Shown here: in pieces, positions 1 through 64,000 of the stretch
Position numbering within the stretch: position 1 is the stretch's first letter
How the letters are laid out: every line of letters begins with the position of its first letter
Assembly (NCBI GenBank): GCA_903913865.1
Contig: CAIWMU010000127.1
Location: forward strand, 1-64,000
From: an uncultured Verrucomicrobia subdivision 3 bacterium
GTDB taxonomy: Bacteria; Verrucomicrobiota; Verrucomicrobiia; Limisphaerales; UBA8199
Direction: 5' to 3'
DNA: 64,000 nucleotides
Made by a program: the position numbers and the translations under genes
Notes under the pieces: generated by a model
Databases searched by the model: none
The model's input: the letters and a program-made list of their open reading frames with translations, nothing else
Told to the model about the DNA's origin: nothing

Positions 1-324
1 CTGATCTACCGCGCGCCGGTCGGTTATCGCGGGGCGGACCTGTTCGCCTACCTGATTGCCGATGGCCGAGGAGGCGAGGCTGTCGGGGTGATGACGATCA
101 ACGTCGGCCTCTCGGGCACACTGACACTGAATAACTCAGTGGACGGCATGATGGTCCACCTAGTGGGTGAGGCCGGGAAGGTTTACCGGATCGAGGCGAC
201 CGGGAACATGTTCCAATGGAGCGTGGTGGGGAGCGCGGTTGCGAACCCGGATGGCACCATTGAAGTCCTGGACACCCATGCCAAGGGCATGCCGCAGCGG
301 TTCTACCGCGCGGTGGCAGAGTAG
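1..324 (+). CDS. C-terminal end of a large secreted repeat-domain protein (5' partial)
   Basis: The frame is open from the first base to the stop at 322-324, so this is the last 107 residues of a longer protein. The beginning reads as the end of a cadherin/Ig-like tandem repeat (GADLFAYLIADGRGGEAVG, then a valine-rich strand), of the kind found in multi-repeat extracellular proteins. After a linker, the last ~55 residues (GKVYRIEAT..., W, then QRFYRAV) match the short C-terminal module with a conserved Trp and a final FYR that ends many secreted Verrucomicrobiota proteins. Function is unknown; a cell-surface or secreted role is inferred. A strong terminator follows. Confidence 0.7.
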   Translation: MIYRAPVGYRGADLFAYLIADGRGGEAVGVMTINVGLSGTLTLNNSVDGMMVHLVGEAGKVYRIEATGNMFQWSVVGSAVANPDGTIEVLDTHAKGMPQRFYRAVAE

Positions 325-377
325 AAGAATCTCCAACCCTGCTTAGGAGGGGGGTTGGCAGCAAAACAAAACACCTG

Positions 378-415
378 GGCCGGAAGTGGCGAAAGCTGCT
401 TCCGGCCTTCTTCGT
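378..415 (+). terminator. Rho-independent terminator
   Basis: Arms 378-390 and 395-407 pair over 13 positions (two G-U) around a GAAA tetraloop at 391-394. The stem starts GGCCGGA and ends TCCGGCC and is followed by a T-rich tract (TTCTTCGTT). It ends the transcript of the partial gene at the window start. Confidence 0.8.
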
Positions 416-437
416 TGAACGGGATAGGGAACCGGAT

Positions 438-468
438 TTTAACCACGAAATACACGAAAGGCACGAAA
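438..468. repeat. Short periodic phrase repeat, CACGAAA type
   Basis: The heptamer CACGAAA occurs three times with a 9-nt period (443-467), preceded by TTTTAAC. A related run with CACGAAG units lies at 14441-14463. Phrases of this kind are familiar to me from intergenic DNA of unrelated phyla; that is memory, not a search. Confidence 0.7.
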
Positions 469-701
469 TGGGAGGGGAGAGTCGAACCACGGATGGGAAT
501 GTATGGGGTTGGACCGTTCGGGCGTTGACCTGTTTCCCAAGTCAGGGGTCCGTGAGGAGGGCTTCATCGTTCATGGGTAGGCCGAGCTGATGAAGATTTC
601 GTGTTGTTGAGATCGGAAAAAATAGTGCAGACAGTCAGGCGGGAGGGTGGCATGTTGGGCCGCAGACAAGCCTGAGAAAAATTGAATTAAGGGAATCAAG
701 C

Positions 702-3632
702 ATGAGAACAAATCGGATGTTTGGTATGGCGCGACGCGCGATGAGGATGATGGGGCGGGTAAGCCTGAAACTGGGGGCAATCCGTGCCTGTGGTGTTGTG
801 CTGGCGACGATGGTTGGCGGGGCCGCCATTATGAGCGCGGCTGAGGCGGTGAGGCCTTTGACCTATGTGGATATTCTGCACCAACTCACCGATCTGGACC
901 GTCTTGGGACGCTGCAGGACGGGTGCAGGGGCGGTCTGTTTTCGAGTTGGGACCGGGTTTCACACACCGTCTGGGGAGCCAACGGCGATGCAGGCCACTA
1001 TTTGGACGAAAAGCAGGGTGGCGAGGCTGTGATGATGGACCTGGATGGCCCGGGCGTGATCTACCGGATCTGGTCGGCGAATCCCATGGGGACGATCCAT
1101 ATCTATCTGGATGGGGCGCAGACGCCGAGCTATTCCTGGAGCTTCCCGGATCTGTTCGATGGCAAACTGGCGCCGTTCGTCAAACCGCTGGTTTATCGCC
1201 GGGATGGGCCGCAATCCGCCTCGGACTGTTACCTGCCGATACCGTTTGCAAAACACATCAGAATCACAGCCGACAAGGCGCACGCACAATATTATCACTT
1301 CAATTATGTAACCCTCCCGAAGGATCAGGTTGTGTCCAGTTTCCACCTGCCCCTGTCTCCGGAGGAGCAGGCTGCGCTGGATGCGGCAGTGGATGCGTGG
1401 TCCCATCCCGGCCGGGATCCCAAGCCGCAGATGGCGGGGCAGAAGACGATTCACAAGACGGTGACGATCGCGCCGGGCAAGGTGGTGGAGCTGTGCAACC
1501 TGCGGGAGACGGGGGTGATTCGGGCGATCCGTGCGCGGGTCATTTCCGATCAGCGCTACGCGTGGCGGAAGCTGGTGTTGAAAGGAGTCTGGGACAATGC
1601 GAAGTGGCCCCAGGTGCTCACCCCGCTCGGGCCTTTCTTCGGGTTTGACTGGCAGGCCGTCGAATATGGTTCTGTGCCAGCGGGCTGCAGGGATGGGCAG
1701 GCCTACCAGTATTTCCCGATGCCGTTCAGGAAGTCGGCAACGCTGGCCATCCAAAGTTTTCTTGAGGCTCCAGCCACGGTCGAGTTTGAAATCGAGTGGG
1801 CACCCCGGGAACGGTTGCCAGAGGATTCGACCTATTTTTATGCAAGATGGCGGCATGCGCGTGATCTGGTGCGGTTCGATTATGCGTTTCTGGAGACAGC
1901 GGGCAGGGGGCACTTTGTGGGAGTCTCGATGCCGATAGACCATCCGCTCGATGGGTGGTGGGGCGAGGGGGACGAGATGGTGTGGGTGGATGACGACGAT
2001 TTCCCGCCCTACATCGGGACGGGTTCGGAGGACTACTTCGGGGATGCCTGGGGCATCCGCTACCTCTCAGGGCCAAGCTTCGGGGCATCATACCAGACCG
2101 GGCACAGGACCGCCAACTACCGGTGGCACTTCATGGACGTCATCCCGTTCAGCAAGCGGATGCGGATGACGATTGAAAACTATGGACCAAACGGGCAGGG
2201 GCCGACCGGTCAATACGATTATAGTTCCACCGCATTCTGGTATCAAACCGAGGTGACGCCGCCGTTTGAAAAGCTCAAAGGGGTCCGGTTCACCGGGGGG
2301 AGCGATCCTGCGGCGGTGCCTGTGAAGATGGAATATGACCCGGGAGTCTTTTCACCGATCACCCGTGAGAACATTCGCACGTATGGCCGGGGGATCACCT
2401 TCGCCCGGCAGGCGGAAGTGCTTCTTGCCGATTCCGTGAAGCATGGCAAGGGGAGGATTGTGACGGATGCACTGTGTCCGTATGAATACGACCGGGAGCA
2501 GGCCGTGGCGTTTGGCAGGGTGGAGGCGGGTGCAACCCTGGCGGCGTTCACTCTGTCCGTCCAATCGAATGGTGTCTATCACCCGCGCATTCACATGGCA
2601 CCACTGACCGGTGTGGCGGAATTGTCGCTGGAGATTGCCGGAAAGGTGCTGCCGGTCGTGGGGCGGCCATCCCTGCAGGAGATCGAACTTCAGGGAGTCG
2701 TTCTTGCAAAAGGTGACCACCCGGTCCGTCTTGTTGCCCTGAAGGCGGGTGAGGCCATTTTTGATTGCCTTCAATTGCAGCCTGCAAAGCGCGTGGCTGA
2801 TGCGATCGAAGCGGAGGATGTGGCTGTGGTTGGGACCACGGGCGATGCGCCGTTGCCCAAGGTGGGTGATCCGGTCCAGGGAGTCAGTGCCGGGAGGTTC
2901 CTGGAGTTTCTGCCCACAAAGGCCGGGCAGGGGGCTGTTTTGAAGCCCGGCAAGCGCCCCGCGCTGCCGTATGTGCTGGGTGTGCGCCCACTCGTCGGAC
3001 CTGATGCAGCGATCATACAGGGGTTTGTGGGAGGCAAGGCAATCGGGCCACAGTTCGATCTCCATGCCGCCGCTGCCGCCCCGGGGCCATCCATCCTGCC
3101 GCTGGGATCTGTCCCCTCCGGTGCCACGGAGATTGAGATCCGTGTGGTGGGCAGAAATCCCCTCTCAACCGGTTGGAAGGTGGGGCTGGATTACTTCCGC
3201 TGGGAGCCGTGCCTGCTGGGGCCTGGAACGATGGAGGGCATCTGGGCCGGGGTGATTGGCCGGCAGGATTGCAATTACCAAGGGCAGGATCTGGGAGAGA
3301 GCTACTCAGGCGGACACCAGTTCTGGGTCATGCCCTGCAATCTCAATTCCTGGATCGATGTTGCGATTGAGATTCCGCAATCAGGGACTCGCGAGTTCGT
3401 CGTCAAATACACCAAATCATGGGATTATGCCCGGATACAGGCGTTTCTGGATGGCAGCCCGCTCGGAGCCGAGGTGGACACCTATGCGCCGACCGTTGTC
3501 CCGGATGAACCCACTTTGCTTGGGCAGCGGGATCTGACTGCCGGGCGGCACGTGCTGCGGTTCCAGGCGGTGGGTCACAACACCGCTTCCCAGGGATATT
3601 TGATGGGGATCGATCATGTGATCGTGAAGTAG
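702..3632 (+). CDS. Secreted DUF2961-family (GH172-type) carbohydrate-active protein
   Basis: 976 residues. An N-terminal signal sequence (basic stretch, hydrophobic core around residues 26-46, cleavage after AAEA) indicates export. Residues ~60-560 form a DUF2961 domain: GPGVIYRIWSANP near the start and GTGSEDYFG at 439-447, whose Glu443 lies in the family's conserved acidic motif. Characterised DUF2961 (GH172) members act on fructofuranosyl or D-arabinofuranosyl linkages, so a glycosidase or transglycosylase role is plausible; the substrate cannot be read from the sequence. Residues ~600-976 look like beta-sandwich accessory domains, possibly carbohydrate-binding. The ATG at 702 is used because the signal peptide follows it; the upstream AGGG is a weak ribosome site. 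It stands alone ahead of lnt. Confidence 0.85.
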   Translation: MRTNRMFGMARRAMRMMGRVSLKLGAIRACGVVLATMVGGAAIMSAAEAVRPLTYVDILHQLTDLDRLGTLQDGCRGGLFSSWDRVSHTVWGANGDAGHYLDEKQGGEAVMMDLDGPGVIYRIWSANPMGTIHIYLDGAQTPSYSWSFPDLFDGKLAPFVKPLVYRRDGPQSASDCYLPIPFAKHIRITADKAHAQYYHFNYVTLPKDQVVSSFHLPLSPEEQAALDAAVDAWSHPGRDPKPQMAGQKTIHKTVTIAPGKVVELCNLRETGVIRAIRARVISDQRYAWRKLVLKGVWDNAKWPQVLTPLGPFFGFDWQAVEYGSVPAGCRDGQAYQYFPMPFRKSATLAIQSFLEAPATVEFEIEWAPRERLPEDSTYFYARWRHARDLVRFDYAFLETAGRGHFVGVSMPIDHPLDGWWGEGDEMVWVDDDDFPPYIGTGSEDYFGDAWGIRYLSGPSFGASYQTGHRTANYRWHFMDVIPFSKRMRMTIENYGPNGQGPTGQYDYSSTAFWYQTEVTPPFEKLKGVRFTGGSDPAAVPVKMEYDPGVFSPITRENIRTYGRGITFARQAEVLLADSVKHGKGRIVTDALCPYEYDREQAVAFGRVEAGATLAAFTLSVQSNGVYHPRIHMAPLTGVAELSLEIAGKVLPVVGRPSLQEIELQGVVLAKGDHPVRLVALKAGEAIFDCLQLQPAKRVADAIEAEDVAVVGTTGDAPLPKVGDPVQGVSAGRFLEFLPTKAGQGAVLKPGKRPALPYVLGVRPLVGPDAAIIQGFVGGKAIGPQFDLHAAAAAPGPSILPLGSVPSGATEIEIRVVGRNPLSTGWKVGLDYFRWEPCLLGPGTMEGIWAGVIGRQDCNYQGQDLGESYSGGHQFWVMPCNLNSWIDVAIEIPQSGTREFVVKYTKSWDYARIQAFLDGSPLGAEVDTYAPTVVPDEPTLLGQRDLTAGRHVLRFQAVGHNTASQGYLMGIDHVIVK

Positions 3633-3692
3633 TCTGCGGGGCGTGTGCCGGGGTGATCTTGCGTTTGCAGCCTGATAAGGCAAGCTGGGAGC

Positions 3693-5387
3693 GTGACGAT
3701 CGCCCGACTCAAAGACCTGCTCGCCAGCCGCATGACCTTTGCGGTTCTGGCCGGGGTTTTACTGGCATGTGCCTATGAAAAGTTCGGGGTTGCCGGGTTC
3801 GCCTGGGTGGCGCCCGGGGCACTGGTGGCCGCAGCCTTGGGGTTGCGGGGGTGGTCTGCCTTCCGGATCGGATACTTTGGCGGACTTGCCTTCAATCTCA
3901 TCCTGCTCCACTGGCTTTTGCTGATTCCCTACCGGTGGCATGGGATCCCGTTCGGCCCCGCCCTGGGGTGGCTTTGCCTGAGTGCCTTTCTCGCGCTTTA
4001 CCCGGCGATCTGGGTCTGGATGATTTGCTCCATTGCACCTGTCCATTCTGGCGATCTCCACAATTCCAATGCCTGGGGGGCGTTGCGGAGTTTGGTGGCG
4101 AGCCGGTGGAGCGCGAGGGCCCGCTGGGGTTTGATGGGCGCGGCTGCCTGGGTGGGGTTCGAGATGATCCAGGCGAGGCTGCTCTCCGGCTTTCCCTGGA
4201 GCATTCTTGGCATCACCCAGTATCGGATGCTGCCCCTGATTCAATGCGCTTCAGTGGCCGGTGTGTATGGGGTTTCGTTCCTGCTGGTATGGACATCCCT
4301 TTGCGGCCTCTGCGCGGTGGGGAAGTCGGTGCTGGCGGGGGGGAGGTCTTCCTGGGCGGCGGACATGATCCTGCCGGTGATGGTTGTCGCGGTGGTCTTT
4401 GCGCAGGGGTTTCGGACGTTGCGACTGCCGGAAGGGCCCGGAAGGACATGGCGCGTCCTGCTGGTGCAGCCGAGCATCCCCCAGAACCTGATCTGGGAAT
4501 CGGCCAATGATGATGCCCGTTTTGCCGAACTCCTGGCGCTTTCGGAACAGGGGATGACGAACCATCCGCAGGCCGTCATCTGGCCCGAGGCGGCGGTTCC
4601 CAAACTGGTGCGTTTGGACGAGAAGACCCTGGAGTCCGTCACCGGATTTGCGAAGAGGCACCGGGTCTGGATGATCCTTGGATCCGATGACGCCGAGCCC
4701 CCGGAGCGAAGACCCGGGCCCGGGGATCCGCAGGCCATTTTCCGGAACAGCAGCTTTCTGGTGGCGCCGGATGGGGTTCTGCAGGACCGCTATTGCAAGC
4801 GCAACCTGGTGATCTTTGGCGAATACATCCCGCTGGTGCGGTGGATGCCGTTTTTGAAGTGGTTCACACCGATTGATGGGGGATTCACGCCGGGGGATCG
4901 GCCTGTGACATTTCACCTGGAGGATCCGCCGTTGCGGGCATCGGTGATGATCTGCTTTGAGGATGTCTTCCCCCACCTGGCGCGGGAGTATGTGGCACAG
5001 GACACGGATGTCCTTGTGAACATCGCGAATAACGGCTGGTTTGGGGAAAGTGCGGCGCAATGGCAGCATGGGGCTGCAGGAATCTTTCGCGCCGTTGAGA
5101 ACAACATCCCCCTCGTGCGCTGTGGAAACAACGGGTTGAGCTGTCGGGTGGACCGGAGTGGTGCGCTGCGGCAAATCTTCCGGGATGCAGGTTCCGGCAG
5201 CGTCCATGGAAAAGGCACCTTGCTGATCGATGTGCCCATAGCCCTCTCCCGTGGGGAGCCCACCTTTTACAACCGGCATGGGGACGTGTTCGGATGGGCC
5301 TGTGTCGGCCTGACGGGAACGCAGTTGCTGGCATGGCTGGCAGCAAAACGCCGCCGGAACGGCGGCGTTGAAACTGGCGGAAATTGA
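3693..5387 (+). CDS. lnt: Apolipoprotein N-acyltransferase
   Basis: Transfers the third acyl chain to the N-terminal cysteine of lipoproteins in the inner membrane, completing lipoprotein maturation. 564 residues: an N-terminal multi-helix membrane part (~1-255, including GFPWSILGITQYR and the GVYGVSFLLVW segment), a C-N hydrolase domain (~265-520) and a last membrane helix. The catalytic triad is visible: Glu299 (WPEAAVPK), Lys369 (YCKRNLVIFGEY) and Cys421 (VMICFEDVFP), with spacing close to the E. coli enzyme. Starts at GTG with GGGAG seven bases upstream. A 9-bp perfect hairpin (5347-5369) lies inside the last codons. Convergent with trxB. Confidence 0.95.
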   Translation: MTIARLKDLLASRMTFAVLAGVLLACAYEKFGVAGFAWVAPGALVAAALGLRGWSAFRIGYFGGLAFNLILLHWLLLIPYRWHGIPFGPALGWLCLSAFLALYPAIWVWMICSIAPVHSGDLHNSNAWGALRSLVASRWSARARWGLMGAAAWVGFEMIQARLLSGFPWSILGITQYRMLPLIQCASVAGVYGVSFLLVWTSLCGLCAVGKSVLAGGRSSWAADMILPVMVVAVVFAQGFRTLRLPEGPGRTWRVLLVQPSIPQNLIWESANDDARFAELLALSEQGMTNHPQAVIWPEAAVPKLVRLDEKTLESVTGFAKRHRVWMILGSDDAEPPERRPGPGDPQAIFRNSSFLVAPDGVLQDRYCKRNLVIFGEYIPLVRWMPFLKWFTPIDGGFTPGDRPVTFHLEDPPLRASVMICFEDVFPHLAREYVAQDTDVLVNIANNGWFGESAAQWQHGAAGIFRAVENNIPLVRCGNNGLSCRVDRSGALRQIFRDAGSGSVHGKGTLLIDVPIALSRGEPTFYNRHGDVFGWACVGLTGTQLLAWLAAKRRRNGGVETGGN

Positions 5388-5446
5388 TCCGGCATGCGAC
5401 CCATCTCCCGGTTTGCGGCAGGGTGGGGGATGGCGTTCGCCCGTGA

Positions 5447-6373
5447 TCAGGCTTTGGCGGTCAGGAAGCGTTCCGCCTCAATGGCAGCTGCGCAGCCCAT
5501 TCCGGCGGCAGTGATGGCCTGGCGGTAAACCCGGTCCGCACAATCCCCGGCGACGAAAACGCCGGAAATATTCGTGGCGGCACCCTGGGTGGGAATCACG
5601 TAACCCGCCTCATCCAGAGTCACCTGGCCGTTGAACACCTGGGTGTTGGGCACATGGCCGATGGCGACAAACAGCCCGGCGCAGTCGATGACAGTTTCCG
5701 AGTTGGTGTTGACGTCCTTCACTCTCACACCGGTGACCTTGTCCTGTGCAACGTCGAGCACCTCGGTGACGACGCTGTTCCAGACCGGCTTGATCTTGGG
5801 GTTTGCCAGAACGCGTTCGGCCATGATTTTTGAGGCCCGGAGGGAGTCGCGCCGGTGGACGAGGTAAACAATGGACCCAAAGCGTGTGAGATACAGGGCC
5901 TCCTCGCAGGCGGAGTCTCCACCGCCGACCACCACGAGGGGTTGGTTGCGGAACATGGGCAGGGCGCCGTCGCACGTGGCGCAGTAGGTCACCCCCTTGT
6001 TCTCCAGCTTGTGCTCGCTATCGAGGCCGATGTGCCGATGGCCCGCGCCGCTGGCGATGATCAGGGTTTCCGTCTCCACCGGCTCACCGTCCACGACGAG
6101 CTTGAAGGGCTGTTTGGAGAGATCGACGGAATCCAGGGTGGCGAAGGTGACACGCGCGCCGAACTTCTCCGCCTGCTTTTGCAGGCGGGACATGAGTTCA
6201 TAACCGTCGATCCCATCGGGAAAGCCGGGAAAGTTTTCCACCGTGCTGGTTGTGGTGAGGAGTCCGCCCGGCTGGCGGCCTGTGAGAACAAGCGGATTGA
6301 GGTTTGCCCTGGCGGTGTAAAGTGCCGCGGTCAAACCTGCGCAACCCGATCCAATGATGACGACCTTTTCCAT
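5447..6373 (-). CDS. trxB: Thioredoxin-disulfide reductase
   Basis: NADPH-dependent flavoenzyme that reduces thioredoxin in the cytosol. About 308 residues from the ATG at 6373 (a start 12 bases upstream, at 6385, is also in frame). Shows an N-terminal FAD-binding GSGCAGLTAAL motif, the redox-active Cys131-Ala-Thr-Cys134 followed by DG, the NADPH-binding GGGDSACEEALYL motif, and the C-terminal FVAGDCAD FAD motif. Length and domain order match low-molecular-weight bacterial TrxB. It stands alone between lnt and the EamA transporter, with only a 42-bp gap to the latter's end at 6416, so co-transcription with the transporter is possible. Confidence 0.95.
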   Translation of the reverse strand: MEKVVIIGSGCAGLTAALYTARANLNPLVLTGRQPGGLLTTTSTVENFPGFPDGIDGYELMSRLQKQAEKFGARVTFATLDSVDLSKQPFKLVVDGEPVETETLIIASGAGHRHIGLDSEHKLENKGVTYCATCDGALPMFRNQPLVVVGGGDSACEEALYLTRFGSIVYLVHRRDSLRASKIMAERVLANPKIKPVWNSVVTEVLDVAQDKVTGVRVKDVNTNSETVIDCAGLFVAIGHVPNTQVFNGQVTLDEAGYVIPTQGAATNISGVFVAGDCADRVYRQAITAAGMGCAAAIEAERFLTAKA

Positions 6374-6415
6374 GATGGCACGCAACGTAGATCCTCAGTG
6401 GGACCTTTGCAAGTG

Positions 6416-7348
6416 CTACTCAGGCCGTCCCGATGCACTTCCGTTCGCAGGTGCCGGGGAGGGTGGCGGCGGATTCTCTCCCGCCGGACCTGAAAGTCCA
6501 AGGGCGAGCCCCAGTGCGATGGCGATACTGCCGGTCAGGTGCCCCCAATGGAGCGGTTCCTGCAGGCAGACGGCGGCAATGATGACCCCGAACACCGCCT
6601 GGGCGAAGACCGTCAGCGCAGCGACATTCACCGGGCATTCCCGGATGACGATGAACCAGACCGAATAGCCGATGACGGTGCAGATGATGGCGAGGGCGAA
6701 CAGGAGGACCCAGGCCTTTCCCGGCAGGTGTGTGGCGGCGGAGAGGGTTGTCCGGCCATCGATCAGGAGGTTGATCAGGGTGCCCGAGAAGAGGCCGAGG
6801 GCGAGCATTCTCATCAAGCTGACTCCGCGGACCACCAGCGGCTTCCCCATCACCGTATAGGCGGCCTCGCAGATGAAGGAGGAGACGAAGATCAGGCTGG
6901 AGGCCATGCTGGTCCACTGGAAGTCGGAGCGGTAAACCCCGTGGAGAAGGCCGACGCCGAGAAGCCCCATGCCGAATCCGGCCGCTCTTCTGGGGCCGAT
7001 CCGTTCCCGGAGGAACATGGCCGCAATAACCGAGGTTACCAACGGTTCAAGGGCCATGAGGACGGAGGAATTACCGGCGGTGCCGAGGTAATTCCCGTAA
7101 ACCTGAAGACGCTGGCCGATCACGAACAGGACCAGCCCCATGGCGCAGGAGATGACGAAGTCCTTCCCCTTGGGGGTGGGCCCGGGGAGCCAGGGCCAAA
7201 GAAAAAGAAAGATCACCGCAGCCAGGCCGAACCGCAGGGTCACGATCCCGCCCGTTTCGAGGGCGGGTCCAATGACCTTGTAGGCGGCGTAGATCGCCGC
7301 CCAGCAGAAGTTCATCGCCAGCAACAAAATGAGGTGTGAGGCTTTCAT
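6416..7348 (-). CDS. EamA/DMT-superfamily transporter
   Basis: 310 residues with ten hydrophobic segments in two similar halves, the layout of the drug/metabolite transporter superfamily (EamA, RhaT-like exporters). The first helix starts directly after the chosen ATG (MKASHLILLLAMNFCWAAI). Such proteins typically export small metabolites or amino acids; the substrate is not inferable. The C-terminus is Pro/Ser-rich and soluble. An in-frame start 51 bases further out adds a polar stretch with no homology cue, so I prefer 7348. It points away from the macA operon, sharing a 126-bp divergent upstream region. Confidence 0.85.
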   Translation of the reverse strand: MKASHLILLLAMNFCWAAIYAAYKVIGPALETGGIVTLRFGLAAVIFLFLWPWLPGPTPKGKDFVISCAMGLVLFVIGQRLQVYGNYLGTAGNSSVLMALEPLVTSVIAAMFLRERIGPRRAAGFGMGLLGVGLLHGVYRSDFQWTSMASSLIFVSSFICEAAYTVMGKPLVVRGVSLMRMLALGLFSGTLINLLIDGRTTLSAATHLPGKAWVLLFALAIICTVIGYSVWFIVIRECPVNVAALTVFAQAVFGVIIAAVCLQEPLHWGHLTGSIAIALGLALGLSGPAGENPPPPSPAPANGSASGRPE

Positions 7349-7430
7349 CCAAACCAAACCGTGCGGGCGCAGGGAATAGGTTTGCGGGCCTTGTGGCAAG
7401 CTGATTCGGGTGGATTATTTTGATAACTGT

Positions 7431-7459
7431 TTGCGCCGGGGTGGTGGGTCACTTACAAT
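7431..7459 (+). promoter_or_regulatory. Putative sigma-70 promoter of the macA-like operon
   Basis: TTGCGC (7431-7436) and TACAAT (7454-7459) are separated by 17 bp, close to consensus. Transcription would start near 7466, only about 9 nt before the ATG at 7475, so the message would have almost no leader. No Shine-Dalgarno-like sequence is present there. Confidence 0.55.
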
Positions 7460-7474
7460 TGAGCTTCTTATTTA

Positions 7475-8707
7475 ATGAAAAAACTGTTCACGTTCGCGGT
7501 GGTGGTTGCTCTTGGATGGGGTGCTTTCACATTCTGGCAGCATTGGGACCAGTTCAAGCCAAAGCCGGAGGTCCCCACCCGGGTGAGCACCGCTTTGGCG
7601 GAGTTGCGTGACATCAGTTTTGCGGTGAATGCCGCAGGGGAGATCAGCCCGGCGGAGCAGGTTTCTGTGCGCCCGGAGATCAATGGAAAAATCGAGCAAC
7701 TGCCGGTGGATCTGGGGGACAAGGTCAAGAAGGGGGATTTGCTCTTCAAGTTGGATGACAAGGAGTTGCAGCAGCAGCGCTCCTCCAGCCTGACCGACAT
7801 TGAACGGTCCAAACTGAGCCTCACAAAGGCGGATCGTGACCATGCCCGTGCCAAGCAGCTGCTTGAGGCGAAGTTGATTGCCCAGGAACTCTATGATGAT
7901 ACCAAGACCGCCTTTGAACTGGCGAAAAACTCCCTGGAGCGTTCGGACAGGGAACTGGCGATCATCGAGGAGCGTTTGACCAAAACCGAGGTGCGGGCCC
8001 CGTTTGACTGCACCGTGCTGACACGGCCGGTCTCCATCGGCCAGGCGGTTTCCGGTTCGGGCGGGTTCAACAGCGGCACCGAAGTGCTTTCGATAGCGGA
8101 CCTGAATTCCATGATCATCAATGCCCACGTCAATCAGGCGGATGTGCCCCGGTTGAAGGGGGATCAGGTTGTGGAGGTGACGATTGAGGCTGTGGCCGGT
8201 TTGAAGGTGAACGGGACCGTAGAGCGGATCGCCCCCCAGGCGAGCATCAAGAACAACATCAAGGGCTTTGCCGCACGGATCGTGCTTCGCAACGTGGATG
8301 CCCGGGTCAGGCCCGGCATGACCGCGAACATCAAGATTCCAGTGGCCAGCGCGGACAACGTGACTTCAGTGCCCCTTTCCGCCGTGTTCACTGAACGCAA
8401 CCCGGACAATGGTGTTGTGGAACGGTATGCATTCGTCCAGCAAGGAGCCAGTTATGAGAAACGGACTGTGAAGGTGGGTGTGTCGGACTTCTTTTATGCT
8501 GAAATCCAGGAGGGATTGAAGCCCGGTGATGTGGTATCCTTGGAGATGCCGAAGGAGGAGAGGGAAAAGAAAAAGAGCCAGATGGGATCCAAAGTCCCGG
8601 GAGCCCCGGGGCGCCCGGGCACAAACGCGACCGCAGCGGGCGCGGCACCGAAGGCCCCATCCGGCGGGGGCACTCATGGCAGTGGTTCCGGCGCAAGTCC
8701 TCATTAA
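7475..8707 (+). CDS. MacA/HlyD-like periplasmic adaptor of an ABC export system
   Basis: Membrane-anchored adaptor linking an inner-membrane ABC exporter to an outer-membrane channel. 410 residues: N-terminal anchor helix (residues ~1-20), barrel-sandwich hybrid halves (ISPAEQVSVRPEINGKIEQL near 60-80 and VRAPFDCTVLTRPVS near 170-190) flanking a coiled-coil hairpin (~100-170), then beta-barrel and membrane-proximal domains, and a flexible Gly/Pro/Ala-rich tail after ~360. Followed 30 bp later by the ATPase and two permeases, so it is the first gene of a four-gene export operon. No outer-membrane TolC-like gene is in the window. Substrate unknown: macrolides, peptides, lipids or siderophores are all possible for the family. 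Confidence 0.9.
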   Translation: MKKLFTFAVVVALGWGAFTFWQHWDQFKPKPEVPTRVSTALAELRDISFAVNAAGEISPAEQVSVRPEINGKIEQLPVDLGDKVKKGDLLFKLDDKELQQQRSSSLTDIERSKLSLTKADRDHARAKQLLEAKLIAQELYDDTKTAFELAKNSLERSDRELAIIEERLTKTEVRAPFDCTVLTRPVSIGQAVSGSGGFNSGTEVLSIADLNSMIINAHVNQADVPRLKGDQVVEVTIEAVAGLKVNGTVERIAPQASIKNNIKGFAARIVLRNVDARVRPGMTANIKIPVASADNVTSVPLSAVFTERNPDNGVVERYAFVQQGASYEKRTVKVGVSDFFYAEIQEGLKPGDVVSLEMPKEEREKKKSQMGSKVPGAPGRPGTNATAAGAAPKAPSGGGTHGSGSGASPH

Positions 8708-8737
8708 GCAGTCATTGGCCCACAAAACGAACACGCC

Positions 8738-9481
8738 ATGGCTCTCGTTGAACTGCGGAACGTCAGCAAGATTTACCAGCTCGGAGGCGAGGAAATCCGG
8801 GCGTTGGACGATGTGTCGCTGGACATCGAGTCGGGCGAGTTCATCTCCATCATCGGCCCCTCCGGCAGTGGCAAATCCACCCTGATGCACATCCTTGGCT
8901 GCCTGGATTCGCCGTCCAAGGGAACGATCTGTCTGGATGGGGTGATGATTCAGGACGCCTCCGCGAGGCAGTTGGCCGCCATCCGGAACCGGAAGATCGG
9001 TTTCGTATTCCAATTTTTTAATCTGCTTCCAAAGCTCAACGTCACCCAAAATGTGGAACTGCCCATGATCTACAGCGGGATCGGCAGTGCGGAGCGCAAG
9101 AAGCGGGCTCTGGCGGCTCTGGAGTCTGTGGACCTTGTCAACCGTGCGAAGCACCGTCCCAGCCAGCTTTCCGGCGGTCAGCAGCAGCGGGTGGCCATCG
9201 CCCGGGCGCTGGTGAACGATCCGAAGATCATTTTTGCCGACGAACCCACGGGTAATCTGGATTCCCACACAGGGGATGCCATCCTCACGCTGTTCCGCCG
9301 GCTCAGCCAGAGCGGGCGCACCATTGTCCTGGTTACGCACGATCCCGAGATCGCCGCCGTGACACCGAGGCGGATCGAGATTCGAGACGGGAAGATTGCG
9401 GTCAAGGTGGATCTCACACTGGCCGGCCTTGCGGGTGGCAGGCGGAATCCGGACGGTGCCGAGCCGCCCAAACCGGCATGA
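8738..9481 (+). CDS. MacB-type ABC transporter ATP-binding protein
   Basis: 247-residue nucleotide-binding subunit that powers the neighbouring permeases. Walker [10 protein letters not shown] (40-48), ABC signature LSGGQQQR (144-151), Walker [10 protein letters not shown] with Asp168-Glu169, and the H-loop VLVTHDPE are all present. It belongs to the LolD/MacB/FtsE group of ATPases, which act with FtsX-fold permeases. Unlike canonical MacB, the ATPase is a separate polypeptide. The stop overlaps the next start by 4 bp (ATGA at 9478), implying translational coupling. Confidence 0.95.
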
Positions 9482-10947
9482 GCAAGGATCATATCCAGCC
9501 ACCGGCAGAGGTCCTCCTCAATACCCGCGCACAGCTTGGCATCATGGTGGTGGCCGGGGTTAGCGAGATCTGGGCCCACAAGTTTCGATCCATGCTGACC
9601 ATGCTTGGCATCATTTTAGGCGTTTCCAGCCTTGTCGCCATGTCGGCCATGGTTTCGGGCATGGAGAAGGGTGCAAAGGAGGCACTGATCGCCATTGGGG
9701 GATTGGAGAAGGTCCGGATTGAATCGCAGGATCTGCCGGTCTATCAGCGCCACCTTTCCGATCAGGCCGTGGGGATCACCATCAACGATGTTTACGCGCT
9801 TCAGCGCACGGCGCCGCTTGTGACGAAGCTCTCCCCTGAAATGAGGCTGCCCGCCTCCGTGTCGGCGAACGGGAAAACCTTCAGGCCCTGGGTCTGCTCG
9901 GGGGTTTGGCCCGTGGCGTTGGAGATGGGGGAGCATGTGATTGAGCACGGCCGCATGATCAACGAGCTGGACGATGAGATGGCGCGGAACGTCTGCGTGA
10001 TCGGCACAGCCACGCGGGATGAACTCTGGGGTCCGCCGGAGAAGACCGGCAAGGAAATCATTCCTCTGGGCGAGACGATCTACATGAACGGCACGCCGTT
10101 CACCATCGTGGGGATGTTCAAACATTACGAGAGCGAGCAGGAGCGGAAGACCCGCGAACTGGCAAAACTCCAGGCCCAGTTGCAGCCCCAGCCAAGCGGC
10201 GGCGTCTCGCGGGACCGTGGCCATGGGGGCGGGGGTGGGCGGCGCCGTGGAAACTTTGTTTTCTATCTGAAAAATTCGACGGTTTATATTCCCCTGAACA
10301 CCATGTGGATGAAGTTCCGGTCCGGAATGAGTTTTACCGGCTTTGGAGGTGGTTTTCAGCCCACCGGCGGAGCAGGCGGCTCCACCGGTGATCCCCGGCT
10401 TTCCTCCCTTGAATTGAGGGTGCAATCGGTTGACCTGCTGCCTGAATCGCTTCAACAGGTTCAGAATGTTCTGACCTCCACCCACAAGGGGATTGAGGAT
10501 TTCACCTTCCGCACACAGGAGGATTGGGCGGAGCAGATCAACACCTTTGTGAGCAATGCCCGGCTCAGCGGGGGGCTGATTGCTGGCATCAGCCTGCTTG
10601 TGGGCGGCATCGGCATCATGAACATCATGCTGGCGAGCATCTCGGAGCGTGTCCGTGAGATCGGCATCCGGAAATCTGTGGGGGCATCCACAGTCGATAT
10701 CTTTGTGCAGATCCTGGTGGAATCGGTGCTCATCGCCATCATGGGGGGGCTAGCCGGGATGGTGGCATCGTTCGGGCTGGTGGCGATGCTGAGTTCATTT
10801 TCCCCGACCGACAACGCCCCAATCATCACCGTGGCCACACTCCTTGTGGCCTTCTCCTTCAGCGTGCTGGTGGGGATTCTGGCGGGAATATTTCCCGCCA
10901 TCAAGGCTGCCCGGCTCAACCCGATCCAGGCCCTCCGCTACGAGTAA
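9478..10947 (+). CDS. MacB-like ABC transporter permease 1
   Basis: 489-residue inner-membrane subunit. An N-terminal helix ([20 protein letters not shown], residues ~40-59) is followed by a large periplasmic MacB_PCD domain (~65-360), then three C-terminal helices of the FtsX domain beginning at [20 protein letters not shown] Gly/Arg-rich insertion (~240-260, [18 protein letters not shown]) interrupts the periplasmic domain. It has a ~25-residue N-terminal extension compared with its paralogue downstream. The two end alike ([10 protein letters not shown] and [10 protein letters not shown]), so they arose by duplication and probably form a heterodimer. Confidence 0.92.
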
Positions 10948-10959
10948 GCCCCGCATACC

Positions 10960-12315
10960 ATGCCATTGTTCAATACGATCATCGTTGGTTTGAAGGAAGT
11001 GTGGACCCACAAGTTCCGGTCTTTCCTGACCATGCTGGGGATCATCCTTGGCGTCGCGAGCCTGGTCGGGATGTCGGCGATTATCAAGGGGATGGAAAAT
11101 GGCATGAAAGAGGCCATGGTTGCCATGGGCGGGGCAGACAAGGTTTTGCTGGAGCAGCAGGATGTCCCTGTGGAGCAGGAACACCTCGCAGACCAGGCCC
11201 CGGGAAGAACGATGGCCGATGTCCAGGCCCTGAAACAGACTGCCCCCCTGCTGCGCGTGATCTCTCCCGAGATGGGTGTGAACAATGTCCTGCTCACACG
11301 CGGGGAGAAAACGGCGATGCCCTCCGAGTGCGTTGGAGTCTGGCCGGCGGTCGTTGAAATGAACATGCACACCCTGGAGCATGGCCGCTTTTTCACGGAA
11401 ATTGATGAGGAACAGGCGAGTCCGGTCTGCGTGATTGGAACCGGAATCCGGGACGAGTTGTTCGGGTCCCCCGAGCAGGTGGGGCGGGAAATTGTCCCCG
11501 TCGGGGAGATTATCGAAATCAACAGCCAGCCGTTCACGATCGTCGGAATGTTTGAGCGTTACGAGGGGGAGCGGGACAAGAAGGAGCGGGAGCTGGCAAA
11601 GCTCAAGCCCCGCGAGGAGTTGGCCGGGCCATCCCGCCAGCGCGGTTGGGGCGGCAAGGGCAACTGGGCCTTTCAACGGAAGAACATGACCATCTACATG
11701 CCATTGAACACGGCATGGATCCGCTTCCGTGCGGCCGGGGACAAGGATGGCATCCCTGATCCGCGCCTGAGCGATATCGATCTCAAGGTTGAGGATCTGG
11801 GCGAGCTTGAGTCCGCGCTGCAGCAGGCGAGGAACGTGCTCATGCTGACCCACCGGGGAATTGAGGACTTCGGCTTTCGCACCCAGGAAAACCAGCTGGA
11901 GAGCATCAACCAGCAAATCCGCAACGCCCGCATGAGCGGTGGCGTGATCGCAGCCATCAGCCTCCTTGTGGGGGGGATCGGCATTATGAACATCATGCTG
12001 GCCAGCATCAACGAGCGGATCCGGGAGATTGGCATTTGCAAAGCCGTTGGCGCAACCGGCCTCTCGGTGTTCACACAGGTGCTGATTGAAAGCATGGTGA
12101 TCGCGACCCTCGGAGCGGTCCTTGGAGTGGTCGCCTCATTCGGATTCGTGAGAATATTGGACATGGTCATGCCCACGGCCAATTCGCCTGTCATCACACC
12201 CGGGGCGATGCTGATTGCCGTCGCTTTCAGCATCGGGGTGGGCATTGTCGCCGGCCTGTTCCCCGCCTTCAAAGCAGCCAGACTGCACCCCATTCAAGCC
12301 CTGCGCTACGAATAG
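10960..12315 (+). CDS. MacB-like ABC transporter permease 2
   Basis: 451-residue paralogue of the preceding permease, 12 bp downstream. Same topology: first helix with [20 protein letters not shown], periplasmic MacB_PCD domain, and a C-terminal FtsX domain with [18 protein letters not shown] and two further helices. It lacks the glycine-rich loop and shows clear divergence in the periplasmic domain, so the pair has probably specialised. Last gene of the export operon; a repeat-rich gap follows. Confidence 0.92.
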   Translation: MPLFNTIIVGLKEVWTHKFRSFLTMLGIILGVASLVGMSAIIKGMENGMKEAMVAMGGADKVLLEQQDVPVEQEHLADQAPGRTMADVQALKQTAPLLRVISPEMGVNNVLLTRGEKTAMPSECVGVWPAVVEMNMHTLEHGRFFTEIDEEQASPVCVIGTGIRDELFGSPEQVGREIVPVGEIIEINSQPFTIVGMFERYEGERDKKERELAKLKPREELAGPSRQRGWGGKGNWAFQRKNMTIYMPLNTAWIRFRAAGDKDGIPDPRLSDIDLKVEDLGELESALQQARNVLMLTHRGIEDFGFRTQENQLESINQQIRNARMSGGVIAAISLLVGGIGIMNIMLASINERIREIGICKAVGATGLSVFTQVLIESMVIATLGAVLGVVASFGFVRILDMVMPTANSPVITPGAMLIAVAFSIGVGIVAGLFPAFKAARLHPIQALRYE

Positions 12316-12356
12316 GCCGGGGAGAAGGGGCGCAACCCCGTTGGCGTTGGGGAGGG

Positions 12357-12390
12357 TTTATCCGCAGATGGGCGCAGATGAACACAGATG
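12357..12390. repeat. Short periodic phrase repeat, GCAGATG type
   Basis: Three units with a 10-nt period: CGCAGATGGG, CGCAGATGAA, CACAGATGGG. It follows the end of permease 2 by about 40 bp. A decayed relative (ACCGCGATGGACGCAAATAG) lies at 12804-12823, and a single-unit relative (CAGCAGATTTTCGCAGATGG) at 29149-29168. Confidence 0.75.
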
Positions 12391-12503
12391 GGGGAAACGT
12401 TGGCAATACCCCTTCGGGAATCCCGAAGAGGACGGTGTGTGTTCAGATGGGGTTGGATATTCCCCTCCGGGAATCCCAACGGGATTCTGCCACAAAGCCC
12501 AGG

Positions 12504-12538
12504 GTTGCGCCACTGAGGCGCTACCCTGGGGAAATGGC
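12504..12538. repeat. Structured intergenic palindrome
   Basis: CCCAGGGT pairs with ACCCTGGG and the inner GCGCC with GGCGC, leaving a short loop. The palindrome at 12734-12767 (CCCGGGGT...ACCCCGGG with inner ACGCC/GGCGT) has the same two-tier architecture but different letters, which suggests that structure rather than sequence is conserved. Confidence 0.65.
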
Positions 12539-12726
12539 CAATATATCAACAACCCTGAAGGGGTTGCGCCGTCGCACCACACAGGGGAGGTTCGTGGAAC
12601 GTGTGACGATGCGGCCGAACGGGCAACGCTACGATTGGTTTGGATTACCACAACCCACCCTGTGCAGAGCAAGCCTGCCGTTCGTTGCCTCGGCACAACC
12701 GCGTTGCGGTTGTTGCGATTTTCCGA

Positions 12727-12767
12727 TACGGACCCGGGGTAACGCCGGGGACGGCGTAACCCCGGGC
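12727..12767. repeat. Structured intergenic palindrome, second copy of the architecture
   Basis: Outer arms CCCGGGGT and ACCCCGGG with inner arms AACGCC and GGCGTA around a GGGGAC loop. Compare 12504-12538. Not followed by a T-run on either strand, so not a simple terminator. Confidence 0.6.
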
Positions 12768-12996
12768 TTTGGGGCACAACGCCGTTGGCGTTGGGGAGGG
12801 GGAACCGCGATGGACGCAAATAGGGTGGGCAGGGGAAAGGGTGGGCGTTTCGGTCGGTAGCTGGCCGTTGGGCCATCTCCCTCCAGGAATCCAAAAGCGA
12901 TTCTGCCACAACGCCCGTGGGTAAATGGTCGATAATCCAACAATTCGCTTTGTGGTCCCCGGAATGGGGGCACTTGCCCCCATCCGGCGGGGAGGC

Positions 12997-14334
12997 TTAC
13001 TCCTTCTCGATCTTCAAGGTGTGGCGCACCGGCACGAAGGCCGATTTGATGGCTGACGCCAGGGGCGCCCGTTCCGATTCGGTGCGCAGGACCGTCGCAT
13101 CCATGTTCGCGCGGGCTTCCGCACTGTGGAAGGACTGCTTCACCTGGGCCGTTTCATAGGCCTGTTTGGCGGCGACCGCCTCATCAACCCGGGCAAAGGC
13201 CGCACTGAATGGATTTGAGGGGAACAGGGATGCCAGGTTCACCCCATGCTTCAGGTCGCTGCCGGGGATGCTGAGGGATTCCGTGCCCCAGGTGACGCGA
13301 TAGTTTTTCTTTTTTGCGCCCTTCACCACCAGCATGAACCGGTTCAGTTCCTGATCAAAAGGCACCAGTTGCAGCACGGAGCGGATGGTGTCATCCCGTC
13401 CGGCATCGTTCGCACCGCAGGTGGGGTAACCCTTGGTCTGCGGCAGGCATGCGCAGAACGGGTAGCGGCTGCTTTCGATTGTGAATTCCCCGGCCCCGCT
13501 GCTCGTGGCGTAGTGCCCTTCGGAGGTCGTGATGCGGCTGTGCTTCAGGTCCACCTCCAGCCGTGCCACATCCCCGTCGAGACCCATCGCCTTCAGAAAT
13601 GCGTAGGCCATCATTGCCTGTCCCGCCCAGCCGGGATGCACGCCATCCTTGCCCGCGATGGCGTAGTCAGGGCCGTAAAGCGTCTGGGCTTTGATGCCGG
13701 TTGTAAACATCGGCCAGAACAGATCCGCAAAACCGACCTTCTCCTCCCGTGCCAGTTCAATGCCGATGTTGCGGAGGCGGCAAAGGTTCATGTTGAGGTC
13801 GTGGACCGTTCCCGAGGCGGTTTTGACCCAGGAAGGCATCTTCCCGACGGGCCCGGGGGAGCCCATGACCACGCGCACATGGTTGGCCTTGAACGCCCTC
13901 ACGATCGCGGCGGAATTCTGGCGGTAGGCATCCCCGATGCGCGGTTCGTAGGGCCGGTATTCGTGGTCATTCATCCCGTAACAGGTCGTCGCGATCGTCG
14001 GCTGAAACCGGAGGCAGTCATTCGTCATCCGGCCCAGAAACCCGCCCGCCCGTTCCCCGCTCCAGCCGTATTGGCGGACGGTCACATCCAGTTGGGGGAC
14101 GCAGACGGTGAGATAATCCTCAATCAGTCTGGAATACATCTTCTGCTCGGTGATCGAGTCGCCGCAGATCGCCAGCCGGTCCCCCTGCTTGATCATCAGG
14201 CGGGGAGCCTTTGGTGCCCGGAGGGGCTGGAATTGCTGGAGTGCCGGGTCCTTCATGCCCCCCTGATAGAGGGTGTCGGCCGGGACGGTTTGTGCCGCAA
14301 TCAGCAGGCTGCCGAGCAAAAAGAGTAAACGCAT
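12997..14334 (-). CDS. Secreted SGNH/GDSL-family hydrolase
   Basis: 445 residues with a signal peptide (MRLLFLLGSLLIAAQTVPAD, cleavage near residue 19). The SGNH fold is shown by Ser60 in block I (AICGDSITEQ), Gly in block II (YGWSGERAGG), Asn122 in block III (CYGMNDHE) and the Asp230/His233 pair in block V (GKDGVHPGWAG). Family members are serine esterases, often acting on acetylated or feruloylated polysaccharides or platelet-activating-factor-like substrates; deacetylation of plant or algal glycans fits the carbohydrate genes nearby but is inference. The ~130-residue C-terminal part is helical and unassigned. Convergent with the exporter operon. Confidence 0.88.
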   Translation of the reverse strand: MRLLFLLGSLLIAAQTVPADTLYQGGMKDPALQQFQPLRAPKAPRLMIKQGDRLAICGDSITEQKMYSRLIEDYLTVCVPQLDVTVRQYGWSGERAGGFLGRMTNDCLRFQPTIATTCYGMNDHEYRPYEPRIGDAYRQNSAAIVRAFKANHVRVVMGSPGPVGKMPSWVKTASGTVHDLNMNLCRLRNIGIELAREEKVGFADLFWPMFTTGIKAQTLYGPDYAIAGKDGVHPGWAGQAMMAYAFLKAMGLDGDVARLEVDLKHSRITTSEGHYATSSGAGEFTIESSRYPFCACLPQTKGYPTCGANDAGRDDTIRSVLQLVPFDQELNRFMLVVKGAKKKNYRVTWGTESLSIPGSDLKHGVNLASLFPSNPFSAAFARVDEAVAAKQAYETAQVKQSFHSAEARANMDATVLRTESERAPLASAIKSAFVPVRHTLKIEKE

Positions 14335-14567
14335 CCGCGCAGGGTGTTGTTGCGGGTGAAATCCGTCAAGCCTGCGGCGGAAAAAGCGGGGGCGGGGCGG
14401 AACCTTGCTGCTTCACCTTTTGTCAGGGTTTTTATGTGCTCACACGAAGGCACGAAGCCACGAAGGGGAAAAGCAGATCAGCCAAAAATCTTCGTGCCTT
14501 GGTGTGATGTCCCGGGTGATGCACGGTCTCGAGCTGCATCGGGCGGGTCGGGGGGCGGATCAAACCG
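14335..14567. other. Intergenic gap with an inverted pair of phrase repeats
   Basis: 233 bp between two minus-strand genes. CACACGAAGGCACGAAG (14441-14457) and its inverted copy CTTCGTGCCTTGGTGTG (14490-14506; one mismatch in 17) could form a long hairpin with a 32-nt loop. No coding region seen. Confidence 0.65.
14441..14506. repeat. Inverted phrase-repeat pair, CACGAAG type
   Basis: The left arm continues as CACGAAG CCACGAAG with a 9-nt period to 14463. The right arm is the same phrase on the other strand. Same family as 438-468. Confidence 0.7.
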
Positions 14568-14981
14568 TCAATCAGGGGATACCCTGCGGCGGTTTTCCTT
14601 CTTGTCGGCGTGCGCGGATTTGTCGGCGAGCATTCGTTGCTTGGAGCGTCGGCTGCGGCGGCGCTTCTGTCGGCGGATCTTTTCCTCCTCCTGCTTCACG
14701 GCGGAAAGTTTGCCCCTGCGCAGCTCATCGACCTTCTCCACCAGCAGCCTCCTTGCAAGGTAACGATTCATGCCCTGCTGCCGGGTTTCCTGACACTTCA
14801 CCTGCAGGCCGGTGGGCACATGCAGAAGCATCACGCAGGTGGAGGTCTTGTTGACGTTCTGGCCGCCATGACCTCCCGACCTCACAAAGGATTCCTCAAT
14901 GTCCGCCTCGAGGATCGCGAATTGGCCCATCCGGGCCACCAATTGCGCCTCTTTCTCGGGGCTGACAGGGAACAAAGCCAT
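14568..14981 (-). CDS. Release-factor-like GGQ protein (ribosome rescue candidate)
   Basis: 137 residues from the ATG at 14981. Carries the class I release-factor catalytic domain with the GGQ motif at Gly39-Gly40-Gln41 (SGGHGGQNVNKTSTCVML), but no codon-recognition domain. The C-terminus is strongly basic (EEEKIRRQKRRRSRRSKQRM), as in ArfB/YaeJ and PrfH-like proteins whose basic tail enters the empty mRNA channel to hydrolyse peptidyl-tRNA on stalled ribosomes. The family assignment is clear; the rescue role is inferred. The frame stays open 144 bases upstream, but that part is encoded by an intergenic repeat, so I reject the longer start. Confidence 0.85.
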   Translation of the reverse strand: MALFPVSPEKEAQLVARMGQFAILEADIEESFVRSGGHGGQNVNKTSTCVMLLHVPTGLQVKCQETRQQGMNRYLARRLLVEKVDELRRGKLSAVKQEEEKIRRQKRRRSRRSKQRMLADKSAHADKKENRRRVSPD

Positions 14982-15104
14982 GCCCCAGATGTAACCGGAT
15001 CCGTGGTCAACCGCCAGAACAAGTTGCAGTGGGCGCAAGCGGGGACCGTTGGCAAACGGGGTGGGCGAAGTCGTTCTGGGGGGCCAACGCCCCGGTTTGT
15101 TCGA

Positions 15105-15188
15105 GGGCCAACGGCCCGGCTTCATACCAGCCTATGGCATCGCCATAGGAATTGGGTTTTGGAATAACCGGAGGGCTGAAGGCCCGGC
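15105..15188. repeat. 84-bp structured repeat, copy 1
   Basis: Matches 19505-19588 at about 78 of 84 positions. Composed of three palindromes: GGCCAACGGCC, CCTATGGC-ATC-GCCATAGG, and GGGCTGAAGGCCC. The substitutions in the other copy include one in the loop of the middle hairpin, so the stem is preserved. The two copies lie 4400 bp apart on the same strand and enclose the duplicated cassette. Confidence 0.85.
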
Positions 15189-15362
15189 ATGATCAGGCCG
15201 ATTTGTCGTGGGTGGGATGGGGCGGACCTACATCCATCAGTAGGCTGCTCCATCCACGGATTGAATCCGAATATGCGGGATCCCAACACCGGCCAAACAT
15301 GCCAACTGTCAATAGTGAGGACTGACCCCTTTTGGGGGGGCTGAAAGCCCGAACTGTGATAG

Positions 15363-15381
15363 CCCGGGCTGCAGGCCCGGG
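15363..15381. repeat. Palindrome
   Basis: CCCGGGC (15363-15369) and GCCCGGG (15375-15381) with a TGCAG loop, in a stretch also containing GGGCTGAAAGCCC and CCCTGCAGGGG. Part of the structured repeats typical of this genome's gaps. Confidence 0.5.
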
Positions 15382-15705
15382 TGGCAGGCACCCCCTTACG
15401 AAGACCCCAAGCCCTGCAGGGGCGAAACATCCCCCGGGATCCAACGGCAAAGGCCGGAATGGGGGATTGGGGCCCTGAAACGACACTATTTCTTCGATTT
15501 TGAGGAAAATATTTCCAAAAACCCCAACATCGAGAGGTCGTTTGTGAAAATAATTGGTAAATAAGTTACTGACTGACAACGCTTTACAAACCACAAATCT
15601 CAAAACGAACTTTTTTTGAAAATTGTTTGTAAGGAACTGTCTTGAGGCGGGTTTATAGAACTGGAAGTTCGTCAGCACCGTCGCCGACAACGGTGCCGGT
15701 TGCGC

Positions 15706-15727
15706 AATCCTCCGTGTCGGGAGGATT
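15706..15727. promoter_or_regulatory. Hairpin upstream of the cassette
   Basis: AATCCTCC (15706-15713) and GGAGGATT (15720-15727), an 8-bp perfect stem with a 6-nt loop, 126 bp before the first cassette gene. No T-run follows. It could be an operator or part of the leader RNA; there is no matching hairpin before the second cassette copy. Confidence 0.35.
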
Positions 15728-15852
15728 CGAACTGCGGTAAGCCCGATTTGGGCATGCGGAACTTGGCTTGGCAACTTGAGAATCGGTCTCTCGGTGTGCT
15801 GGGATCAAATGCCGGGGTTTGGCCGGTGGTGGATGATGGAAATGGTAAAAAT

Positions 15853-16335
15853 ATGAAAAAGATAATGACTATTGCCGCCCTGGCCGTGGGCTGGGTGACG
15901 GTTTCTCAGGCGCAATTTGCCCTGGTGAGTGCGAGTTTGCGTCCGGCAGGGGCTTTTGTCCCTGTTTCGGGCACAAACCAGCAGTTCCGGCTGGAGGATT
16001 GCCGGATAGATCCGTTGGCGGGAGCGGTGGCTCCGGCGGGGTCTAATCGCTTCCAACTCACCGCAACACTAAATCGCATTTACACCGATCCCAACCGGTC
16101 CGGTCCGAGGTTGGGGATCTCTCTTGATCCGGGCTACCCTCTTGGCTTCTGTAATGTAAAGTGGACCGAGGATGAGATCACACGTGGGTATCACCTACAA
16201 TCCTCCGGCAGTGCCAGTGCCCCTAATTGGCAAAACCTGCCCGTGCAAATGAATGGGGGTATGCGTTCCGCGAGCTTCCCAAGCAGTCAGGTCTCCACGC
16301 AGCGTCTTCAGTTTTTCCATCTCGTCAAACCTTGA
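15853..16335 (+). CDS. Small secreted protein of the duplicated cassette, copy 1
   Basis: 160 residues; not a family I can name. A signal peptide is clear (MKKIMTIAALAVGWVTVSQAQ). The mature part is short and beta-rich with two cysteines (EDCRIDP and GFCNVKW), ending in a module with conserved Trp and a terminal FFHLVKP (YHLQSSGSASAPNWQNLPV...), similar in plan to the FYR-ending modules of other secreted proteins here. The ATG at 15853 is chosen because the signal peptide begins there; the frame is open further upstream without cues. The collagen-like gene begins 20 bp downstream, and the two-gene unit recurs 1996 bp later. Confidence 0.8.
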   Translation: MKKIMTIAALAVGWVTVSQAQFALVSASLRPAGAFVPVSGTNQQFRLEDCRIDPLAGAVAPAGSNRFQLTATLNRIYTDPNRSGPRLGISLDPGYPLGFCNVKWTEDEITRGYHLQSSGSASAPNWQNLPVQMNGGMRSASFPSSQVSTQRLQFFHLVKP

Positions 16336-16355
16336 ATCTCAACACAAAAAATAGA

Positions 16356-17642
16356 ATGAAAATGAAAACAATCCTCCTTGGCCTCGGAGTCGCACTTCTG
16401 GCCGAACTGGCAAGTGCCCAGACTACAGCTTTCAACTTCACAGGTCAGTTGTCCGATGGTGGCTCTCCCGCCAATGGCAACTACGACTTCAACTTTAGAA
16501 TCTATTCCGTTTCATCGGGAGGTTCCGAGGTTGCGCCTGCAATTTCTGCTCCTTCCACACCGGTCAGGAACGGGGTGTTTTCCTCGATGCTTGATTACGG
16601 TGCCAATGTGTTCACCAATGGGGGCAATCTGTGGGTCCAGGCTGAGGTGCGGACAGCGGGCACCAGCGGGGCGTATGCCCCTCTTGGCCGCCAGCAACTC
16701 ACTCCGGTGCCGTTTGCCCTTTATGCCCTCAAAGGTGTGCCCGGTCCTCAAGGACCAGCAGGTGCCCCGGGTGTCGCTGGGGCACCTGGTCCGCAAGGCC
16801 CTCCCGGAACTGGTGATGCGGCAGGCTTGACCAATTACGCGCAATTGAATGTTCCGGATACCGCAGCTCAGGCTGGAGCCGTGCCGACTGTGGCGGGTGG
16901 GTTCATCGTCGGGGTAACGGTCACAAGCCAAGGGAATGGCTATGTGACGAATCCTATCGTCAATGTTACTGACGCGACCGGAAGCGGGGCCGTGCTAACG
17001 CCGATCGTGGTCGGCAGCAAAATTGTGGGGATTACCGTTTCAAACCCGGGGAGCGGTTACTCTGCCAATCCAATTATTTCCATTTCCGCACCACCGAAAT
17101 ATACTAGGCAGACGTTTACTGGTGACAATCAGTTCACAGGAAACAATGCGATTACTGGCCAGTTTACTGGCGATGGTGGCGGTTTGACGAACCTGTTTGA
17201 CTGGGTTGCGGTAAGTAACTGCGTGATGGTATTTCCAACGCTTGTTTTACCTCTTGCGAATTTTAACGCTGGTGTGGATGTCGTTGCTCAAGTGAATCTC
17301 CCCATTGGTGCAAGGCTCAAGGGGCTTTCTCACCAGTTCAGAGTAAAAATGCCGGATCCTAAAAGCTCTGTCGCGTATGTATGCCAAACTGTTGAACTCG
17401 GGTGCAGTTCGCCAACCGGCAAAACAATAGTCGCTACTTCCAGTCCTCCATGGTACCAAGAGGTATCAAACGCGTTTCAAACGATTTCCATGCACAAGAG
17501 TATCGAAAATGTCAATGTGGAGTCTGGTCAAAGCTATTGGGTACATTTTGTGCTAGACCAGGGAAATGGGTGGGGTGAACGCTACGACATTGATTACATA
17601 GCTGTGGAATACGTTACTCCCATCCTCAAGCATACCCGGTAA
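16356..17642 (+). CDS. Collagen-like secreted modular protein, copy 1
   Basis: 428 residues. Signal peptide MKMKTILLGLGVALLAELASAQ; then an N-terminal module starting FNFTGQLSDGGSPANGNYDF (~25-125) that precedes collagen or tail-fibre-like parts in many Verrucomicrobiota and Planctomycetota proteins. Nine Gly-X-Y triplets run from residue 127 to 153 (GVPGPQGPAGAPGVAGAPGP...). Two GxGY..NP repeats follow (~175-250). From about residue 250 the sequence is unique: a ~170-residue C-terminal domain with three cysteines and lower GC coding DNA. A trimeric surface fibre with a C-terminal binding head is a reasonable inference, not demonstrated. Confidence 0.82.
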   Translation: MKMKTILLGLGVALLAELASAQTTAFNFTGQLSDGGSPANGNYDFNFRIYSVSSGGSEVAPAISAPSTPVRNGVFSSMLDYGANVFTNGGNLWVQAEVRTAGTSGAYAPLGRQQLTPVPFALYALKGVPGPQGPAGAPGVAGAPGPQGPPGTGDAAGLTNYAQLNVPDTAAQAGAVPTVAGGFIVGVTVTSQGNGYVTNPIVNVTDATGSGAVLTPIVVGSKIVGITVSNPGSGYSANPIISISAPPKYTRQTFTGDNQFTGNNAITGQFTGDGGGLTNLFDWVAVSNCVMVFPTLVLPLANFNAGVDVVAQVNLPIGARLKGLSHQFRVKMPDPKSSVAYVCQTVELGCSSPTGKTIVATSSPPWYQEVSNAFQTISMHKSIENVNVESGQSYWVHFVLDQGNGWGERYDIDYIAVEYVTPILKHTR

Positions 17643-17848
17643 TCTGGCGTTTTGGAGATGCTAATACCCAGCGAGGATCAAAAAACAGAAGGTAAAATCT
17701 CTCCCTGAACCTAGCGTTTTGGCGAGTGGGCGGTGTCGATCCGGCCCGGGAAGGCGAGGATTGGGTAGGTTGGGCTGTGTTCCGGGTGATCGTAGCCCCC
17801 GATCCAAGGCTTGGGGTTTGCCCAGTAGTGAGTGAAAATGGTAAGAAC
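17643..17848. other. Spacer between cassette copies
   Basis: 206 bp. The last ~40 bp (GGGGTTTG...AATGGTAA before the ATG) resemble the sequence before copy 1, giving the upstream edge of the duplicated block. The rest shares no clear similarity with the region before copy 1. Confidence 0.55.
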
Positions 17849-18331
17849 ATGAAAAAGATAATGACTATTGCCGCCCTGGCCGTGGGCTGGGTGACGGCTT
17901 CTCAGGCGCAATTTGCCCTGGTGAGTGCGAGTTTGCGTCCGGCAGGGGCTTTTGTCCCTGTTTCGGGCACAAACCAGCAGTTCCGGCTGGAGGATTGCCG
18001 GATAGATCCGTTGGCGGGAGCGGTGGCTCCGGCCGGGTCAAATCGCTTCCAACTCACCGCAACACTAAGTCGCATTTACACCGATCCCAACCGGTCCGGG
18101 CCAAAGTTGGGGATCTCACTTGATCCGGGCTATCCTCTTGGCTTCTGTAATGTAAAGTGGACCGAGGATGAGATCACACGGGGTTACCACCTACAATCCT
18201 CCGGTAGCGCCAGTGTCCCTAATTGGCAAAACCTGCCCGTTCAGGCGAATGGGGGTATACGTACCGCCAGTTTTCCAAGCAGTCAGGTCTCCACTCAACG
18301 TCTTCAGTTTTTCCATCTCGTCAAACCTTGA
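17849..18331 (+). CDS. Small secreted protein of the duplicated cassette, copy 2
   Basis: 160 residues, differing from copy 1 at only about ten positions (for example GWVTAS for GWVTVS, LSRIYTD for LNRIYTD, RTASFPS for RSASFPS). Same signal peptide, same two cysteines and same FFHLVKP end. Near-identity of both protein and DNA indicates a recent duplication or ongoing gene conversion. Function unknown. The downstream collagen-like gene again begins 20 bp later. Confidence 0.8.
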   Translation: MKKIMTIAALAVGWVTASQAQFALVSASLRPAGAFVPVSGTNQQFRLEDCRIDPLAGAVAPAGSNRFQLTATLSRIYTDPNRSGPKLGISLDPGYPLGFCNVKWTEDEITRGYHLQSSGSASVPNWQNLPVQANGGIRTASFPSSQVSTQRLQFFHLVKP

Positions 18332-18351
18332 ATCTCAACACAAAAAATAGA

Positions 18352-19488
18352 ATGAAAATCAAAACAATCCTCCTTGGCCTCGGAGTCGCACTTCTGGCCG
18401 AACTGGCAAGTGCCCAGACCACAGCTTTCAACTTCACAGGTCAGTTGTCCGATGGTGGCTCACCCGCCAATGGCAACTACGACTTCAACTTTAGAATCTA
18501 TTCCGTTTCATCGGGAGGTTCCGAGGTTGCACCTGCAATTTCTGCTCCTTCCACACCGGTCAAGAACGGGGTGTTTTCCTCGATGCTTGATTATGGTGCC
18601 AATGTGTTCACCAATGGGGGCAATCTGTGGGTCCAGGCTGAGGTGCGGACAGCGGGAAGTGCCGGGGCTTTCGTGGCCCTCGGTCGCCAGCAACTCACTC
18701 CGGTGCCTTTCGCCCTTTATGCCCTAAAGGGAGTGCCTGGACCTCAAGGGCCAGCAGGCGCCCCGGGTGCTGCCGGAGCCCCTGGACCACAGGGGCCTCC
18801 CGGAACAGCAGAAACGGCTGGTTTGACCAATTACGCGAAATTGAATGTTCCGGATACTGCCGCTCAGGCCGGAGCTGTTCCGACTGTGGCAGGTGGGTTT
18901 ATTGTAGGCGTGACCGTCACTAACCAAGGGAACGGCTACGTGACGAATCCTGTGGTCAATGTTACTGACGCGACAGGAAGCGGAGCCGTGCTGACGCCGA
19001 TCGTCGTTAGCAGCAAAATTGTCGGGATTACTGTTTCAAACCCGGGGAGCGGCTATTCTGCGAATCCAACCATTTCCATTTCCGCACCACCGAGATATAC
19101 GAGGCAGACGTTTTCGAGTGATAATACATTTACAGGGACCACTGTTTTCGCGGGGCCGGTCGTTGGGGTGGTTCCAGCCTTTTCAACACCAACAGCTGTA
19201 GCAGTGGAGACTACCTACCAGGCGAATACTGCGGGGTTTTTGTGGGGAACGATGAACGTTGAAAATCGAGTGATTAATGGAAACTGGGTGTCTGGGGCTG
19301 CTACCATTTCACTCGGCGGGAGTCCGGCTGCGCTGGGGCAATATGTGTGCGCAACGGGCATTACTCCTAGCACTGGGTCTAGCCATAGTGTTCCGGTCTG
19401 TGTTCCGATTGGTAAGTCTATGTATTATCGGGTGACTGGTGTAAACTATTCAGCAACTTTATTTTTCACGCCGTTGACCCAGAATTAG
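18352..19488 (+). CDS. Collagen-like secreted modular protein, copy 2
   Basis: 378 residues. The first ~250 are nearly identical to copy 1: signal peptide, GQLSDGG module, nine-triplet Gly-X-Y stretch from residue 127 (last triplet GTA), and two GxGY repeats. After YTRQTF the sequence departs completely. The C-terminal ~125 residues (TYQANTAGFLWGTMNVENRV... ending LTQN) share nothing with copy 1 and carry two cysteines (YVCATG, VPVCVP). The conserved shaft with an exchanged tip suggests modular variation of a binding domain. A structured repeat follows 16 bp after the stop. Confidence 0.82.
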   Translation: MKIKTILLGLGVALLAELASAQTTAFNFTGQLSDGGSPANGNYDFNFRIYSVSSGGSEVAPAISAPSTPVKNGVFSSMLDYGANVFTNGGNLWVQAEVRTAGSAGAFVALGRQQLTPVPFALYALKGVPGPQGPAGAPGAAGAPGPQGPPGTAETAGLTNYAKLNVPDTAAQAGAVPTVAGGFIVGVTVTNQGNGYVTNPVVNVTDATGSGAVLTPIVVSSKIVGITVSNPGSGYSANPTISISAPPRYTRQTFSSDNTFTGTTVFAGPVVGVVPAFSTPTAVAVETTYQANTAGFLWGTMNVENRVINGNWVSGAATISLGGSPAALGQYVCATGITPSTGSSHSVPVCVPIGKSMYYRVTGVNYSATLFFTPLTQN

Positions 19489-19504
19489 GAAACGTGGACC
19501 TTGT

Positions 19505-19588
19505 AGGCCAATGGCCCGGCCCCATACCAACCTATGGCACCGCCATAGGAATTGGGTTTTGGAATAACCGGAGGGCTGAAGGCCCGGT
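19505..19588. repeat. 84-bp structured repeat, copy 2
   Basis: About 93% identical to 15105-15188, with CCTATGGC-ACC-GCCATAGG as its central hairpin. Same orientation as copy 1. Together they bracket the duplicated cassette. Confidence 0.85.
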
Positions 19589-19723
19589 GTCATAATGTGG
19601 ATTCGTGGCCGGAACCGATGGATCGAGCCTTCAGCCATCAAACCGTTTCAATGTCCAAATTCCTGGGTCGGTAGCCCAGGCGGGTATGGTTCGCACCTTC
19701 GGTGCTGAAAAGGGAAGTCGGGA

Positions 19724-19754
19724 TCTCAGCGTCTCAGCCTCTCTGCGCGATAAA
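19724..19754. repeat. Short periodic phrase repeat, CTCAGCGT type
   Basis: CTCAGCGT, CTCAGCCT, CTCTGCGC in succession, an 8-nt period. A second copy of the type is at 23320-23352. Confidence 0.7.
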
Positions 19755-19905
19755 TCCCCCCGGTGATTGAGTTGCCTGGGCGTCGTCCGGTTCCACGAGG
19801 CAGGGCTATTTTGTCACACCAACTTTTTGATGGATACGCCCCGGGGTGAATCGTGGTGGGTGGTTATGCGCTTGCTGCTGACGGGGGTGTGGCTACCCTT
19901 TCCGG

Positions 19906-20703
19906 GTGAAGTTGCTGTTCATAGCGGATATTGTGGGCCAGCCCGGGCGCCGGGCTGTGAGGGCGCTTGTCCCGGTGCTTCGGGAGCGCCATGGGTTGGA
20001 TTTTGTGATTGCGAATGGGGAGAACTCCGCCGGGGGATCGGGGATCACCGTGAAGACCGCCGGGGAACTGTTTGATTCGGGGGTGGATGTGATCACTTCC
20101 GGGGATCATTTGTGGGACCAGAAGGATGTGGTGGAACTGCTGAAGAAGGAGCCACGCTTTGTGCGGCCTTTGAACTATCCTGCGGATACGCCCGGGCAGG
20201 GGAGTGTTGTGATTGAAAAAAAGGGGCTGCCGCCGGTGGGGGTGATGAACCTTCAGGGGCGGACCTTCATGGCTGCGCTGGAAAATCCGTTCACCTGCGC
20301 CCTGCCGGAATTGGACAAGTTGCGGCTTCGCACGCGGATCATCTTTGTCGATTTCCATGCGGAGGCCACCTCTGAGAAGATCGCTTTTGCGAGGATGGTG
20401 GATGGCCAGGTGAGTGCGGTGGTGGGGACCCACACGCATGTGCAGACGGCGGATGAACAGATTTTTCCGGGTGGAACGGCTTTCCTGTGTGATGGGGGAT
20501 TCACCGGGCCGCATGAGAGTGTGATTGGCCGGGAGATTGAGCCGGTGCTCCGGCGGTTTCTCACACTGCAACCGCAGCGGTTCGAGGTGGCTCGTGACCG
20601 GATTTTTCTGCAGGGGGCGATGATAGAGGTGGATGACCAGTCTGGGCGGGCTGTGTCGATTGTCCGGGTTTCGGAGCCCTACAGCGAGGCGGCAACCCCG
20701 TGA
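19906..20703 (+). CDS. YmdB-family metallophosphoesterase
   Basis: 265 residues, of the TIGR00282/YmdB family; the Bacillus member hydrolyses 2',3'-cyclic nucleotides and affects biofilm genes. Metal-binding motifs in order: Asp8 (FIADIVGQPGR), GENSAGGSG (~39-47), SGDHLWD (~66-72), DFHAEATSEK (~148) and GTHTHVQTADE (~173-183). The usual GNH triplet reads GDH here. GTG start. Followed 22 bp later by xseA, so the two are probably co-transcribed; both deal with nucleic acid or nucleotide turnover. Confidence 0.88.
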   Translation: MKLLFIADIVGQPGRRAVRALVPVLRERHGLDFVIANGENSAGGSGITVKTAGELFDSGVDVITSGDHLWDQKDVVELLKKEPRFVRPLNYPADTPGQGSVVIEKKGLPPVGVMNLQGRTFMAALENPFTCALPELDKLRLRTRIIFVDFHAEATSEKIAFARMVDGQVSAVVGTHTHVQTADEQIFPGGTAFLCDGGFTGPHESVIGREIEPVLRRFLTLQPQRFEVARDRIFLQGAMIEVDDQSGRAVSIVRVSEPYSEAATP

Positions 20704-20725
20704 CGGGGGATGGATTTGATTTTTT

Positions 20726-22120
20726 GTGAAGAAACTGAAGTCACAGTGGGAATTCGGGGAATTGTTTCCGAGCGAGAAGCCCAAGGCATTGTCTGTCGGC
20801 GAGCTGACCGCGCAGATCAAGCGGACGCTTGAGAAGCAGGTCGGCAAGGTGCGCGTCTCCGGAGAGGTGACCAATTTCCGGGCGCAATCTTCCGGGCACA
20901 TGTATTTCTCGATCAAGGATGCCCAGGCCCAGTTGAGCTGTGTGCTGTTTCGTGGGGAGGCGCAGGCGGATCGATCCCTTATTCAGGAGGGGCGCAAGGT
21001 GGTGCTGGAAGGGGAGATCACCGTTTATGAACCCCGGGGCACCTACCAGTTGCGGGTGGCGCGGGTGGAGTTGGAGGGGGAGGGGGCGCTCCAGGCTGCT
21101 TTTGAGAAGTTGAAGGCGCGGCTCAAACTGGAGGGCCTTTTTGATGCGGCGCGCAAGCGGTCCCTGCCAGCCTTTCCGGAGAACATCGGGTTGGTGACAT
21201 CCCCCACGGGGGCGGCCATCAAGGATGTGCTGCATGCGATCGGCCGGCGCAATCCGGGCCTGCAGATCGTTCTGGCCCCGTGCCGTGTGCAGGGGGATGG
21301 GGCCAGCAGGGAGATTGCGGAAGCCATCCGGCTGCTCAACCGCTGGAATACAGAGGGGCGCGGCCAGCCCCTTGATTTGATCCTCGTGACACGGGGTGGC
21401 GGCAGTCTGGAGGACCTTTGGGCCTTCAACGAGGAGCCGGTGGCGCGCGCGATCTTTGAGTCCGCAATACCGGTTGTCTCGGGCGTGGGGCATGAGATCG
21501 ACTTCACCATCAGCGATTTTGTCGCCGATGTCCGTGCGGCAACCCCCACGGCGGCGGCGGAGATCATCACGGAAGGGGTCTATTCCAGCGTTGGGTTCAT
21601 CGAGGAGGCGCGGGACCGGATGTCAGTGCTTGCCGCGAGGCAGGTGGAGCGGAAGGTGGAGCGCCTCGAGCTTTTGCAGGACCGGCTGGCGCGGGTGCAT
21701 CCCCGCCGGCGGTTGGATGAATGGTTGCAGCGGCTGGATGACCTGGGTGGCGGCCTGAGCCGCTGTGTGCGGGTGGGGTTCAGGGAGCAGAAGACCCGGT
21801 TCACGCAGCTCGCGGAGCGTCTGGCCCGGGTGCGGCCTGCTGCGCAGCTGGCGCAGAAACGGGATTTGGTGACCCAGGAACAGCAACGACTGCAGGCAGC
21901 CATGCGGCATCGTTTTCAGATCCTCAACCAGCGGGTGTCAGCCGCCGGGACACAGTTGCGTCTGCTGGGGCCTGAGCAGGTGCTGGCCCGGGGCTATTCC
22001 ATCACCCGCGATGCCTCCACAGGTGAGGTGATACGGGACCCGGCACAGGTCGCGCCGGGCCAGGAAATCAAAACCCGGCTGCGAACCGGGGAGATCCGCA
22101 GCCGGGTGGAGACAAGTTAG
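20726..22120 (+). CDS. xseA: Exodeoxyribonuclease VII large subunit
   Basis: Large subunit of the ssDNA exonuclease that yields oligonucleotides. 464 residues: N-terminal OB-fold (~25-125; VRVSGEVTNFRAQSSGHMYF), the conserved catalytic core (~145-340; GLVTSPTGAAIKDVLH, VTRGGGSLEDLWAFN, SGVGHEIDFTISDFVADVRA) and a C-terminal coiled-coil region ending with a small beta part (LARGYSITRD). GTG start, 22 bp after the phosphoesterase. The small subunit gene xseB is not adjacent. Convergent with the next gene. Confidence 0.95.
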   Translation: MKKLKSQWEFGELFPSEKPKALSVGELTAQIKRTLEKQVGKVRVSGEVTNFRAQSSGHMYFSIKDAQAQLSCVLFRGEAQADRSLIQEGRKVVLEGEITVYEPRGTYQLRVARVELEGEGALQAAFEKLKARLKLEGLFDAARKRSLPAFPENIGLVTSPTGAAIKDVLHAIGRRNPGLQIVLAPCRVQGDGASREIAEAIRLLNRWNTEGRGQPLDLILVTRGGGSLEDLWAFNEEPVARAIFESAIPVVSGVGHEIDFTISDFVADVRAATPTAAAEIITEGVYSSVGFIEEARDRMSVLAARQVERKVERLELLQDRLARVHPRRRLDEWLQRLDDLGGGLSRCVRVGFREQKTRFTQLAERLARVRPAAQLAQKRDLVTQEQQRLQAAMRHRFQILNQRVSAAGTQLRLLGPEQVLARGYSITRDASTGEVIRDPAQVAPGQEIKTRLRTGEIRSRVETS

Positions 22121-22140
22121 TTTGGTTGCTGGGGACCTGA

Positions 22141-23034
22141 TCAGGCCTGATCCCACTGCTCCCGGAGGAGTTTTGCGGCGGCGGTGATCGACTTGCGGGG
22201 ATCCCCCTTGCAACCGCATTCCAGACTTACAAAGTTCTGGTATCCAATCACCTTGAGCCCGGTAAATCCGGACACGTAATTATCCCCCTCGTCCTCGCCC
22301 GGTATTTTCCGTTCCTTGCGGCTGGCGATGTGGACGTGCTGGAGGTATTTGCCTGCGGCAATGAAGGCGGCCATGTCGTTTGTTTCCTCCCAGGTCATGT
22401 GCCAGAAATCGCCCATCAGGCAGATGCCCGGGTTGTTGACGTCGTGGCAGATGGCTGCGGCATCCTCGACCTGGCGCAGGAAATGGCATTCACGCCGGTT
22501 CAGCGGTTCCAGAAGCAGGCGGGTGCCGGCCTTGTGTGCATGATCGCCCAGTTCAGGCAGGATCTTCAGGAGCAGTTCGCGGGATTGCTGGTGGCCGAGC
22601 TTGGTCTGGTCGTTGAAAGCGGGCACGACGATCATGCCGGTGGAACCGAGCGCGCCTGCGGCGGTCAGGATCTCCTTGATGGTCGTCATGGCCTTCTTCC
22701 GGACCTCCTCCTGCTCGGAGATCATGACCCCTTCAAATCCGGCGCAGATCGCGCTGATCTGCATTTTGCGCCCCTTGAGCGCGTTCTTGAATTCATCCAC
22801 CCGCTTCCCGAGACCGCCACCCCACGGTTCGATGGCTTCAAAGCCGAGGCCCTCGAGAAAATCCAGTTTCTCGGTAAGGGTCTTGCCGGGGGCGACCCCC
22901 TCCTGACAGGAGAGGCGCAGCCGGGCAGGGGTTGCGGGTTTGGGAATGTTTTGAGCCAGTGCGGTCGGGGCGATGGCGCCCAGCACTCCCGTGGCTGCGG
23001 AGAGGGTTAGGAAATGGCGGCGATTCAGCTTCAT
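22141..23034 (-). CDS. Exported TIM-barrel sugar isomerase/epimerase-like protein
   Basis: 297 residues with a Tat-like signal (NRRHFLTLSAATG at 4-16, cleavage after AQN). The mature protein is an AP-endonuclease-2-type TIM barrel, close to hydroxypyruvate isomerases and xylose-isomerase-like proteins: LLLEPLNRRE carries a metal-binding Glu, CLMGDFWHMTWEE an Asp/His pair, and HVHIASRKERKIPGEDE another His. Verrucomicrobiota and Planctomycetota encode many such exported paralogues, typically in sugar catabolism; the substrate is not inferable. Only 20 bp separate its end from xseA's. Confidence 0.85.
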   Translation of the reverse strand: MKLNRRHFLTLSAATGVLGAIAPTALAQNIPKPATPARLRLSCQEGVAPGKTLTEKLDFLEGLGFEAIEPWGGGLGKRVDEFKNALKGRKMQISAICAGFEGVMISEQEEVRKKAMTTIKEILTAAGALGSTGMIVVPAFNDQTKLGHQQSRELLLKILPELGDHAHKAGTRLLLEPLNRRECHFLRQVEDAAAICHDVNNPGICLMGDFWHMTWEETNDMAAFIAAGKYLQHVHIASRKERKIPGEDEGDNYVSGFTGLKVIGYQNFVSLECGCKGDPRKSITAAAKLLREQWDQA

Positions 23035-23117
23035 GAACCGTAATTTGGCAAATCCCCCTCCAAATTCAAACGGAAATGATGAGAGAGGATGAAAACCTGT
23101 GTGTGCGGGGAGGAGGG

Positions 23118-23142
23118 GTAATTAGGAATTAAGAATTGGGGA
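23118..23142. repeat. Short phrase repeat, AATTAGGAATTAAGAATT type
   Basis: GTAATTAGGAATTAAGAATT followed by GGGGA. Successive near-copies of the heptamer (G)AATTAG/AATTAAG. Confidence 0.6.
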
Positions 23143-23319
23143 TGGCTTTTGTGGAGGGGGGTGAGCCGGTTTGTCGTGGGGGGCAGGGCGGTCGCTTTTT
23201 GTAAACGACACCAAAAGACGAGGGCTGAAACCATCACTCATGTCACCCCCTGGACTATGGGCGATGGGTGGGGTGTCTCGATGGATGAACGTTGACCCCA
23301 TGGTGACCTGCTATTTCCC

Positions 23320-23352
23320 TCCTCTCCGCGTCTCTGCTTCTCTGCGCGGGAT
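23320..23352. repeat. Short periodic phrase repeat, CTCTGCG type
   Basis: CTCTCCGCG, TCTCTGCTT, CTCTGCGCG in succession. Related to 19724-19754 in the same orientation. Confidence 0.7.
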
Positions 23353-23359
23353 GCTTCCC

Positions 23360-24361
23360 TCACCCCCGGCGGTTGCGGATCCAGAAGACACCCTCCTCGC
23401 CGGATTGGGAGATCCATGACTGTTGCACCTCCATCCCGTGCCGGTTGAGCAGCGCCCCAAGAGTGGCCGGGGTGTGGCGATAGGAGAAGAAGAGGCGCAG
23501 TGCCTCCCCTTTGGCAAATGGGACCGGGTTGATCCCCATCGGGACGACCACATCCCGGTGCAGCCGGTAGCGGACGACAATCCGAAGGAGGGCAAGTTCA
23601 TCCTCGTCCCCTTCTATGGCAAACTCAAACTCCCCATCCTCATGCCGGAAACCCAGGTCCGAGAGGAAGAGCCAAAGCCATTCCCGGGTCAGCCGATTGT
23701 CGTATTGGGGGAGGATCTTGAGGCACCCCTGCGCATAATCGGGACCGGGCGCAAGATTTGCGCTGATCAGGAGTTCATCCCGGGGCCCTGTGAGGGTGGT
23801 CAGCAACGGGAGGATCTGGAGCGGTTCAAAATTCGGAATCATCCCGAAGAATGTGAACAGGCGGGGATCCCCGATGGATCCGGGGATTCCTGCCGCAGGC
23901 AACAGGGCAGGCAGATCCGGGGTCATGGCCAGGTCGCAGACGGCCATGGAAATGCGGTCGGCCGGGATGGTCTGCGAGGCGCATTGGCGGGCTGCCAGCA
24001 CCATGGCCGGGGAGACATCCACTGCCACATAGCTGGCGTCGATTCCCAGTCGGGTCAGGCGACTCAGCAGTTGGCTGTCCTTTTGGCCTCCGCCGCAGCC
24101 CAGACCGATGACCTGAGTTCGGGGCGGCTTCCAAAGTTGCAGCACCCCGTCAAAGGCCTGTTCATAAACCGTTGCACGATCGGGATCGGTTCGGGCCGGT
24201 GAATGGCCCTCGTGCAGTTCCAGCCACTTCTGGGTCTGCTTGTGGCCGTCGTAAAGGAACTTGTGGTTGATCCGGCGGGTTTGGAGGGAGTCCAGCAGGG
24301 ACGCCCGGACCGGGTCGGGAAACTGGCTGGGATGGAAAAGAATGCTGGCCGGGGTCATCAT
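23360..24361 (-). CDS. EgtD-like SAM-dependent methyltransferase (Methyltransf_33-type)
   Basis: About 333 residues from the tandem ATG at 24361. The sequence follows the histidine-specific methyltransferase family in outline: an N-terminal helical part with INHKFLYDGHKQTQKW, a SAM-binding VIGLGCGGGQKDS (84-96), an acidic end of strand 2 (YVAVDVSPAMVLAA), LFTFFGMIPNFEP in the position of EgtD's substrate-linked loop, and a C-terminal part ending FFSYRHTP...GVFWIRNR. No sulfoxide synthase (EgtB) is nearby, so ergothioneine synthesis is not implied and the substrate is open. The start lies 23 bp after the stop of the upstream REC protein, suggesting coupling. Confidence 0.65.
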   Translation of the reverse strand: MMTPASILFHPSQFPDPVRASLLDSLQTRRINHKFLYDGHKQTQKWLELHEGHSPARTDPDRATVYEQAFDGVLQLWKPPRTQVIGLGCGGGQKDSQLLSRLTRLGIDASYVAVDVSPAMVLAARQCASQTIPADRISMAVCDLAMTPDLPALLPAAGIPGSIGDPRLFTFFGMIPNFEPLQILPLLTTLTGPRDELLISANLAPGPDYAQGCLKILPQYDNRLTREWLWLFLSDLGFRHEDGEFEFAIEGDEDELALLRIVVRYRLHRDVVVPMGINPVPFAKGEALRLFFSYRHTPATLGALLNRHGMEVQQSWISQSGEEGVFWIRNRRG

Positions 24362-24383
24362 TCCCGCCCAGCGCGGAGGCCTG

Positions 24384-25844
24384 TCAGGGTTGGAGGTTGA
24401 GGGAGTCAAAGCTGGCGAGCAGGGATTCCGGGAGGTTCAGGAATGCATCCTCCTGCCGCTGGAGGATGAGACAGAGGGCGTGCTGATCGCGGCGTGCCGC
24501 CAGGCAGACGGAGAGCTTCTCGAAACGCCATTGGAGCCGGATCGGCGTCAGTTGGTGCTGGTGCAGGGAATCGGACGCCAGCAGGGCGCGGGCCAGCGTG
24601 CGCTCAATCTGCGGGGCGTCGGTGGCTCCATCAAGCGGCTGGCTGATGATATGGCGGTCGGGCATCCGGATCCCCCAGGCGATCAGACCGGGCAGGCGGG
24701 GGTGGTTTGCCAGCACGGCGCGGATTGCCAGCTCGTTCTGCGGGTTTGCAGGCCGGGGTTGGGCGGTCAGGTGCGGGGATGCCACCGGTTTGGAGGCATG
24801 GATTGACGGGGCGACGGGCTGACTGCGCACCATCAGCCGGATGTGGGGCTGGAGCAGAAATACGACACGTCCCTCGCCGGACAGAACCTCGAGCCGGTCA
24901 AACCTGCCGGATGGGAGGATGGATGAAATCTGATCAGCCTGTTGCGCCACGCTGGTGATGAGGCTGATCCGGCGTTCGGTATCGCAATTGCGGGCGTGCA
25001 GCACCTCCCCGGAGCCGGAGCAGAGAAGCATCTCGGTGGCATCTGCCGCCATGGAGCCGCCGGTCGGTGTGATGGTGGTGATTGGCAGGGATTGCAGCGC
25101 GTTCCTGATCATGCCGCTGTTCAGGAGGATCGCCCCCTCGTCCTTCAACCGTGCCGCCTCCAGCAGCAGATATTCGTAGTCCCCCGTGATGGTCCGGCGG
25201 GCTGGCTCCTGATAAACCAGGAAATTGAACTGGCCCCCGTGCAGGCCCAGCAGGCCAAAGAGTGCCACATCCCCAGAGATGTCACCGCATTCTGCGTGGA
25301 CGATCATTCCCTGGCAGATGTAAATCCTCCCCCGGGCGCCGCTGGTGAAGACTTCGAGAATGGAGTCTTTGCGGTTGAGACACTCGATCTGGAGCACCTC
25401 CTGCAGGCCGACCCTGCGCATCATCCCCTGAAAGCCGGTCTGGGGGGCGTTGTTGATGAGGGTGTCGAGGGCGCTGAACAGGGTTTCATACCCTGCCGCG
25501 TTGATGGGTTTTTCCAGAAACAGGGCCACTCCGTTCTCTGAGGCGGTTTTCCTGTGATCCCAGCCGCCCATACCGGTGAGCACCGCCGTTTGCTGGCCGG
25601 GATTTGTCAGCCGCAGCAGTTTTAGAAACTGCAGCCCGTCCATCACAGGCATTCCTATGTCCACCACCACCAGGTCCATCGAGACGTGACCCAAACGTTC
25701 CAGCGCCTGGGCATGGCTCGTCGCGGTGGCGATGCTCCATCTCCCTGCCGCCTTGGCGGTAAAGATGAGCTCCAATCCCGTCAAAAAGTCAGGATCGTCG
25801 TCAACAAACAAAACATTCTTCAGCTTGTAAGCGCTGCCCGGCAT
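24384..25844 (-). CDS. Response regulator with DUF4388 and a roadblock-like region
   Basis: 486 residues from the ATG at 25844 (a TTG four codons upstream is also in frame). Residues ~10-125 are a receiver domain: FVDDDPDFL, the phospho-acceptor Asp62 in VVVDIGMPVMDG, a TGM switch region and EKPI. Residues ~140-240 match DUF4388 (LQEVLQIECLNRKDSILEV, IVHAECGDISGDVALFGLL, GGQFNF), a module common in gliding and Deltaproteobacteria signalling proteins. Residues ~270-350 resemble a roadblock/LC7 dimerisation fold. The ~130-residue tail is unassigned. No kinase is adjacent. Role in signalling is inferred. Confidence 0.8.
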   Translation of the reverse strand: MPGSAYKLKNVLFVDDDPDFLTGLELIFTAKAAGRWSIATATSHAQALERLGHVSMDLVVVDIGMPVMDGLQFLKLLRLTNPGQQTAVLTGMGGWDHRKTASENGVALFLEKPINAAGYETLFSALDTLINNAPQTGFQGMMRRVGLQEVLQIECLNRKDSILEVFTSGARGRIYICQGMIVHAECGDISGDVALFGLLGLHGGQFNFLVYQEPARRTITGDYEYLLLEAARLKDEGAILLNSGMIRNALQSLPITTITPTGGSMAADATEMLLCSGSGEVLHARNCDTERRISLITSVAQQADQISSILPSGRFDRLEVLSGEGRVVFLLQPHIRLMVRSQPVAPSIHASKPVASPHLTAQPRPANPQNELAIRAVLANHPRLPGLIAWGIRMPDRHIISQPLDGATDAPQIERTLARALLASDSLHQHQLTPIRLQWRFEKLSVCLAARRDQHALCLILQRQEDAFLNLPESLLASFDSLNLQP

Positions 25845-25910
25845 GGTTGTGGACAAGTTGCAGGATGTAGGGCGTTTTGTCCAATGTTTCCCTAGACTCG
25901 CCCTGCTCCA

Positions 25911-27317
25911 TCATGAGGGGGTTTCGGTGGGGATTTTCTGTAGGGAGGTCTCGGCGGCGAGGCGGACCTGCTCATCGCTATCGGTTTTGGCCCGGAGCAG
26001 GGCGGAGCGGGAGCGTTCGTCCGGAAGATCGCCGAGAGCTTCTGCGGCGGCCTGACGCAGATCACGGTCGGAATCGCACAGGAGAGTCATCAGCAGGCTG
26101 AGCGCGAGTTTGCGCTTTTTGGCAGCGGATGAATCGTCCGGGGTGGAGTCCTGATCACCTGGGGCAAATGCAGCTGCCGGGCGTGGGGCGGGATCGCCAA
26201 CGCCGAGGCTGCTGAGGACCTGACCAACCAGTTGGCGTGTGGAGGGGTTGGCATCCTGCAGGGAGCTTTTCAGTTTGGCGGCGGCGGTGAGGGCTTCGGG
26301 TGAGAGGCTCCAATCGGGATCGATGCGGGAGAGGGCCGCAGTCGCGAGCTGCCGGACGCTGACCTCGGAATCCTTGAGTGCGATGACGAGTTGTTCGATG
26401 CCCTGACGCGCCCCGACGCTACCGAGGGCCACGGCGGCGGCCTCGCGGACGTCGCCATCGGCGTCCCGTTCCAAACGGGTGCCGAGTTCCGTCACGGAAT
26501 GGGTGTCGCGGATGCGGCCGAGGGCTTCGACTGCCTGTTTGCGGACCTCCCACTCCGGGTCCTCGAGGAGTGTGCGGATCGGATCGGCGGCGGATTGCAG
26601 GCGGATGCGGCCGAGGGACTCGACCGCAGCGGAGCGAATCCGGGGGTTGTGGCTCCGGAGAGCGGGGATAAGGCCGAACGCGGCATCCTCATCCCCCCGG
26701 TTCTGGAGGGTGTCTATTGCGGCGAGGCTCAATCCTGTGTCTGTGCCATGCAGTGCCGTGAGAAGGAGGGGGAGCGCCCGTGGATCCTTGATTGTCCCCA
26801 GGGCCTGCACGGCTGCGACCCTTGAGGCGTGGACGGCGGAGGATATTCCGGCTTCCAGAACCGGTATGGCCGGGGAACCGAAGGCGGCCACTTTGGCATA
26901 CTGGCTGGAGGCGGCGAGGTGCCACATCTCATCCTGCGGATTCGAGGGCACCCATCCGAGTTTGCTCAGGAGGGATCCGGCCATTTCCCGGATGGCGGAG
27001 TCGGGATGGCGAAGCAGGGGGACGAGAAACGGGGTTGTGCGGGAATCGGAATACTGCTTGAGCCCGGAGAGTGCCGCTTTGAGGACATCGGCGGAACTGT
27101 CCTTCAAGCAGCGCAGCAGGGGATCCAGAAAAGAGGGATCCTCAGCTTTTGCCAGGGCGGCAGCGGCCAGGGCGCGGATGCCGGAATCCTGATCCTCCAG
27201 AACTGAAACAAGGCATGCAAATTCATCCGTGTCCGAGGATCGCGCCAACCGTTCGACCGTTTGGCGGCGGACCTCGACATTGCCGGATTTAAGTTGGCGC
27301 CGAATCAGCCAGAGCAT
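25911..27317 (-). CDS. HEAT/PBS-lyase repeat protein
   Basis: 468 residues built almost entirely of ~31-residue helical HEAT/PBS-lyase repeats, about 12-13 units, each with an RxxAxxAL-like core (for example VRRQTVERLARSSD, IRSAAVESLGRIRL, VRKQAVEALGRIRD, VREAAAVALGSVG, LRQAAAEALGDLPD). No signal peptide: a hydrophobic start is absent. Such solenoids serve as protein-binding scaffolds; no enzymatic residues are seen. A disordered Ala/Asp/Ser-rich insert (~385-405) interrupts the last repeats. It starts 67 bp upstream of the response regulator on the same strand, so joint transcription is likely. Confidence 0.88.
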   Translation of the reverse strand: MLWLIRRQLKSGNVEVRRQTVERLARSSDTDEFACLVSVLEDQDSGIRALAAAALAKAEDPSFLDPLLRCLKDSSADVLKAALSGLKQYSDSRTTPFLVPLLRHPDSAIREMAGSLLSKLGWVPSNPQDEMWHLAASSQYAKVAAFGSPAIPVLEAGISSAVHASRVAAVQALGTIKDPRALPLLLTALHGTDTGLSLAAIDTLQNRGDEDAAFGLIPALRSHNPRIRSAAVESLGRIRLQSAADPIRTLLEDPEWEVRKQAVEALGRIRDTHSVTELGTRLERDADGDVREAAAVALGSVGARQGIEQLVIALKDSEVSVRQLATAALSRIDPDWSLSPEALTAAAKLKSSLQDANPSTRQLVGQVLSSLGVGDPAPRPAAAFAPGDQDSTPDDSSAAKKRKLALSLLMTLLCDSDRDLRQAAAEALGDLPDERSRSALLRAKTDSDEQVRLAAETSLQKIPTETPS

Positions 27318-27537
27318 GTGTGTGGGAGGACACTATCTAACAAGGGGCAGCCTGTCACGCCGGTAAACGGGATGAATCCGGAGGCATTCACCGCCGCAGG
27401 CCGGGGGATGGGGTGTGGTGGGGACGAATTCTCGCGAGGCACTACCCGGGTTGAGGGCGCCTGCTTTAACGGGGCAACACCCACGGTGGCACCGTCCCGG
27501 TGCCACCGTCGGGTATGGGGTAATCCCAGGGGTGTGG
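27318..27537. other. Intergenic region with a perfect palindrome
   Basis: 220 bp between two minus-strand genes. The only clear element is the palindrome at 27483-27509. The stretch 27530-27545 (ACCGCCGAGGCTCC) already belongs to the next gene's 3' end. Confidence 0.55.
27483..27509. repeat. 11-bp perfect inverted repeat
   Basis: ACGGTGGCACC (27483-27493) and GGTGCCACCGT (27499-27509) with loop GTCCC. No T-run on either side, so it is a REP-like structure or a factor-assisted terminator for the oxidoreductase gene rather than an intrinsic one. Confidence 0.65.
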
Positions 27538-28965
27538 CTAACCGCCGAGGCTCCAGCCCTGGCGGTATTGGCCGGTCACAAACTGATTCGCCTCCTCAAG
27601 ATTTGTGAAGCGGAGGGCCTCGCTGTTCCAGCGGAGTTGCTGGAGGGTGAGGTCCTCACGGAGTTGGAACCGCAGGGCGATGTTGCCCAACAGGACGGAT
27701 TCCGTGAGCGGACCGGCCCAGTCGAAGTTCGCCCCTGGTTTGGGGCCGCCTTTGCAGGCCTTGACCCATTCCTGATGGTGACTGGGGGATCTGACCAGAG
27801 TGGATGCAATGGTGCCAACGGCCTTGCGTCGTGCCTCCGGGAAGATGGTGTTGGCGAGAATGAATCCTTCATCGCCGACCAACAGGCGGCCGTTATCGCC
27901 CATGGGGACGCTGTCCGGCAGGGACTCGGGGCGGGGCGGGCGCAGGCCTCCATCATACCAGACGAGTTTGCAGGCGGGCATCTCGATCTCACCGCGTGGG
28001 CCGCTGGAAGCGGTTCTGATGAATTCGTTGATGGTCTGGGGTGCGGCGGAGCGGGCCGGGAACTGGTAGGTGATCATGGAGCCGAGGGGGTAGCTATCCT
28101 TGTTCACCCGGGTGGAAGCCGCTTGAACAGTCAGGGGCGCGCCGAGTTTGAGCGCCCGGAAAATAGGATCCAAGGCGTGGCAGCCGATATCGCCCAGGGC
28201 GCCGGTGCCAAAATCCCACCATCCCCTCCAGCGGAACGGGAGGTAGGTGGGGTGGTAGGCCCGTTGGGGGGCGGGGCCGAGCCACATGTCCCAATCCAGC
28301 GTGTCTGGGACTGCGGGTGTTTCGGAAGGTTTCGGGACCCCCTGCGGCCAGTATTCATCGAACAAGCCGCGTGAGGGGCGGTCTGTCCAGACGTGGACTT
28401 CGCGCACTTTGCCGATGACACCGGACCAGATCAATTCGCAGAGGCGGCGGGTGTCTTCGGAGGCCTGGCCCTGGTTGCCCATCTGGGTGGCGACTTTTGC
28501 CTCGCGGGCGGCCTTTGCGAGGAAGCGGGCTTCGTGGACGGTGTGGGTGAGGGGTTTCTCGCAGTAAACGTGTTTGCCGCGCTTGATGGCCTCCATGGCG
28601 GCGAAGGCGTGCCAGTGGTCGGGGGTGGCGATCACCACGGCGTCGATCTCTTTGACATCATCCAGCATCTTTCGGAGGTCAGTGAACTGGCGAGCCTTGG
28701 GGTAGCGTTTGAAGGTGTGTCCCGCGTGGGCCTTGTCAACGTCACAGAGGGCTACGATGTTTTCGCCTTCGAACTCCCGCAGATCGGATGCCCCCTGGCC
28801 GCCGATGCCGATGCCCGCGATGTTGAGCTTGCGGCTCGGGGCATCCTGCCCGCGCAGATTGGCGACGAAAGCGGGGAATGCAAGGGCCCCTGCGGCGGTA
28901 GCTGAACAGGTGGAGAGGAAATGGCGGCGGTTTAATGAGGAAGGTTGCTTTTTCGGTGTGTTCAT
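27538..28965 (-). CDS. Exported Gfo/Idh/MocA-family oxidoreductase
   Basis: 475 residues. Tat signal with twin arginine (NRRHFLSTCSATAAGALAFP, 12-31). A Rossmann motif GIGIGGQG (51-58) binds NAD(P), and the family's EKPLTH signature (Glu136-Lys137-Pro138) supplies the catalytic-site lysine. The C-terminal domain has the family's open beta-sheet with GTGALGDIGCHALDPI near ~255. Members oxidise or epimerise sugars and inositols, and in this phylum large paralogous sets are exported with pre-bound cofactor. Divergent from galK across a 354-bp gap. Confidence 0.93.
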   Translation of the reverse strand: MNTPKKQPSSLNRRHFLSTCSATAAGALAFPAFVANLRGQDAPSRKLNIAGIGIGGQGASDLREFEGENIVALCDVDKAHAGHTFKRYPKARQFTDLRKMLDDVKEIDAVVIATPDHWHAFAAMEAIKRGKHVYCEKPLTHTVHEARFLAKAAREAKVATQMGNQGQASEDTRRLCELIWSGVIGKVREVHVWTDRPSRGLFDEYWPQGVPKPSETPAVPDTLDWDMWLGPAPQRAYHPTYLPFRWRGWWDFGTGALGDIGCHALDPIFRALKLGAPLTVQAASTRVNKDSYPLGSMITYQFPARSAAPQTINEFIRTASSGPRGEIEMPACKLVWYDGGLRPPRPESLPDSVPMGDNGRLLVGDEGFILANTIFPEARRKAVGTIASTLVRSPSHHQEWVKACKGGPKPGANFDWAGPLTESVLLGNIALRFQLREDLTLQQLRWNSEALRFTNLEEANQFVTGQYRQGWSLGG

Positions 28966-29319
28966 AAGCTGTTTTTGTTACTCTGGGACGATCCCGTGTC
29001 CAAAGCAAACAATAATATTGTCACCCGTGGGATTCGGGGGTGGTGAAAGTCGGGTGAGATTGATTTCATGTTGAGAGCCACTGGAATCTGACTGGACGAT
29101 CGGGAATCCGCTACCAATGGCTTCTTATATCTTTAGCTGGGAATGATCAGCAGATTTTCGCAGATGGGAGAGGAGATCCTCCTCCCCGGATTCTCATCAT
29201 GGGGAGGGGCTTGGAACGTGCAGGGGAGGGTTGCCGGGACAATTGTGCAGGTCGTCCGGTTTTAGCCGCTATTTTGTTGGCTGGGAGGGGTTTTGGCGTT
29301 AGGTTGGAATACATTTTTT
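28966..29319. promoter_or_regulatory. Divergent upstream region of the oxidoreductase and galK
   Basis: 354 bp with no supported gene. Must hold promoters for both genes; I could not choose convincing boxes. A degenerate CGCAGATG-type phrase (29149-29170) and an AT-rich piece (TTTTGTTACTCTGGG, AACAATAATATTG at 29010) are present. Confidence 0.4.
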
Positions 29320-30477
29320 ATGAGTCTGGAATTGATGGCGAAGCGGACTGCGGATTTGTATGGCAAGTGCTTCGGCCAGCCTCCCCGCTGGATTGTGGCT
29401 GCCCCTGGCCGGGTCAACATCATTGGGGAGCACACCGATTACAATCAGGGGTTTGTCCTCCCGATGGCGATCGAGAGATACACGGTTTTTGCCGGGGACG
29501 GGAACAACAGGCGGGAGGTGGTGATGCACAGCATGACCACGGGGGACACGGCCACGTTCGCCCTGAAGAATTTGAAGCCCGGGAGTCCCGCATGGTCCAA
29601 CTATATCCGGGGTGTGACGTTCCATTTTCGAAAACTCTCCCCCCGGCTTGCGGGCTTCCAGGCGGTGATCGACTCGACCGTGCCCAGCAGTGGGGGGCTT
29701 TCCAGCAGTGCGGCTCTCGAGGTGGGCGCCGCCACGCTGCTGGAGGCGATCACCCGGCAGACCCTGGAGCCGTTGAAGAAGGTGCTGTTGTGCCAGAAGG
29801 CTGAGCACGATTTTGCCGGGGTTCCCTGCGGCATCATGGACCAATACACATCGGTCATGGCGCGGAAGGGGCATGCCCTCCTCCTGGATTGCCGCACAAA
29901 CACATCCACCCCCGTGCTGATGCCCGGGGATGATGTGGTGGTGCTGATCATCAACACCACTGTGCGCCGCCGGGTCGGGGATGTGGAATATTCCACGCGC
30001 CGTGCGCAATGTGAGCAGGCATCTGAGGCGCTTGGCCTGCCATCCCTGCGGGATGCCACGATTCAGGACCTGTCCGCACTTTCCAGAATCAGGAATCCGG
30101 TGGTGCACCGGCGAGCCCGCCATGTGGTGACCGAAATTGAGCGGACCCTGCAGGCGGCACGGGCCCTTGAGGCTGCCGACTGGACGACGCTGGGTGAGTT
30201 GATGTATGCAAGCCATGAATCGCTTCGTGTGGATTACGAGGTGAGTTGTCTCGAATTGGATGCCGTGGTGGAGATTGCCCGGAGCCTGGCGGGAGATGGG
30301 GTGATTGGATGCCGGATGACCGGTGCCGGTTTTGGGGGGTGCGCCGTCTGTCTTGTGAAATCGGATGCCGCCACTCACCTGATCCGGAGGATCGGATGGC
30401 TCTATGAATACAGGACCGGGATTCAACCTGAGATCTTCTCCACCCGGCCGGCGTCCGGGGCACGGATTCTGGAATGA
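29320..30477 (+). CDS. galK: Galactokinase
   Basis: Phosphorylates galactose at C1 in the Leloir pathway. 385 residues. The family signature GRVNIIGEHTDYNQGFVLP lies at 30-48; the GHMP ATP-binding motif PSSGGLSSSAALEV around 126-139; and the third motif CRMTGAGFGGCAVCLV near the C-terminus. The ATG at 29320 fits the family's length; an in-frame start 27 bases upstream adds only MALGWNTFF. galE and galT are not in the window. A repeat-containing gap follows. Confidence 0.95.
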   Translation: MSLELMAKRTADLYGKCFGQPPRWIVAAPGRVNIIGEHTDYNQGFVLPMAIERYTVFAGDGNNRREVVMHSMTTGDTATFALKNLKPGSPAWSNYIRGVTFHFRKLSPRLAGFQAVIDSTVPSSGGLSSSAALEVGAATLLEAITRQTLEPLKKVLLCQKAEHDFAGVPCGIMDQYTSVMARKGHALLLDCRTNTSTPVLMPGDDVVVLIINTTVRRRVGDVEYSTRRAQCEQASEALGLPSLRDATIQDLSALSRIRNPVVHRRARHVVTEIERTLQAARALEAADWTTLGELMYASHESLRVDYEVSCLELDAVVEIARSLAGDGVIGCRMTGAGFGGCAVCLVKSDAATHLIRRIGWLYEYRTGIQPEIFSTRPASGARILE

Positions 30478-31076
30478 TCTCAGGGGAGCCTGGCGGCTCA
30501 ATGCCGGACCAGGCGGTTGGCTGCCCTGAGTCTCGCTGCGGGTATCGTTGTTCCGTTGGTGCCGGTTTTCCTGAAGGCATCCGGTCTGGCGGGTTGAGGA
30601 CCTTCGAAAATTGCAGGTTTAGGCAATTTGCTTTGTGTCGGGCGGCTAAAGGGAATGCCGTTCTGGACGATAGTAGTTGGAATGGAGTGTCCCCTACCCA
30701 ATAGCCCTTGTCCTGCGTGGTTTCGCTTGAGGATGCATTATGCCCGGCCTAAGTGGTTGCATACAAAAGGATTCTCTGAGTTGCCACATTCCCAGGTTCG
30801 GTTCCCCCCCTTCCGGGTGTTCCCCCTTATGAGTCTGCCGCTTGTTGATGAAGCCACTCCCGTGTTATTTGCGAATCCACCCTTTGGGTGGATGAGGCAA
30901 AAGGGCGGCCAAAGCCCAAGGAACAGGGAATACCCGTCAAAACCGCCTTTCCGGCCGTCAGGCGTTGGTGTGTCCTGCGGCTGCGTAGCTTTTGGGTTCG
31001 GCCATGGGAAATGGGGCGATGAAGCCGGGAATGGGAGGGGATGCAGTCCAAATGAATCGTCAGCCTTGAATCGACC
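30478..31076. other. Intergenic region upstream of the hybrid kinase
   Basis: 599 bp. It contains a perfect hairpin (30875-30893), a C-rich tract (30800-30812) and no convincing gene: the open frame across 30628-31080 has no recognisable content or ribosome site and is read through the hairpin. Probably carries the kinase promoter, not resolved. Confidence 0.5.
30875..30893. repeat. Hairpin
   Basis: ATCCACCC (30875-30882) and GGGTGGAT (30886-30893) with a TTT loop, an 8-bp perfect stem. Same general style as the other structured intergenic elements. Confidence 0.5.
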
Positions 31077-34000
31077 ATGAAGAATCGAATGGTCGGCTTG
31101 ATTTTGACTCCGGCAATGAGGCTCATGCTGGTTTTGCTGCTTGTCGGGTGTGTGTGTGGTGTTTGGTTGGTGCAGCGTGCCAACGTTGAGTTGCGTCGCA
31201 GCCTGGTCCAGAAGGCATGTTTGGCGGCCCGGGCTGTCAAGGTTTCCCAGATCAAGCTATTGGTGGGGGGGACTAACGAACTGGACAAAGCGGGAAGCCT
31301 TCAGTTGAAGGAGGAGTTTGTGGCCGTGAGGCAGGCAAACGACAAGTGCCGGTTTGTCTATTTGCTGGGGCGCAGGGGAGGAGGAGCCCCATTTGTCCTG
31401 ATTGACAGCGAGCCTGTGGATGAGCAGGGAGGGGTGTCACCCGGTCCTGGCTACGCAGGAGTTCCCGAGGGGTTTCGACGGGTGATTGAGACTGCGGCAG
31501 CAACGGTGGAGGGACCTGTGAAGGATGATCGGGGCACATGGGTGAAGGCTTTGGCTCCGGTGGTTGACCCGTTCACCGGGCAGTTGCTTGGAGTATTAGG
31601 GATGGATTTTGATGCCAGGAGTTGGAACTGGGACGTCCTTGCCTGGACGATTCTCCCGGTGGGATTGGTGGTTGCCTTGCTCATTGCGGTGGCCACGGTC
31701 TTTTTTTCGACACGCAGGGTGGATGCCTCGCCGAAAGCAGTCTTGCGGCGCCTTTTGCTTCCTCTGGCGGTTGGGATGCTCATTCTCGTCGCCGGTTTTG
31801 GAGGGGTGCTCCTATGCCAGCACGAAAATCATCTGGGAGAGGTGAACCGTCAGGCCCTCCGTGATGCGTCCGAGGCGCTGCCTCAGGAGGTTGTTGAGCG
31901 CTCCCAAATGCTCGCAGCATTGGAAGGGGCATTGTCACAGGATGCTGATTTACGATCGGGATTGAAGTTGCGGGACCGGCACCGATTGCTGGAACTTTCT
32001 GCACCCGTCTTCTCACAATTTAAAGCCGAGCATGGGATCATCCATTTTGATTTGATGGACGACCGGAGGGTGCTTCTGCTGAGTTTGGACCGGCCGGAAA
32101 GCGAGGGGGACCGGATTGACCGTTTCACGGCGATTGAGGCGGAGCGGACCGGCAGGACTGCGTCTGGCATCGAGTTGGATTCATCCGGTCCGGAGACCCT
32201 CACCCATTGGGTGGTCAGACCAGTCTTCGATTCGGGAACATTGGTTGGCTACCTGTCGCTGGGGCGGGGGATTCGAGATCTTCTGGTTGATCTCCATCAA
32301 CATTCCGGCAATGAACTGGCGGTGGCTGTCCGAAAGAGTGCTCTGGAGCGGGAGGGTGGAGGCGGTTCCAAAAGGCATGGCGAGCCGCAGGCCGATTGGG
32401 AACGGTTTCCTGATGATCTTCTGGTTTATTCGTCCATCTCCCCGTTCCCTGTTGAAGCGGGGCGCTTTGTCAATGAACAGGGCCATCAGCATGGATCAAC
32501 CACGGCGAAGGCAGAATTCAACGGCGCATCCTGGAGCGTCATGGCCAGTCCGCTCATGGATGCTTCCGGGAAGGAGGTGGGTGACCTGCTCGTGCTCCAT
32601 GACACATCTGCGGCGGAGGCGGACTACAAGAGGTTGCTGACCATGGCGATTGGTGTCGGGCTTGGGCTGCTGGCGGCGATGTTTGGCGTTCTGTTTGTGC
32701 TGTTGAGCCGGACCGACAGGGGCATCGCTCAGCAGCAGGCGGAACTCCGGGCCAGTGAGGAGCAGTTCCGATCCATGAGCAGTGCGGCCCAGGATGCCGT
32801 GGTGATGATGAATGAGGCGGGGAACATTTCCTTCTGGAACGATGCGGCCGGCCGGATGTTCGGCTACACCGCCGCAGAGGCGATGGGGAGCAATTTACAC
32901 AGGCTGCTCGCACCAGAGCGCCATCGGCCGATAGGTGATGAGGGTTTGAGAGGGTTCCAGATCGCAGGCCAGGGAACGCAGATCGGACGACTCATTGAAC
33001 TGGTCGCCGTCCGGAAAGGTGGCGAGGAGTTCACGGTGGAATTGTCCATATCCCCCGTTCAGCGTGGATCGCACTGGCATGCGGTGGGGATCCTGCGCGA
33101 CATAACAGAGCGGAGGCGGACGGAGGCTGCCTTAAGGCTAAGAGACGCCGCCTTGCAGGCTGCGGGGAACGTCATTGTGATCACCGACCGGAATGGCAAC
33201 ATCCGATGGGCCAATGCTGCGTTTACGAGGTCAACCGGCTATTCGGTGGAGGATGTGCGGGGCTTGAACATGCGGCTTCTGAAATCCGGCCGGCATGATG
33301 CGGACTTTTACAAAAAACTCTGGTCCACCATTCTGGGAGGCAAGGTGTGGCAGGGTGAGGTGGTGAATCAGTGCAAGGATGGGAGCATCTGCATCGAGGA
33401 TTCCACCATCACTCCTGTGCTGGGTGACGATGGTGAGATCAGCCAGTTCATCGCGGTAAAACAGGACATCACTCAGCGCAAGCGTGCGGAGGAAAACTAC
33501 CGGATGCTGTTCCGCGAAATGATGGATGGATTTGCGCTGCACGAGTCCGTTGGTGGTGGGGAGGGGCAGCCGGTGGATTACAAGTTTCTGGCGGTCAACC
33601 CCATGTTTGAGCGGATCACCGGCTTGAAAGCGGCGGACATCATTGGCAGGACCGTGCGGGAAATGATGCCGGGAACGGTGGGAAACTGGTTCGAGACCTA
33701 CGGTCAGGTGGCGCTTACCGGGGAGCCGGTCTCATTCACAGACCACACACTGGAATTGGGGAGGCATTTTGATGTCAGGGTGTTCCGGCCGGCGGTGGGG
33801 CAGGTGGCCTGCATCTTTTGCGACGTGACAGCCCGGATGGTGGCCGAGGCTGCTGCTGCCCGGGAGCGTGTTCTGCTCCGGACCCTCGTGGACCATCTGC
33901 CGGATGCGATTTATGTGAAGGATTCACTGGGCCGGAAGACCCTGGCGAACAAGGCGGATGTCCGGAACCAGGGGCGCGCATCCGAGGCGGAGGTTTTGGG

Positions 34001-36317
34001 ACGGGATGACTTTGAGTTTTTTGCGCCGGATGTGGCCGCCCGGTTTCGGGAGGATGACCTCAGGGTCATCACTACAGGTCAGCCCGTCATTGATAGGGAA
34101 GAGTCCTACACGGATTTTCTGGGCATCCCCCGGTGGCTGCGGACGACGAAACTTCCACTGCGGGATGGGGATGGGAGAGTTGTTGGACTGGTTGGGGTGG
34201 GGCATGACATCACGGAGCGCAAGCAGCAGGACATCCTGCTTGAGCAGAACTCGGTAACTCTGGCCCAGACCAACGCCCAGCTGGCGGTTGCCATGGAGCA
34301 GACCAGCGAACTGGCCCGGCAGGCCCACCTGGCCAACCAGGCGAAAAGCGAATTTCTGGCCAACATGAGCCACGAAATTCGAACCCCGATGAATGGGGTC
34401 CTTGGAGTCACGGGGTTGCTTCTCGACACTGAATTGACGGCGGAACAGCGGGAGTTTGCCCAGATCGTCCGCACCAGTGGCGAGGCAATGATGACGCTGA
34501 TCAACGACATCCTTGATTTTGCAAAGATCGAGGCGCGCAAAGTGGATTTGGAGGTGCTCAGTTTTGATGTCCGTTCCACATTGGAGGCGGCGGCGGACAT
34601 GGTTGCCATCAAGGCCCAGGCGAAGGGGTTGGAACTGACCTGCATGGTGGAGACTGAAGTGCCGCAGATGCTTCAGGGGGATCCCGGGCGGTTGCGCCAG
34701 ATTCTTGTGAACCTCGTTGGAAACGCCATTAAGTTCACATCCGAGGGGGAGGTTGGAATCCACGTCAAGCTTGCGTCTGAAGCCGCGAATTCCGTGATGC
34801 TGCGGTTCACAGTGACGGATACCGGGATTGGCATTCCGGCGGAGCGTATCAACGCCCTGTTCAGTGCTTTTGTGCAGGTGGATTCCTCCACGACACGGCG
34901 GTTCGGCGGAACCGGTCTGGGATTGGCAATTTCGAAGCAACTGGCCGAATTGATGGGGGGCAGCATGGGGGTGGAGAGCGTGGAGGGGGAGGGTTCCACG
35001 TTCTGGTTCACCGTTGAGCTCGCAAAGCCTCCATGTCCACCCGCACCGGTTGAGGGGGATGTCCGTGGGTTGGTTGGGGAACGGGTGCTGGTGGTGGATG
35101 ATCACGCAACTAACCGGTTAATACTCACAAATCTAATGAGAGCGTGGGGCTGCCACCACAGGGCGGTGAATTCAGGAGGAGCCGCACTGGTGGCGCTGCG
35201 TGAGGCGGCTGATGCGGGGCAACCGTTCGGACTGGCGCTGCTGGACATGTGCATGCCCGGCATGGGAGGGGAGGAACTGGCCCGGAACATCAAAGCTGAT
35301 CCGGCGCTCCAATCAACCGTCCTTGTTCTCCTGACATCCCTGGTGCAGCCCGGGATTCCCACCCGGCTCGCCGAATTGGGGATTGCCGGCTACCTGTGCA
35401 AGCCACTCCACCAGAGGACCCTGCGCGACCTGCTACTCAAGGTCATGGGCAGGGTGGCCGATCCGCAGGTCCAGCCTGTCGTTCCCGAGATCGTCCGTGC
35501 TCCAGGGCTCGCATCTCCGGGCAGGTCAAATAGGCGCAGCCGGTCGGTCCGCATCCTTGTCGCCGAGGATAATGCCACAAACCAGACCGTAGCCCTGGCC
35601 ATGTTGCGGCGGCTGGGTTATACGGCTGATGCGGTGGCCAACGGCCATGAGGTCATCACCGCACTGCAACAGATTCCCTACCATCTGGTGTTGATGGACT
35701 GCCAGATGCCGGAGATGGACGGCTACGAAGCCACCCGACGGGTCCGGCAATCCGAGGGATGGATCAATACGGCGGATCTTCCGATCATTGCCATGACAGC
35801 AAATGCCATGAAGGGTGATCGTGAAAAATGTCTGCTTTCGGGTATGAACGATTACCTTCCGAAGCCGGTCGAGCTTGCGGCGCTGGCAAGCGTGCTCGAT
35901 CTCTGGCTGCCCGGGATCCAGGAGGAATCCAACGATCCACCTGCCGAGGTCGTCGTTGCATGCGCGGATTCATCCCCGCTTGCGATCTTTGATCCCCAGC
36001 AGTTGACGGAACGTCTGATGGATGACGGTGCCATGTCCCGGCAAGTGGTTTCCGGTTTTGTTGAAGATCTGCCGGAACATCTGGCAAACCTGCAGAAAAG
36101 TGTCCGGGGCGGGGCGGTGAGTGATGCACGAAGAAATGCCCACTCGATCAAAGGGGCTGCTGCAACCATCGGGGCGTATGCCATGAGCGCCGCCGCCGCT
36201 GAGATGGAGCTGGCCGGAGAAACCGCTGATCTTGAACAAATGGCCCGCCTGCTCCCAGGCTTGGAGACGCAATTTGGAATGCTGCAGGAGGCCCTGAAGG
36301 AAAGAGGTTGGGATTGA
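31077..36317 (+). CDS. Hybrid sensor histidine kinase with four PAS, two receiver and one HPt domain
   Basis: 1746 residues. Membrane helices at ~10-31, ~188-212, ~222-246 and ~520-545 bracket two extracytoplasmic sensor regions (the first has a double-Cache-like look). Cytosolic part: about four PAS domains (~560-1045), HisKA with His1099 (FLANMSHEIRTPMNG), HATPase with the N box and GTGLGLAISKQL, receiver 1 with Asp1390 (ALLDMCMPGMGG), receiver 2 with Asp1541 (VLMDCQMPEMDGYEATR) and an HPt domain with His1689 (NAHSIKGAAATIGA). This is a complete internal phosphorelay (H-D-H plus a second D). The likely output partner is the response regulator 246 bp downstream. The input signal is unknown. 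Confidence 0.93.
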   Translation: MKNRMVGLILTPAMRLMLVLLLVGCVCGVWLVQRANVELRRSLVQKACLAARAVKVSQIKLLVGGTNELDKAGSLQLKEEFVAVRQANDKCRFVYLLGRRGGGAPFVLIDSEPVDEQGGVSPGPGYAGVPEGFRRVIETAAATVEGPVKDDRGTWVKALAPVVDPFTGQLLGVLGMDFDARSWNWDVLAWTILPVGLVVALLIAVATVFFSTRRVDASPKAVLRRLLLPLAVGMLILVAGFGGVLLCQHENHLGEVNRQALRDASEALPQEVVERSQMLAALEGALSQDADLRSGLKLRDRHRLLELSAPVFSQFKAEHGIIHFDLMDDRRVLLLSLDRPESEGDRIDRFTAIEAERTGRTASGIELDSSGPETLTHWVVRPVFDSGTLVGYLSLGRGIRDLLVDLHQHSGNELAVAVRKSALEREGGGGSKRHGEPQADWERFPDDLLVYSSISPFPVEAGRFVNEQGHQHGSTTAKAEFNGASWSVMASPLMDASGKEVGDLLVLHDTSAAEADYKRLLTMAIGVGLGLLAAMFGVLFVLLSRTDRGIAQQQAELRASEEQFRSMSSAAQDAVVMMNEAGNISFWNDAAGRMFGYTAAEAMGSNLHRLLAPERHRPIGDEGLRGFQIAGQGTQIGRLIELVAVRKGGEEFTVELSISPVQRGSHWHAVGILRDITERRRTEAALRLRDAALQAAGNVIVITDRNGNIRWANAAFTRSTGYSVEDVRGLNMRLLKSGRHDADFYKKLWSTILGGKVWQGEVVNQCKDGSICIEDSTITPVLGDDGEISQFIAVKQDITQRKRAEENYRMLFREMMDGFALHESVGGGEGQPVDYKFLAVNPMFERITGLKAADIIGRTVREMMPGTVGNWFETYGQVALTGEPVSFTDHTLELGRHFDVRVFRPAVGQVACIFCDVTARMVAEAAAARERVLLRTLVDHLPDAIYVKDSLGRKTLANKADVRNQGRASEAEVLGRDDFEFFAPDVAARFREDDLRVITTGQPVIDREESYTDFLGIPRWLRTTKLPLRDGDGRVVGLVGVGHDITERKQQDILLEQNSVTLAQTNAQLAVAMEQTSELARQAHLANQAKSEFLANMSHEIRTPMNGVLGVTGLLLDTELTAEQREFAQIVRTSGEAMMTLINDILDFAKIEARKVDLEVLSFDVRSTLEAAADMVAIKAQAKGLELTCMVETEVPQMLQGDPGRLRQILVNLVGNAIKFTSEGEVGIHVKLASEAANSVMLRFTVTDTGIGIPAERINALFSAFVQVDSSTTRRFGGTGLGLAISKQLAELMGGSMGVESVEGEGSTFWFTVELAKPPCPPAPVEGDVRGLVGERVLVVDDHATNRLILTNLMRAWGCHHRAVNSGGAALVALREAADAGQPFGLALLDMCMPGMGGEELARNIKADPALQSTVLVLLTSLVQPGIPTRLAELGIAGYLCKPLHQRTLRDLLLKVMGRVADPQVQPVVPEIVRAPGLASPGRSNRRSRSVRILVAEDNATNQTVALAMLRRLGYTADAVANGHEVITALQQIPYHLVLMDCQMPEMDGYEATRRVRQSEGWINTADLPIIAMTANAMKGDREKCLLSGMNDYLPKPVELAALASVLDLWLPGIQEESNDPPAEVVVACADSSPLAIFDPQQLTERLMDDGAMSRQVVSGFVEDLPEHLANLQKSVRGGAVSDARRNAHSIKGAAATIGAYAMSAAAAEMELAGETADLEQMARLLPGLETQFGMLQEALKERGWD

Positions 36318-36406
36318 TCTCCAGCACGGAATGAACAGGAGCCATCTCTTTTGACGGCAGTGAGCGTGGCGGTGGCCTGATTATCGGCAGTCGTTTTCTG
36401 TTTTCA

Positions 36407-36436
36407 TTGACAAGCCAACGGGGCAGTGCGCAAAAT
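36407..36436 (+). promoter_or_regulatory. Candidate promoter for the response regulator gene
   Basis: A perfect -35 box TTGACA (36407-36412) with CAAAAT (36431-36436) 18 bp downstream as a weak -10. It would give a ~120-nt leader before the ATG at 36564. Confidence 0.4.
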
Positions 36437-36563
36437 TAAAATATGGAACCAAGGATCCTATCCCATGCCAGACTCTGGATGGCCCGTTTTGTGAACGCAC
36501 CCCGTTCAACATGGGGCCGGAGCAATCCGGTTGGTAACGCCACACTCTTTTTAAAAATTTAGC

Positions 36564-38330
36564 ATGTCTGCCACCGACTTGATGCGAGTTCTCATTGTTG
36601 AGGATGACAAGACATCCCGCTTCGTGTTGCGGCGCATTCTTGAGACGATGGATGCGTTGGAGATTTACGAGGCGGAGGATGGCATGAAGGCTTGGGAGAT
36701 GCTTAAGGGCGGTCTCTTGCCGCAGCTTTGCTTCCTCGACTTCACGATGCCGAAAATGGACGGACTGGAGTTGCTGAAACGCATTCGCGGAGATGTGCGT
36801 CTGGCGGGGATGAAAGTGTCCTTTTGCTCAGCTGTCAGGGACCGGCAACTGATTGTGCAGGCAGCCGCCCTGCAGCCGGATAATTATATTCTAAAGCCCT
36901 ATGCGCGCAGTGCGATTCTGTCCCAGGTGCAGAAGGCGCGGGGGACTCCGCGACCGGAGGAGAGTCTGGAGCCTGCGGCGGTGGTCTGCTCCCGTCTGGG
37001 AATTGAGCGGGAGGTCTATGACCAGAGGCTGAACGGGCTGCTTGAGGATGTGCGGACCCTCACCGCGCGACTGCCCACGCTCCTGATGCAGCTTGATGTC
37101 CCGGGTGCGCTCATGGCGATGGACAAGACGAGGCAGGCGGCTGAGGATCTGGGGGTTCGGCGCATTTTCAAACTGGCTGACACTCTCAGCCGGTCCTTCA
37201 GGGCGGATGGGAGTCTGGCTGATTGCCAGATGGACTCCAAGGAGGAGACATCCGCAAAGCTGCAGCGGTGGTTGAGCCGCTTTGCGGATCGCCTGATGCA
37301 GATGATGCGGGACATGAGGGCTGAACTGCAGATTATTGAGCGGCTGCTCGCAGAATCCCGTCTGGCTCCAGACGGGGTCATGCCCGTGCCCGATACGTTC
37401 CGGGGAAGGCCGGAGGCGGAGCTTGGAGCGATGATCATTCTGCTGGCGGATCTCTTCCGGCAGGGGAGGGTGCTGGCTGCCGGCAAGATCATCCGTTCGA
37501 AGCCGCTGAACGTGCCGATCAAGACGTCCTTTCTTGGGGAGGATTCCACCCAGACGGTCGGCGGGGTGACACGCCGGACATCCTTCTCACTCACCCTGCT
37601 CGATACAGGCACTGCTGATGCTGTGGAGGGGTGTCGCAAGATCAACGATCTCCTCAAACTCCTGAGCTTTCCCTTGGAGGGGGGGGATCGGTGGATTCCG
37701 CCCGCGGCTCTGCGACTTTTGGAGGGGGAGCTGGCTGCCAGGAATGAGCGAGGGGTGATGCTCCTGCGCCAGGCCATTGGTCCCAATTTCGAGGAATTCA
37801 TCAGGCAAAAGGAGATGGTCGTCCGCGAGAATGTGGGCCGTGGGAACTCATCCACAGAGGTTGCGACAGGGGCATCAGAGGAGCAGGTGCAGGAGGTGCT
37901 TCTGGCCATACGCCAGCGGTTGCAGCCTGCCGTGGATGGCATGTTGACCGCGCACCCCGTTCTTGTAGAGTGCGATCTTGGAAATTTAACAGAGCATACG
38001 GACGATATCCGTTGGGGCTTGCCGTTGTCCTTGCTCCAAAACGCGGCGCAGTTGCAGCGCACGGCTATCACGGATTCCAGTTTTGATCGTGTGTTTAATT
38101 TCAACACGTTTGATCGAACGGCATTCCTCAAGGCGATGGATGTCTTTGGGGATGACATCTGCCGCCATCTGGATCCGGAACAGGCCGCCTGCGAAATTCA
38201 GGTGTTGGAGGCAGTCGCTGCCAGCCCGGTCAGTCTGCTTGAAAAGTGTCGTCTCGTGTGGGGGATCATTCAGGGGCAGACCAAGCCCGGATCATCCCTG
38301 AGACGGGCCGGGGGGATGGCAAAACCGTGA
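36564..38330 (+). CDS. Response regulator with a large unassigned output region
   Basis: 588 residues. Residues ~5-125 are a receiver domain: VLIVEDDKTSR, Asp59 in CFLDFTMPKMDG, Ser in place of the usual Thr in FCSAVRD, and Lys in ILKPYA. The remaining ~460 residues have no DNA-binding motif I recognise. Residues ~130-270 are helical and contain an HPt-like run (ALMAMDKTRQAAEDLGVRRIF) but without the conserved HSLKG histidine. The C-terminal ~330 residues are unassigned. Located after the hybrid kinase, it is the plausible receiver of its phosphoryl group. No ribosome site is obvious. Confidence 0.75.
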   Translation: MSATDLMRVLIVEDDKTSRFVLRRILETMDALEIYEAEDGMKAWEMLKGGLLPQLCFLDFTMPKMDGLELLKRIRGDVRLAGMKVSFCSAVRDRQLIVQAAALQPDNYILKPYARSAILSQVQKARGTPRPEESLEPAAVVCSRLGIEREVYDQRLNGLLEDVRTLTARLPTLLMQLDVPGALMAMDKTRQAAEDLGVRRIFKLADTLSRSFRADGSLADCQMDSKEETSAKLQRWLSRFADRLMQMMRDMRAELQIIERLLAESRLAPDGVMPVPDTFRGRPEAELGAMIILLADLFRQGRVLAAGKIIRSKPLNVPIKTSFLGEDSTQTVGGVTRRTSFSLTLLDTGTADAVEGCRKINDLLKLLSFPLEGGDRWIPPAALRLLEGELAARNERGVMLLRQAIGPNFEEFIRQKEMVVRENVGRGNSSTEVATGASEEQVQEVLLAIRQRLQPAVDGMLTAHPVLVECDLGNLTEHTDDIRWGLPLSLLQNAAQLQRTAITDSSFDRVFNFNTFDRTAFLKAMDVFGDDICRHLDPEQAACEIQVLEAVAASPVSLLEKCRLVWGIIQGQTKPGSSLRRAGGMAKP

Positions 38331-38357
38331 TTCCGATCTCACGCCGGTTCGTGGGGC

Positions 38358-39188
38358 TCAACGGCCCTCATAGCGCATGATGTCGTAGTTGGTGAAGCTG
38401 GAAAGGCGCCCCCACTTCACCCACGCTGCCGAACCGTCCATTCTGCCCACCGCGAGACCTTCGGGCGGCGGCAGCGGCTTCGCACCCGTGGGGTAGATGA
38501 CACTTGCTGAACCTCTTACGTGGGGCATGAACGAACCCCACGCGCCACTGGGAGTGCCATCCCAATGCTGACAGGTGGTCAGTGTTTGAGAGCTGGGATT
38601 GAGCCGGTCTGTTGTCTTTTGCGGACGCTGATAAATGACTGATCCTCCGGGCCCCGTCAATGGTGTGCGCACCGGAATGGTATCCCCAAAATAAACCCAG
38701 CCGAGATAGACCCATCCGGATCCGGTGTCCTGACCGATATTTGCACCGAACAGGGCCCGGGGCCCGCCGGGATAGCGCAGGATGCTCTGGCAGGCGGCGG
38801 CGTTCGAACTGCAGCCATAGGTGATCATGCTGTCCCAACTGGATTTGGGAAAGTGGGCGATATCGTTGGCTCCCGGGAACAGGTAGTCCCTGAAGTCACC
38901 GGCATAGATGGTGCAAGCCAGCCCGAATTGGTGGAGGTTGCTGACATCCTGAATGCGCCGGGCCTTCTCCTTGGATCGGGCAAGGGCGGGCAACATCATC
39001 GCTGCCAGGATGGCGATGATGGCGATGACCACCAGCAGTTCAATGAGGGTGAAGGCCGTCCCGGTGTATCCTCCCCGTCCCGGGACATTCCTGAAAGAGA
39101 ATGAATGGCGCGAGTGGGGCTGCCCCATCGGGCTAGATCCTGTTCCCATGCCGATGGCAGGGGATGTTGCCTGCTCCAGTTTCATCAT
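38358..39188 (-). CDS. Prepilin-like protein with N-terminal cleavage/methylation motif
   Basis: About 276 residues from the ATG at 39188 (39185 and 39149 are alternatives). A long leader ends at TGTA, followed by [25 protein letters not shown] (~46-70), the type II secretion/type IV pilin N-helix processed before the Phe; Ala rather than Gly precedes it, as in many Verrucomicrobiota homologues. The rest resembles the DUF1559/'H-X9-DG' pseudopilin-like group and ends with a [14 protein letters not shown] element. Such proteins are highly multiplied in this phylum and their role is not established. The open frame upstream to 39806 runs across the ROK gene and is rejected. Confidence 0.8.
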
Positions 39189-39320
39189 CCGCAGACCGTG
39201 CCAATGCGCCTCGTTGAAGTCAAACGGCAACTGTCTGTTGGAAGGGAGTTTTCCAGAGTGGCAGGTTGCGCCTGTGTTTGCCACGGGGGATGTGATCCTG
39301 TAGTCTGCGGGCCATTCACA

Positions 39321-40286
39321 ATGCACACACTGAGATATCTTGGGATTGAGATTGGCGGCACGAAACTTCAACTGGTGGCCGGTTCCGGCACCGGGGAGAT
39401 TCTCGAAACGCTGAGGTTCGCAGCGGCCTCGCAGGGCGGGGCGGCGGCGATCAGGGATCAGATTTCCGCCGGCATTGGAGAACTGTTGAAAGGGGGACCC
39501 GTTGCGGGTGTGGGTGTCGGTTTTGGAGGGCCGGTGGATTGGCAGAGCGGCAGAATCTGCAAGTCTCACCAGGTGGAGGGGTGGTCTGGTTTTGACATGC
39601 GGGGGTGGCTCACGGGGATGGTAAACGCTCCCGTCTGGATGGATAACGATGCAAATGTGGCGGCCCTTGGCGAGGCGGTGTGCGGCGCGGGGGTGGGGTT
39701 GGATCCGGTGTTTTACATCACTCTCGGGAGCGGCGTGGGTGGGGGACTGGTGCTGGGGGGAGGGATTTACCATGGTCAGATTCCCGGGGAGTCGGAAATT
39801 GGCCACGTGCGACTGGATCGAAAAGGCACGACCGTGGAATCAAGGTGCGCTGGCTGGGCTTTGGATCGCAGGATTCGGGAGCAGATCCGGCAAACCCCTT
39901 CTGGCGCGTTGTGGCGGCTTGCATCGTCGGTCGGTGGCGGGGAGGCGAGGCATCTGGGTGCGGCCGTTTCGGAGGAGGATCCTGCCGCAGTTGGAATTTT
40001 TAGTGAACTGACGGAGGATCTCGGTTTTGCGCTGTCGCACGTCACCCACCTTTTTCATCCGGGGGTTGTGATTTTGGGGGGTGGCGTCTCCAGCCTTGGC
40101 GAGATGCTGCGTGCGGGAGTGCAGAAGGAGTTGCAGCGGCACCTGATGGACGCGTTTGCACCGGGACCGGCTGTGAGATTGGCCGGGTTGGGAGAACGGG
40201 CTGTGCCGGTTGGGGCGCTGTTGCTCGCCGGAATGGGGGGAACCCGGGGAACGGCTCCGTTCCCGCCATTTGAAGTGGCGGGCTAA
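39321..40286 (+). CDS. ROK-family sugar kinase (or regulator)
   Basis: 321 residues of the ROK family. Phosphate-binding motif [13 protein letters not shown] at 9-21 (Glu replacing the usual Asp), the catalytic region [15 protein letters not shown] (~107-121), and the [18 protein letters not shown] loop. The usual zinc site CxCGxxGCxE is not present: the region reads [20 protein letters not shown], keeping the His but only one Cys. There is no helix-turn-helix, so a kinase (glucose, fructose or N-acetylmannosamine) is more likely than a repressor. It diverges from the prepilin gene and is followed 43 bp later by the isomerase gene. Confidence 0.85.
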
Positions 40287-40329
40287 CTTTTGGCTGACTT
40301 TCCGGAAAGATCGCGCCATAATTAAGATT

Positions 40330-40899
40330 ATGAATCAATGGATTTCTGACTACATCAGTGCCCAGAAAGCGGCTCTGGACTCGATACCGCTGGACGGGAT
40401 GAACCGCGCGATTGCCCTGCTGCGTGAGGCGTTGAACGCCGACCGCCAGGTGTTCGTTTTTGGCAATGGAGGCAGCGCCGCCAATTGCTCCCATTTCGCG
40501 ACCGACCTGGGCAAGGGCGCATCCGACAAGTTGGGCAAGCGGTTCCGCGTGATCTCCCTGAACGACAACACCGCCTGGATGACCGCGCTCGGGAATGATT
40601 ACAGCTACGAGGATGTGTTTGCCGGCCAGTTGCAGAATTATGGACGGCCCGGGGACATCGCCCTCTCGCTGAGCGTGAGCGGCAATTCACCGAATTGCGT
40701 GAAGGCGCTCACATGGGCACGGGATCATGGACTGCACACCATCGCTCTTGTTGGAAAGGCCCGTGGCAGGATGGCGGATATCGCGGAGGTGGTGATGACC
40801 ATCAACGACACCCACTATGGGCGCGTTGAAGATGCACAGATGGGTATCTGCCATCTGCTCTGCTACGCCTTCATGGAGAATCCGCAACTCGCCAAGTGA
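40330..40899 (+). CDS. gmhA: SIS-domain phosphoheptose isomerase (GmhA-like)
   Basis: 189 residues, a single SIS domain with the GmhA pattern: VFGNGGSAANCSHFATDLGKG (~38-58), SVSGNSPN (~118-125), and HYGRVEDAQMGICHLLC near the end, which includes the Glu/His-type active-site region. GmhA converts sedoheptulose 7-phosphate to D-glycero-D-manno-heptose 7-phosphate for lipopolysaccharide core heptose. No other heptose genes are adjacent, so a related sugar-phosphate isomerase role remains possible. The ATG at 40330 is the natural start; an upstream open frame overlaps the ROK gene. Starts 43 bp after the ROK gene. Confidence 0.85.
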   Translation: MNQWISDYISAQKAALDSIPLDGMNRAIALLREALNADRQVFVFGNGGSAANCSHFATDLGKGASDKLGKRFRVISLNDNTAWMTALGNDYSYEDVFAGQLQNYGRPGDIALSLSVSGNSPNCVKALTWARDHGLHTIALVGKARGRMADIAEVVMTINDTHYGRVEDAQMGICHLLCYAFMENPQLAK

Positions 40900-40953
40900 G
40901 TTGTTGGTCCGGAGAGGGAGAGCCCGCGTGCCAGCCTAGCTGATTCAGACCCC

Positions 40954-41907
40954 ATGCCAGCCGCATCCAAGACCACTTCCATCCGCTCATCGCAGTTGCC
41001 CGCGCCGGTGCACTCCGGTTCGGGCGGGGGTATGGCGATCGATCAGGTGATGGTGGAGGAGCGGGCCGTATCCTTCACGCGGAGGAGCATCAAATCAGGC
41101 ACAAAGCTCGATGGATTGCGCATGGTCGTCTCGATGATGGACCTTACCACGCTCGAGGGCAAGGACACCCCCGGCAAGGTGGCATCACTCTGCCGGAAGG
41201 CTTTGCAACCTGCCGCCCCTGCCCATGGAGTGCCCTCCTGCGGGGCTGTGTGTGTCTATCCCTCCATGGTGCGCCACGCCCGCCGCTTTCTCGGACCCGA
41301 TTCCGCCGTCAAGGTTGCATCCGTGGCCACCGGCTTTCCCAGTGGACAATATCCACTTCGCACCCGGCTGGAGGAGGTTCGGCGCGCCCAGGCGGATGGG
41401 GCCGATGAAATCGACATGGTGATAGACCGGGGTGCGTTTCTGACCGGGGACCATGCGAAGGTGTTTGATGAAATAGCCGCCGTGAAGGCGGCATGTGGCC
41501 CGGCACATCTGAAGGTGATTCTGGAGACGGGCGAGTTGGTGACTTATGACAACGTGAGGACCGCCAGCTGGATCGCGATGATGGCCGGGGCGGATTTCAT
41601 CAAAACGAGCACCGGGAAGGTAATGCCCGCAGCAACCCTTCCGGTCACGCTGGTGATGCTGGAGGCGATCCGGGATTTCTTTTTTGAAACGGGCGTTCGC
41701 ATTGGCATGAAGCCGGCCGGGGGCATCCGGAATTCGAAACAGGCACTGGCATATCTGGTGATGGTCAAGGAGACCCTGGGGGATGACTGGCTGACTCCTG
41801 ATCTCTTCCGCTTCGGCGCGAGCACGCTTCTCAACGATGTCCTGATGCAGATCGCGAAGCTCGTTGACGGCCGATACCAGGGTGCGGATTACTTTTCCCT
41901 TCCCTGA
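40954..41907 (+). CDS. deoC: Deoxyribose-phosphate aldolase
   Basis: Cleaves 2-deoxyribose 5-phosphate to glyceraldehyde 3-phosphate and acetaldehyde. 317 residues, longer than the usual ~220-260. The core starts near residue 50; Lys217 in ADFIKTSTGK forms the Schiff base, and the second Lys is in RIGMKPAGGIR. EIDMVIDRG is also typical. The first ~45 residues form an extension rich in Ser/Gly/Pro then MAIDQVMVEERAVSF; an internal ATG at 41032 would remove 26 of them. Followed 23 bp later by an aldehyde dehydrogenase, which suggests that the acetaldehyde is oxidised by its neighbour. Confidence 0.93.
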   Translation: MPAASKTTSIRSSQLPAPVHSGSGGGMAIDQVMVEERAVSFTRRSIKSGTKLDGLRMVVSMMDLTTLEGKDTPGKVASLCRKALQPAAPAHGVPSCGAVCVYPSMVRHARRFLGPDSAVKVASVATGFPSGQYPLRTRLEEVRRAQADGADEIDMVIDRGAFLTGDHAKVFDEIAAVKAACGPAHLKVILETGELVTYDNVRTASWIAMMAGADFIKTSTGKVMPAATLPVTLVMLEAIRDFFFETGVRIGMKPAGGIRNSKQALAYLVMVKETLGDDWLTPDLFRFGASTLLNDVLMQIAKLVDGRYQGADYFSLP

Positions 41908-41930
41908 ACGAACACACTCAAGGCCACCTG

Positions 41931-43478
41931 ATGAAAAAAACCAGACCGGACAAGGTAGTCGCACGGAAGCAGAAGGCGGTTTCAGCAGGCGCAGTGTCGC
42001 CGGGGCGAAGTTCCATCCCGGAGCGGGATCGGAAGTTGAATTTTGGTGACAAATGGGCCTACGCGCCCGCGCCTGAGAGCCATGATTACATTCCGGTCGC
42101 ACCCAGGCATGAGCTGTTCATCAATGGTACGTTCGTCCCACCAGCCAGAGGGGACTATTTTCCGAGTGTCAATCCGGCAACCGAAGGGAAATTGACGGAG
42201 ATTGCGCGCGGGGGCACCGGGGATGTGGACAGGGCGGTGAAGGCAGCCCGCGCGGCGTTCAAGAACGTCTGGGGCACGATGCCGGGCTGTGAGCGGGGCA
42301 AATACCTTTACCGGATTGCACGCATCATCCAGGAGCGATCCCGCGAGCTGGCGATTCTCGAAACGATGGATGGCGGCAAGCCGATCAAGGAGACCCGGGA
42401 TATTGATCTTCCCCTTGTTGCCGCGCATTTCTTTTACCATGCCGGTTGGGCTGACAAGCTCGAATATGCCCTGCCGGGGCGTGATCCCAAGCCCATTGGG
42501 GTGGTGGGGCAGATCATTCCATGGAATTTTCCGCTGCTGATGGCGGCCTGGAAGAGCGCGCCGGCACTGGCCTGCGGCAACACCGTGGTGATCAAACCTT
42601 CCAAGACCACCAGCCTGACCCTTCTCCGGCTGGCTGAGATTTTCCAGGAAGCGGGCCTGCCGAATGGGGTGGTGAACGTCGTGACCGGCACCGGGGATAC
42701 CGGCACTGCCATTGTCCAGCATCCGGATGTGGACAAGATCGCCTTCACCGGTTCGACGGAAATTGGCAGGGAACTGGCGCGGCTGACGGCCGGGACGAGA
42801 AAGCGGTTGACGCTTGAGTTGGGAGGGAAGGCTGCAAACATCGTCTTTGAGGATGCCGCCATTGATCAGGCCATTGAGGGGGTGGTGGCGGGGATTTACT
42901 TCAATCAGGGGCATGTGTGCTGCGCCGGATCGCGACTGCTCGTGCAGGAGAGCATCTACCCCAGGGTGGTAAAGCGTCTGCGAGACCGGATCCAGACGCT
43001 GCGGGTGGGGAATCCGCTCGACAAGAACACGGATATCGGGGCCATCAACAATCCGGCGCAACTCGAAAAGATTCGGGAGATGGTGGCCTGCGGAGTGGCT
43101 GAGGGTGGCGGTCTGGTGCAGACCAACTGCGTCCTGCCAAAGAAGGGCTACTGGTTCCCTCCTACTTTTCTGACGGGTGTGACGCCCGCCCACCGTGTGG
43201 CACAGGAGGAAATTTTCGGGCCGGTTCTCGCTGTGATGACCTTCCGAACACCGGAGGAGGCGATCGAGCGGGCCAACAACACCCCCTACGGTCTAAGTGC
43301 CGGAGTGTGGACGGAGAAGGGGAGCAAGATTTTCAAGATGGTCAGCCAACTCCGGGCGGGTGTCGTCTGGGCGAACACATTCAACAAGTTCGATCCCACC
43401 AGCCCGTTCGGGGGCTACAAGGAGAGCGGGTTTGGTCGCGAGGGGGGATTGCAGGGATTGCAGGCCTACCTTCGTTGA
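41931..43478 (+). CDS. NAD(P)-dependent aldehyde dehydrogenase
   Basis: 515 residues. The Cys330 nucleophile sits in GHVCCAGSR (the usual Gln of GQ is His) and the general base Glu296 in LELGGK, 34 residues apart as in ALDH2. FTGSTEIGRELA is the NAD-binding motif; PFGGYKESGFGREGG closes the protein. It has a ~50-residue N-terminal extension, basic at first (MKKTRPDKVVARKQK), before the canonical LFINGTFVPP. Directly follows deoC with 23 bp between, so acetaldehyde from deoxyribose breakdown is the best-guess substrate. The gene is followed by a terminator and converges with htpG. Confidence 0.92.
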   Translation: MKKTRPDKVVARKQKAVSAGAVSPGRSSIPERDRKLNFGDKWAYAPAPESHDYIPVAPRHELFINGTFVPPARGDYFPSVNPATEGKLTEIARGGTGDVDRAVKAARAAFKNVWGTMPGCERGKYLYRIARIIQERSRELAILETMDGGKPIKETRDIDLPLVAAHFFYHAGWADKLEYALPGRDPKPIGVVGQIIPWNFPLLMAAWKSAPALACGNTVVIKPSKTTSLTLLRLAEIFQEAGLPNGVVNVVTGTGDTGTAIVQHPDVDKIAFTGSTEIGRELARLTAGTRKRLTLELGGKAANIVFEDAAIDQAIEGVVAGIYFNQGHVCCAGSRLLVQESIYPRVVKRLRDRIQTLRVGNPLDKNTDIGAINNPAQLEKIREMVACGVAEGGGLVQTNCVLPKKGYWFPPTFLTGVTPAHRVAQEEIFGPVLAVMTFRTPEEAIERANNTPYGLSAGVWTEKGSKIFKMVSQLRAGVVWANTFNKFDPTSPFGGYKESGFGREGGLQGLQAYLR

Positions 43479-43498
43479 TCCATACCAATCCCTCACCA

Positions 43499-43527
43499 CC
43501 GGGAAGGTCCTGGTGGAACCTTCCCGG
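43499..43527. terminator. Bidirectional terminator between ALDH and htpG
   Basis: CCGGGAAGGT (43499-43508) and ACCTTCCCGG (43518-43527), a 10-bp perfect stem with a 9-nt loop, between convergent genes. There is no long T-run, so efficiency is uncertain. Confidence 0.6.
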
Positions 43528-43554
43528 CGGGATGTGATCTGCTCCAGAGCGGTT

Positions 43555-45405
43555 TTACGCCTGTTTGCCGAGCACCCGCTCCAGCAACTCGTTCATGCGC
43601 TTGAGCATGGCGCGGGGATCTTCCAGCAATCCGGCCGAGACGCGGGCGTTGTCGAGCAGCTGTTCGGTAACCGTTCCTGCAAGCGCAGCATCAGCGCCCC
43701 GCTGTGCGGAGAGGCGAATGATGATCGGGCTGCGGGGGTTGATCTCGAGATCCTGAGGGGCATTTCCCGATCCTTCCTGACCCTTTCCAGCCGCCTTGAG
43801 GATGCGGCGCATGGAGGATGTCATGTATTTGTCGCTGTCCACGAGCACTGCCGGGCTTTCCACCAGACGCTGTGAAATGCGCACCTCGCGCACCGCTTCG
43901 CCCAGAGTCTCCTTCATCCACTTCGCGAGGGCTGCTCCATCGGCCTCGGAAAGGCTCTCTCCCTCGGTTTTTTCAAGACCGAGATCGGCCTTTTCCGCCG
44001 CCTTCAACGTCTTCCCCTCAAAGGTGTGGAGATGCTCCATGACGAACTCATCCCATGGATCATACATGAAAACCACTTCCGTGCCCCGTGAGAGGAAGAC
44101 TTCGTAATAGGGGCTGGCTTCGGCGGCTTCACGGTTGGGTGCGAGCAGGTAGTAAGTCTCCTTCTGCTCCGCGCCCATGCGGGTCACGTAGGCGGAGAGG
44201 GATGTGAGTTCCCCCTTCTTCGTGGTGGAGGTCTCATACCGGAGCAGCTTGCCAAGGCCTTCGCGGTGGGTGTAATCAGTCGCCACCCCCTCCTTGATGA
44301 AGCGCTGGTATTCAGCATAAAACGTCTCATAGGCCGCAGCATCCTTCTCGGCCTGCTCGCCGAGGAATTTGATGAACTTCCCGGTGAGCGCATTGTTCAA
44401 CCGCTGCATCAGCGTGGAATCCTGCATGGACTCGCGGGAGATGTTCAGGGGAAGATCCTCGCTGTCCACCACGCCCTTGAGGAAGCGGAGCCACTCGGGG
44501 AACAGGTCCTTGGCCTTCGACTGGATCAGCACCTTCCTGCAGTAGAGATGGACATCTGAATCGATCCGACCCATGCCCATCGATTCCCAGTTTTTGGCGG
44601 GAACGAACAGAAGGGATTGAATGGAGAGGGGGGCATCCGAGTTGAAGTGCAGCCGGTAAAGGGGCTTGTCCTGATCGTGGCCCAGATATTGGTAAAACTC
44701 GTTGTATTCCTCCTCTTTGACCTCCGACTGTGAGCGGCTCCAGATGGCCTGCACCGTGTTGATGCGTTTGCCGTTGAGGTGGATCGGGAACTGGACAAAG
44801 TTGGAGTAGCGCTTGATGATTCCCTCGAGCTTGGATTCCTCGGAGAATGCCTTCGCGTCATCCTTGAGGGTCAGGACGATCCGCGTGCCGCGGGGCAGGT
44901 CCTGAGCCTGTTCAATTTCGTAACCATTGGCACCTTCGCTTGTCCAGACCCAACCCTGCTCCTGTGGCAGGTATGCGCGGGAGTGAACCGACACCTTTCC
45001 TGCAGCCATGAATGCGGAATAAAAACCGACACCGAATTTCCCGATGAGTTGGGCATCGGCCTTCTTGTTCTGCTCAGCGAGCTGGCTCAGGAAGGCCTTT
45101 GTTCCGGAATGGGCAATGGTGCCCAGATTCTGAACCAGGTCGGCATGGGTCATGCCGATGCCGGAGTCGGAGATGGTGATCAGCCCCAGTTTGTCGTCGG
45201 TCTGGATGTGGATTTCCGGAGCGACCTCCGGTTGGTGGATTTCTGTTCCGGAGGACTGGAGGAACCGGAGTTTCTCACAGGCGTCCGCGGCATTGGAGAT
45301 CAGTTCGCGAACGAAGATCTCCTTGTCGGTGTAAAGTGAGTGGATGACGATATCCAGCAACTGCTGGATTTCCGCTTGGAAATGATGTTTCTCTGTTGTG
45401 CTCAT
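43555..45405 (-). CDS. htpG: Molecular chaperone HtpG (Hsp90)
   Basis: ATP-dependent cytosolic chaperone. 616 residues. N-terminal GHKL ATPase with ELISNAADACEKLR (~34-47), TISDSGIGMTHADL (~77-90) and GKFGVGFYSAFM (~122-133); middle domain with INTVQAIWSRSQ and EDLPLNISRESMQ; C-terminal dimerisation domain. Length and motifs match canonical bacterial HtpG. Diverges from the rpsP operon over 304 bp. No CIRCE-like element was seen in front of it. Confidence 0.96.
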   Translation of the reverse strand: MSTTEKHHFQAEIQQLLDIVIHSLYTDKEIFVRELISNAADACEKLRFLQSSGTEIHQPEVAPEIHIQTDDKLGLITISDSGIGMTHADLVQNLGTIAHSGTKAFLSQLAEQNKKADAQLIGKFGVGFYSAFMAAGKVSVHSRAYLPQEQGWVWTSEGANGYEIEQAQDLPRGTRIVLTLKDDAKAFSEESKLEGIIKRYSNFVQFPIHLNGKRINTVQAIWSRSQSEVKEEEYNEFYQYLGHDQDKPLYRLHFNSDAPLSIQSLLFVPAKNWESMGMGRIDSDVHLYCRKVLIQSKAKDLFPEWLRFLKGVVDSEDLPLNISRESMQDSTLMQRLNNALTGKFIKFLGEQAEKDAAAYETFYAEYQRFIKEGVATDYTHREGLGKLLRYETSTTKKGELTSLSAYVTRMGAEQKETYYLLAPNREAAEASPYYEVFLSRGTEVVFMYDPWDEFVMEHLHTFEGKTLKAAEKADLGLEKTEGESLSEADGAALAKWMKETLGEAVREVRISQRLVESPAVLVDSDKYMTSSMRRILKAAGKGQEGSGNAPQDLEINPRSPIIIRLSAQRGADAALAGTVTEQLLDNARVSAGLLEDPRAMLKRMNELLERVLGKQA

Positions 45406-45709
45406 GTATAGTTAAGTCCGAATTCCTGTAAAGCCTTCTCCGGCTTCCATCCAAGGCATGCCCGGGAGGCTATAGGGGATCGGAGCCACCATCTTTTTAC
45501 TATGGCTGGGAAAAATGTCAAAGCCGGGTGTTCAGTCGGCTGTTTTAACGGTCGGAACAGCGGGGAGGGGGCCATGTTGGACGGTGTGCAGCAGAATTTT
45601 GAAAACAAGGCTTGCCAATTTTGGTGGTTGGCGCTAATTTCCGACCTCATTTTTGGGTGTACCCCAAAGCCGGCGCCACGAGGCGTTTTGGTCAGAAACA
45701 AACGATTTT
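45406..45709. promoter_or_regulatory. Divergent upstream region of htpG and the rpsP operon
   Basis: 304 bp without a gene. It contains the rpsP promoter candidate (45612-45640). I found no clear heat-shock motif on the htpG side. Confidence 0.5.
45612..45640 (+). promoter_or_regulatory. Putative sigma-70 promoter of rpsP-trmD-rplS
   Basis: TTGCCA (45612-45617) and TAATTT (45635-45640), 17-bp spacer, about 70 bp before the rpsP start. Transcription would start near 45647. Confidence 0.55.
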
Positions 45710-45958
45710 ATGGCAGTAAGAATTCGCATGAAGCGAGTCGGGGCAAAGAATTCCCCGGTATTTCGCATTGTGGTGGCCGACAGCCGCAGTCCTCGGGATG
45801 GCAAGTTCATCGAGGAAGTGGGGACCTACCAACCGCTCAAGAAGGGCGAGAACGTGGTGATGGATCTGGAGCGCGTCAAGTATTGGGTGAGCAAGGGCGC
45901 ACAGCCCAGCGACACCGTGGCGAGCTTCATCCGCAAGGCCACACGCGTGGTGGCCTGA
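45710..45958 (+). CDS. rpsP: Ribosomal protein bS16
   Basis: 82 residues, small-subunit protein. [20 protein letters not shown] at the start and [20 protein letters not shown] are the family's hallmark stretches. The ATG at 45710 matches the family start exactly. First gene of rpsP-khpA-trmD-rplS. Confidence 0.97.
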
Positions 45959-45974
45959 TTTTTGGAGTCCGCCT

Positions 45975-46220
45975 ATGCAAGCCTTTCTCGAGTTTGTCGT
46001 TAAAGGATTGGTGCAGTATCCAGAAGCGGTCACGGTGACCCCTGTAGTAAGGGATGCCACGACCGTTTATGAGTTGCGTTTGCATCCTCAGGACGTCGGC
46101 AAGGTGATTGGGCGGCAGGGCATGACGATCAATGCCATTCGCTCACTCATGCTCGCGGGAAGCGCCAAGAAGGGGTTGCGCTCCATTTTGGAGATTGTTG
46201 AAGACAAGCCTGCGGCCTGA
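45975..46220 (+). CDS. khpA: KH-domain RNA-binding protein (KhpA/YlqC type)
   Basis: 81 residues, a single KH domain with the GxxG loop in [15 protein letters not shown] (~49-63). In Firmicutes the homologue pairs with KhpB to bind RNA and affect cell division; here the partner is not in view. It lies between rpsP and trmD, the common position for the gene. The conserved start [15 protein letters not shown] matches the family. Confidence 0.92.
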
Positions 46221-46258
46221 GCATCGGGCTTGGGTCCGAGCGACGTCCCGAAGTGGCG

Positions 46259-46942
46259 ATGAAAGTTGATGTCATCACCCTGTTCCCGGGAATGTTTGCG
46301 GGGCCTCTGGATGAGAGCATCATCAAGCGGGCGCGGGACAACGGCATTCTGAATTTGCAGCTGCATAATCTGCGTGATTATGCGCACGACCGGCACAAGA
46401 CGGTTGATGACAGGCCCTTCGGTGGCGGTCCGGGCATGCTGTTGAAGCCGGAGCCGATATTTGAGGCTGTTGAGGCGGTTGCTAGTGAGAAGGCCCGGGT
46501 GATTCTGGTGAGTCCCTCCGGGCGCCCGTTCAACCAGTCAGTGGCGCGCGAATTGGCCACCGAGGAACATCTGGTGATGGTATCGGGCCATTACGAGGGA
46601 TTTGACGAGCGTATCCGGGAACAGTTGGCCGATGACGAATTGTCGATAGGCGACTATGTGTTGACGAACGGGGCGCTCCCGGTGATGGTTATCATTGATG
46701 CGGTTGTCCGGCTGCTGCCGGGAGTGCTGGGCGATGATGACAGTTCACGGGACGAGTCGTTCAGTGGTGATTTGCTGGAATATCCGCAATACACCCGCCC
46801 GGCAGAATTTAGGACATGGCAGGTTCCGGAAGTGTTGGTTTCCGGGAATCATGCGCTGATAGCGAAGTGGCGGTCCGAGCAGGCCCTACGCCGCACTGAA
46901 GAGCGGCGGCCCGACTTGCTCAAAAAAACTGAAAATTTATGA
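46259..46942 (+). CDS. trmD: tRNA (guanine37-N1)-methyltransferase
   Basis: Methylates G37 in tRNAs that read CNN codons, using SAM in a trefoil-knot SPOUT fold. About 227 residues from the ATG at 46259 (GTG two codons upstream is also possible). Shows [43 protein letters not shown] and the knot region [35 protein letters not shown] near the end. rimM, which often lies between rpsP and trmD, is missing. The stop overlaps the rplS start by 4 bp (ATGA). Confidence 0.96.
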
Positions 46943-47322
46943 ACCAGGCAATACTTGATAAAATTGAATCGGAGCAGTATCGCAAGACGCCCGCAAATTT
47001 TTGCGTTGGCGATTCCGTGCGCGTGCACACCAAGGTCGTTGAAGGCGACAAGGAGCGTATTCAGATCTTTTCCGGAGTGGTGATCGGCCGTCGCGGGCAT
47101 GGTCTGAATGAGATGTTCACTGTGCGCCGCATCAGCTATGGCGAGGGAGTTGAACGCGTGTTCCCCCTGCATTCGCCCCGTGTCGAGAAGGTTGAAGTGG
47201 AGCGTGAAGGTTCCGTCCGCCGCGCCAAGTTGACCTACCTGCGCAAGCGCCTCGGGAAGGGTGCCACCCTGGTGAAGGAGAAGGAGACGAAGCTCTCTCC
47301 CAAGGCCAAAGCCAAGGCCTGA
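46939..47322 (+). CDS. rplS: Ribosomal protein bL19
   Basis: 127 residues. [31 protein letters not shown] and [18 protein letters not shown] are typical. C-terminal [18 protein letters not shown] and lysine-rich tail. Start overlaps trmD by 4 bp; a strong terminator follows after 28 bp. Confidence 0.97.
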
Positions 47323-47350
47323 GTCAAGGCCGGTTTTGACGGTTTTCACT

Positions 47351-47376
47351 GGCGAGGTTGAGGCCTCGCCTTTTTT
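47351..47376 (+). terminator. Rho-independent terminator of the rpsP operon
   Basis: GGCGAGG (47351-47357) and CCTCGCC (47364-47370) with a TTGAGG loop, followed by TTTTTT (47371-47376). It lies between convergent rplS and hisS. Confidence 0.88.
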
Positions 47377-47405
47377 CGTGTACGCGTGGAGGACCGGTTG
47401 GGAGG

Positions 47406-48668
47406 CTAGGCCAAGGCGGCTCGTAGAATGCAGGGGGCGGCCGCTGGTTCGCATGTTGTTTCCTCGCGAGTCGCCAGATTTTTGATCCGGACTTCAAGTG
47501 ACCCGCCATCCTTGCGAACGAGGCGCAGCGTGTGGGTAGCACCCAACTCCTGGGCACGCTTGAACTGCTTGTCGGACTTTGCAGGCACCAGGGTATATTC
47601 CGTGGAAATTCCAGATTCGCGGAGGGACTGGACGAGGCTGAGGGAATCAAGTCGCAGGTCTTCAGACTCAATGATGCAGAAGGCCCCCAAATTCTGACCG
47701 AAAGCGGGGAGCAAGGCCCGGGCTTTGAGCAATTCAAGCAGCACGACGTCCCCCATGCCAAACCCCAAGGCCGGTAGGTCGACCTTGCCGGCGCTGATCA
47801 GTTTGATGAGGTTGTTGTAGCGTCCTCCGCCTGCGATGGCCCTGAACTCGCCTTTCCGGTCAAACGCCTCGAAGACAATGCCGGTGTAATAGGCAAGGCC
47901 CCGGATGACCTGGTAGTCGATCTTTGCATAGGCACCCAGACCCCGTGCCTGAAGGTCGCCCATCACTCCAGCCAGTTCCACAGTTGGTTCACCGCGGTCG
48001 ATGAATTCCTGTACCGAAGGAAGATCAAAGCCGATTTTCTGAAGCTTTTCAGCGGTTTTTGCCGGCTCCTCCCGCTCCAGCTTGTCGATGATCTGATAAA
48101 ACTCGTATTCCGCATCGGGCAATCCCCCCCGGGAAACGAAGAAATCGTGCCATGCGTTTCGGCTGCTCAGACGGATGACGAAATCAGCCTCGGTTAGTCC
48201 GAAAGACCTCAGGGAGTTGATGAGGAGGGCAATTAGTTCTGAATCTGCGGCCGCATCCGCCTCGCCCACGATATCCGCATTGAACTGAAAGTGCTCACGA
48301 AGGCGCCCCCTCTGCTGGCGCTCATAGCGGAAGAGCTGAGGGATGGCAAACCACTTGATGGGCTTCTTGTAGCTGCGCTCCCGGGAGGCGACCATGCGGG
48401 CCAGGGTGGGAGTCATCTCAGGCCGGAGCGAAATCTGTCGATCCCCCTTGTCCGTGAAATTGTAAAGCTGGCCGACAATCTCGGTCCCGCTCTTAGTGGT
48501 AAATAATTCGAGTGGCTCCAGCGGTGGTCCGTCGTATTCGCGGAAGCCGGAGAGCTCTGCTGCTGCTCTCCACTTCTTGAAGATGTATTGGCGAGCGTCA
48601 GCACTCCACGGCTCAGCCTGTGGGAGAGGCTCAGGGTAGAAATCACGAAATCCGGGCAGTCGTTCCAT
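47406..48668 (-). CDS. hisS: Histidyl-tRNA synthetase
   Basis: Class II synthetase that charges tRNA-His. 420 residues. Motif 2 is visible around RPEMTPTLARMVASRERSYK, motif 3 near LPALGFGMGDVVLLEL, and histidine-specific GLAYYTGIVFEAF with GGGRYNNLI (~270-300). The C-terminal anticodon-binding domain follows (AFCIIESEDLRLDSLSLVQ...). MERLPGFRDFYPE replaces the usual GTxD opening, as in the HisS form common in many phyla. Convergent with rplS. Confidence 0.95.
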   Translation of the reverse strand: MERLPGFRDFYPEPLPQAEPWSADARQYIFKKWRAAAELSGFREYDGPPLEPLELFTTKSGTEIVGQLYNFTDKGDRQISLRPEMTPTLARMVASRERSYKKPIKWFAIPQLFRYERQQRGRLREHFQFNADIVGEADAAADSELIALLINSLRSFGLTEADFVIRLSSRNAWHDFFVSRGGLPDAEYEFYQIIDKLEREEPAKTAEKLQKIGFDLPSVQEFIDRGEPTVELAGVMGDLQARGLGAYAKIDYQVIRGLAYYTGIVFEAFDRKGEFRAIAGGGRYNNLIKLISAGKVDLPALGFGMGDVVLLELLKARALLPAFGQNLGAFCIIESEDLRLDSLSLVQSLRESGISTEYTLVPAKSDKQFKRAQELGATHTLRLVRKDGGSLEVRIKNLATREETTCEPAAAPCILRAALA

Positions 48669-48792
48669 AGTCAGACCGCCAGATTAGGGCGGCACGGGGT
48701 TGAATCCAAAGAAAAAGAGAAAGTGCCGGGAATTTCGCATGATATTGCGAAATACAAGACAGCAGAAATCAGGCTCCAGCGGGGGGCGACTA

Positions 48793-49107
48793 TCACGGAC
48801 TTTTTTTCCGGGCGGGAGGCTGAATTTTCAACACTGCCGCACGCATGTCCTTGCCAGGCTTGAACTTCACAACGGAACGTTGGGGGATAGGAACATCCTT
48901 CTCGGGGGAATTGGGGTTGCGGCCAATCCGGGCTTTGCGCGTTTTGACTTCGAAAACCCCAAAGTTGCGCAGCTCAACTTTGTCACCATTGGCGAGAGCA
49001 TCAGCGATCTGCTTTAGCGTCAACTGAACAACTTTCAGCACGTCAAGTTGTATCAACTGTGTTTTTTCGCTGATGCGAACAACCAAATCCCTTTTAGTCA
49101 ATGTCAT
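48793..49107 (-). CDS. IHF/HU-family DNA-bending protein
   Basis: 104 residues, nucleoid-associated. Residues 1-90 follow the HU/IHF fold: TLTKRDLVVRISEKTQLIQLD helices, KVELRNFGVFEVKTRKARIGRNP (the beta arm with the Pro at its tip in GRNPNSPEKDVPIPQ) and VVKFKPGKDMRAAV. IHF-alpha-like rather than HU is suggested by length and arm. It has a basic C-terminal tail (PPARKKSP). A near-consensus promoter lies just upstream, implying abundant expression. Confidence 0.9.
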   Translation of the reverse strand: MTLTKRDLVVRISEKTQLIQLDVLKVVQLTLKQIADALANGDKVELRNFGVFEVKTRKARIGRNPNSPEKDVPIPQRSVVKFKPGKDMRAAVLKIQPPARKKSP

Positions 49108-49145
49108 ATCACCGTGTTGGGTTCGTAATGAAACCTGTTGAAGTA

Positions 49146-49174
49146 TCTATAAACCCTTTTCTGACAGCGGTCAA
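49146..49174 (-). promoter_or_regulatory. Putative sigma-70 promoter of the IHF/HU gene
   Basis: On the minus strand TTGACC (49174-49169) and TATAGA (49151-49146), 17-bp spacer. Transcription would start near 49139, giving a ~32-nt leader to the ATG at 49107. Confidence 0.7.
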
Positions 49175-49221
49175 GCGCGGAATGAAGCGAACCGGTCGTG
49201 GATTGTCGGGAAGGGAATCCT

Positions 49222-50352
49222 TCAACAGGGAGGGGATGGGTGCCGGGTGCGAACTCCTGAGCCTACAACATTCTGCAAACGGCTTTGGTTCAACAGCTTG
49301 AGCTTCTGAGAGATTCCAGTGACGAGCGTGTTGACCAGTCCCGGTCCCTCATAGACAAAGCCGGTGTAGACCTGCAGCAAAGAAGCTCCGGCCTCGATTT
49401 TTTCCCAGGCGTCCTCCACCGTGAAGATGCCACCGACCCCGATGATGGGAACCCGTCCCCCGGTGCTGCGACAAAGGTGGCGGATCACTTCAGTGCTTCG
49501 CTCCCGAAGTGGCTTGCCACTCAACCCTCCAGCCTCTGAAAAAACTTGCTGCAGCGCTGGCTCGGTGGCGGGCGGGCGGGTGACGGTGGTATTGGTGGCC
49601 ACGATACCGGCGATTTTCCTCTCTTCCACCAGGGAAACGATCTCGTCCAGTGCCTCGAAGGTCAAATCGGGGGCGACTTTGACAAGAATGGGGGGATTTC
49701 TGCCCGGTTTGGAGGCGGCCGTCTCTGCCAGAGCGGTGAAAATGCGGCCCAAGGCATCCCGATCCTGTAGATGGCGGAGATTCGGGGTGTTTGGGGAACT
49801 GACGTTCACCACAAAAAAGTCGAGCTGATCCCGCAGGGCCTGAAATGACCTGGCGTAGTCTTCCGGGGCCTCCTCCAAGGGTGTGATCTTGGATTTGCCA
49901 AGATTGATCCCAACAGGGTGACTTGGCCAAAGACCAGAGTCCCGCCACCAGATCAATGTTTTCGAGAGAGCCTCCGCCCCCGGGTTGTTGAATCCCATCC
50001 GGTTGATGATTCCCTTGGCGTTGATGGCGCGGAACACTCTGGGGGTTGGATTTCCGGGTTGCGGATGCCAGGTTACGGCACCCAATTCTGAAAAACCGAA
50101 GCCGAGAGCCGCCCAGGCAGGCAATGCATCGGCGTGTTTGTCCATACCGGCCGCAAGGCCAATCGGGTTTGGGAAATCGAGCCCGAAAAGGGAGACAGGC
50201 AGCGGGGGCGCCCCACATGCAGCGTTCAGAATGCTGGTTGCGGAGGGGTGTCGGGCGATCCAGCCAAGAGATCGGAGGGCCTGGTTGTGGGCCCTCTCCG
50301 GATCCTGACGGAAGAGCAGGGGGCGGATTGCGCTTTTGTAAAGCCAGCTCAC
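49222..50352 (-). CDS. pyrD: Dihydroorotate dehydrogenase (quinone), class 2
   Basis: Oxidises dihydroorotate to orotate in pyrimidine synthesis, passing electrons to quinone at the membrane. 376 residues. The N-terminal membrane-associating helices (MSWLYKSAIRPLLFRQDPE) mark class 2. FMN-binding LDFPNPIGLAAGMDKHADA, catalytic Ser in VNVSSPNTPNLRHLQD, GIVATNTTVTRP and IGVGGIFTVEDAWEKI are seen. The GTG start overlaps the shc stop by 4 bp (GTGA), so the genes are coupled although their pathways differ. Confidence 0.95.
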   Translation of the reverse strand: MSWLYKSAIRPLLFRQDPERAHNQALRSLGWIARHPSATSILNAACGAPPLPVSLFGLDFPNPIGLAAGMDKHADALPAWAALGFGFSELGAVTWHPQPGNPTPRVFRAINAKGIINRMGFNNPGAEALSKTLIWWRDSGLWPSHPVGINLGKSKITPLEEAPEDYARSFQALRDQLDFFVVNVSSPNTPNLRHLQDRDALGRIFTALAETAASKPGRNPPILVKVAPDLTFEALDEIVSLVEERKIAGIVATNTTVTRPPATEPALQQVFSEAGGLSGKPLRERSTEVIRHLCRSTGGRVPIIGVGGIFTVEDAWEKIEAGASLLQVYTGFVYEGPGLVNTLVTGISQKLKLLNQSRLQNVVGSGVRTRHPSPPC

Positions 50353-52379
50353 CGGGGGGACGGGTTGATGGACGTGGAGTCGGCGGAGGCCCTGGAGCCG
50401 AGCTGGCCGGGCTGGAGGCCCTCAGTGAGTTGCCGATAGGTGGACAGGGCCAGCAGGGGCCATGCGTTTCGATACATGTCGTATTTGAGGTAGAAGACTT
50501 TCGGAAAACCGGTGCCAGTCGTCTCCGCTTCGGTCCAGGAACCGTCGGTGTTCTGGGTGCGAATGAGATATTCAATCCCGCGCCTGAGTCCGGGATGGGC
50601 GGGATCGTCAAATGCGCAGAGCCCCATGATGGCCCATGCGGTCTGGGATGCGGTGCTGGGGCCCTGGCCCTTGAAAACAGGGTCGTCGTAGGTGTTGCAG
50701 CGCTCTCCCCAGCCTCCGTCCTCGTGCTGGACGCTTTCGAGCCATGTCCTGGCCTTGAGCAACCAGGGTTGATGCATGTTGATTTTCATGGCGCGGAGAC
50801 CCCTTAGCACCTGCCATGTGCCGTAGATGTAGTTAACCCCCCATCGCCCGTACCAGGAGCCGTCACCCTCCTGCTGATCCCGCACGTAGCGCATGGCCCG
50901 CTGCACCTGGGGATGATCCAAACTATATCCCTCATAGCCCAAAAGCTCCAAAATACGGGCTGTGATGTCGGCGCACTCGGGATCGAGCATGGCGTTGTGG
51001 TCTGCGAAGGGAACCTTTTCAAGAACACCCTTCGTGCAGTCCTTGTCGAATGCGGCCCATCCGCCGTCCTTGCACTGGAAGGTCATCATCCACTTCAATC
51101 CGCGCTGCAGGCACTCGTCCCGCTTTGCGGAATCGCCCGTGGGGATCTGCCTCAGAGCGAGCAACACCATGGCCGTGTCATCCACATCAGGGTTCCACTT
51201 GTTCTCAAATTCAAAGACCCATCCGCTCGGCTCCACATTTGCCGGGTTCTTATACCGCCAGTCGCCACGGAATCGGATCTCCTTCCCCATGAGCCATTCG
51301 GCGCACTTCCTGAGCGCCGGGTGGTCGGCGGGGACGCCGGATTCGCGCAGGCAGATCGCCACGATGGCTGTGTCCCAGACGGGAGATAGACAAGGCTCAA
51401 TACGCACGGAGTCATGCGTTTCATGCTCGAGCTTCTTGAGTTCCCGCTCCGCCCGGAGGACCTGGGGATGGGTGTCACAATAGCCCAGGGCTTTGAGGGC
51501 GATCAACGAGTTGAGGATGGCGGGGAAAATGGCAGCCAGACCGTCGGACCCCTCGAAACGCTCGAGCATCCAGGCTTCTGCACGCTTCAAAGCGCGCTTG
51601 CGGAAGGGGTGGACGCCGCTCTGGGCGAAGATTTCGGCAAACTTGTGGACCCTGTCGAGCCAGAGAAAAAAATTCCGCCATGTGATGCGCTCGGGATCAG
51701 GGGGCAGTGCAAGGTCCCGCTCGTGCACACCCTCGGGATAGAGCTCATCCAGATTGATGTTGAGGGCGCGCGTAGGCTTGAAGTGGTTGATGATCGCAAG
51801 TGGAACGAGCATTGAGCGGCTCCAGGAGCTCATCTCGTTAAAGTTCACATAAAACCACTTTCCTATCAGGATCACCTCGCACGGGATCGTGGGGACATAT
51901 TTCCATGGATATAGACCCAGAAGCGCAAGGTAAAGCTTGGAAAAGGTGTTCATCCGTGGAACACCTCCATGCCGGAGGGCAACCTCCCGGGCCTTAAGCA
52001 TGCGGGGATCCTTCACCGAGACCCCGGCCAGCTTGAGTGCCAGATAGGCTTTGATGGTGGCGTTCACCTCTGAGGGTGCCCCGTAATAGATGCCCCATCC
52101 ACCATCGGGAAGCTGGAGTGAGAAAATGTGGTTGATCGCCTTCTGCTGCCATACGGCGTCGACCTTCCCATTCCAGTGATGATACGCGATCATGTCTGAA
52201 TTGAGGGTCGAGTCCACCATCAACTCCCCAACCCAGTAGCCTTCAGGCCTCTGGACGCTGAGGAGATAGTCCTGCGAACCTTTCAGAGCGGCATCAAAAC
52301 CTGTGGGAGCCGCTGTGACGGGTCTAAGCGGGTGTGGCAACTGGGTCTGAGTGCTGGCTTGCGACGATAAGACTTCCAC
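50349..52379 (-). CDS. shc: Squalene-hopene cyclase
   Basis: Cyclises squalene to hopene, a sterol-like membrane lipid. About 676 residues from the GTG at 52379. The catalytic acid motif is Asp398-Val-Asp400-Asp401 (DVDDTAMVLLALR), and QW repeats occur across the alpha/alpha barrels (DGGWGIYYGA, DGSWYGRWGVNYIYGTW, EDGGWGERCNTY, NTDGSWTEAETTG). A longer open frame starts at TTG 52553 and would add 58 Pro/Ser-rich residues; the family's first helix starts shortly after residue 20 of the GTG form, so I prefer GTG. No squalene synthase (hpnCDE) genes are adjacent. Confidence 0.93.
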   Translation of the reverse strand: MEVLSSQASTQTQLPHPLRPVTAAPTGFDAALKGSQDYLLSVQRPEGYWVGELMVDSTLNSDMIAYHHWNGKVDAVWQQKAINHIFSLQLPDGGWGIYYGAPSEVNATIKAYLALKLAGVSVKDPRMLKAREVALRHGGVPRMNTFSKLYLALLGLYPWKYVPTIPCEVILIGKWFYVNFNEMSSWSRSMLVPLAIINHFKPTRALNINLDELYPEGVHERDLALPPDPERITWRNFFLWLDRVHKFAEIFAQSGVHPFRKRALKRAEAWMLERFEGSDGLAAIFPAILNSLIALKALGYCDTHPQVLRAERELKKLEHETHDSVRIEPCLSPVWDTAIVAICLRESGVPADHPALRKCAEWLMGKEIRFRGDWRYKNPANVEPSGWVFEFENKWNPDVDDTAMVLLALRQIPTGDSAKRDECLQRGLKWMMTFQCKDGGWAAFDKDCTKGVLEKVPFADHNAMLDPECADITARILELLGYEGYSLDHPQVQRAMRYVRDQQEGDGSWYGRWGVNYIYGTWQVLRGLRAMKINMHQPWLLKARTWLESVQHEDGGWGERCNTYDDPVFKGQGPSTASQTAWAIMGLCAFDDPAHPGLRRGIEYLIRTQNTDGSWTEAETTGTGFPKVFYLKYDMYRNAWPLLALSTYRQLTEGLQPGQLGSRASADSTSINPSPR

Positions 52380-52885
52380 GGTGGGGACACAATGGCGAGG
52401 CAGTTGATGGCTGTAAAGGCGAAATGCCAGGCAGATCAGGGGTCGCACCGGTGATAGAAAGGGCGTTTGTGGCCGAGTAGGGGGGGGCGAGGTCTGGCAG
52501 GAGGGTGAAAAAGGGTCAGTAAACCAGGGAGAGTCGACTGAATCTGAGAACAAAAAAAGGGGCGTAACGGCTAGTCTGATGGAAACCAGTGTAGACCGTC
52601 AGATCCATCTCTATCCTGCTCATTCAAAGGATCTTGTACAATACCATCATGAAAGAACAGCAATGGAATGAGGCGGAACGATGCGCTACCAAGGAGCTGC
52701 ATCCGAAAAAAAATGAAAATACATGTTGCATCCTCCTGCGCGTTTGCTAAATTTTTAGCTCCGTTTGACCTGTTTGGGTCTGGACAGCATAACCTGTGGA
52801 GCCGATAACTGAACGCCCATCTGGGTGCAGGATTGATGGTTCCGCTCTCCAAGTAGCTGACTTGGTTGGGGATTGTTATTGATTT
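52380..52885. promoter_or_regulatory. Divergent upstream region of shc and the ribosomal operon
   Basis: 506 bp without a gene. The right part is AT-richer and holds a promoter candidate for rplB (52765-52793) and a ~90-nt leader. No promoter was chosen for shc. An open frame on the minus strand into rplB is a shadow. Confidence 0.5.
52765..52793 (+). promoter_or_regulatory. Putative promoter of the rplB operon
   Basis: TTGACC (52765-52770) and CATAAC (52788-52793) with a 17-bp spacer, 92 bp before the rplB ATG. Confidence 0.55.
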
Positions 52886-53740
52886 ATGCCAGTAAAGACA
52901 TTTAGACCGCTGACGCCGTCCACGCGATACATCTCGTTTGGCGACAACAGCGATATTACGAAGACCAAGCCCGAAAAGAGCTTGGTGGAGATCCGGAAGA
53001 AAACCGGTGGCCGTAACCATTATGGACGCGTAACCGCTCGCGGCATTGGTGGTGGTCACAAGCAAAAGATCCGGATTGTTGATTTCAAAAGGAAGAAGCA
53101 CGGCGTCGAGGCGACCGTTTCGGCGATCGAGTATGATCCTCGCCGAACAGCCCGGCTGGCTCTCCTTCAATACAAGGATGGGGAAAAGACCTACATCATT
53201 GCGCCTGCCGGGCTGAAGGTTGGCGTCAAGCTGATGAGTGGTCCGACCGCTGCTCCCGATTTGGGAAATGCGCTGCCGCTGAGCTTGGTTCCTGTCGGCC
53301 TCCCGATTCATAATATCGAGATGGTTCCTGGAAAGGGCGCGCAGATGGTCCGGACAGCAGGTGGGTCCGCCACTCTGATGTCACGTGATGAGGGGTATGC
53401 GCAGATCCGTCTTCCTTCGGGTGAAATTCGCAGGGTTAATCAGGATTGCTACGCGACAATCGGTCAGGTGAGCAATTCGGAACACGAGAACGTTGTTCTC
53501 GGCAAGGCGGGCAGGTCCCGGCATCGTGGGATCCGGCCGATCAGCCGTGGCGTGGCCCGGAATCCTGTGGACCATCCGAATGGTGGTGGTGCAGGCAAGT
53601 CGAAATCCGGCGGTGGATGGCAGCAGCTGACATCTCCGTGGGGTCTACTGGCCAAGGGATACCGCACTCGTAACAAGAAGAAGATTTCAAACCGGTTTAT
53701 TCTGGTTCGGCGCGATGGTCGGCCGATGAAAAACAAATAA
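52886..53740 (+). CDS. rplB: Ribosomal protein uL2
   Basis: 284 residues. Binds 23S rRNA near the peptidyl-transferase centre. GRNHYGRVTARGIGGGHKQ near the start and RGVARNPVDHPNGGGAGK near the end (the invariant His region, with Asn replacing the second His) are diagnostic. First gene of the operon here, which is unusual: in most bacteria rpsJ-rplC-rplD-rplW precede it. Confidence 0.98.
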   Translation: MPVKTFRPLTPSTRYISFGDNSDITKTKPEKSLVEIRKKTGGRNHYGRVTARGIGGGHKQKIRIVDFKRKKHGVEATVSAIEYDPRRTARLALLQYKDGEKTYIIAPAGLKVGVKLMSGPTAAPDLGNALPLSLVPVGLPIHNIEMVPGKGAQMVRTAGGSATLMSRDEGYAQIRLPSGEIRRVNQDCYATIGQVSNSEHENVVLGKAGRSRHRGIRPISRGVARNPVDHPNGGGAGKSKSGGGWQQLTSPWGLLAKGYRTRNKKKISNRFILVRRDGRPMKNK

Positions 53741-53751
53741 TTTAACCGAAT

Positions 53752-54033
53752 ATGGGACGCTCAATCAAGAAAGGCCCGTTCGTGGACGGCCACCTGCTGG
53801 AGAAAATCCAGAAAGCAAAGGATGCGAAGTCCAAATCCCCGATCAAAACCTGGTCGCGGCGATCGATGATCACCCCTGATTTTGTGGGCTTGACCTTTAA
53901 CGTGCATAACGGCAAGGTGTTCAACCCGGTGTTTGTGACGGAAAACATGGTAGGGCACAGGCTCGGCGAGTTTTCACTGACGCGCACGTTCAAGAAGCAC
54001 GGTGCGCATACAGCGAAAGCGGAGGCGAAGTAG
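53752..54033 (+). CDS. rpsS: Ribosomal protein uS19
   Basis: 93 residues. [19 protein letters not shown] and [19 protein letters not shown] are hallmark stretches. 11 bp after rplB. Confidence 0.98.
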
Positions 54034-54036
54034 AAA

Positions 54037-54390
54037 ATGCAAGTTCAATCAATCACCAAGAACGTCCGGATGTCCGCGCAGAAGATGCGCGAGGTGGTCC
54101 GGCAAATTCAGGGATTGCCCGCCCCGGAGGCTGTGGCAGTGCTCTCTGTCGTGCCGCGCAAAGGAGCGAGGTTTGTCGCAAAAACTCTGGTTTCTGCAAT
54201 TGCCAACGCCGAAGATTTGAAGGCCAACAACCAGAAGTTCAGTGCGTTGCGCACCGACCGGCTGGTTGTCAAGGAGGCCATCGCGCAGACAGCATCGACG
54301 CTCAAGCGTTTCACCCCGAAGGCGCGTGGTTCGGCCGGGCCGATCCTCAAGCGCAATTGCCATATCAAAATCATCCTTTCTGACGAGTAG
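54037..54390 (+). CDS. rplV: Ribosomal protein uL22
   Basis: 117 residues. [18 protein letters not shown] at the start and the extended-loop end [20 protein letters not shown] match the family. Starts 3 bp after the rpsS stop. Confidence 0.97.
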
Positions 54391-54401
54391 CCAAACAGCG
54401 T

Positions 54402-55091
54402 ATGGGTCAAAAAACAAATCCAATAGGTCTTCGCATCGCCGTCAATCGCGACTGGCGTTCCAAGTGGTATGCCGGCAAGAAAGAGTTCGGCAAGTTGCTT
54501 ACGGAAGATCGCAAAATTCGGGAACTGCTCAAGAAGAAGCTGGAATCCGCCTCCGTGCCCCAGATTCGGATCGAGCGTGCGGCGAATCGCTGCCGGATCA
54601 CCATCATGACAGCTCGTCCAGGGATTGTTATCGGGCGCAAAGGCGCCGAGATTGACAAGATCAAGGAAGAGTTGAACAAGATGACCGGCAAGGAGATTTA
54701 CGTCGACATCGTCGAGGTGAAAAGTCCTGAGACGGATGCACAGCTGGTTGCCGAGAATATTGCGGTGCAGCTGGAGCGCCGGGTTTCGTTCCGCCGGGCG
54801 ATGAAGAAGGCTCTTCAAACGGCCAAGGATTTCGGTGCCGAAGGCATCAAACTCCGCTGCGCAGGCCGACTTGGTGGTGCCGAGCTGGCACGGGTCGAGC
54901 AGTATCACTGGGGCAGGGTTCCGCTGCACACACTCCGGGCGGATATCGACTACGGGTTTGCCGAGGCCAATACGGTTTACGGCAAGCTCGGGATCAAATG
55001 CTGGATTTGCAAGGGTGAGACAAAGGTGCAGCGGGCTTTGGTTCCGCAGCCTCCGGTCGGCACACCCGCCGCTGAGCTGGCAATCAGCTAA
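54402..55091 (+). CDS. rpsC: Ribosomal protein uS3
   Basis: 229 residues. [18 protein letters not shown], the KH GxxG in [14 protein letters not shown], and [17 protein letters not shown] are diagnostic. C-terminal Ala/Pro-rich tail. Sits at the mRNA entry site. Confidence 0.98.
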
Positions 55092-55121
55092 CTTGGTGTT
55101 TGCACAAAGAAGGAATTTTTT

Positions 55122-55541
55122 ATGGCACTGATGCCCGATAGAGTTAAGTATCGCAAAATGCACCGTGGAAGTCGTGCCGGTCTAGCGACCCGCGGACACA
55201 TGGTTTCATTTGGCGAGTATGGTCTTATGGCGCTTGAGCGCTGCTGGCTTGATACCAAGCAAATTGAGGCAGCCCGCGTGGCGATCGCGCGCAATATGAA
55301 GCGCCATGGTAAGATGTGGATCAGAATCTTCCCACAAAAGTCGTTCACCAAGAAGCCCTTGGAAACCCGGATGGGTAAGGGCAAGGGGCCCCTGGAATCA
55401 TGGGTCGCCGTGATCCGCCCCGCCAATGTACTTTTTGAGGTGGATGGCGTGACGGAGGCAGTTGCCCGTGAATCGCTGCGGTTGGCTGCAACGAAGCTTC
55501 CAATCAAAACGAAGTTCATTTCCCGTCACCGCACAGCTTGA
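55122..55541 (+). CDS. rplP: Ribosomal protein uL16
   Basis: 139 residues. [39 protein letters not shown] and [19 protein letters not shown] are typical. The Arg targeted by hydroxylation in some bacteria lies in the conserved RMGKGKG region. Confidence 0.98.
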
Positions 55542-55555
55542 TTGTCCAGGAACCT

Positions 55556-55762
55556 ATGAAGAAGTCGTTACGCAAAGAGATTCAGGAAAAGACGCTGCCA
55601 GAATTGCTGGTGGATTCGCGAAATTGGCGCCAGGAAATTTTCAATCTGCGACTGCAGCAGGCAAGCGCCCAGCTTGAGAAGCCTGCTCGGTTGCGCACCC
55701 TGCGTCGGGATATCGCCCGGATTGAAACCAGGATTTCACAACTGCGCAAGAAAGGCGCATAA
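55556..55762 (+). CDS. rpmC: Ribosomal protein uL29
   Basis: 68 residues, two helices. NWRQEIFNLRLQQASAQLEK and LRRDIARIETRISQL match the family's coiled hairpin. The ATG at 55556 is preferred over the overlapping TTG at 55538. Confidence 0.95.
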   Translation: MKKSLRKEIQEKTLPELLVDSRNWRQEIFNLRLQQASAQLEKPARLRTLRRDIARIETRISQLRKKGA

Positions 55763-55771
55763 TTTTCCCGT

Positions 55772-56104
55772 ATGGCTGAGACCACTATTACCACAGCAGC
55801 AGCAGAGCCGACCGCAACGTCGGCCACACTATCCCGAGGCAACCGCAAAGAGCGCGTTGGCGAGGTTATTTCAAACAAGATGGCCAAAACCATCATTGTG
55901 AAGGTAGAGCGCCGGTTTGCTCACGCCAAATTCAAGAAAGTCGTCACTGGCTACAAGAAATTCTACGCCCACGACGAAAAGGGTGAGGCAAAAGTTGGTG
56001 ACCATGTCCGTATTGAGGAGACGCGTCCCCTGTCAAAGACCAAGCGGTGGCGCCTGGTGGCAGTTGTTGACCGTGGTAGTGGTGTGGCTCCAGTAGCTGC
56101 TTAA
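55772..56104 (+). CDS. rpsQ: Ribosomal protein uS17 with N-terminal extension
   Basis: 110 residues, versus about 80-85 usually. The core begins near [20 protein letters not shown] (~25) and includes KFYAHDE and [17 protein letters not shown]. The first ~22 residues are Thr/Ala-rich and low complexity ([19 protein letters not shown]). The extension is in frame, with the ATG placed 9 bp after rpmC, so it is very likely translated. Confidence 0.96.
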
Positions 56105-56114
56105 TCGAGGATTT

Positions 56115-56480
56115 ATGATACAAATTCGCTCAATTTTAGACGTCGCAGACAATACAGGCGCGAAGCGTGCCGCAGCCATTGGTGTGCTGGGCCGCAATCA
56201 GGCCTACGCTGCAGTGGGTGACGTGATCAAGGCGCATATCAAAGAAGCCACCCCGGACGGCACAGTGAAAAAGGGCGAGGTCGTTGACGCTGTGATCGTT
56301 CGCACACGCCAGGCCATTCGGCGGAGCGACGGCTCCTATTTGAAGTTTGACAGCAACGCCATTGTCATCATCGACAAGGAATTGAATCCGCGGGGAACCC
56401 GCATTTTTGGACCGGTTGCCCGCGAACTTCGCGACAAGAAGTTCATGAAAATCGTGTCGCTTGCCCCTGAAGTGCTCTGA
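56115..56480 (+). CDS. rplN: Ribosomal protein uL14
   Basis: 121 residues. [20 protein letters not shown] and [21 protein letters not shown] are diagnostic. Contacts uL19 and 16S rRNA at an intersubunit bridge. 10 bp after rpsQ. Confidence 0.98.
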
Positions 56481-56491
56481 ACAGATTAGTT

Positions 56492-56764
56492 ATGCCGAAA
56501 TTACATGTAAAGAAGGGTGACGAGGTTGTTGTCCTCGCTGGTTCCTCAAAGGGGTCGCGTGGCAGAATCATCACAGTCACAGGCAACAAGGACCGGGTCA
56601 TCGTGGAAGGTGCCCAAATGGTTAAAAAGCACATGCGAAAGAGTCAGCAGCACCCAAACGGGCAGATTCTTGAGCGTGAGGCAGCCATTCACATTTCCAA
56701 TGTCATGACGGCCACTGAATTTGACAAGCGTGCAGCTCGTCACGGTGCCTCCAAGGCAAAGTAG
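56492..56764 (+). CDS. rplX: Ribosomal protein uL24
   Basis: 90 residues. KOW motif at KGDEVVVLAGSSKGSRGRII, then VEGAQMVKKHMRKSQQHPNG and REAAIHISNV. 11 bp after rplN. A 61-bp gap with a small hairpin follows. Confidence 0.96.
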   Translation: MPKLHVKKGDEVVVLAGSSKGSRGRIITVTGNKDRVIVEGAQMVKKHMRKSQQHPNGQILEREAAIHISNVMTATEFDKRAARHGASKAK

Positions 56765-56800
56765 TCTTTAACCAGCGTTACAGAATTAAGTTAGCGCGCT

Positions 56801-56814
56801 CCGGCAAAATCCGG
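56801..56814 (+). other. Small intercistronic hairpin between rplX and rplE
   Basis: CCGG-CAAAAT-CCGG, just before the rplE start (56826). The same CGGCAAAATCCG core with a longer stem occurs at 58691-58710. Confidence 0.4.
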
Positions 56815-56825
56815 GAAACAGCGAA

Positions 56826-57404
56826 ATGAAAGCCAGAATCTACGAAAAATACGTCAGTGAAGTTGTGCCAGCCCTAAGGGAGAAGCGCAACTACAAGAAT
56901 GTCCATGAAATTCCCCGGATGGAGAAGATCGTGGTCAACATGGGTGTGAGTGCCTCGCTTGAGAAAAGCGCGGTTGATGATGCGGCCAAGGATTTGGCCC
57001 TCATTACCGGACGCAAGCCGGCAACCAGCCGTTCACGCCACAACATCGCAAACTTCAAGTTGCGTGAAGGCCAGATCATCGGCTGCAGAGTCACCCTGCG
57101 CAAAGATGCGATGTATGAGTTTTTTGATCGCCTGGTTGCGACTGCTCTTCCCCGTATTCGCGATTTCCGCGGACTCTCTCCGCGTTCCTTCGACGGTAGG
57201 GGTAACTATACCCTTGGCGTATCTGACCAGACCATCTTTCCTGAGATTGAACTTGATAAGATCAAGCGCCAGCAGGGAATGGACATCACGATCGTGACCA
57301 GTGCCAAGACCAATGAGGAGGCATATGAGTTGCTCAAGCTTATGGGAGTTCCGTTTGCCGAGATCAAGGTGAAAGAAGTGAAGAGCGCGCCTGTCGCTGC
57401 TTGA
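56826..57404 (+). CDS. rplE: Ribosomal protein uL5
   Basis: 192 residues. Binds 5S r[59 protein letters not shown] and [20 protein letters not shown] match the family. Slightly longer than usual at the C-terminus ([11 protein letters not shown]). Confidence 0.98.
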
Positions 57405-57438
57405 AGTTAGATTTGACGCAACCCTATTCCAATTTTAT

Positions 57439-57708
57439 ATGGCCAAGACAGCATGGATCGAACGAAATAAGAAGAAGTCGGATACAGTGAAGAAGTATGC
57501 CGCCCTTCGCGCGGAATTGAAAGCCAAGCGTGATTACGCCGGGCTTTCCAATCTTCCTCGCAACGCGAGTCCCGTCCGCGTGGTGAACCGCTGCTCGATG
57601 AGTGGACGCCGCCACGGATATCTCCGGAAGTTTGCCTGCTCCCGGTTGACGTTTCGTGAGGGAGCCTTGAACGGGCTGATTCCGGGAGTCACTAAGGCCA
57701 GCTGGTAA
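57439..57708 (+). CDS. rpsN: Ribosomal protein uS14 (zinc-free long form)
   Basis: 89 residues. [20 protein letters not shown] and [14 protein letters not shown] align with long uS14; the paired CxxC motifs of the zinc form are absent. Confidence 0.96.
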
Positions 57709-57720
57709 GAGATTTAGATT

Positions 57721-58113
57721 ATGAACGACCCCATTTCAGACATGTTGACGCGGATACGCAACGCAGCGCGCGCTCTTCATTCCACCACCGAGATGCCATA
57801 TTCCAAGATGAAGGAAAGCATCGCCGCGATTTTGAAGCAGGAAGGCTACATCAGCGAGTTTTCTATCGACGGGAACACAGCTGCTTTGAAGAGCCTCACT
57901 GTTAAGCTCAAGTATCAAGGCAAGAAGAGCGTTATTGAGGGTATTGAGCGGGTGAGCACACCTGGCTTAAGGCGCTATGTCGGGTCTGACGCCATTCCCC
58001 GGGTTCGCGGGGGGCTAGGTGTCGCCATTGTGACCACCTCGGAAGGGCTTATGACCGACGCCCAGGCGAGAAGGAAGAATATCGGCGGCGAGCTGGTATG
58101 CTACGTCTGGTAG
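57721..58113 (+). CDS. rpsH: Ribosomal protein uS8
   Basis: 130 residues. NDPISDMLTRIRNAARA, RVSTPGLRRYVG and RGGLGVAIVTTSEGLMTD, ending GGELVCYVW, are diagnostic. 12 bp after rpsN. In E. coli this protein also represses its operon; no corresponding RNA element was identified. Confidence 0.98.
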   Translation: MNDPISDMLTRIRNAARALHSTTEMPYSKMKESIAAILKQEGYISEFSIDGNTAALKSLTVKLKYQGKKSVIEGIERVSTPGLRRYVGSDAIPRVRGGLGVAIVTTSEGLMTDAQARRKNIGGELVCYVW

Positions 58114-58143
58114 GAAACTGTAACACTTAACGATTTAGGAACC

Positions 58144-58680
58144 ATGTCACGAATTGGAAAACAGCCGATCACCATTCCGGCAAAGGTCAAGGTTGAGTTG
58201 AAAGGGCAGAAAGTCTCTGTTGAGGGACCAAAGGGAAACCTCAATTTTGATCTGCCCAAGCGCATCTCGATCTCCATCGACAAGGACCAGCTGGTGGTGA
58301 GCCGCCAGGGTGAGGATGCCCAGGCAAAGGCGCTTCACGGCCTTAGCCGTGCACTCGTCAACAACATGCTTCGCGGTGTAAGTGAGGGCTTCGTAAAGAA
58401 GCTGGAGATTCATGGTGTAGGATTCAAGGCCTCCGTGCAGGGCAAGGTTGTCAACATGGTGCTTGGTTTCTCCCATCCCATCAATTATTCCATACCCGAC
58501 CAGATCAAGGTCACCGTTGAGGAAAACACAAAGGTGACGATTGAAGGGCCGGATCGTCAGGTTGTCGGTCAGGTTGCTTCTGAGCTGAGAAGCTTCTATC
58601 CGCCTGAACCCTATAAGGGCAAGGGTGTCCGATACAGCGACGAGCGCGTTGTGCGTAAGGAAGGCAAGACAGTACAGTAA
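58144..58680 (+). CDS. rplF: Ribosomal protein uL6
   Basis: 178 residues with the two similar halves typical of uL6. MSRIGKQPITIPAKVKVEL, KLEIHGVGFKASVQG and YPPEPYKGKGVRYSDE match the family. A conserved-looking hairpin follows. Confidence 0.98.
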   Translation: MSRIGKQPITIPAKVKVELKGQKVSVEGPKGNLNFDLPKRISISIDKDQLVVSRQGEDAQAKALHGLSRALVNNMLRGVSEGFVKKLEIHGVGFKASVQGKVVNMVLGFSHPINYSIPDQIKVTVEENTKVTIEGPDRQVVGQVASELRSFYPPEPYKGKGVRYSDERVVRKEGKTVQ

Positions 58681-58690
58681 CAATAATTTA

Positions 58691-58710
58691 CCTGCGGCAA
58701 AATCCGCAGG
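58691..58710 (+). other. Intercistronic hairpin between rplF and rplR
   Basis: CCTGCGG-CAAAAT-CCGCAGG, a 7-bp perfect stem, 8 bp before the rplR start. It has no T-run. Same loop and core as 56801-56814. Confidence 0.55.
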
Positions 58711-58718
58711 ACAATAAG

Positions 58719-59084
58719 ATGAGAACAGATTTTAAACAAAAATTGGCCCAACTGCGCAAATGGCGCGTCCGGGCGAAAGTTAGTGGCACGGCAGAGCGGC
58801 CCCGTATGGCCGTTTGCTTCACCAATGAGCACATCTACGTTCAATTTATTGATGATGTGAAGAGGGTGACGATTGCCTCAACCTGCACAACCAGCAAGGC
58901 GCTGCCCGATCGTGAGAAACTGGCAGCAAATGTTGTCAGTGCCAAGATCGTTGGTGTCGCCGCTGCCCAGGCTGCCCTGAACAAGGGGATCAAGCAGGTT
59001 GTGTTTGACCGGGGTGGTGCCAGGTATCACGGTAAAGTTAAAGCTTTGGCGGACGCTGCACGCGAGGCGGGTCTGCAATTCTAA
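58719..59084 (+). CDS. rplR: Ribosomal protein uL18
   Basis: 121 residues. Binds 5S r[27 protein letters not shown] and the C-terminal [19 protein letters not shown] with AAREAGLQF are diagnostic. Confidence 0.97.
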
Positions 59085-59089
59085 TTCCC

Positions 59090-59749
59090 ATGGAGACGAA
59101 TAATACACGAGAAGTGGCCAGCCCAGAAGCGCCCAGCCAACCGCACCCACGTCCGGCCCGAGGCGGTTTCAGGCCGCGCCGTCCACGTCCGAACTCCGAT
59201 TCGTCGGATGGCGGAGATGGGCAGGGGGAATTGGTCGAGAAGGTTGTTTTCATCAACCGTTCGGCCAAGGTTGTTAAGGGCGGTCGTAGGTTTAATTTCA
59301 GTGCTCTGATTGTCGTTGGAGACAAGAAGGGGCGCGTCGGGGTAGGACTCGGCAAGGCCGGCGAAGTTGCTGACGCCATCCGCAAGGGGGGAGAAATGGC
59401 TCGTGCATCAATGGTCAGTGTCTCTTTGAAGGACACCACCATTCCTCACGAAGTGTTTACCCGCTACTGCGGTGCCCAGGTACTCCTGAAGCCGGCATCC
59501 CAGGGAACTGGGCTCATTGCTGGAAAGACGGTTCGCGCTGTTCTGGAGTCTGCAGGGGTGAAGGATGTATTGTCCAAGTCCATGGGCTCGAAGAATGCCG
59601 CAAATGTGGTCAAGGCCACTCTGAACGGTCTGCTTAGTCTCCGGTTGCCCGAGGAGATTTTCAAGGCACGTGGTCGGGAATACAAGAAGCCCGGAGCCCC
59701 CAAGCCTCCCGAGGTTGTTGCTCCCAAGGTCGATCCAGTTACTGTTTGA
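59090..59749 (+). CDS. rpsE: Ribosomal protein uS5 with N-terminal extension
   Basis: 219 residues, versus about 165-175 in most bacteria. The core begins near [18 protein letters not shown] (~48) and contains [19 protein letters not shown] and SLGSKNA-like [16 protein letters not shown]. The first ~45 residues are disordered, Pro/Arg/Ser/Gly-rich ([18 protein letters not shown]). The C-terminus also carries a Pro/Val-rich tail. The start is 5 bp after rplR. Confidence 0.97.
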
Positions 59750-59765
59750 TTAATTTTGATTTGTT

Positions 59766-60245
59766 ATGCGTCTACATGATTTGAAACCCCGCCCTGGTGC
59801 CAAGCACCGGACAAAGCGGCTTGGTCAGGGTGAGTCCAGCGGCCGTGGCAAGACCAGCGGTCGTGGTGGTAAAGGTCAGACTGCCCGCTCCGGCAGCTCC
59901 ATCCGTATTGGATTTGAGGGCGGTCAGATGCCCCTTATTCGCCGTATTCCCAAGCGCGGCTTCAACAACGCAAGGCATGCTACTGTTAACCTTCCGGTTA
60001 ATGTGGGCGACTTGAACGTTTTTGATGACGGCGCCCGGGTTGATGAGTCCGCATTGCGGAGCATCGGTCTTGCTTCCGGTCGTGCAAGCGGTATCAAGGT
60101 TCTTGGCACCGGCGAAATCACACGTAAACTCACAGTGGTTGCAGCTGGGTTCAGTGACACAGCAAAAGCAAAGATTGAGGCCGCGGGCGGGACCTGCGAG
60201 ATCGCAACGCGGAAGGCTGCACCTGCGCCCTCCGTTAAAGCCTAG
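59766..60245 (+). CDS. rplO: Ribosomal protein uL15
   Basis: 159 residues. MRLHDLKPRPGAKHRTKRLG, GRGKTSGRGGKGQTARSG and FEGGQMPLIRRIPKRGFNN are typical. rpmD (uL30), normally between rpsE and rplO, is absent: only 16 bp separate the two. Confidence 0.97.
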   Translation: MRLHDLKPRPGAKHRTKRLGQGESSGRGKTSGRGGKGQTARSGSSIRIGFEGGQMPLIRRIPKRGFNNARHATVNLPVNVGDLNVFDDGARVDESALRSIGLASGRASGIKVLGTGEITRKLTVVAAGFSDTAKAKIEAAGGTCEIATRKAAPAPSVKA

Positions 60246-60262
60246 TTCAGAAGTAACCAGCC

Positions 60263-61678
60263 ATGTTTGCCTCCATCGCCAACACGTTCAGCAACTGTTT
60301 CAAGATCCCGGAATTGAAATCCAGGATTTTGTATACCCTGCTGGTTCTGGCCATTTGCCGGCTAGCAGCAGTGGTAAGAATTCCAGGATTGGATGGGGCA
60401 GTCCTCGCGGAGTTTTTCAACCAACATCAGCAGAGTGGTGCCTCGGTGCTCGGCATGTATAGCATGTTCACTGGTGGTGCCCTTGAGCATTGTGCCATCG
60501 GTGCCTTGGGCATCATGCCTTACATCAGTGCCACGATCATCATACAGTTGCTCACTGCGGTGGTGCCCAAACTCAGCAAGCTGGCCCGTGAAGAGGGTGG
60601 AAGGACGAAGATTATTCAATATGGTCGTTATCTGACCGTTGCTCTCTGCTTGGGGCAGGGTCTTTTCATGGCCATGCAGTGGGAGAAGCCCGAGGGAATC
60701 TTTGGTCAGGGAATCGGCCAGCTGGTTCTCTACCCTGATACACAAATCTGGCTCTATCGGATACAGACCGTGCTCATGCTGACCACGGGAACCATGCTAT
60801 TGATGTGGTTGGGTGAGCAGATCACTGAAAGGGGTATTGGCAATGGTATTTCCCTTGTGATCACGATCGGGATTCTTGCCAGACTCCCACAGGCGGCCGT
60901 CGCTCTCAAGGATATGTTTTTCCCCGGTGTAAGCGGCATCGAAGCGAAGTTCAACCTGGGACATGCCGGGGCTTTGATACTGTTGCTTGCCGGTGTGATT
61001 GCCGGTGTCATTGCAATTACTCAGGCCCAGCGCAAAGTTCCTGTTCAATATGCGCAAAGGGCCGTTGGCCGGAAGATGTATTCTGGAGGAACCTCCTTCA
61101 TGCCGCTACGGGTTAATTACTCAGGTGTCATGCCGATCATTTTCGCCCAGGCTATCCTGATGTTTCCCCAAAAGTTCTTTCTCTTCGCAGGAAACTCACT
61201 TTCGGGCATGGGCAGCCCCGGCTTCAAGCTCATCGGTGATTTCTTTACCAGGTCAGCACGACTGCTGACAGAGGGGGCCTTCCTCTATATTCTTATCTAT
61301 TCCCTGATGATCCTGTTTTTCTCCTACTTTTGGGTCGCCACCCAGTTCAATGAACTGCAGATTGCCGACGACCTTAAGAAGAATGGGGGCTATATTCCAG
61401 GTGTCCGCCCGGGTCAGGCTACGAGCGAATATCTGCATAACGCCATGCATCGAATCACTCTGGCCGGTGCCATCTTCCTGACTGTTATCGCCATTATTCC
61501 GATCATTCTGGCGAGGGAATTGCAGATCCCGTATCCTGTTGCAACGTTCTTCGGTGGAACAAGCATGCTGATTTTGGTTGGTGTTCTTTTGGATACGATG
61601 AGACAGATGGAGTCGCACCTCCTGATGAGACATTACGACGGGTTCCTGAAGAAGGGTCGCATTCGCGGTCGGTTCTAG
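60263..61678 (+). CDS. secY: Protein translocase subunit SecY
   Basis: 471 residues with ten membrane helices, the channel of the Sec translocon. Typical stretches: GALEHCAIGALGIMPYISAT (plug and TM2 region), TERGIGNGISLVI, QAQRKVPVQYAQRAVGRKMY and LPLRVN-like FMPLRVNYSGVMPIIFAQ, and the C-terminal IADDLKKNGGYIPGVRPG. 17 bp after rplO. adk is not between secY and map. Confidence 0.98.
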   Translation: MFASIANTFSNCFKIPELKSRILYTLLVLAICRLAAVVRIPGLDGAVLAEFFNQHQQSGASVLGMYSMFTGGALEHCAIGALGIMPYISATIIIQLLTAVVPKLSKLAREEGGRTKIIQYGRYLTVALCLGQGLFMAMQWEKPEGIFGQGIGQLVLYPDTQIWLYRIQTVLMLTTGTMLLMWLGEQITERGIGNGISLVITIGILARLPQAAVALKDMFFPGVSGIEAKFNLGHAGALILLLAGVIAGVIAITQAQRKVPVQYAQRAVGRKMYSGGTSFMPLRVNYSGVMPIIFAQAILMFPQKFFLFAGNSLSGMGSPGFKLIGDFFTRSARLLTEGAFLYILIYSLMILFFSYFWVATQFNELQIADDLKKNGGYIPGVRPGQATSEYLHNAMHRITLAGAIFLTVIAIIPIILARELQIPYPVATFFGGTSMLILVGVLLDTMRQMESHLLMRHYDGFLKKGRIRGRF

Positions 61679-61718
61679 GCTATCGACGGACTCTGATGTG
61701 AGGCGTCCGTTCTGACCA

Positions 61719-62492
61719 ATGATCGTCATTAAGAACGAGAGGGATTTGGAAGCCATGCGACCGGCATGTTCGGTTGCGGCGATGGTTCTCTCAGAGGTAG
61801 CGGACTTCATCCAGCCAGGTATCACGACGATCGAGTTGGACGAGTTTGCTGCAAGCAGGATCAGGCAGCACGGTGCCAAAAGCGCCTTTCTCGGATACAA
61901 AAAGTATCCATGTCATGTGTGCATCTCGGTAAACGAGCAGGTTGTCCACGGGATAGCTGGACCCAGGCAGTTGAAGATGGGCGATATTGTTAGTTTGGAC
62001 GTTGGTGTTATCTACAACGGATTTATTGGTGACAATGCGCGGACGGTGGCGGTAGGCGGCTGCGGCGTTCTGGCCCAACGTTTGATGGAAGTGACCGAGC
62101 GTTCCCTATATTTGGGGATTGATCAGGCTCTTCCTGGAAATCGGGTTGTGGACATTTCGCGGGCCATACAGACCTATATTGAAGAGAATGGTTTTAGCGT
62201 CGTTCGTGAGTTCGTCGGTCATGGTGTAGGACGGTCCATGCACGAGGAGCCACAGATTCCCAACTATGTTGAGGGAAAGTCGAGTCCGAGGCTCAGGCCT
62301 GGGATGACTCTGGCGATTGAGCCGATGGTAAATGCCGGCAAGTCTCCGGTAAAAATTTTAAATGACGGCTGGACAGTGGTTACAAATGATGGTTCACTGT
62401 CTGCCCATTTTGAGCATACGATTCTGGTGACAGAATCAGGCCCCGAGATCATGACATGTGTGGGGAAGCTTCATTCGAAGTTGATGCATTGA
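61719..62492 (+). CDS. map: Methionine aminopeptidase, type I
   Basis: Removes the initiator Met. 257 residues. Metal and catalytic residues: His in CHVCISVNEQVVHGIAG, Asp in SLDVGVIYNGFIGDNART (two Asps), His in FVGHGVGRSMHEEPQI, Glu in LAIEPMVN, and Glu in AHFEHTILVTE. 40 bp after secY. Its last 37 bases overlap the infA reading frame. Confidence 0.97.
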   Translation: MIVIKNERDLEAMRPACSVAAMVLSEVADFIQPGITTIELDEFAASRIRQHGAKSAFLGYKKYPCHVCISVNEQVVHGIAGPRQLKMGDIVSLDVGVIYNGFIGDNARTVAVGGCGVLAQRLMEVTERSLYLGIDQALPGNRVVDISRAIQTYIEENGFSVVREFVGHGVGRSMHEEPQIPNYVEGKSSPRLRPGMTLAIEPMVNAGKSPVKILNDGWTVVTNDGSLSAHFEHTILVTESGPEIMTCVGKLHSKLMH

Positions 62493-62680
62493 TTTTGGAA
62501 GTGATGCCAAACCGCACGTGCTGGGTGGTGCTTGCGAATGGACACAAGTTGATTGGGTTTGTGCCTGGGTTGACCAGGCTCCAGCGCACGCTGCCCGTGG
62601 TGGGCCAGAAGGTGCGGATCCGGCTGTCGCCGTGCGATTTGTCGCAGGGCAGGATTTTACTGGAGACAGGCAGAAGTTAA
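62456..62680 (+). CDS. infA: Translation initiation factor IF-1, divergent
   Basis: 74 residues; S1/OB-fold. Binds the A site of the 30S subunit during initiation. The sequence is unusual but keeps the IF-1 pattern: [20 protein letters not shown] aligns with the LETLPNxxFxVxLxNGH stretch, and [18 protein letters not shown] with the VELSPYDLxxGRI end. HISGKMR is replaced by FVPGLTR. The ATG at 62456 gives 18 residues before MPN, as in E. coli, and makes the frame overlap map by 37 bp. The location between map and rpmJ is the classical infA position, which supports the call. Confidence 0.85.
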
Positions 62681-62687
62681 ATTTTAT

Positions 62688-62801
62688 ATGAAAGTTCGCG
62701 CATCCGTGAAGAAGCTCTGCGAGAATTGTAAGATAATTCGTCGCAAGGGAGTGATTCGTGTCATTTGCACCAACGCCCGGCATAAGCAGCGTCAGGGTTA
62801 A
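62688..62801 (+). CDS. rpmJ: Ribosomal protein bL36
   Basis: 37 residues, found by translating the gap between infA and rps[21 protein letters not shown], then [13 protein letters not shown]. Zinc ligands Cys11, Cys14, Cys27 and His32 are all present, so it is the zinc-binding form. Confidence 0.97.
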
Positions 62802-62844
62802 GGGTTGATGGCCGGAATAAACATTTACAATTAAATAGAGACAT

Positions 62845-63240
62845 ATGGCTCGTATCATCGGAGTAGAAGTCCCGCCGCAAAAGCGCATTGACATTGCGCT
62901 TCGTTATATTTACGGCATCGGCCCCACAAACGCCTTGGAGATTTTGGCCCACGCCAAAATTGATCCGTCGGTCCGCGCAAAGGATCTTACGGAGCAGCAG
63001 CTTTCCCAGATTGTTCATGCCATTCAGGATGGCAAATATGTCATTGAGGGCGATTTGCGCCGGGAAATTGGCATGAACCTCAAGCGCCTGCAGGGTATCA
63101 AGTGCTACCGTGGGGTCCGGCATTTGCGCGGGCTTCCGGTTCGCGGCCAGAGAACGCAAACCAACGCCCGTACCCGCAAGGGACCGCGCAAGACGGTCGG
63201 TGTCACACGCAATCCCGGGGCCAAGACTGGAATTCACTAA
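62845..63240 (+). CDS. rpsM: Ribosomal protein uS13
   Basis: 131 residues. [34 protein letters not shown] and [20 protein letters not shown] with [12 protein letters not shown] are diagnostic. 43 bp after rpmJ. Confidence 0.98.
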
Positions 63241-63246
63241 TTAGTT

Positions 63247-63867
63247 ATGTCTGAAGAAACCAAAAAGAAACCTGCCGCTCCCAAGAAGGATGGCAAACAG
63301 GAAGCTGGGCCCGAAAAGGCCGCGGCCAAACCCGCAACTGGTGAAGGCCACCCTGCGAAAGCCTCTAAAAAGGCGGCAGCGACTGCGGATGGTGCTCCAG
63401 CCACTGCTGATGCTGCAGCTGCTGCAGTGCCCGTGCCGGCAGTAAGCGCCCCCACCGCCGCTGAGTTGCTCGCGGATGATATGGCGGGCAAGAAGATCAT
63501 CAAGGCGAAAGGTGCTAAGAACATCAGCGCCGGGATCGCCAATATTCTTGCCACATTCAACAACACCCACGTCAGCATCACTGACATGCAGGGGCATGTC
63601 ATCGGCTGGTCCACTTCGGGCAAGGTCGGTTTTAAGGGTTCTCGTAAGAGCACGGCCTATGCGGCACAACAGGTCGCACAGGATGCTGCTCGGCAGGCGA
63701 TGTCCCATGGCATGCGCGAAGTTGAAGTGCGGGTGAAGGGTCCTGGCTCCGGCCGGGAGTCCGCGATTCGGGCTCTTCAGGCGATTGGCCTGGAGATCAC
63801 GACCATCAAGGACGTCACTCCCGTTCCGCACAACGGTTGCCGCCCCCGGAAGAAGCGCCGCGTCTAA
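63247..63867 (+). CDS. rpsK: Ribosomal protein uS11 with a long N-terminal extension
   Basis: 206 residues, versus about 129 normally. The conserved core begins around [20 protein letters not shown] and includes [14 protein letters not shown] and [15 protein letters not shown], ending [13 protein letters not shown]. The first ~77 residues are low-complexity Lys/Ala/Pro ([20 protein letters not shown]..., then an Ala/Val/Pro run). ATG is 6 bp after rpsM with no alternative start near the core. Same style as the uS5 and uS17 extensions. Confidence 0.97.
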
Positions 63868-63900
63868 TTTTACATATCAATCTCAGGATCACTTTTAAGT

Positions 63901-64000
63901 ATGGCTCGTTATACAGGTCCCCGTGTTCGTATCAGCCGCAGGTTTGGTGTCCCCATCTTCGGCCCGTCTAAATATCTCGAGCGCCGGAATTACGGTCCCG
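63901..64000 (+). CDS. rpsD: Ribosomal protein uS4 (3' partial)
   Basis: The last 100 bases encode [20 protein letters not shown] followed by [13 protein letters not shown], the N-terminus of uS4, still open at the window end. It is the expected next gene after rpsK. Confidence 0.93.

What the first reader, a model, noticed from the sequence alone, without database searches (positions are those of the whole stretch)
15853..19488. Tandem two-gene cassette with conserved shafts and fully exchanged C-termini
The unit (160-residue secreted protein, 20-bp gap, collagen-like protein) occurs twice, 1996 bp apart. The small proteins differ at about ten positions and the first ~250 residues of the collagen-like proteins are nearly identical, yet after YTRQTF the C-terminal 170 and 125 residues share nothing. 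The unique part of copy 1 is also noticeably richer in AT. This is what a surface fibre with a swappable tip would look like: a conserved signal, a GQLSDGG module, Gly-X-Y trimer shaft, and variable head. The small partner, always first and nearly invariant, could be an assembly or anchoring factor. I do not know a described system that pairs these two proteins.
Basis: partly seen in the sequence, partly recalled or inferred. Interest (0 to 1): 0.78.

Follow-up and report, generated by a model that had tools for sequence, protein, structure and literature searches.

The report
Collagen-like fibre with swappable tip
A bacterium, probably of the Verrucomicrobiota, carries two side-by-side copies of a two-gene unit that makes a small secreted protein and a collagen-like fibre; the two fibres share the same stem but end in unrelated tips, and the same gene pairing recurs in distant relatives, so this looks like a modular surface fibre whose business end is exchanged by recombination.

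Summary
Two copies of a small-protein/fibre gene pair lie 1996 bp apart; small proteins differ at 7 of 160 residues, fibres match over about 255 residues, tips are unrelated. The fibre is signal peptide, N-module, short collagen stretch, Gly-x-Gly-Tyr shaft, QTF/FTG linker, head. I found the unit six times in five genomes of four families of the order. A fibre of the same N-module subtype always follows the small gene; four of the six contain collagen. The same shaft carries at least three head types. Synonymous divergence between the tandem copies is a mosaic (dS 0 to 0.97) with its main step at fibre codon 101, fitting gene conversion plus head exchange. Corrections: between species the small protein is only 21-36% identical (66% within one genus), so not invariant; and fibres with this N-module and shuffled C-termini are common in the order (191 of 313 genomes), often beside a distantly related small protein. 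Most likely it is a trimeric secreted surface fibre with a co-expressed anchoring or assembly partner; trimerisation, location and partner role are inferred. New variant of a known kind.

The parts
15853..16335 (+). small secreted partner, copy 1 (160 aa; signal peptide MKKIMTIAALAVGWVTVSQAQ, C-terminal W...LQSS...FFHLVKP half)
   Evidence: purifying selection against copy 2 (dN 0.023, dS 0.167); relatives in G087, G188, G019, G318
16356..17642 (+). collagen-like fibre gene, copy 1 (428 aa)
   Evidence: Pfam Collagen sub-threshold
16356..16736 (+). signal peptide and N-terminal GQLSDGG...LTPVPFALYAL module, copy 1
   Evidence: profile A2: 191 of 313 genomes of the order at E<=1e-15
16734..16811 (+). 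Gly-X-Y stretch, about 26 residues, copy 1
   Evidence: Pfam Collagen residues 127-152, E 0.0016, below the gathering score
16866..17099 (+). Gly-x-Gly-Tyr repeat shaft, copy 1
   Evidence: PHROG virion structural protein matches to residues 172-256; profile A5 in 96 of 313 genomes
17100..17177 (+). YTRQTF...FTGDGGGLTN linker, last block with any similarity to copy 2
17178..17642 (+). head 1 (about 154 aa), AT-rich, no convincing relatives found
17849..18331 (+). small secreted partner, copy 2 (160 aa)
18352..19488 (+). collagen-like fibre gene, copy 2 (378 aa)
   Evidence: Pfam Collagen residues 127-153, E 0.00031, sub-threshold
19096..19167 (+). YTRQTF... linker, copy 2
19168..19488 (+). head 2 (about 106 aa), unrelated to head 1, similar to the head of the G318 fibre
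   Evidence: no similarity to head 1; 29% identity, E 2e-6 to the G318 head
15106..15187 (+). copy of an interspersed repeat lying upstream of the tandem cassette
   Evidence: 94% identical to 19506-19587; repeat family has 57 matches in the genome
19500..19620 (+). second copy of the repeat, just after copy 2, direct orientation, with stem-loop CCTATGGCACCGCCATAGG

Best explanation
Each unit encodes a secreted fibre and a co-expressed secreted partner. Shown by sequence: both proteins start with a signal peptide; the fibre is N-module, collagen stretch, GxGY shaft, linker, head; the small gene directly precedes the fibre gene in all six instances; heads differ on a common shaft; the tandem copies are a patchwork of homogenised and diverged blocks. 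Inferred: the fibre is a homotrimer whose C-terminal head points outward and binds a surface or glycan; the N-module holds it in the envelope or matrix; the small protein acts on the N-module or N-terminal shaft as an anchoring or assembly factor, which is why it goes with the N-module subtype and not with the head. Head diversity arises by tandem duplication, replacement of the 3' end by recombination in or upstream of the linker, and gene conversion that keeps the 5' part alike.
For: Anatomy. Pairing in G000 x2, G087, G188, G019 and G318, with a 4-bp overlap of the two genes in G087, G188 and G318 and 14-20 bp gaps in the others. Two of the foreign genomes were found from the small protein and two from the fibre, so the link holds from both sides. 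The four best N-module matches (E below 1e-69) and the next (G019, 1e-44) have the partner; the 26 lower matches fetched and read lack this subtype. Same shaft with different heads: head 1, head 2, G019 head, G318 head. dN/dS is about 0.1 in both genes, so both copies are under constraint. Synonymous mosaic: permutation P 0.0002, four segments by BIC with breaks at small codon 61, small codon 150 and fibre codon 101. Heads are AT-richer. Wider relatives with the same N-module or shaft end in peptidase S74 chaperone, FGE-sulfatase, RCC1 or Kelch domains, i.e. a scaffold that carries exchangeable C-termini; S74 is the trimerising chaperone of phage tail spikes (established knowledge).
Against: No experimental or structural support for trimerisation, localisation or binding. 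AlphaFold models failed (head 1 mean pLDDT 39.8; small protein 43.9, only its C-terminal half at 54-74; no significant fold match). The collagen stretch in the window copies is only about 26 residues and sub-threshold in Pfam. The partner's role rests on gene order alone. G087 and G188 are one orthologous locus, so independent genomic contexts are four (G000, G087/G188, G019, G318). The G318 N-module is broken once in the assembly.
Confidence: 0.6

Rival explanations
1. Ordinary tandem duplication followed by divergence: the C-termini simply drifted apart and no module exchange took place.
For: Tandem arrangement in one genome; weak DNxFTG similarity continues about 15 codons past YTRQTF; divergence rises toward the 3' end.
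Against: The block next to the head is under purifying selection (dN 0.055, dS 0.65) yet the heads differ in length and show no similarity. Head 2 resembles the head of a fibre in another family (G318, E 2e-6) more than its own tandem twin. Both heads have lower GC than the shaft. dS is not uniform.
Confidence: 0.15
2. The fibre is a tail fibre or spike of a prophage or tailocin, and the head is its receptor-binding tip.
For: Shaft residues 172-256 match PHROG virion structural and baseplate families, and cyanophage structural proteins match by tblastn; collagen-like prophage fibres with recombined modules are known (PMC3368898).
Against: Both proteins have signal peptides by eye, which tail proteins lack. 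The neighbours are cellular genes (MacB/FtsX, GDSL lipase, RF-1-like protein, YmdB-like, XseA-like) with no phage structural gene seen. No relatives of the small protein or heads in viral contigs. In G087 and G188 the pair sits next to sugar-transaminase, acyltransferase and glycosyltransferase-like genes.
Confidence: 0.05
3. A polymorphic-toxin type system: the variable C-termini are toxins and the small protein is a chaperone or immunity protein.
For: Conserved N-terminal part with variable C-terminal domain and a small neighbour gene.
Against: The small gene lies before, not after, the variable end and does not change with it between the tandem copies. It is secreted like the fibre. The heads match no family in Pfam, NCBIfam or PHROGs.
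Confidence: 0.05
4. The pair is a secreted matrix or capsule component, with the small protein as a second structural subunit rather than an anchor, and the heads as polysaccharide-binding domains for that matrix.
For: G087 and G188 copies lie in a polysaccharide-biosynthesis-like neighbourhood; the G019 fibre has an insert between its collagen blocks that resembles a carbohydrate-binding module by eye (Pfam gave only Collagen for that protein).
Against: The window copies are not in such a cluster; nothing separates this from surface display by sequence.
Confidence: 0.15

Closest known systems
BclA-BxpB (ExsFA) of the Bacillus cereus group exosporium (PMC10470788)
   Same: A collagen-like trimer whose N-terminal part is fixed by a small (167-aa) all-beta partner, with a C-terminal globular head outward. 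This is the best 'works like' analogy for the partner role.
   Different: BxpB is a spore basal-layer protein, not a protein with a secretion signal encoded directly before the fibre; no sequence relation turned up in the PDB search. Resemblance of roles is inference.
Streptococcal Scl1/Scl2 (PMC8968730)
   Same: Collagen-like surface fibre with conserved and variable globular parts; the variable domain differs between types.
   Different: Variable domain is N-terminal and the C-terminus carries the wall anchor, the reverse order; no partner gene is described there.
Legionella Lcl (PMC11162425)
   Same: Gram-negative, secreted; N-terminus for surface attachment, collagen stalk, C-terminal trimeric head binding glycosaminoglycans.
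   Different: Head is conserved over 97% among strains; no co-transcribed partner in the passages read.
EHEC prophage collagen-like proteins EPclA-D (PMC3368898)
   Same: Modular collagen fibres with recombined domains and a C-terminal trimerisation domain.
   Different: Phage tail fibres; different N- and C-domains (PfN, PfC).
Fibre proteins with a TYQGxL...VPFALYA N-module and S74, FGE-sulfatase, RCC1 or Kelch C-termini in the same order, often beside a small dWSxIxGGG...FFRL protein
   Same: Homologous N-module and shaft; small secreted neighbour distantly related to the small protein here (hhalign probability 94.9%).
   Different: Different N-module subtype (TYQG instead of GQLxDxG), usually larger proteins, small partner on either side; no name or description found in the libraries searched.

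Membership tests
Bacterial collagen-like surface proteins | Gly-X-Y repeat able to form a triple helix | tested here: inconclusive
   Window copies: about 26 residues, Pfam E 0.0016 and 0.00031, below the gathering score; relatives G019 and G318 pass it clearly (E 1.9e-14 and 7.3e-21).
Bacterial collagen-like surface proteins | Secretion signal | tested here: met
   By eye on the translations: MKMKTILLGLGVALLAELASAQ and MKKIMTIAALAVGWVTVSQAQ; no signal-peptide program was available.
Bacterial collagen-like surface proteins | Trimer and surface exposure | not testable with these tools
   Needs biochemistry and microscopy.
Order-wide N-module fibre family (unnamed; profile A2) | Homologous N-terminal module after the signal peptide | tested here: met
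   the own genome alone has 13 matches at E<=1e-15.
Small dWSxIxGGG...FFRL partner family (unnamed; profile A4) | Homology over the whole small protein | tested here: inconclusive
   hhalign probability 94.9%, E 4e-8, 111 columns; the dWSxIxGGG motif itself is absent.
Prophage tail fibre | Lies in a phage structural gene cluster | tested here: not met
   Neighbours are cellular genes.
Polymorphic toxin | Toxin domain at the C-terminus with downstream immunity gene | tested here: not met
   No toxin family match; the small gene is upstream and does not vary with the head.
BclA-BxpB type pair | Small partner binds the fibre N-terminus | not testable with these tools
   No complex prediction available.

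The most novel reading that the evidence does not exclude
This order of bacteria has a general, undescribed surface-display system in which a small secreted FFRL-type protein is the dedicated dock or assembly factor for a fibre with a conserved N-module, and the outer end is exchanged freely (S74, FGE-sulfatase, RCC1, Kelch, and here small unrelated heads on a collagen/GxGY shaft) by duplication, recombination near the linker, and gene conversion of the 5' part.
Probability: 0.35. Interest if true: 0.7.

Novelty: new variant of a known kind. Interest (0 to 1): 0.52.

Why it matters
Collagen-like fibres with a variable tip are known from a few pathogens and phages. Here the same plan appears with a conserved partner gene in an order represented largely by draft assemblies, and two tandem copies catch head replacement and 5' homogenisation in one genome. 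If the partner is the dock for the N-module, a large set of uncharacterised secreted proteins of this group (N-module in 191 of 313 genomes, often several copies) gains a testable function.

Tried and rejected
Searching the small protein as a single sequence in GTDB contigs and viral contigs found nothing; only profiles and searches from the fibre side reached its relatives. A weak head-1 match in G074 (E 7.9e-4) was rejected: it lies in unrelated short ORFs. Heads had no match in PHROGs, nothing convincing in the PDB by sequence and none in viral contigs. AlphaFold of head 1 and of the small protein gave low confidence; the Foldseek list has no match at E<=0.001 and was not used. The sister species G001 lacks the cassette at this locus but carries two other large genes there (DUF1501-like and PSD1-like by eye), so a clean empty site could not be defined. 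The flanking direct repeats were considered as an excision or insertion device; the family has 57 matches in the genome and none at the G001 locus, so no claim is made. No paper describing the pair was found; absence from an open-access library is not proof. A coarse look for sigma-70 promoters and terminators was not informative.
Full report
CHECK OF THE OBSERVATION. The window holds two copies of a two-gene unit on the + strand: small gene 15853-16335 and fibre gene 16356-17642; small gene 17849-18331 and fibre gene 18352-19488. The register is 1996 bp and the gap inside each pair is 20 bp. DNA homology spans about 1.34 kb at 91% identity, from some 40 bp before the small gene to about 15 codons after YTRQTF. 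The heads (154 and 106 residues) show no similarity. The small proteins differ at 7 residues.

ANATOMY. Both proteins begin with a signal peptide (read by eye). The fibre has an N-module (GQLSDGG ... LTPVPFALYAL), about 26 residues of Gly-X-Y (sub-threshold in Pfam), a shaft with Gly-x-Gly-Tyr repeats that matches virion structural PHROGs and cyanophage structural proteins, a linker (YTRQTF..DNxFTG), and the head. The C-terminal half of the small protein is a W...LQSS...FFHLVKP stretch; weak matches of the small-protein profile elsewhere hit mainly this half, mostly at the ends of larger proteins.

HOW OFTEN THE PAIR OCCURS. In the window's own genome the small protein occurs only in these two copies, while about a dozen other places share the fibre's N-module or shaft. 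Profile and single-sequence searches found full-length relatives of the small protein in G087 and G188, and in both the next gene is a fibre with the same N-module subtype but with a repeat stalk without collagen. Searching from the fibre side, the best foreign matches were again these two and then G019. G019 has a divergent small protein 14 bp before a fibre with two collagen stretches, the same shaft and linker, and another head. G318, found by its shaft, has a small FFRL protein whose gene overlaps by 4 bp the start of a collagen fibre with the same shaft and a head related to head 2. Its N-module is interrupted once by a frame change in the assembly. The G318 small protein scores 17.4 bits against the profile of the others, while the best of 2000 shuffles scores 7.7. 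So the pair stands in six instances, five genomes and four families; G087 and G188 are the same locus. The other N-module matches fetched, nearly all of the TYQG kind, lack this small protein.

EXCHANGE OF HEADS. On one type of shaft there are head 1 (copy 1), head 2 (copy 2) with a relative in G318 (29% identity, E 2e-6), and the G019 head, which has no similarity to head 1. The heads in the window have GC 47.3% and 50.2% against 56% in the shared part.

MOSAIC DIVERGENCE. Synonymous divergence is 0 in small-gene codons 1-60, 0.31 in 61-155, 0.05 in fibre codons 1-100, 0.97 in 101-155 and 0.51 in 156-250. The longest run without a synonymous change has permutation P 0.0002. A segmentation of third-position differences is best by BIC with four segments and breaks at small codon 61, small codon 150 and fibre codon 101; the BIC margin over two or three segments is small, but the step at codon 101 is strong in every model. 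dN/dS is about 0.1, so both copies are kept functional. The simplest reading is an older duplication, 3' replacement, and later gene conversion of 5' blocks. Which copy received foreign DNA is not determined.

THE WIDER CLASS. The N-module is present at E<=1e-15 in 191 of 313 genomes of the order and the shaft at E<=1e-10 in 96 of 313. Fibres with this shaft end in peptidase S74, FGE-sulfatase, RCC1 or Kelch domains. A small secreted dWSxIxGGG...FFRL protein occurs in 66 of 107 genomes. Among 30 of its loci, 9 have a detected N-module fibre next to it and at least 6 more follow a gene ending in the S74-type coiled coil (the latter judged by eye). Profile comparison links it to the small protein here (hhalign probability 94.9%). 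So pairing of a small secreted protein with an N-module fibre is a general habit of this order, and the window's unit is a divergent branch of it. The order was not named by the tools; from gene content I think it is in Verrucomicrobiota (own judgement). Two of the relatives carry database titles 'Proteobacteria bacterium'.

GENOMIC SETTING. Neighbouring genes are cellular. In the sister species G001 the flanking genes are conserved but the cassette is absent and two other large genes stand there. Two direct copies of an interspersed repeat (57 matches in the genome) bracket the cassette; whether they matter is unknown.

MECHANISM. I think most likely that the fibre is a secreted trimer displayed at the cell surface, the N-module and small protein hold or assemble it, and the head binds a target. 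Shown: sequence anatomy, pairing, head difference, mosaic. Inferred: trimer, display, binding, partner role. Structure prediction did not help. The nearest working analogy for the partner is BxpB, which fixes the N-terminus of the collagen-like BclA (PMC10470788); nearest for a variable collagen fibre are Scl (PMC8968730), Lcl (PMC11162425) and the E. coli prophage collagens (PMC3368898).

VERDICT. A real and fairly interesting modular fibre unit; new variant of a known kind. Caveats: small numbers, many of the genomes are fragmented draft assemblies, two of the five genomes were found through the fibre and then inspected for the partner, and function is inferred.

Noticed in passing
window 15106-15187 and 19500-19620: Interspersed intergenic repeat of about 115 bp with a stem-loop; 57 matches in the genome, several in close inverted pairs, no Rfam match in the window. 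Two direct copies bracket the tandem cassette.
   Followed up: partly
L047 (G001:C89), between the RF-1-like gene and the ymdB-like gene: The sister species carries two large genes (DUF1501-like and PSD1-like by eye) where the window has the fibre cassette; flanking genes are conserved.
   Followed up: partly
L027 (G000:C98), 1584-4889 and 5074-8433, minus strand: Another tandem pair of N-module fibres (1101 and 1119 aa) that, unlike the window's pair, share the same C-terminal end.
   Followed up: no
L030 (G000:C238), 7091-9009: N-module fused to an FGE-sulfatase (formylglycine-generating-enzyme-like) domain, followed by a small dWSxIxGGG...FFRL protein.
   Followed up: partly
L075 (G188:C452) and L032 (G087:C42): The pair lies beside transaminase, acyltransferase and glycosyltransferase-like genes, suggesting a link with polysaccharide synthesis.
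   Followed up: no
L077 and L078 record titles: Two genomes of this order are titled 'Proteobacteria bacterium' in the public record, which looks like a mislabel.
   Followed up: no
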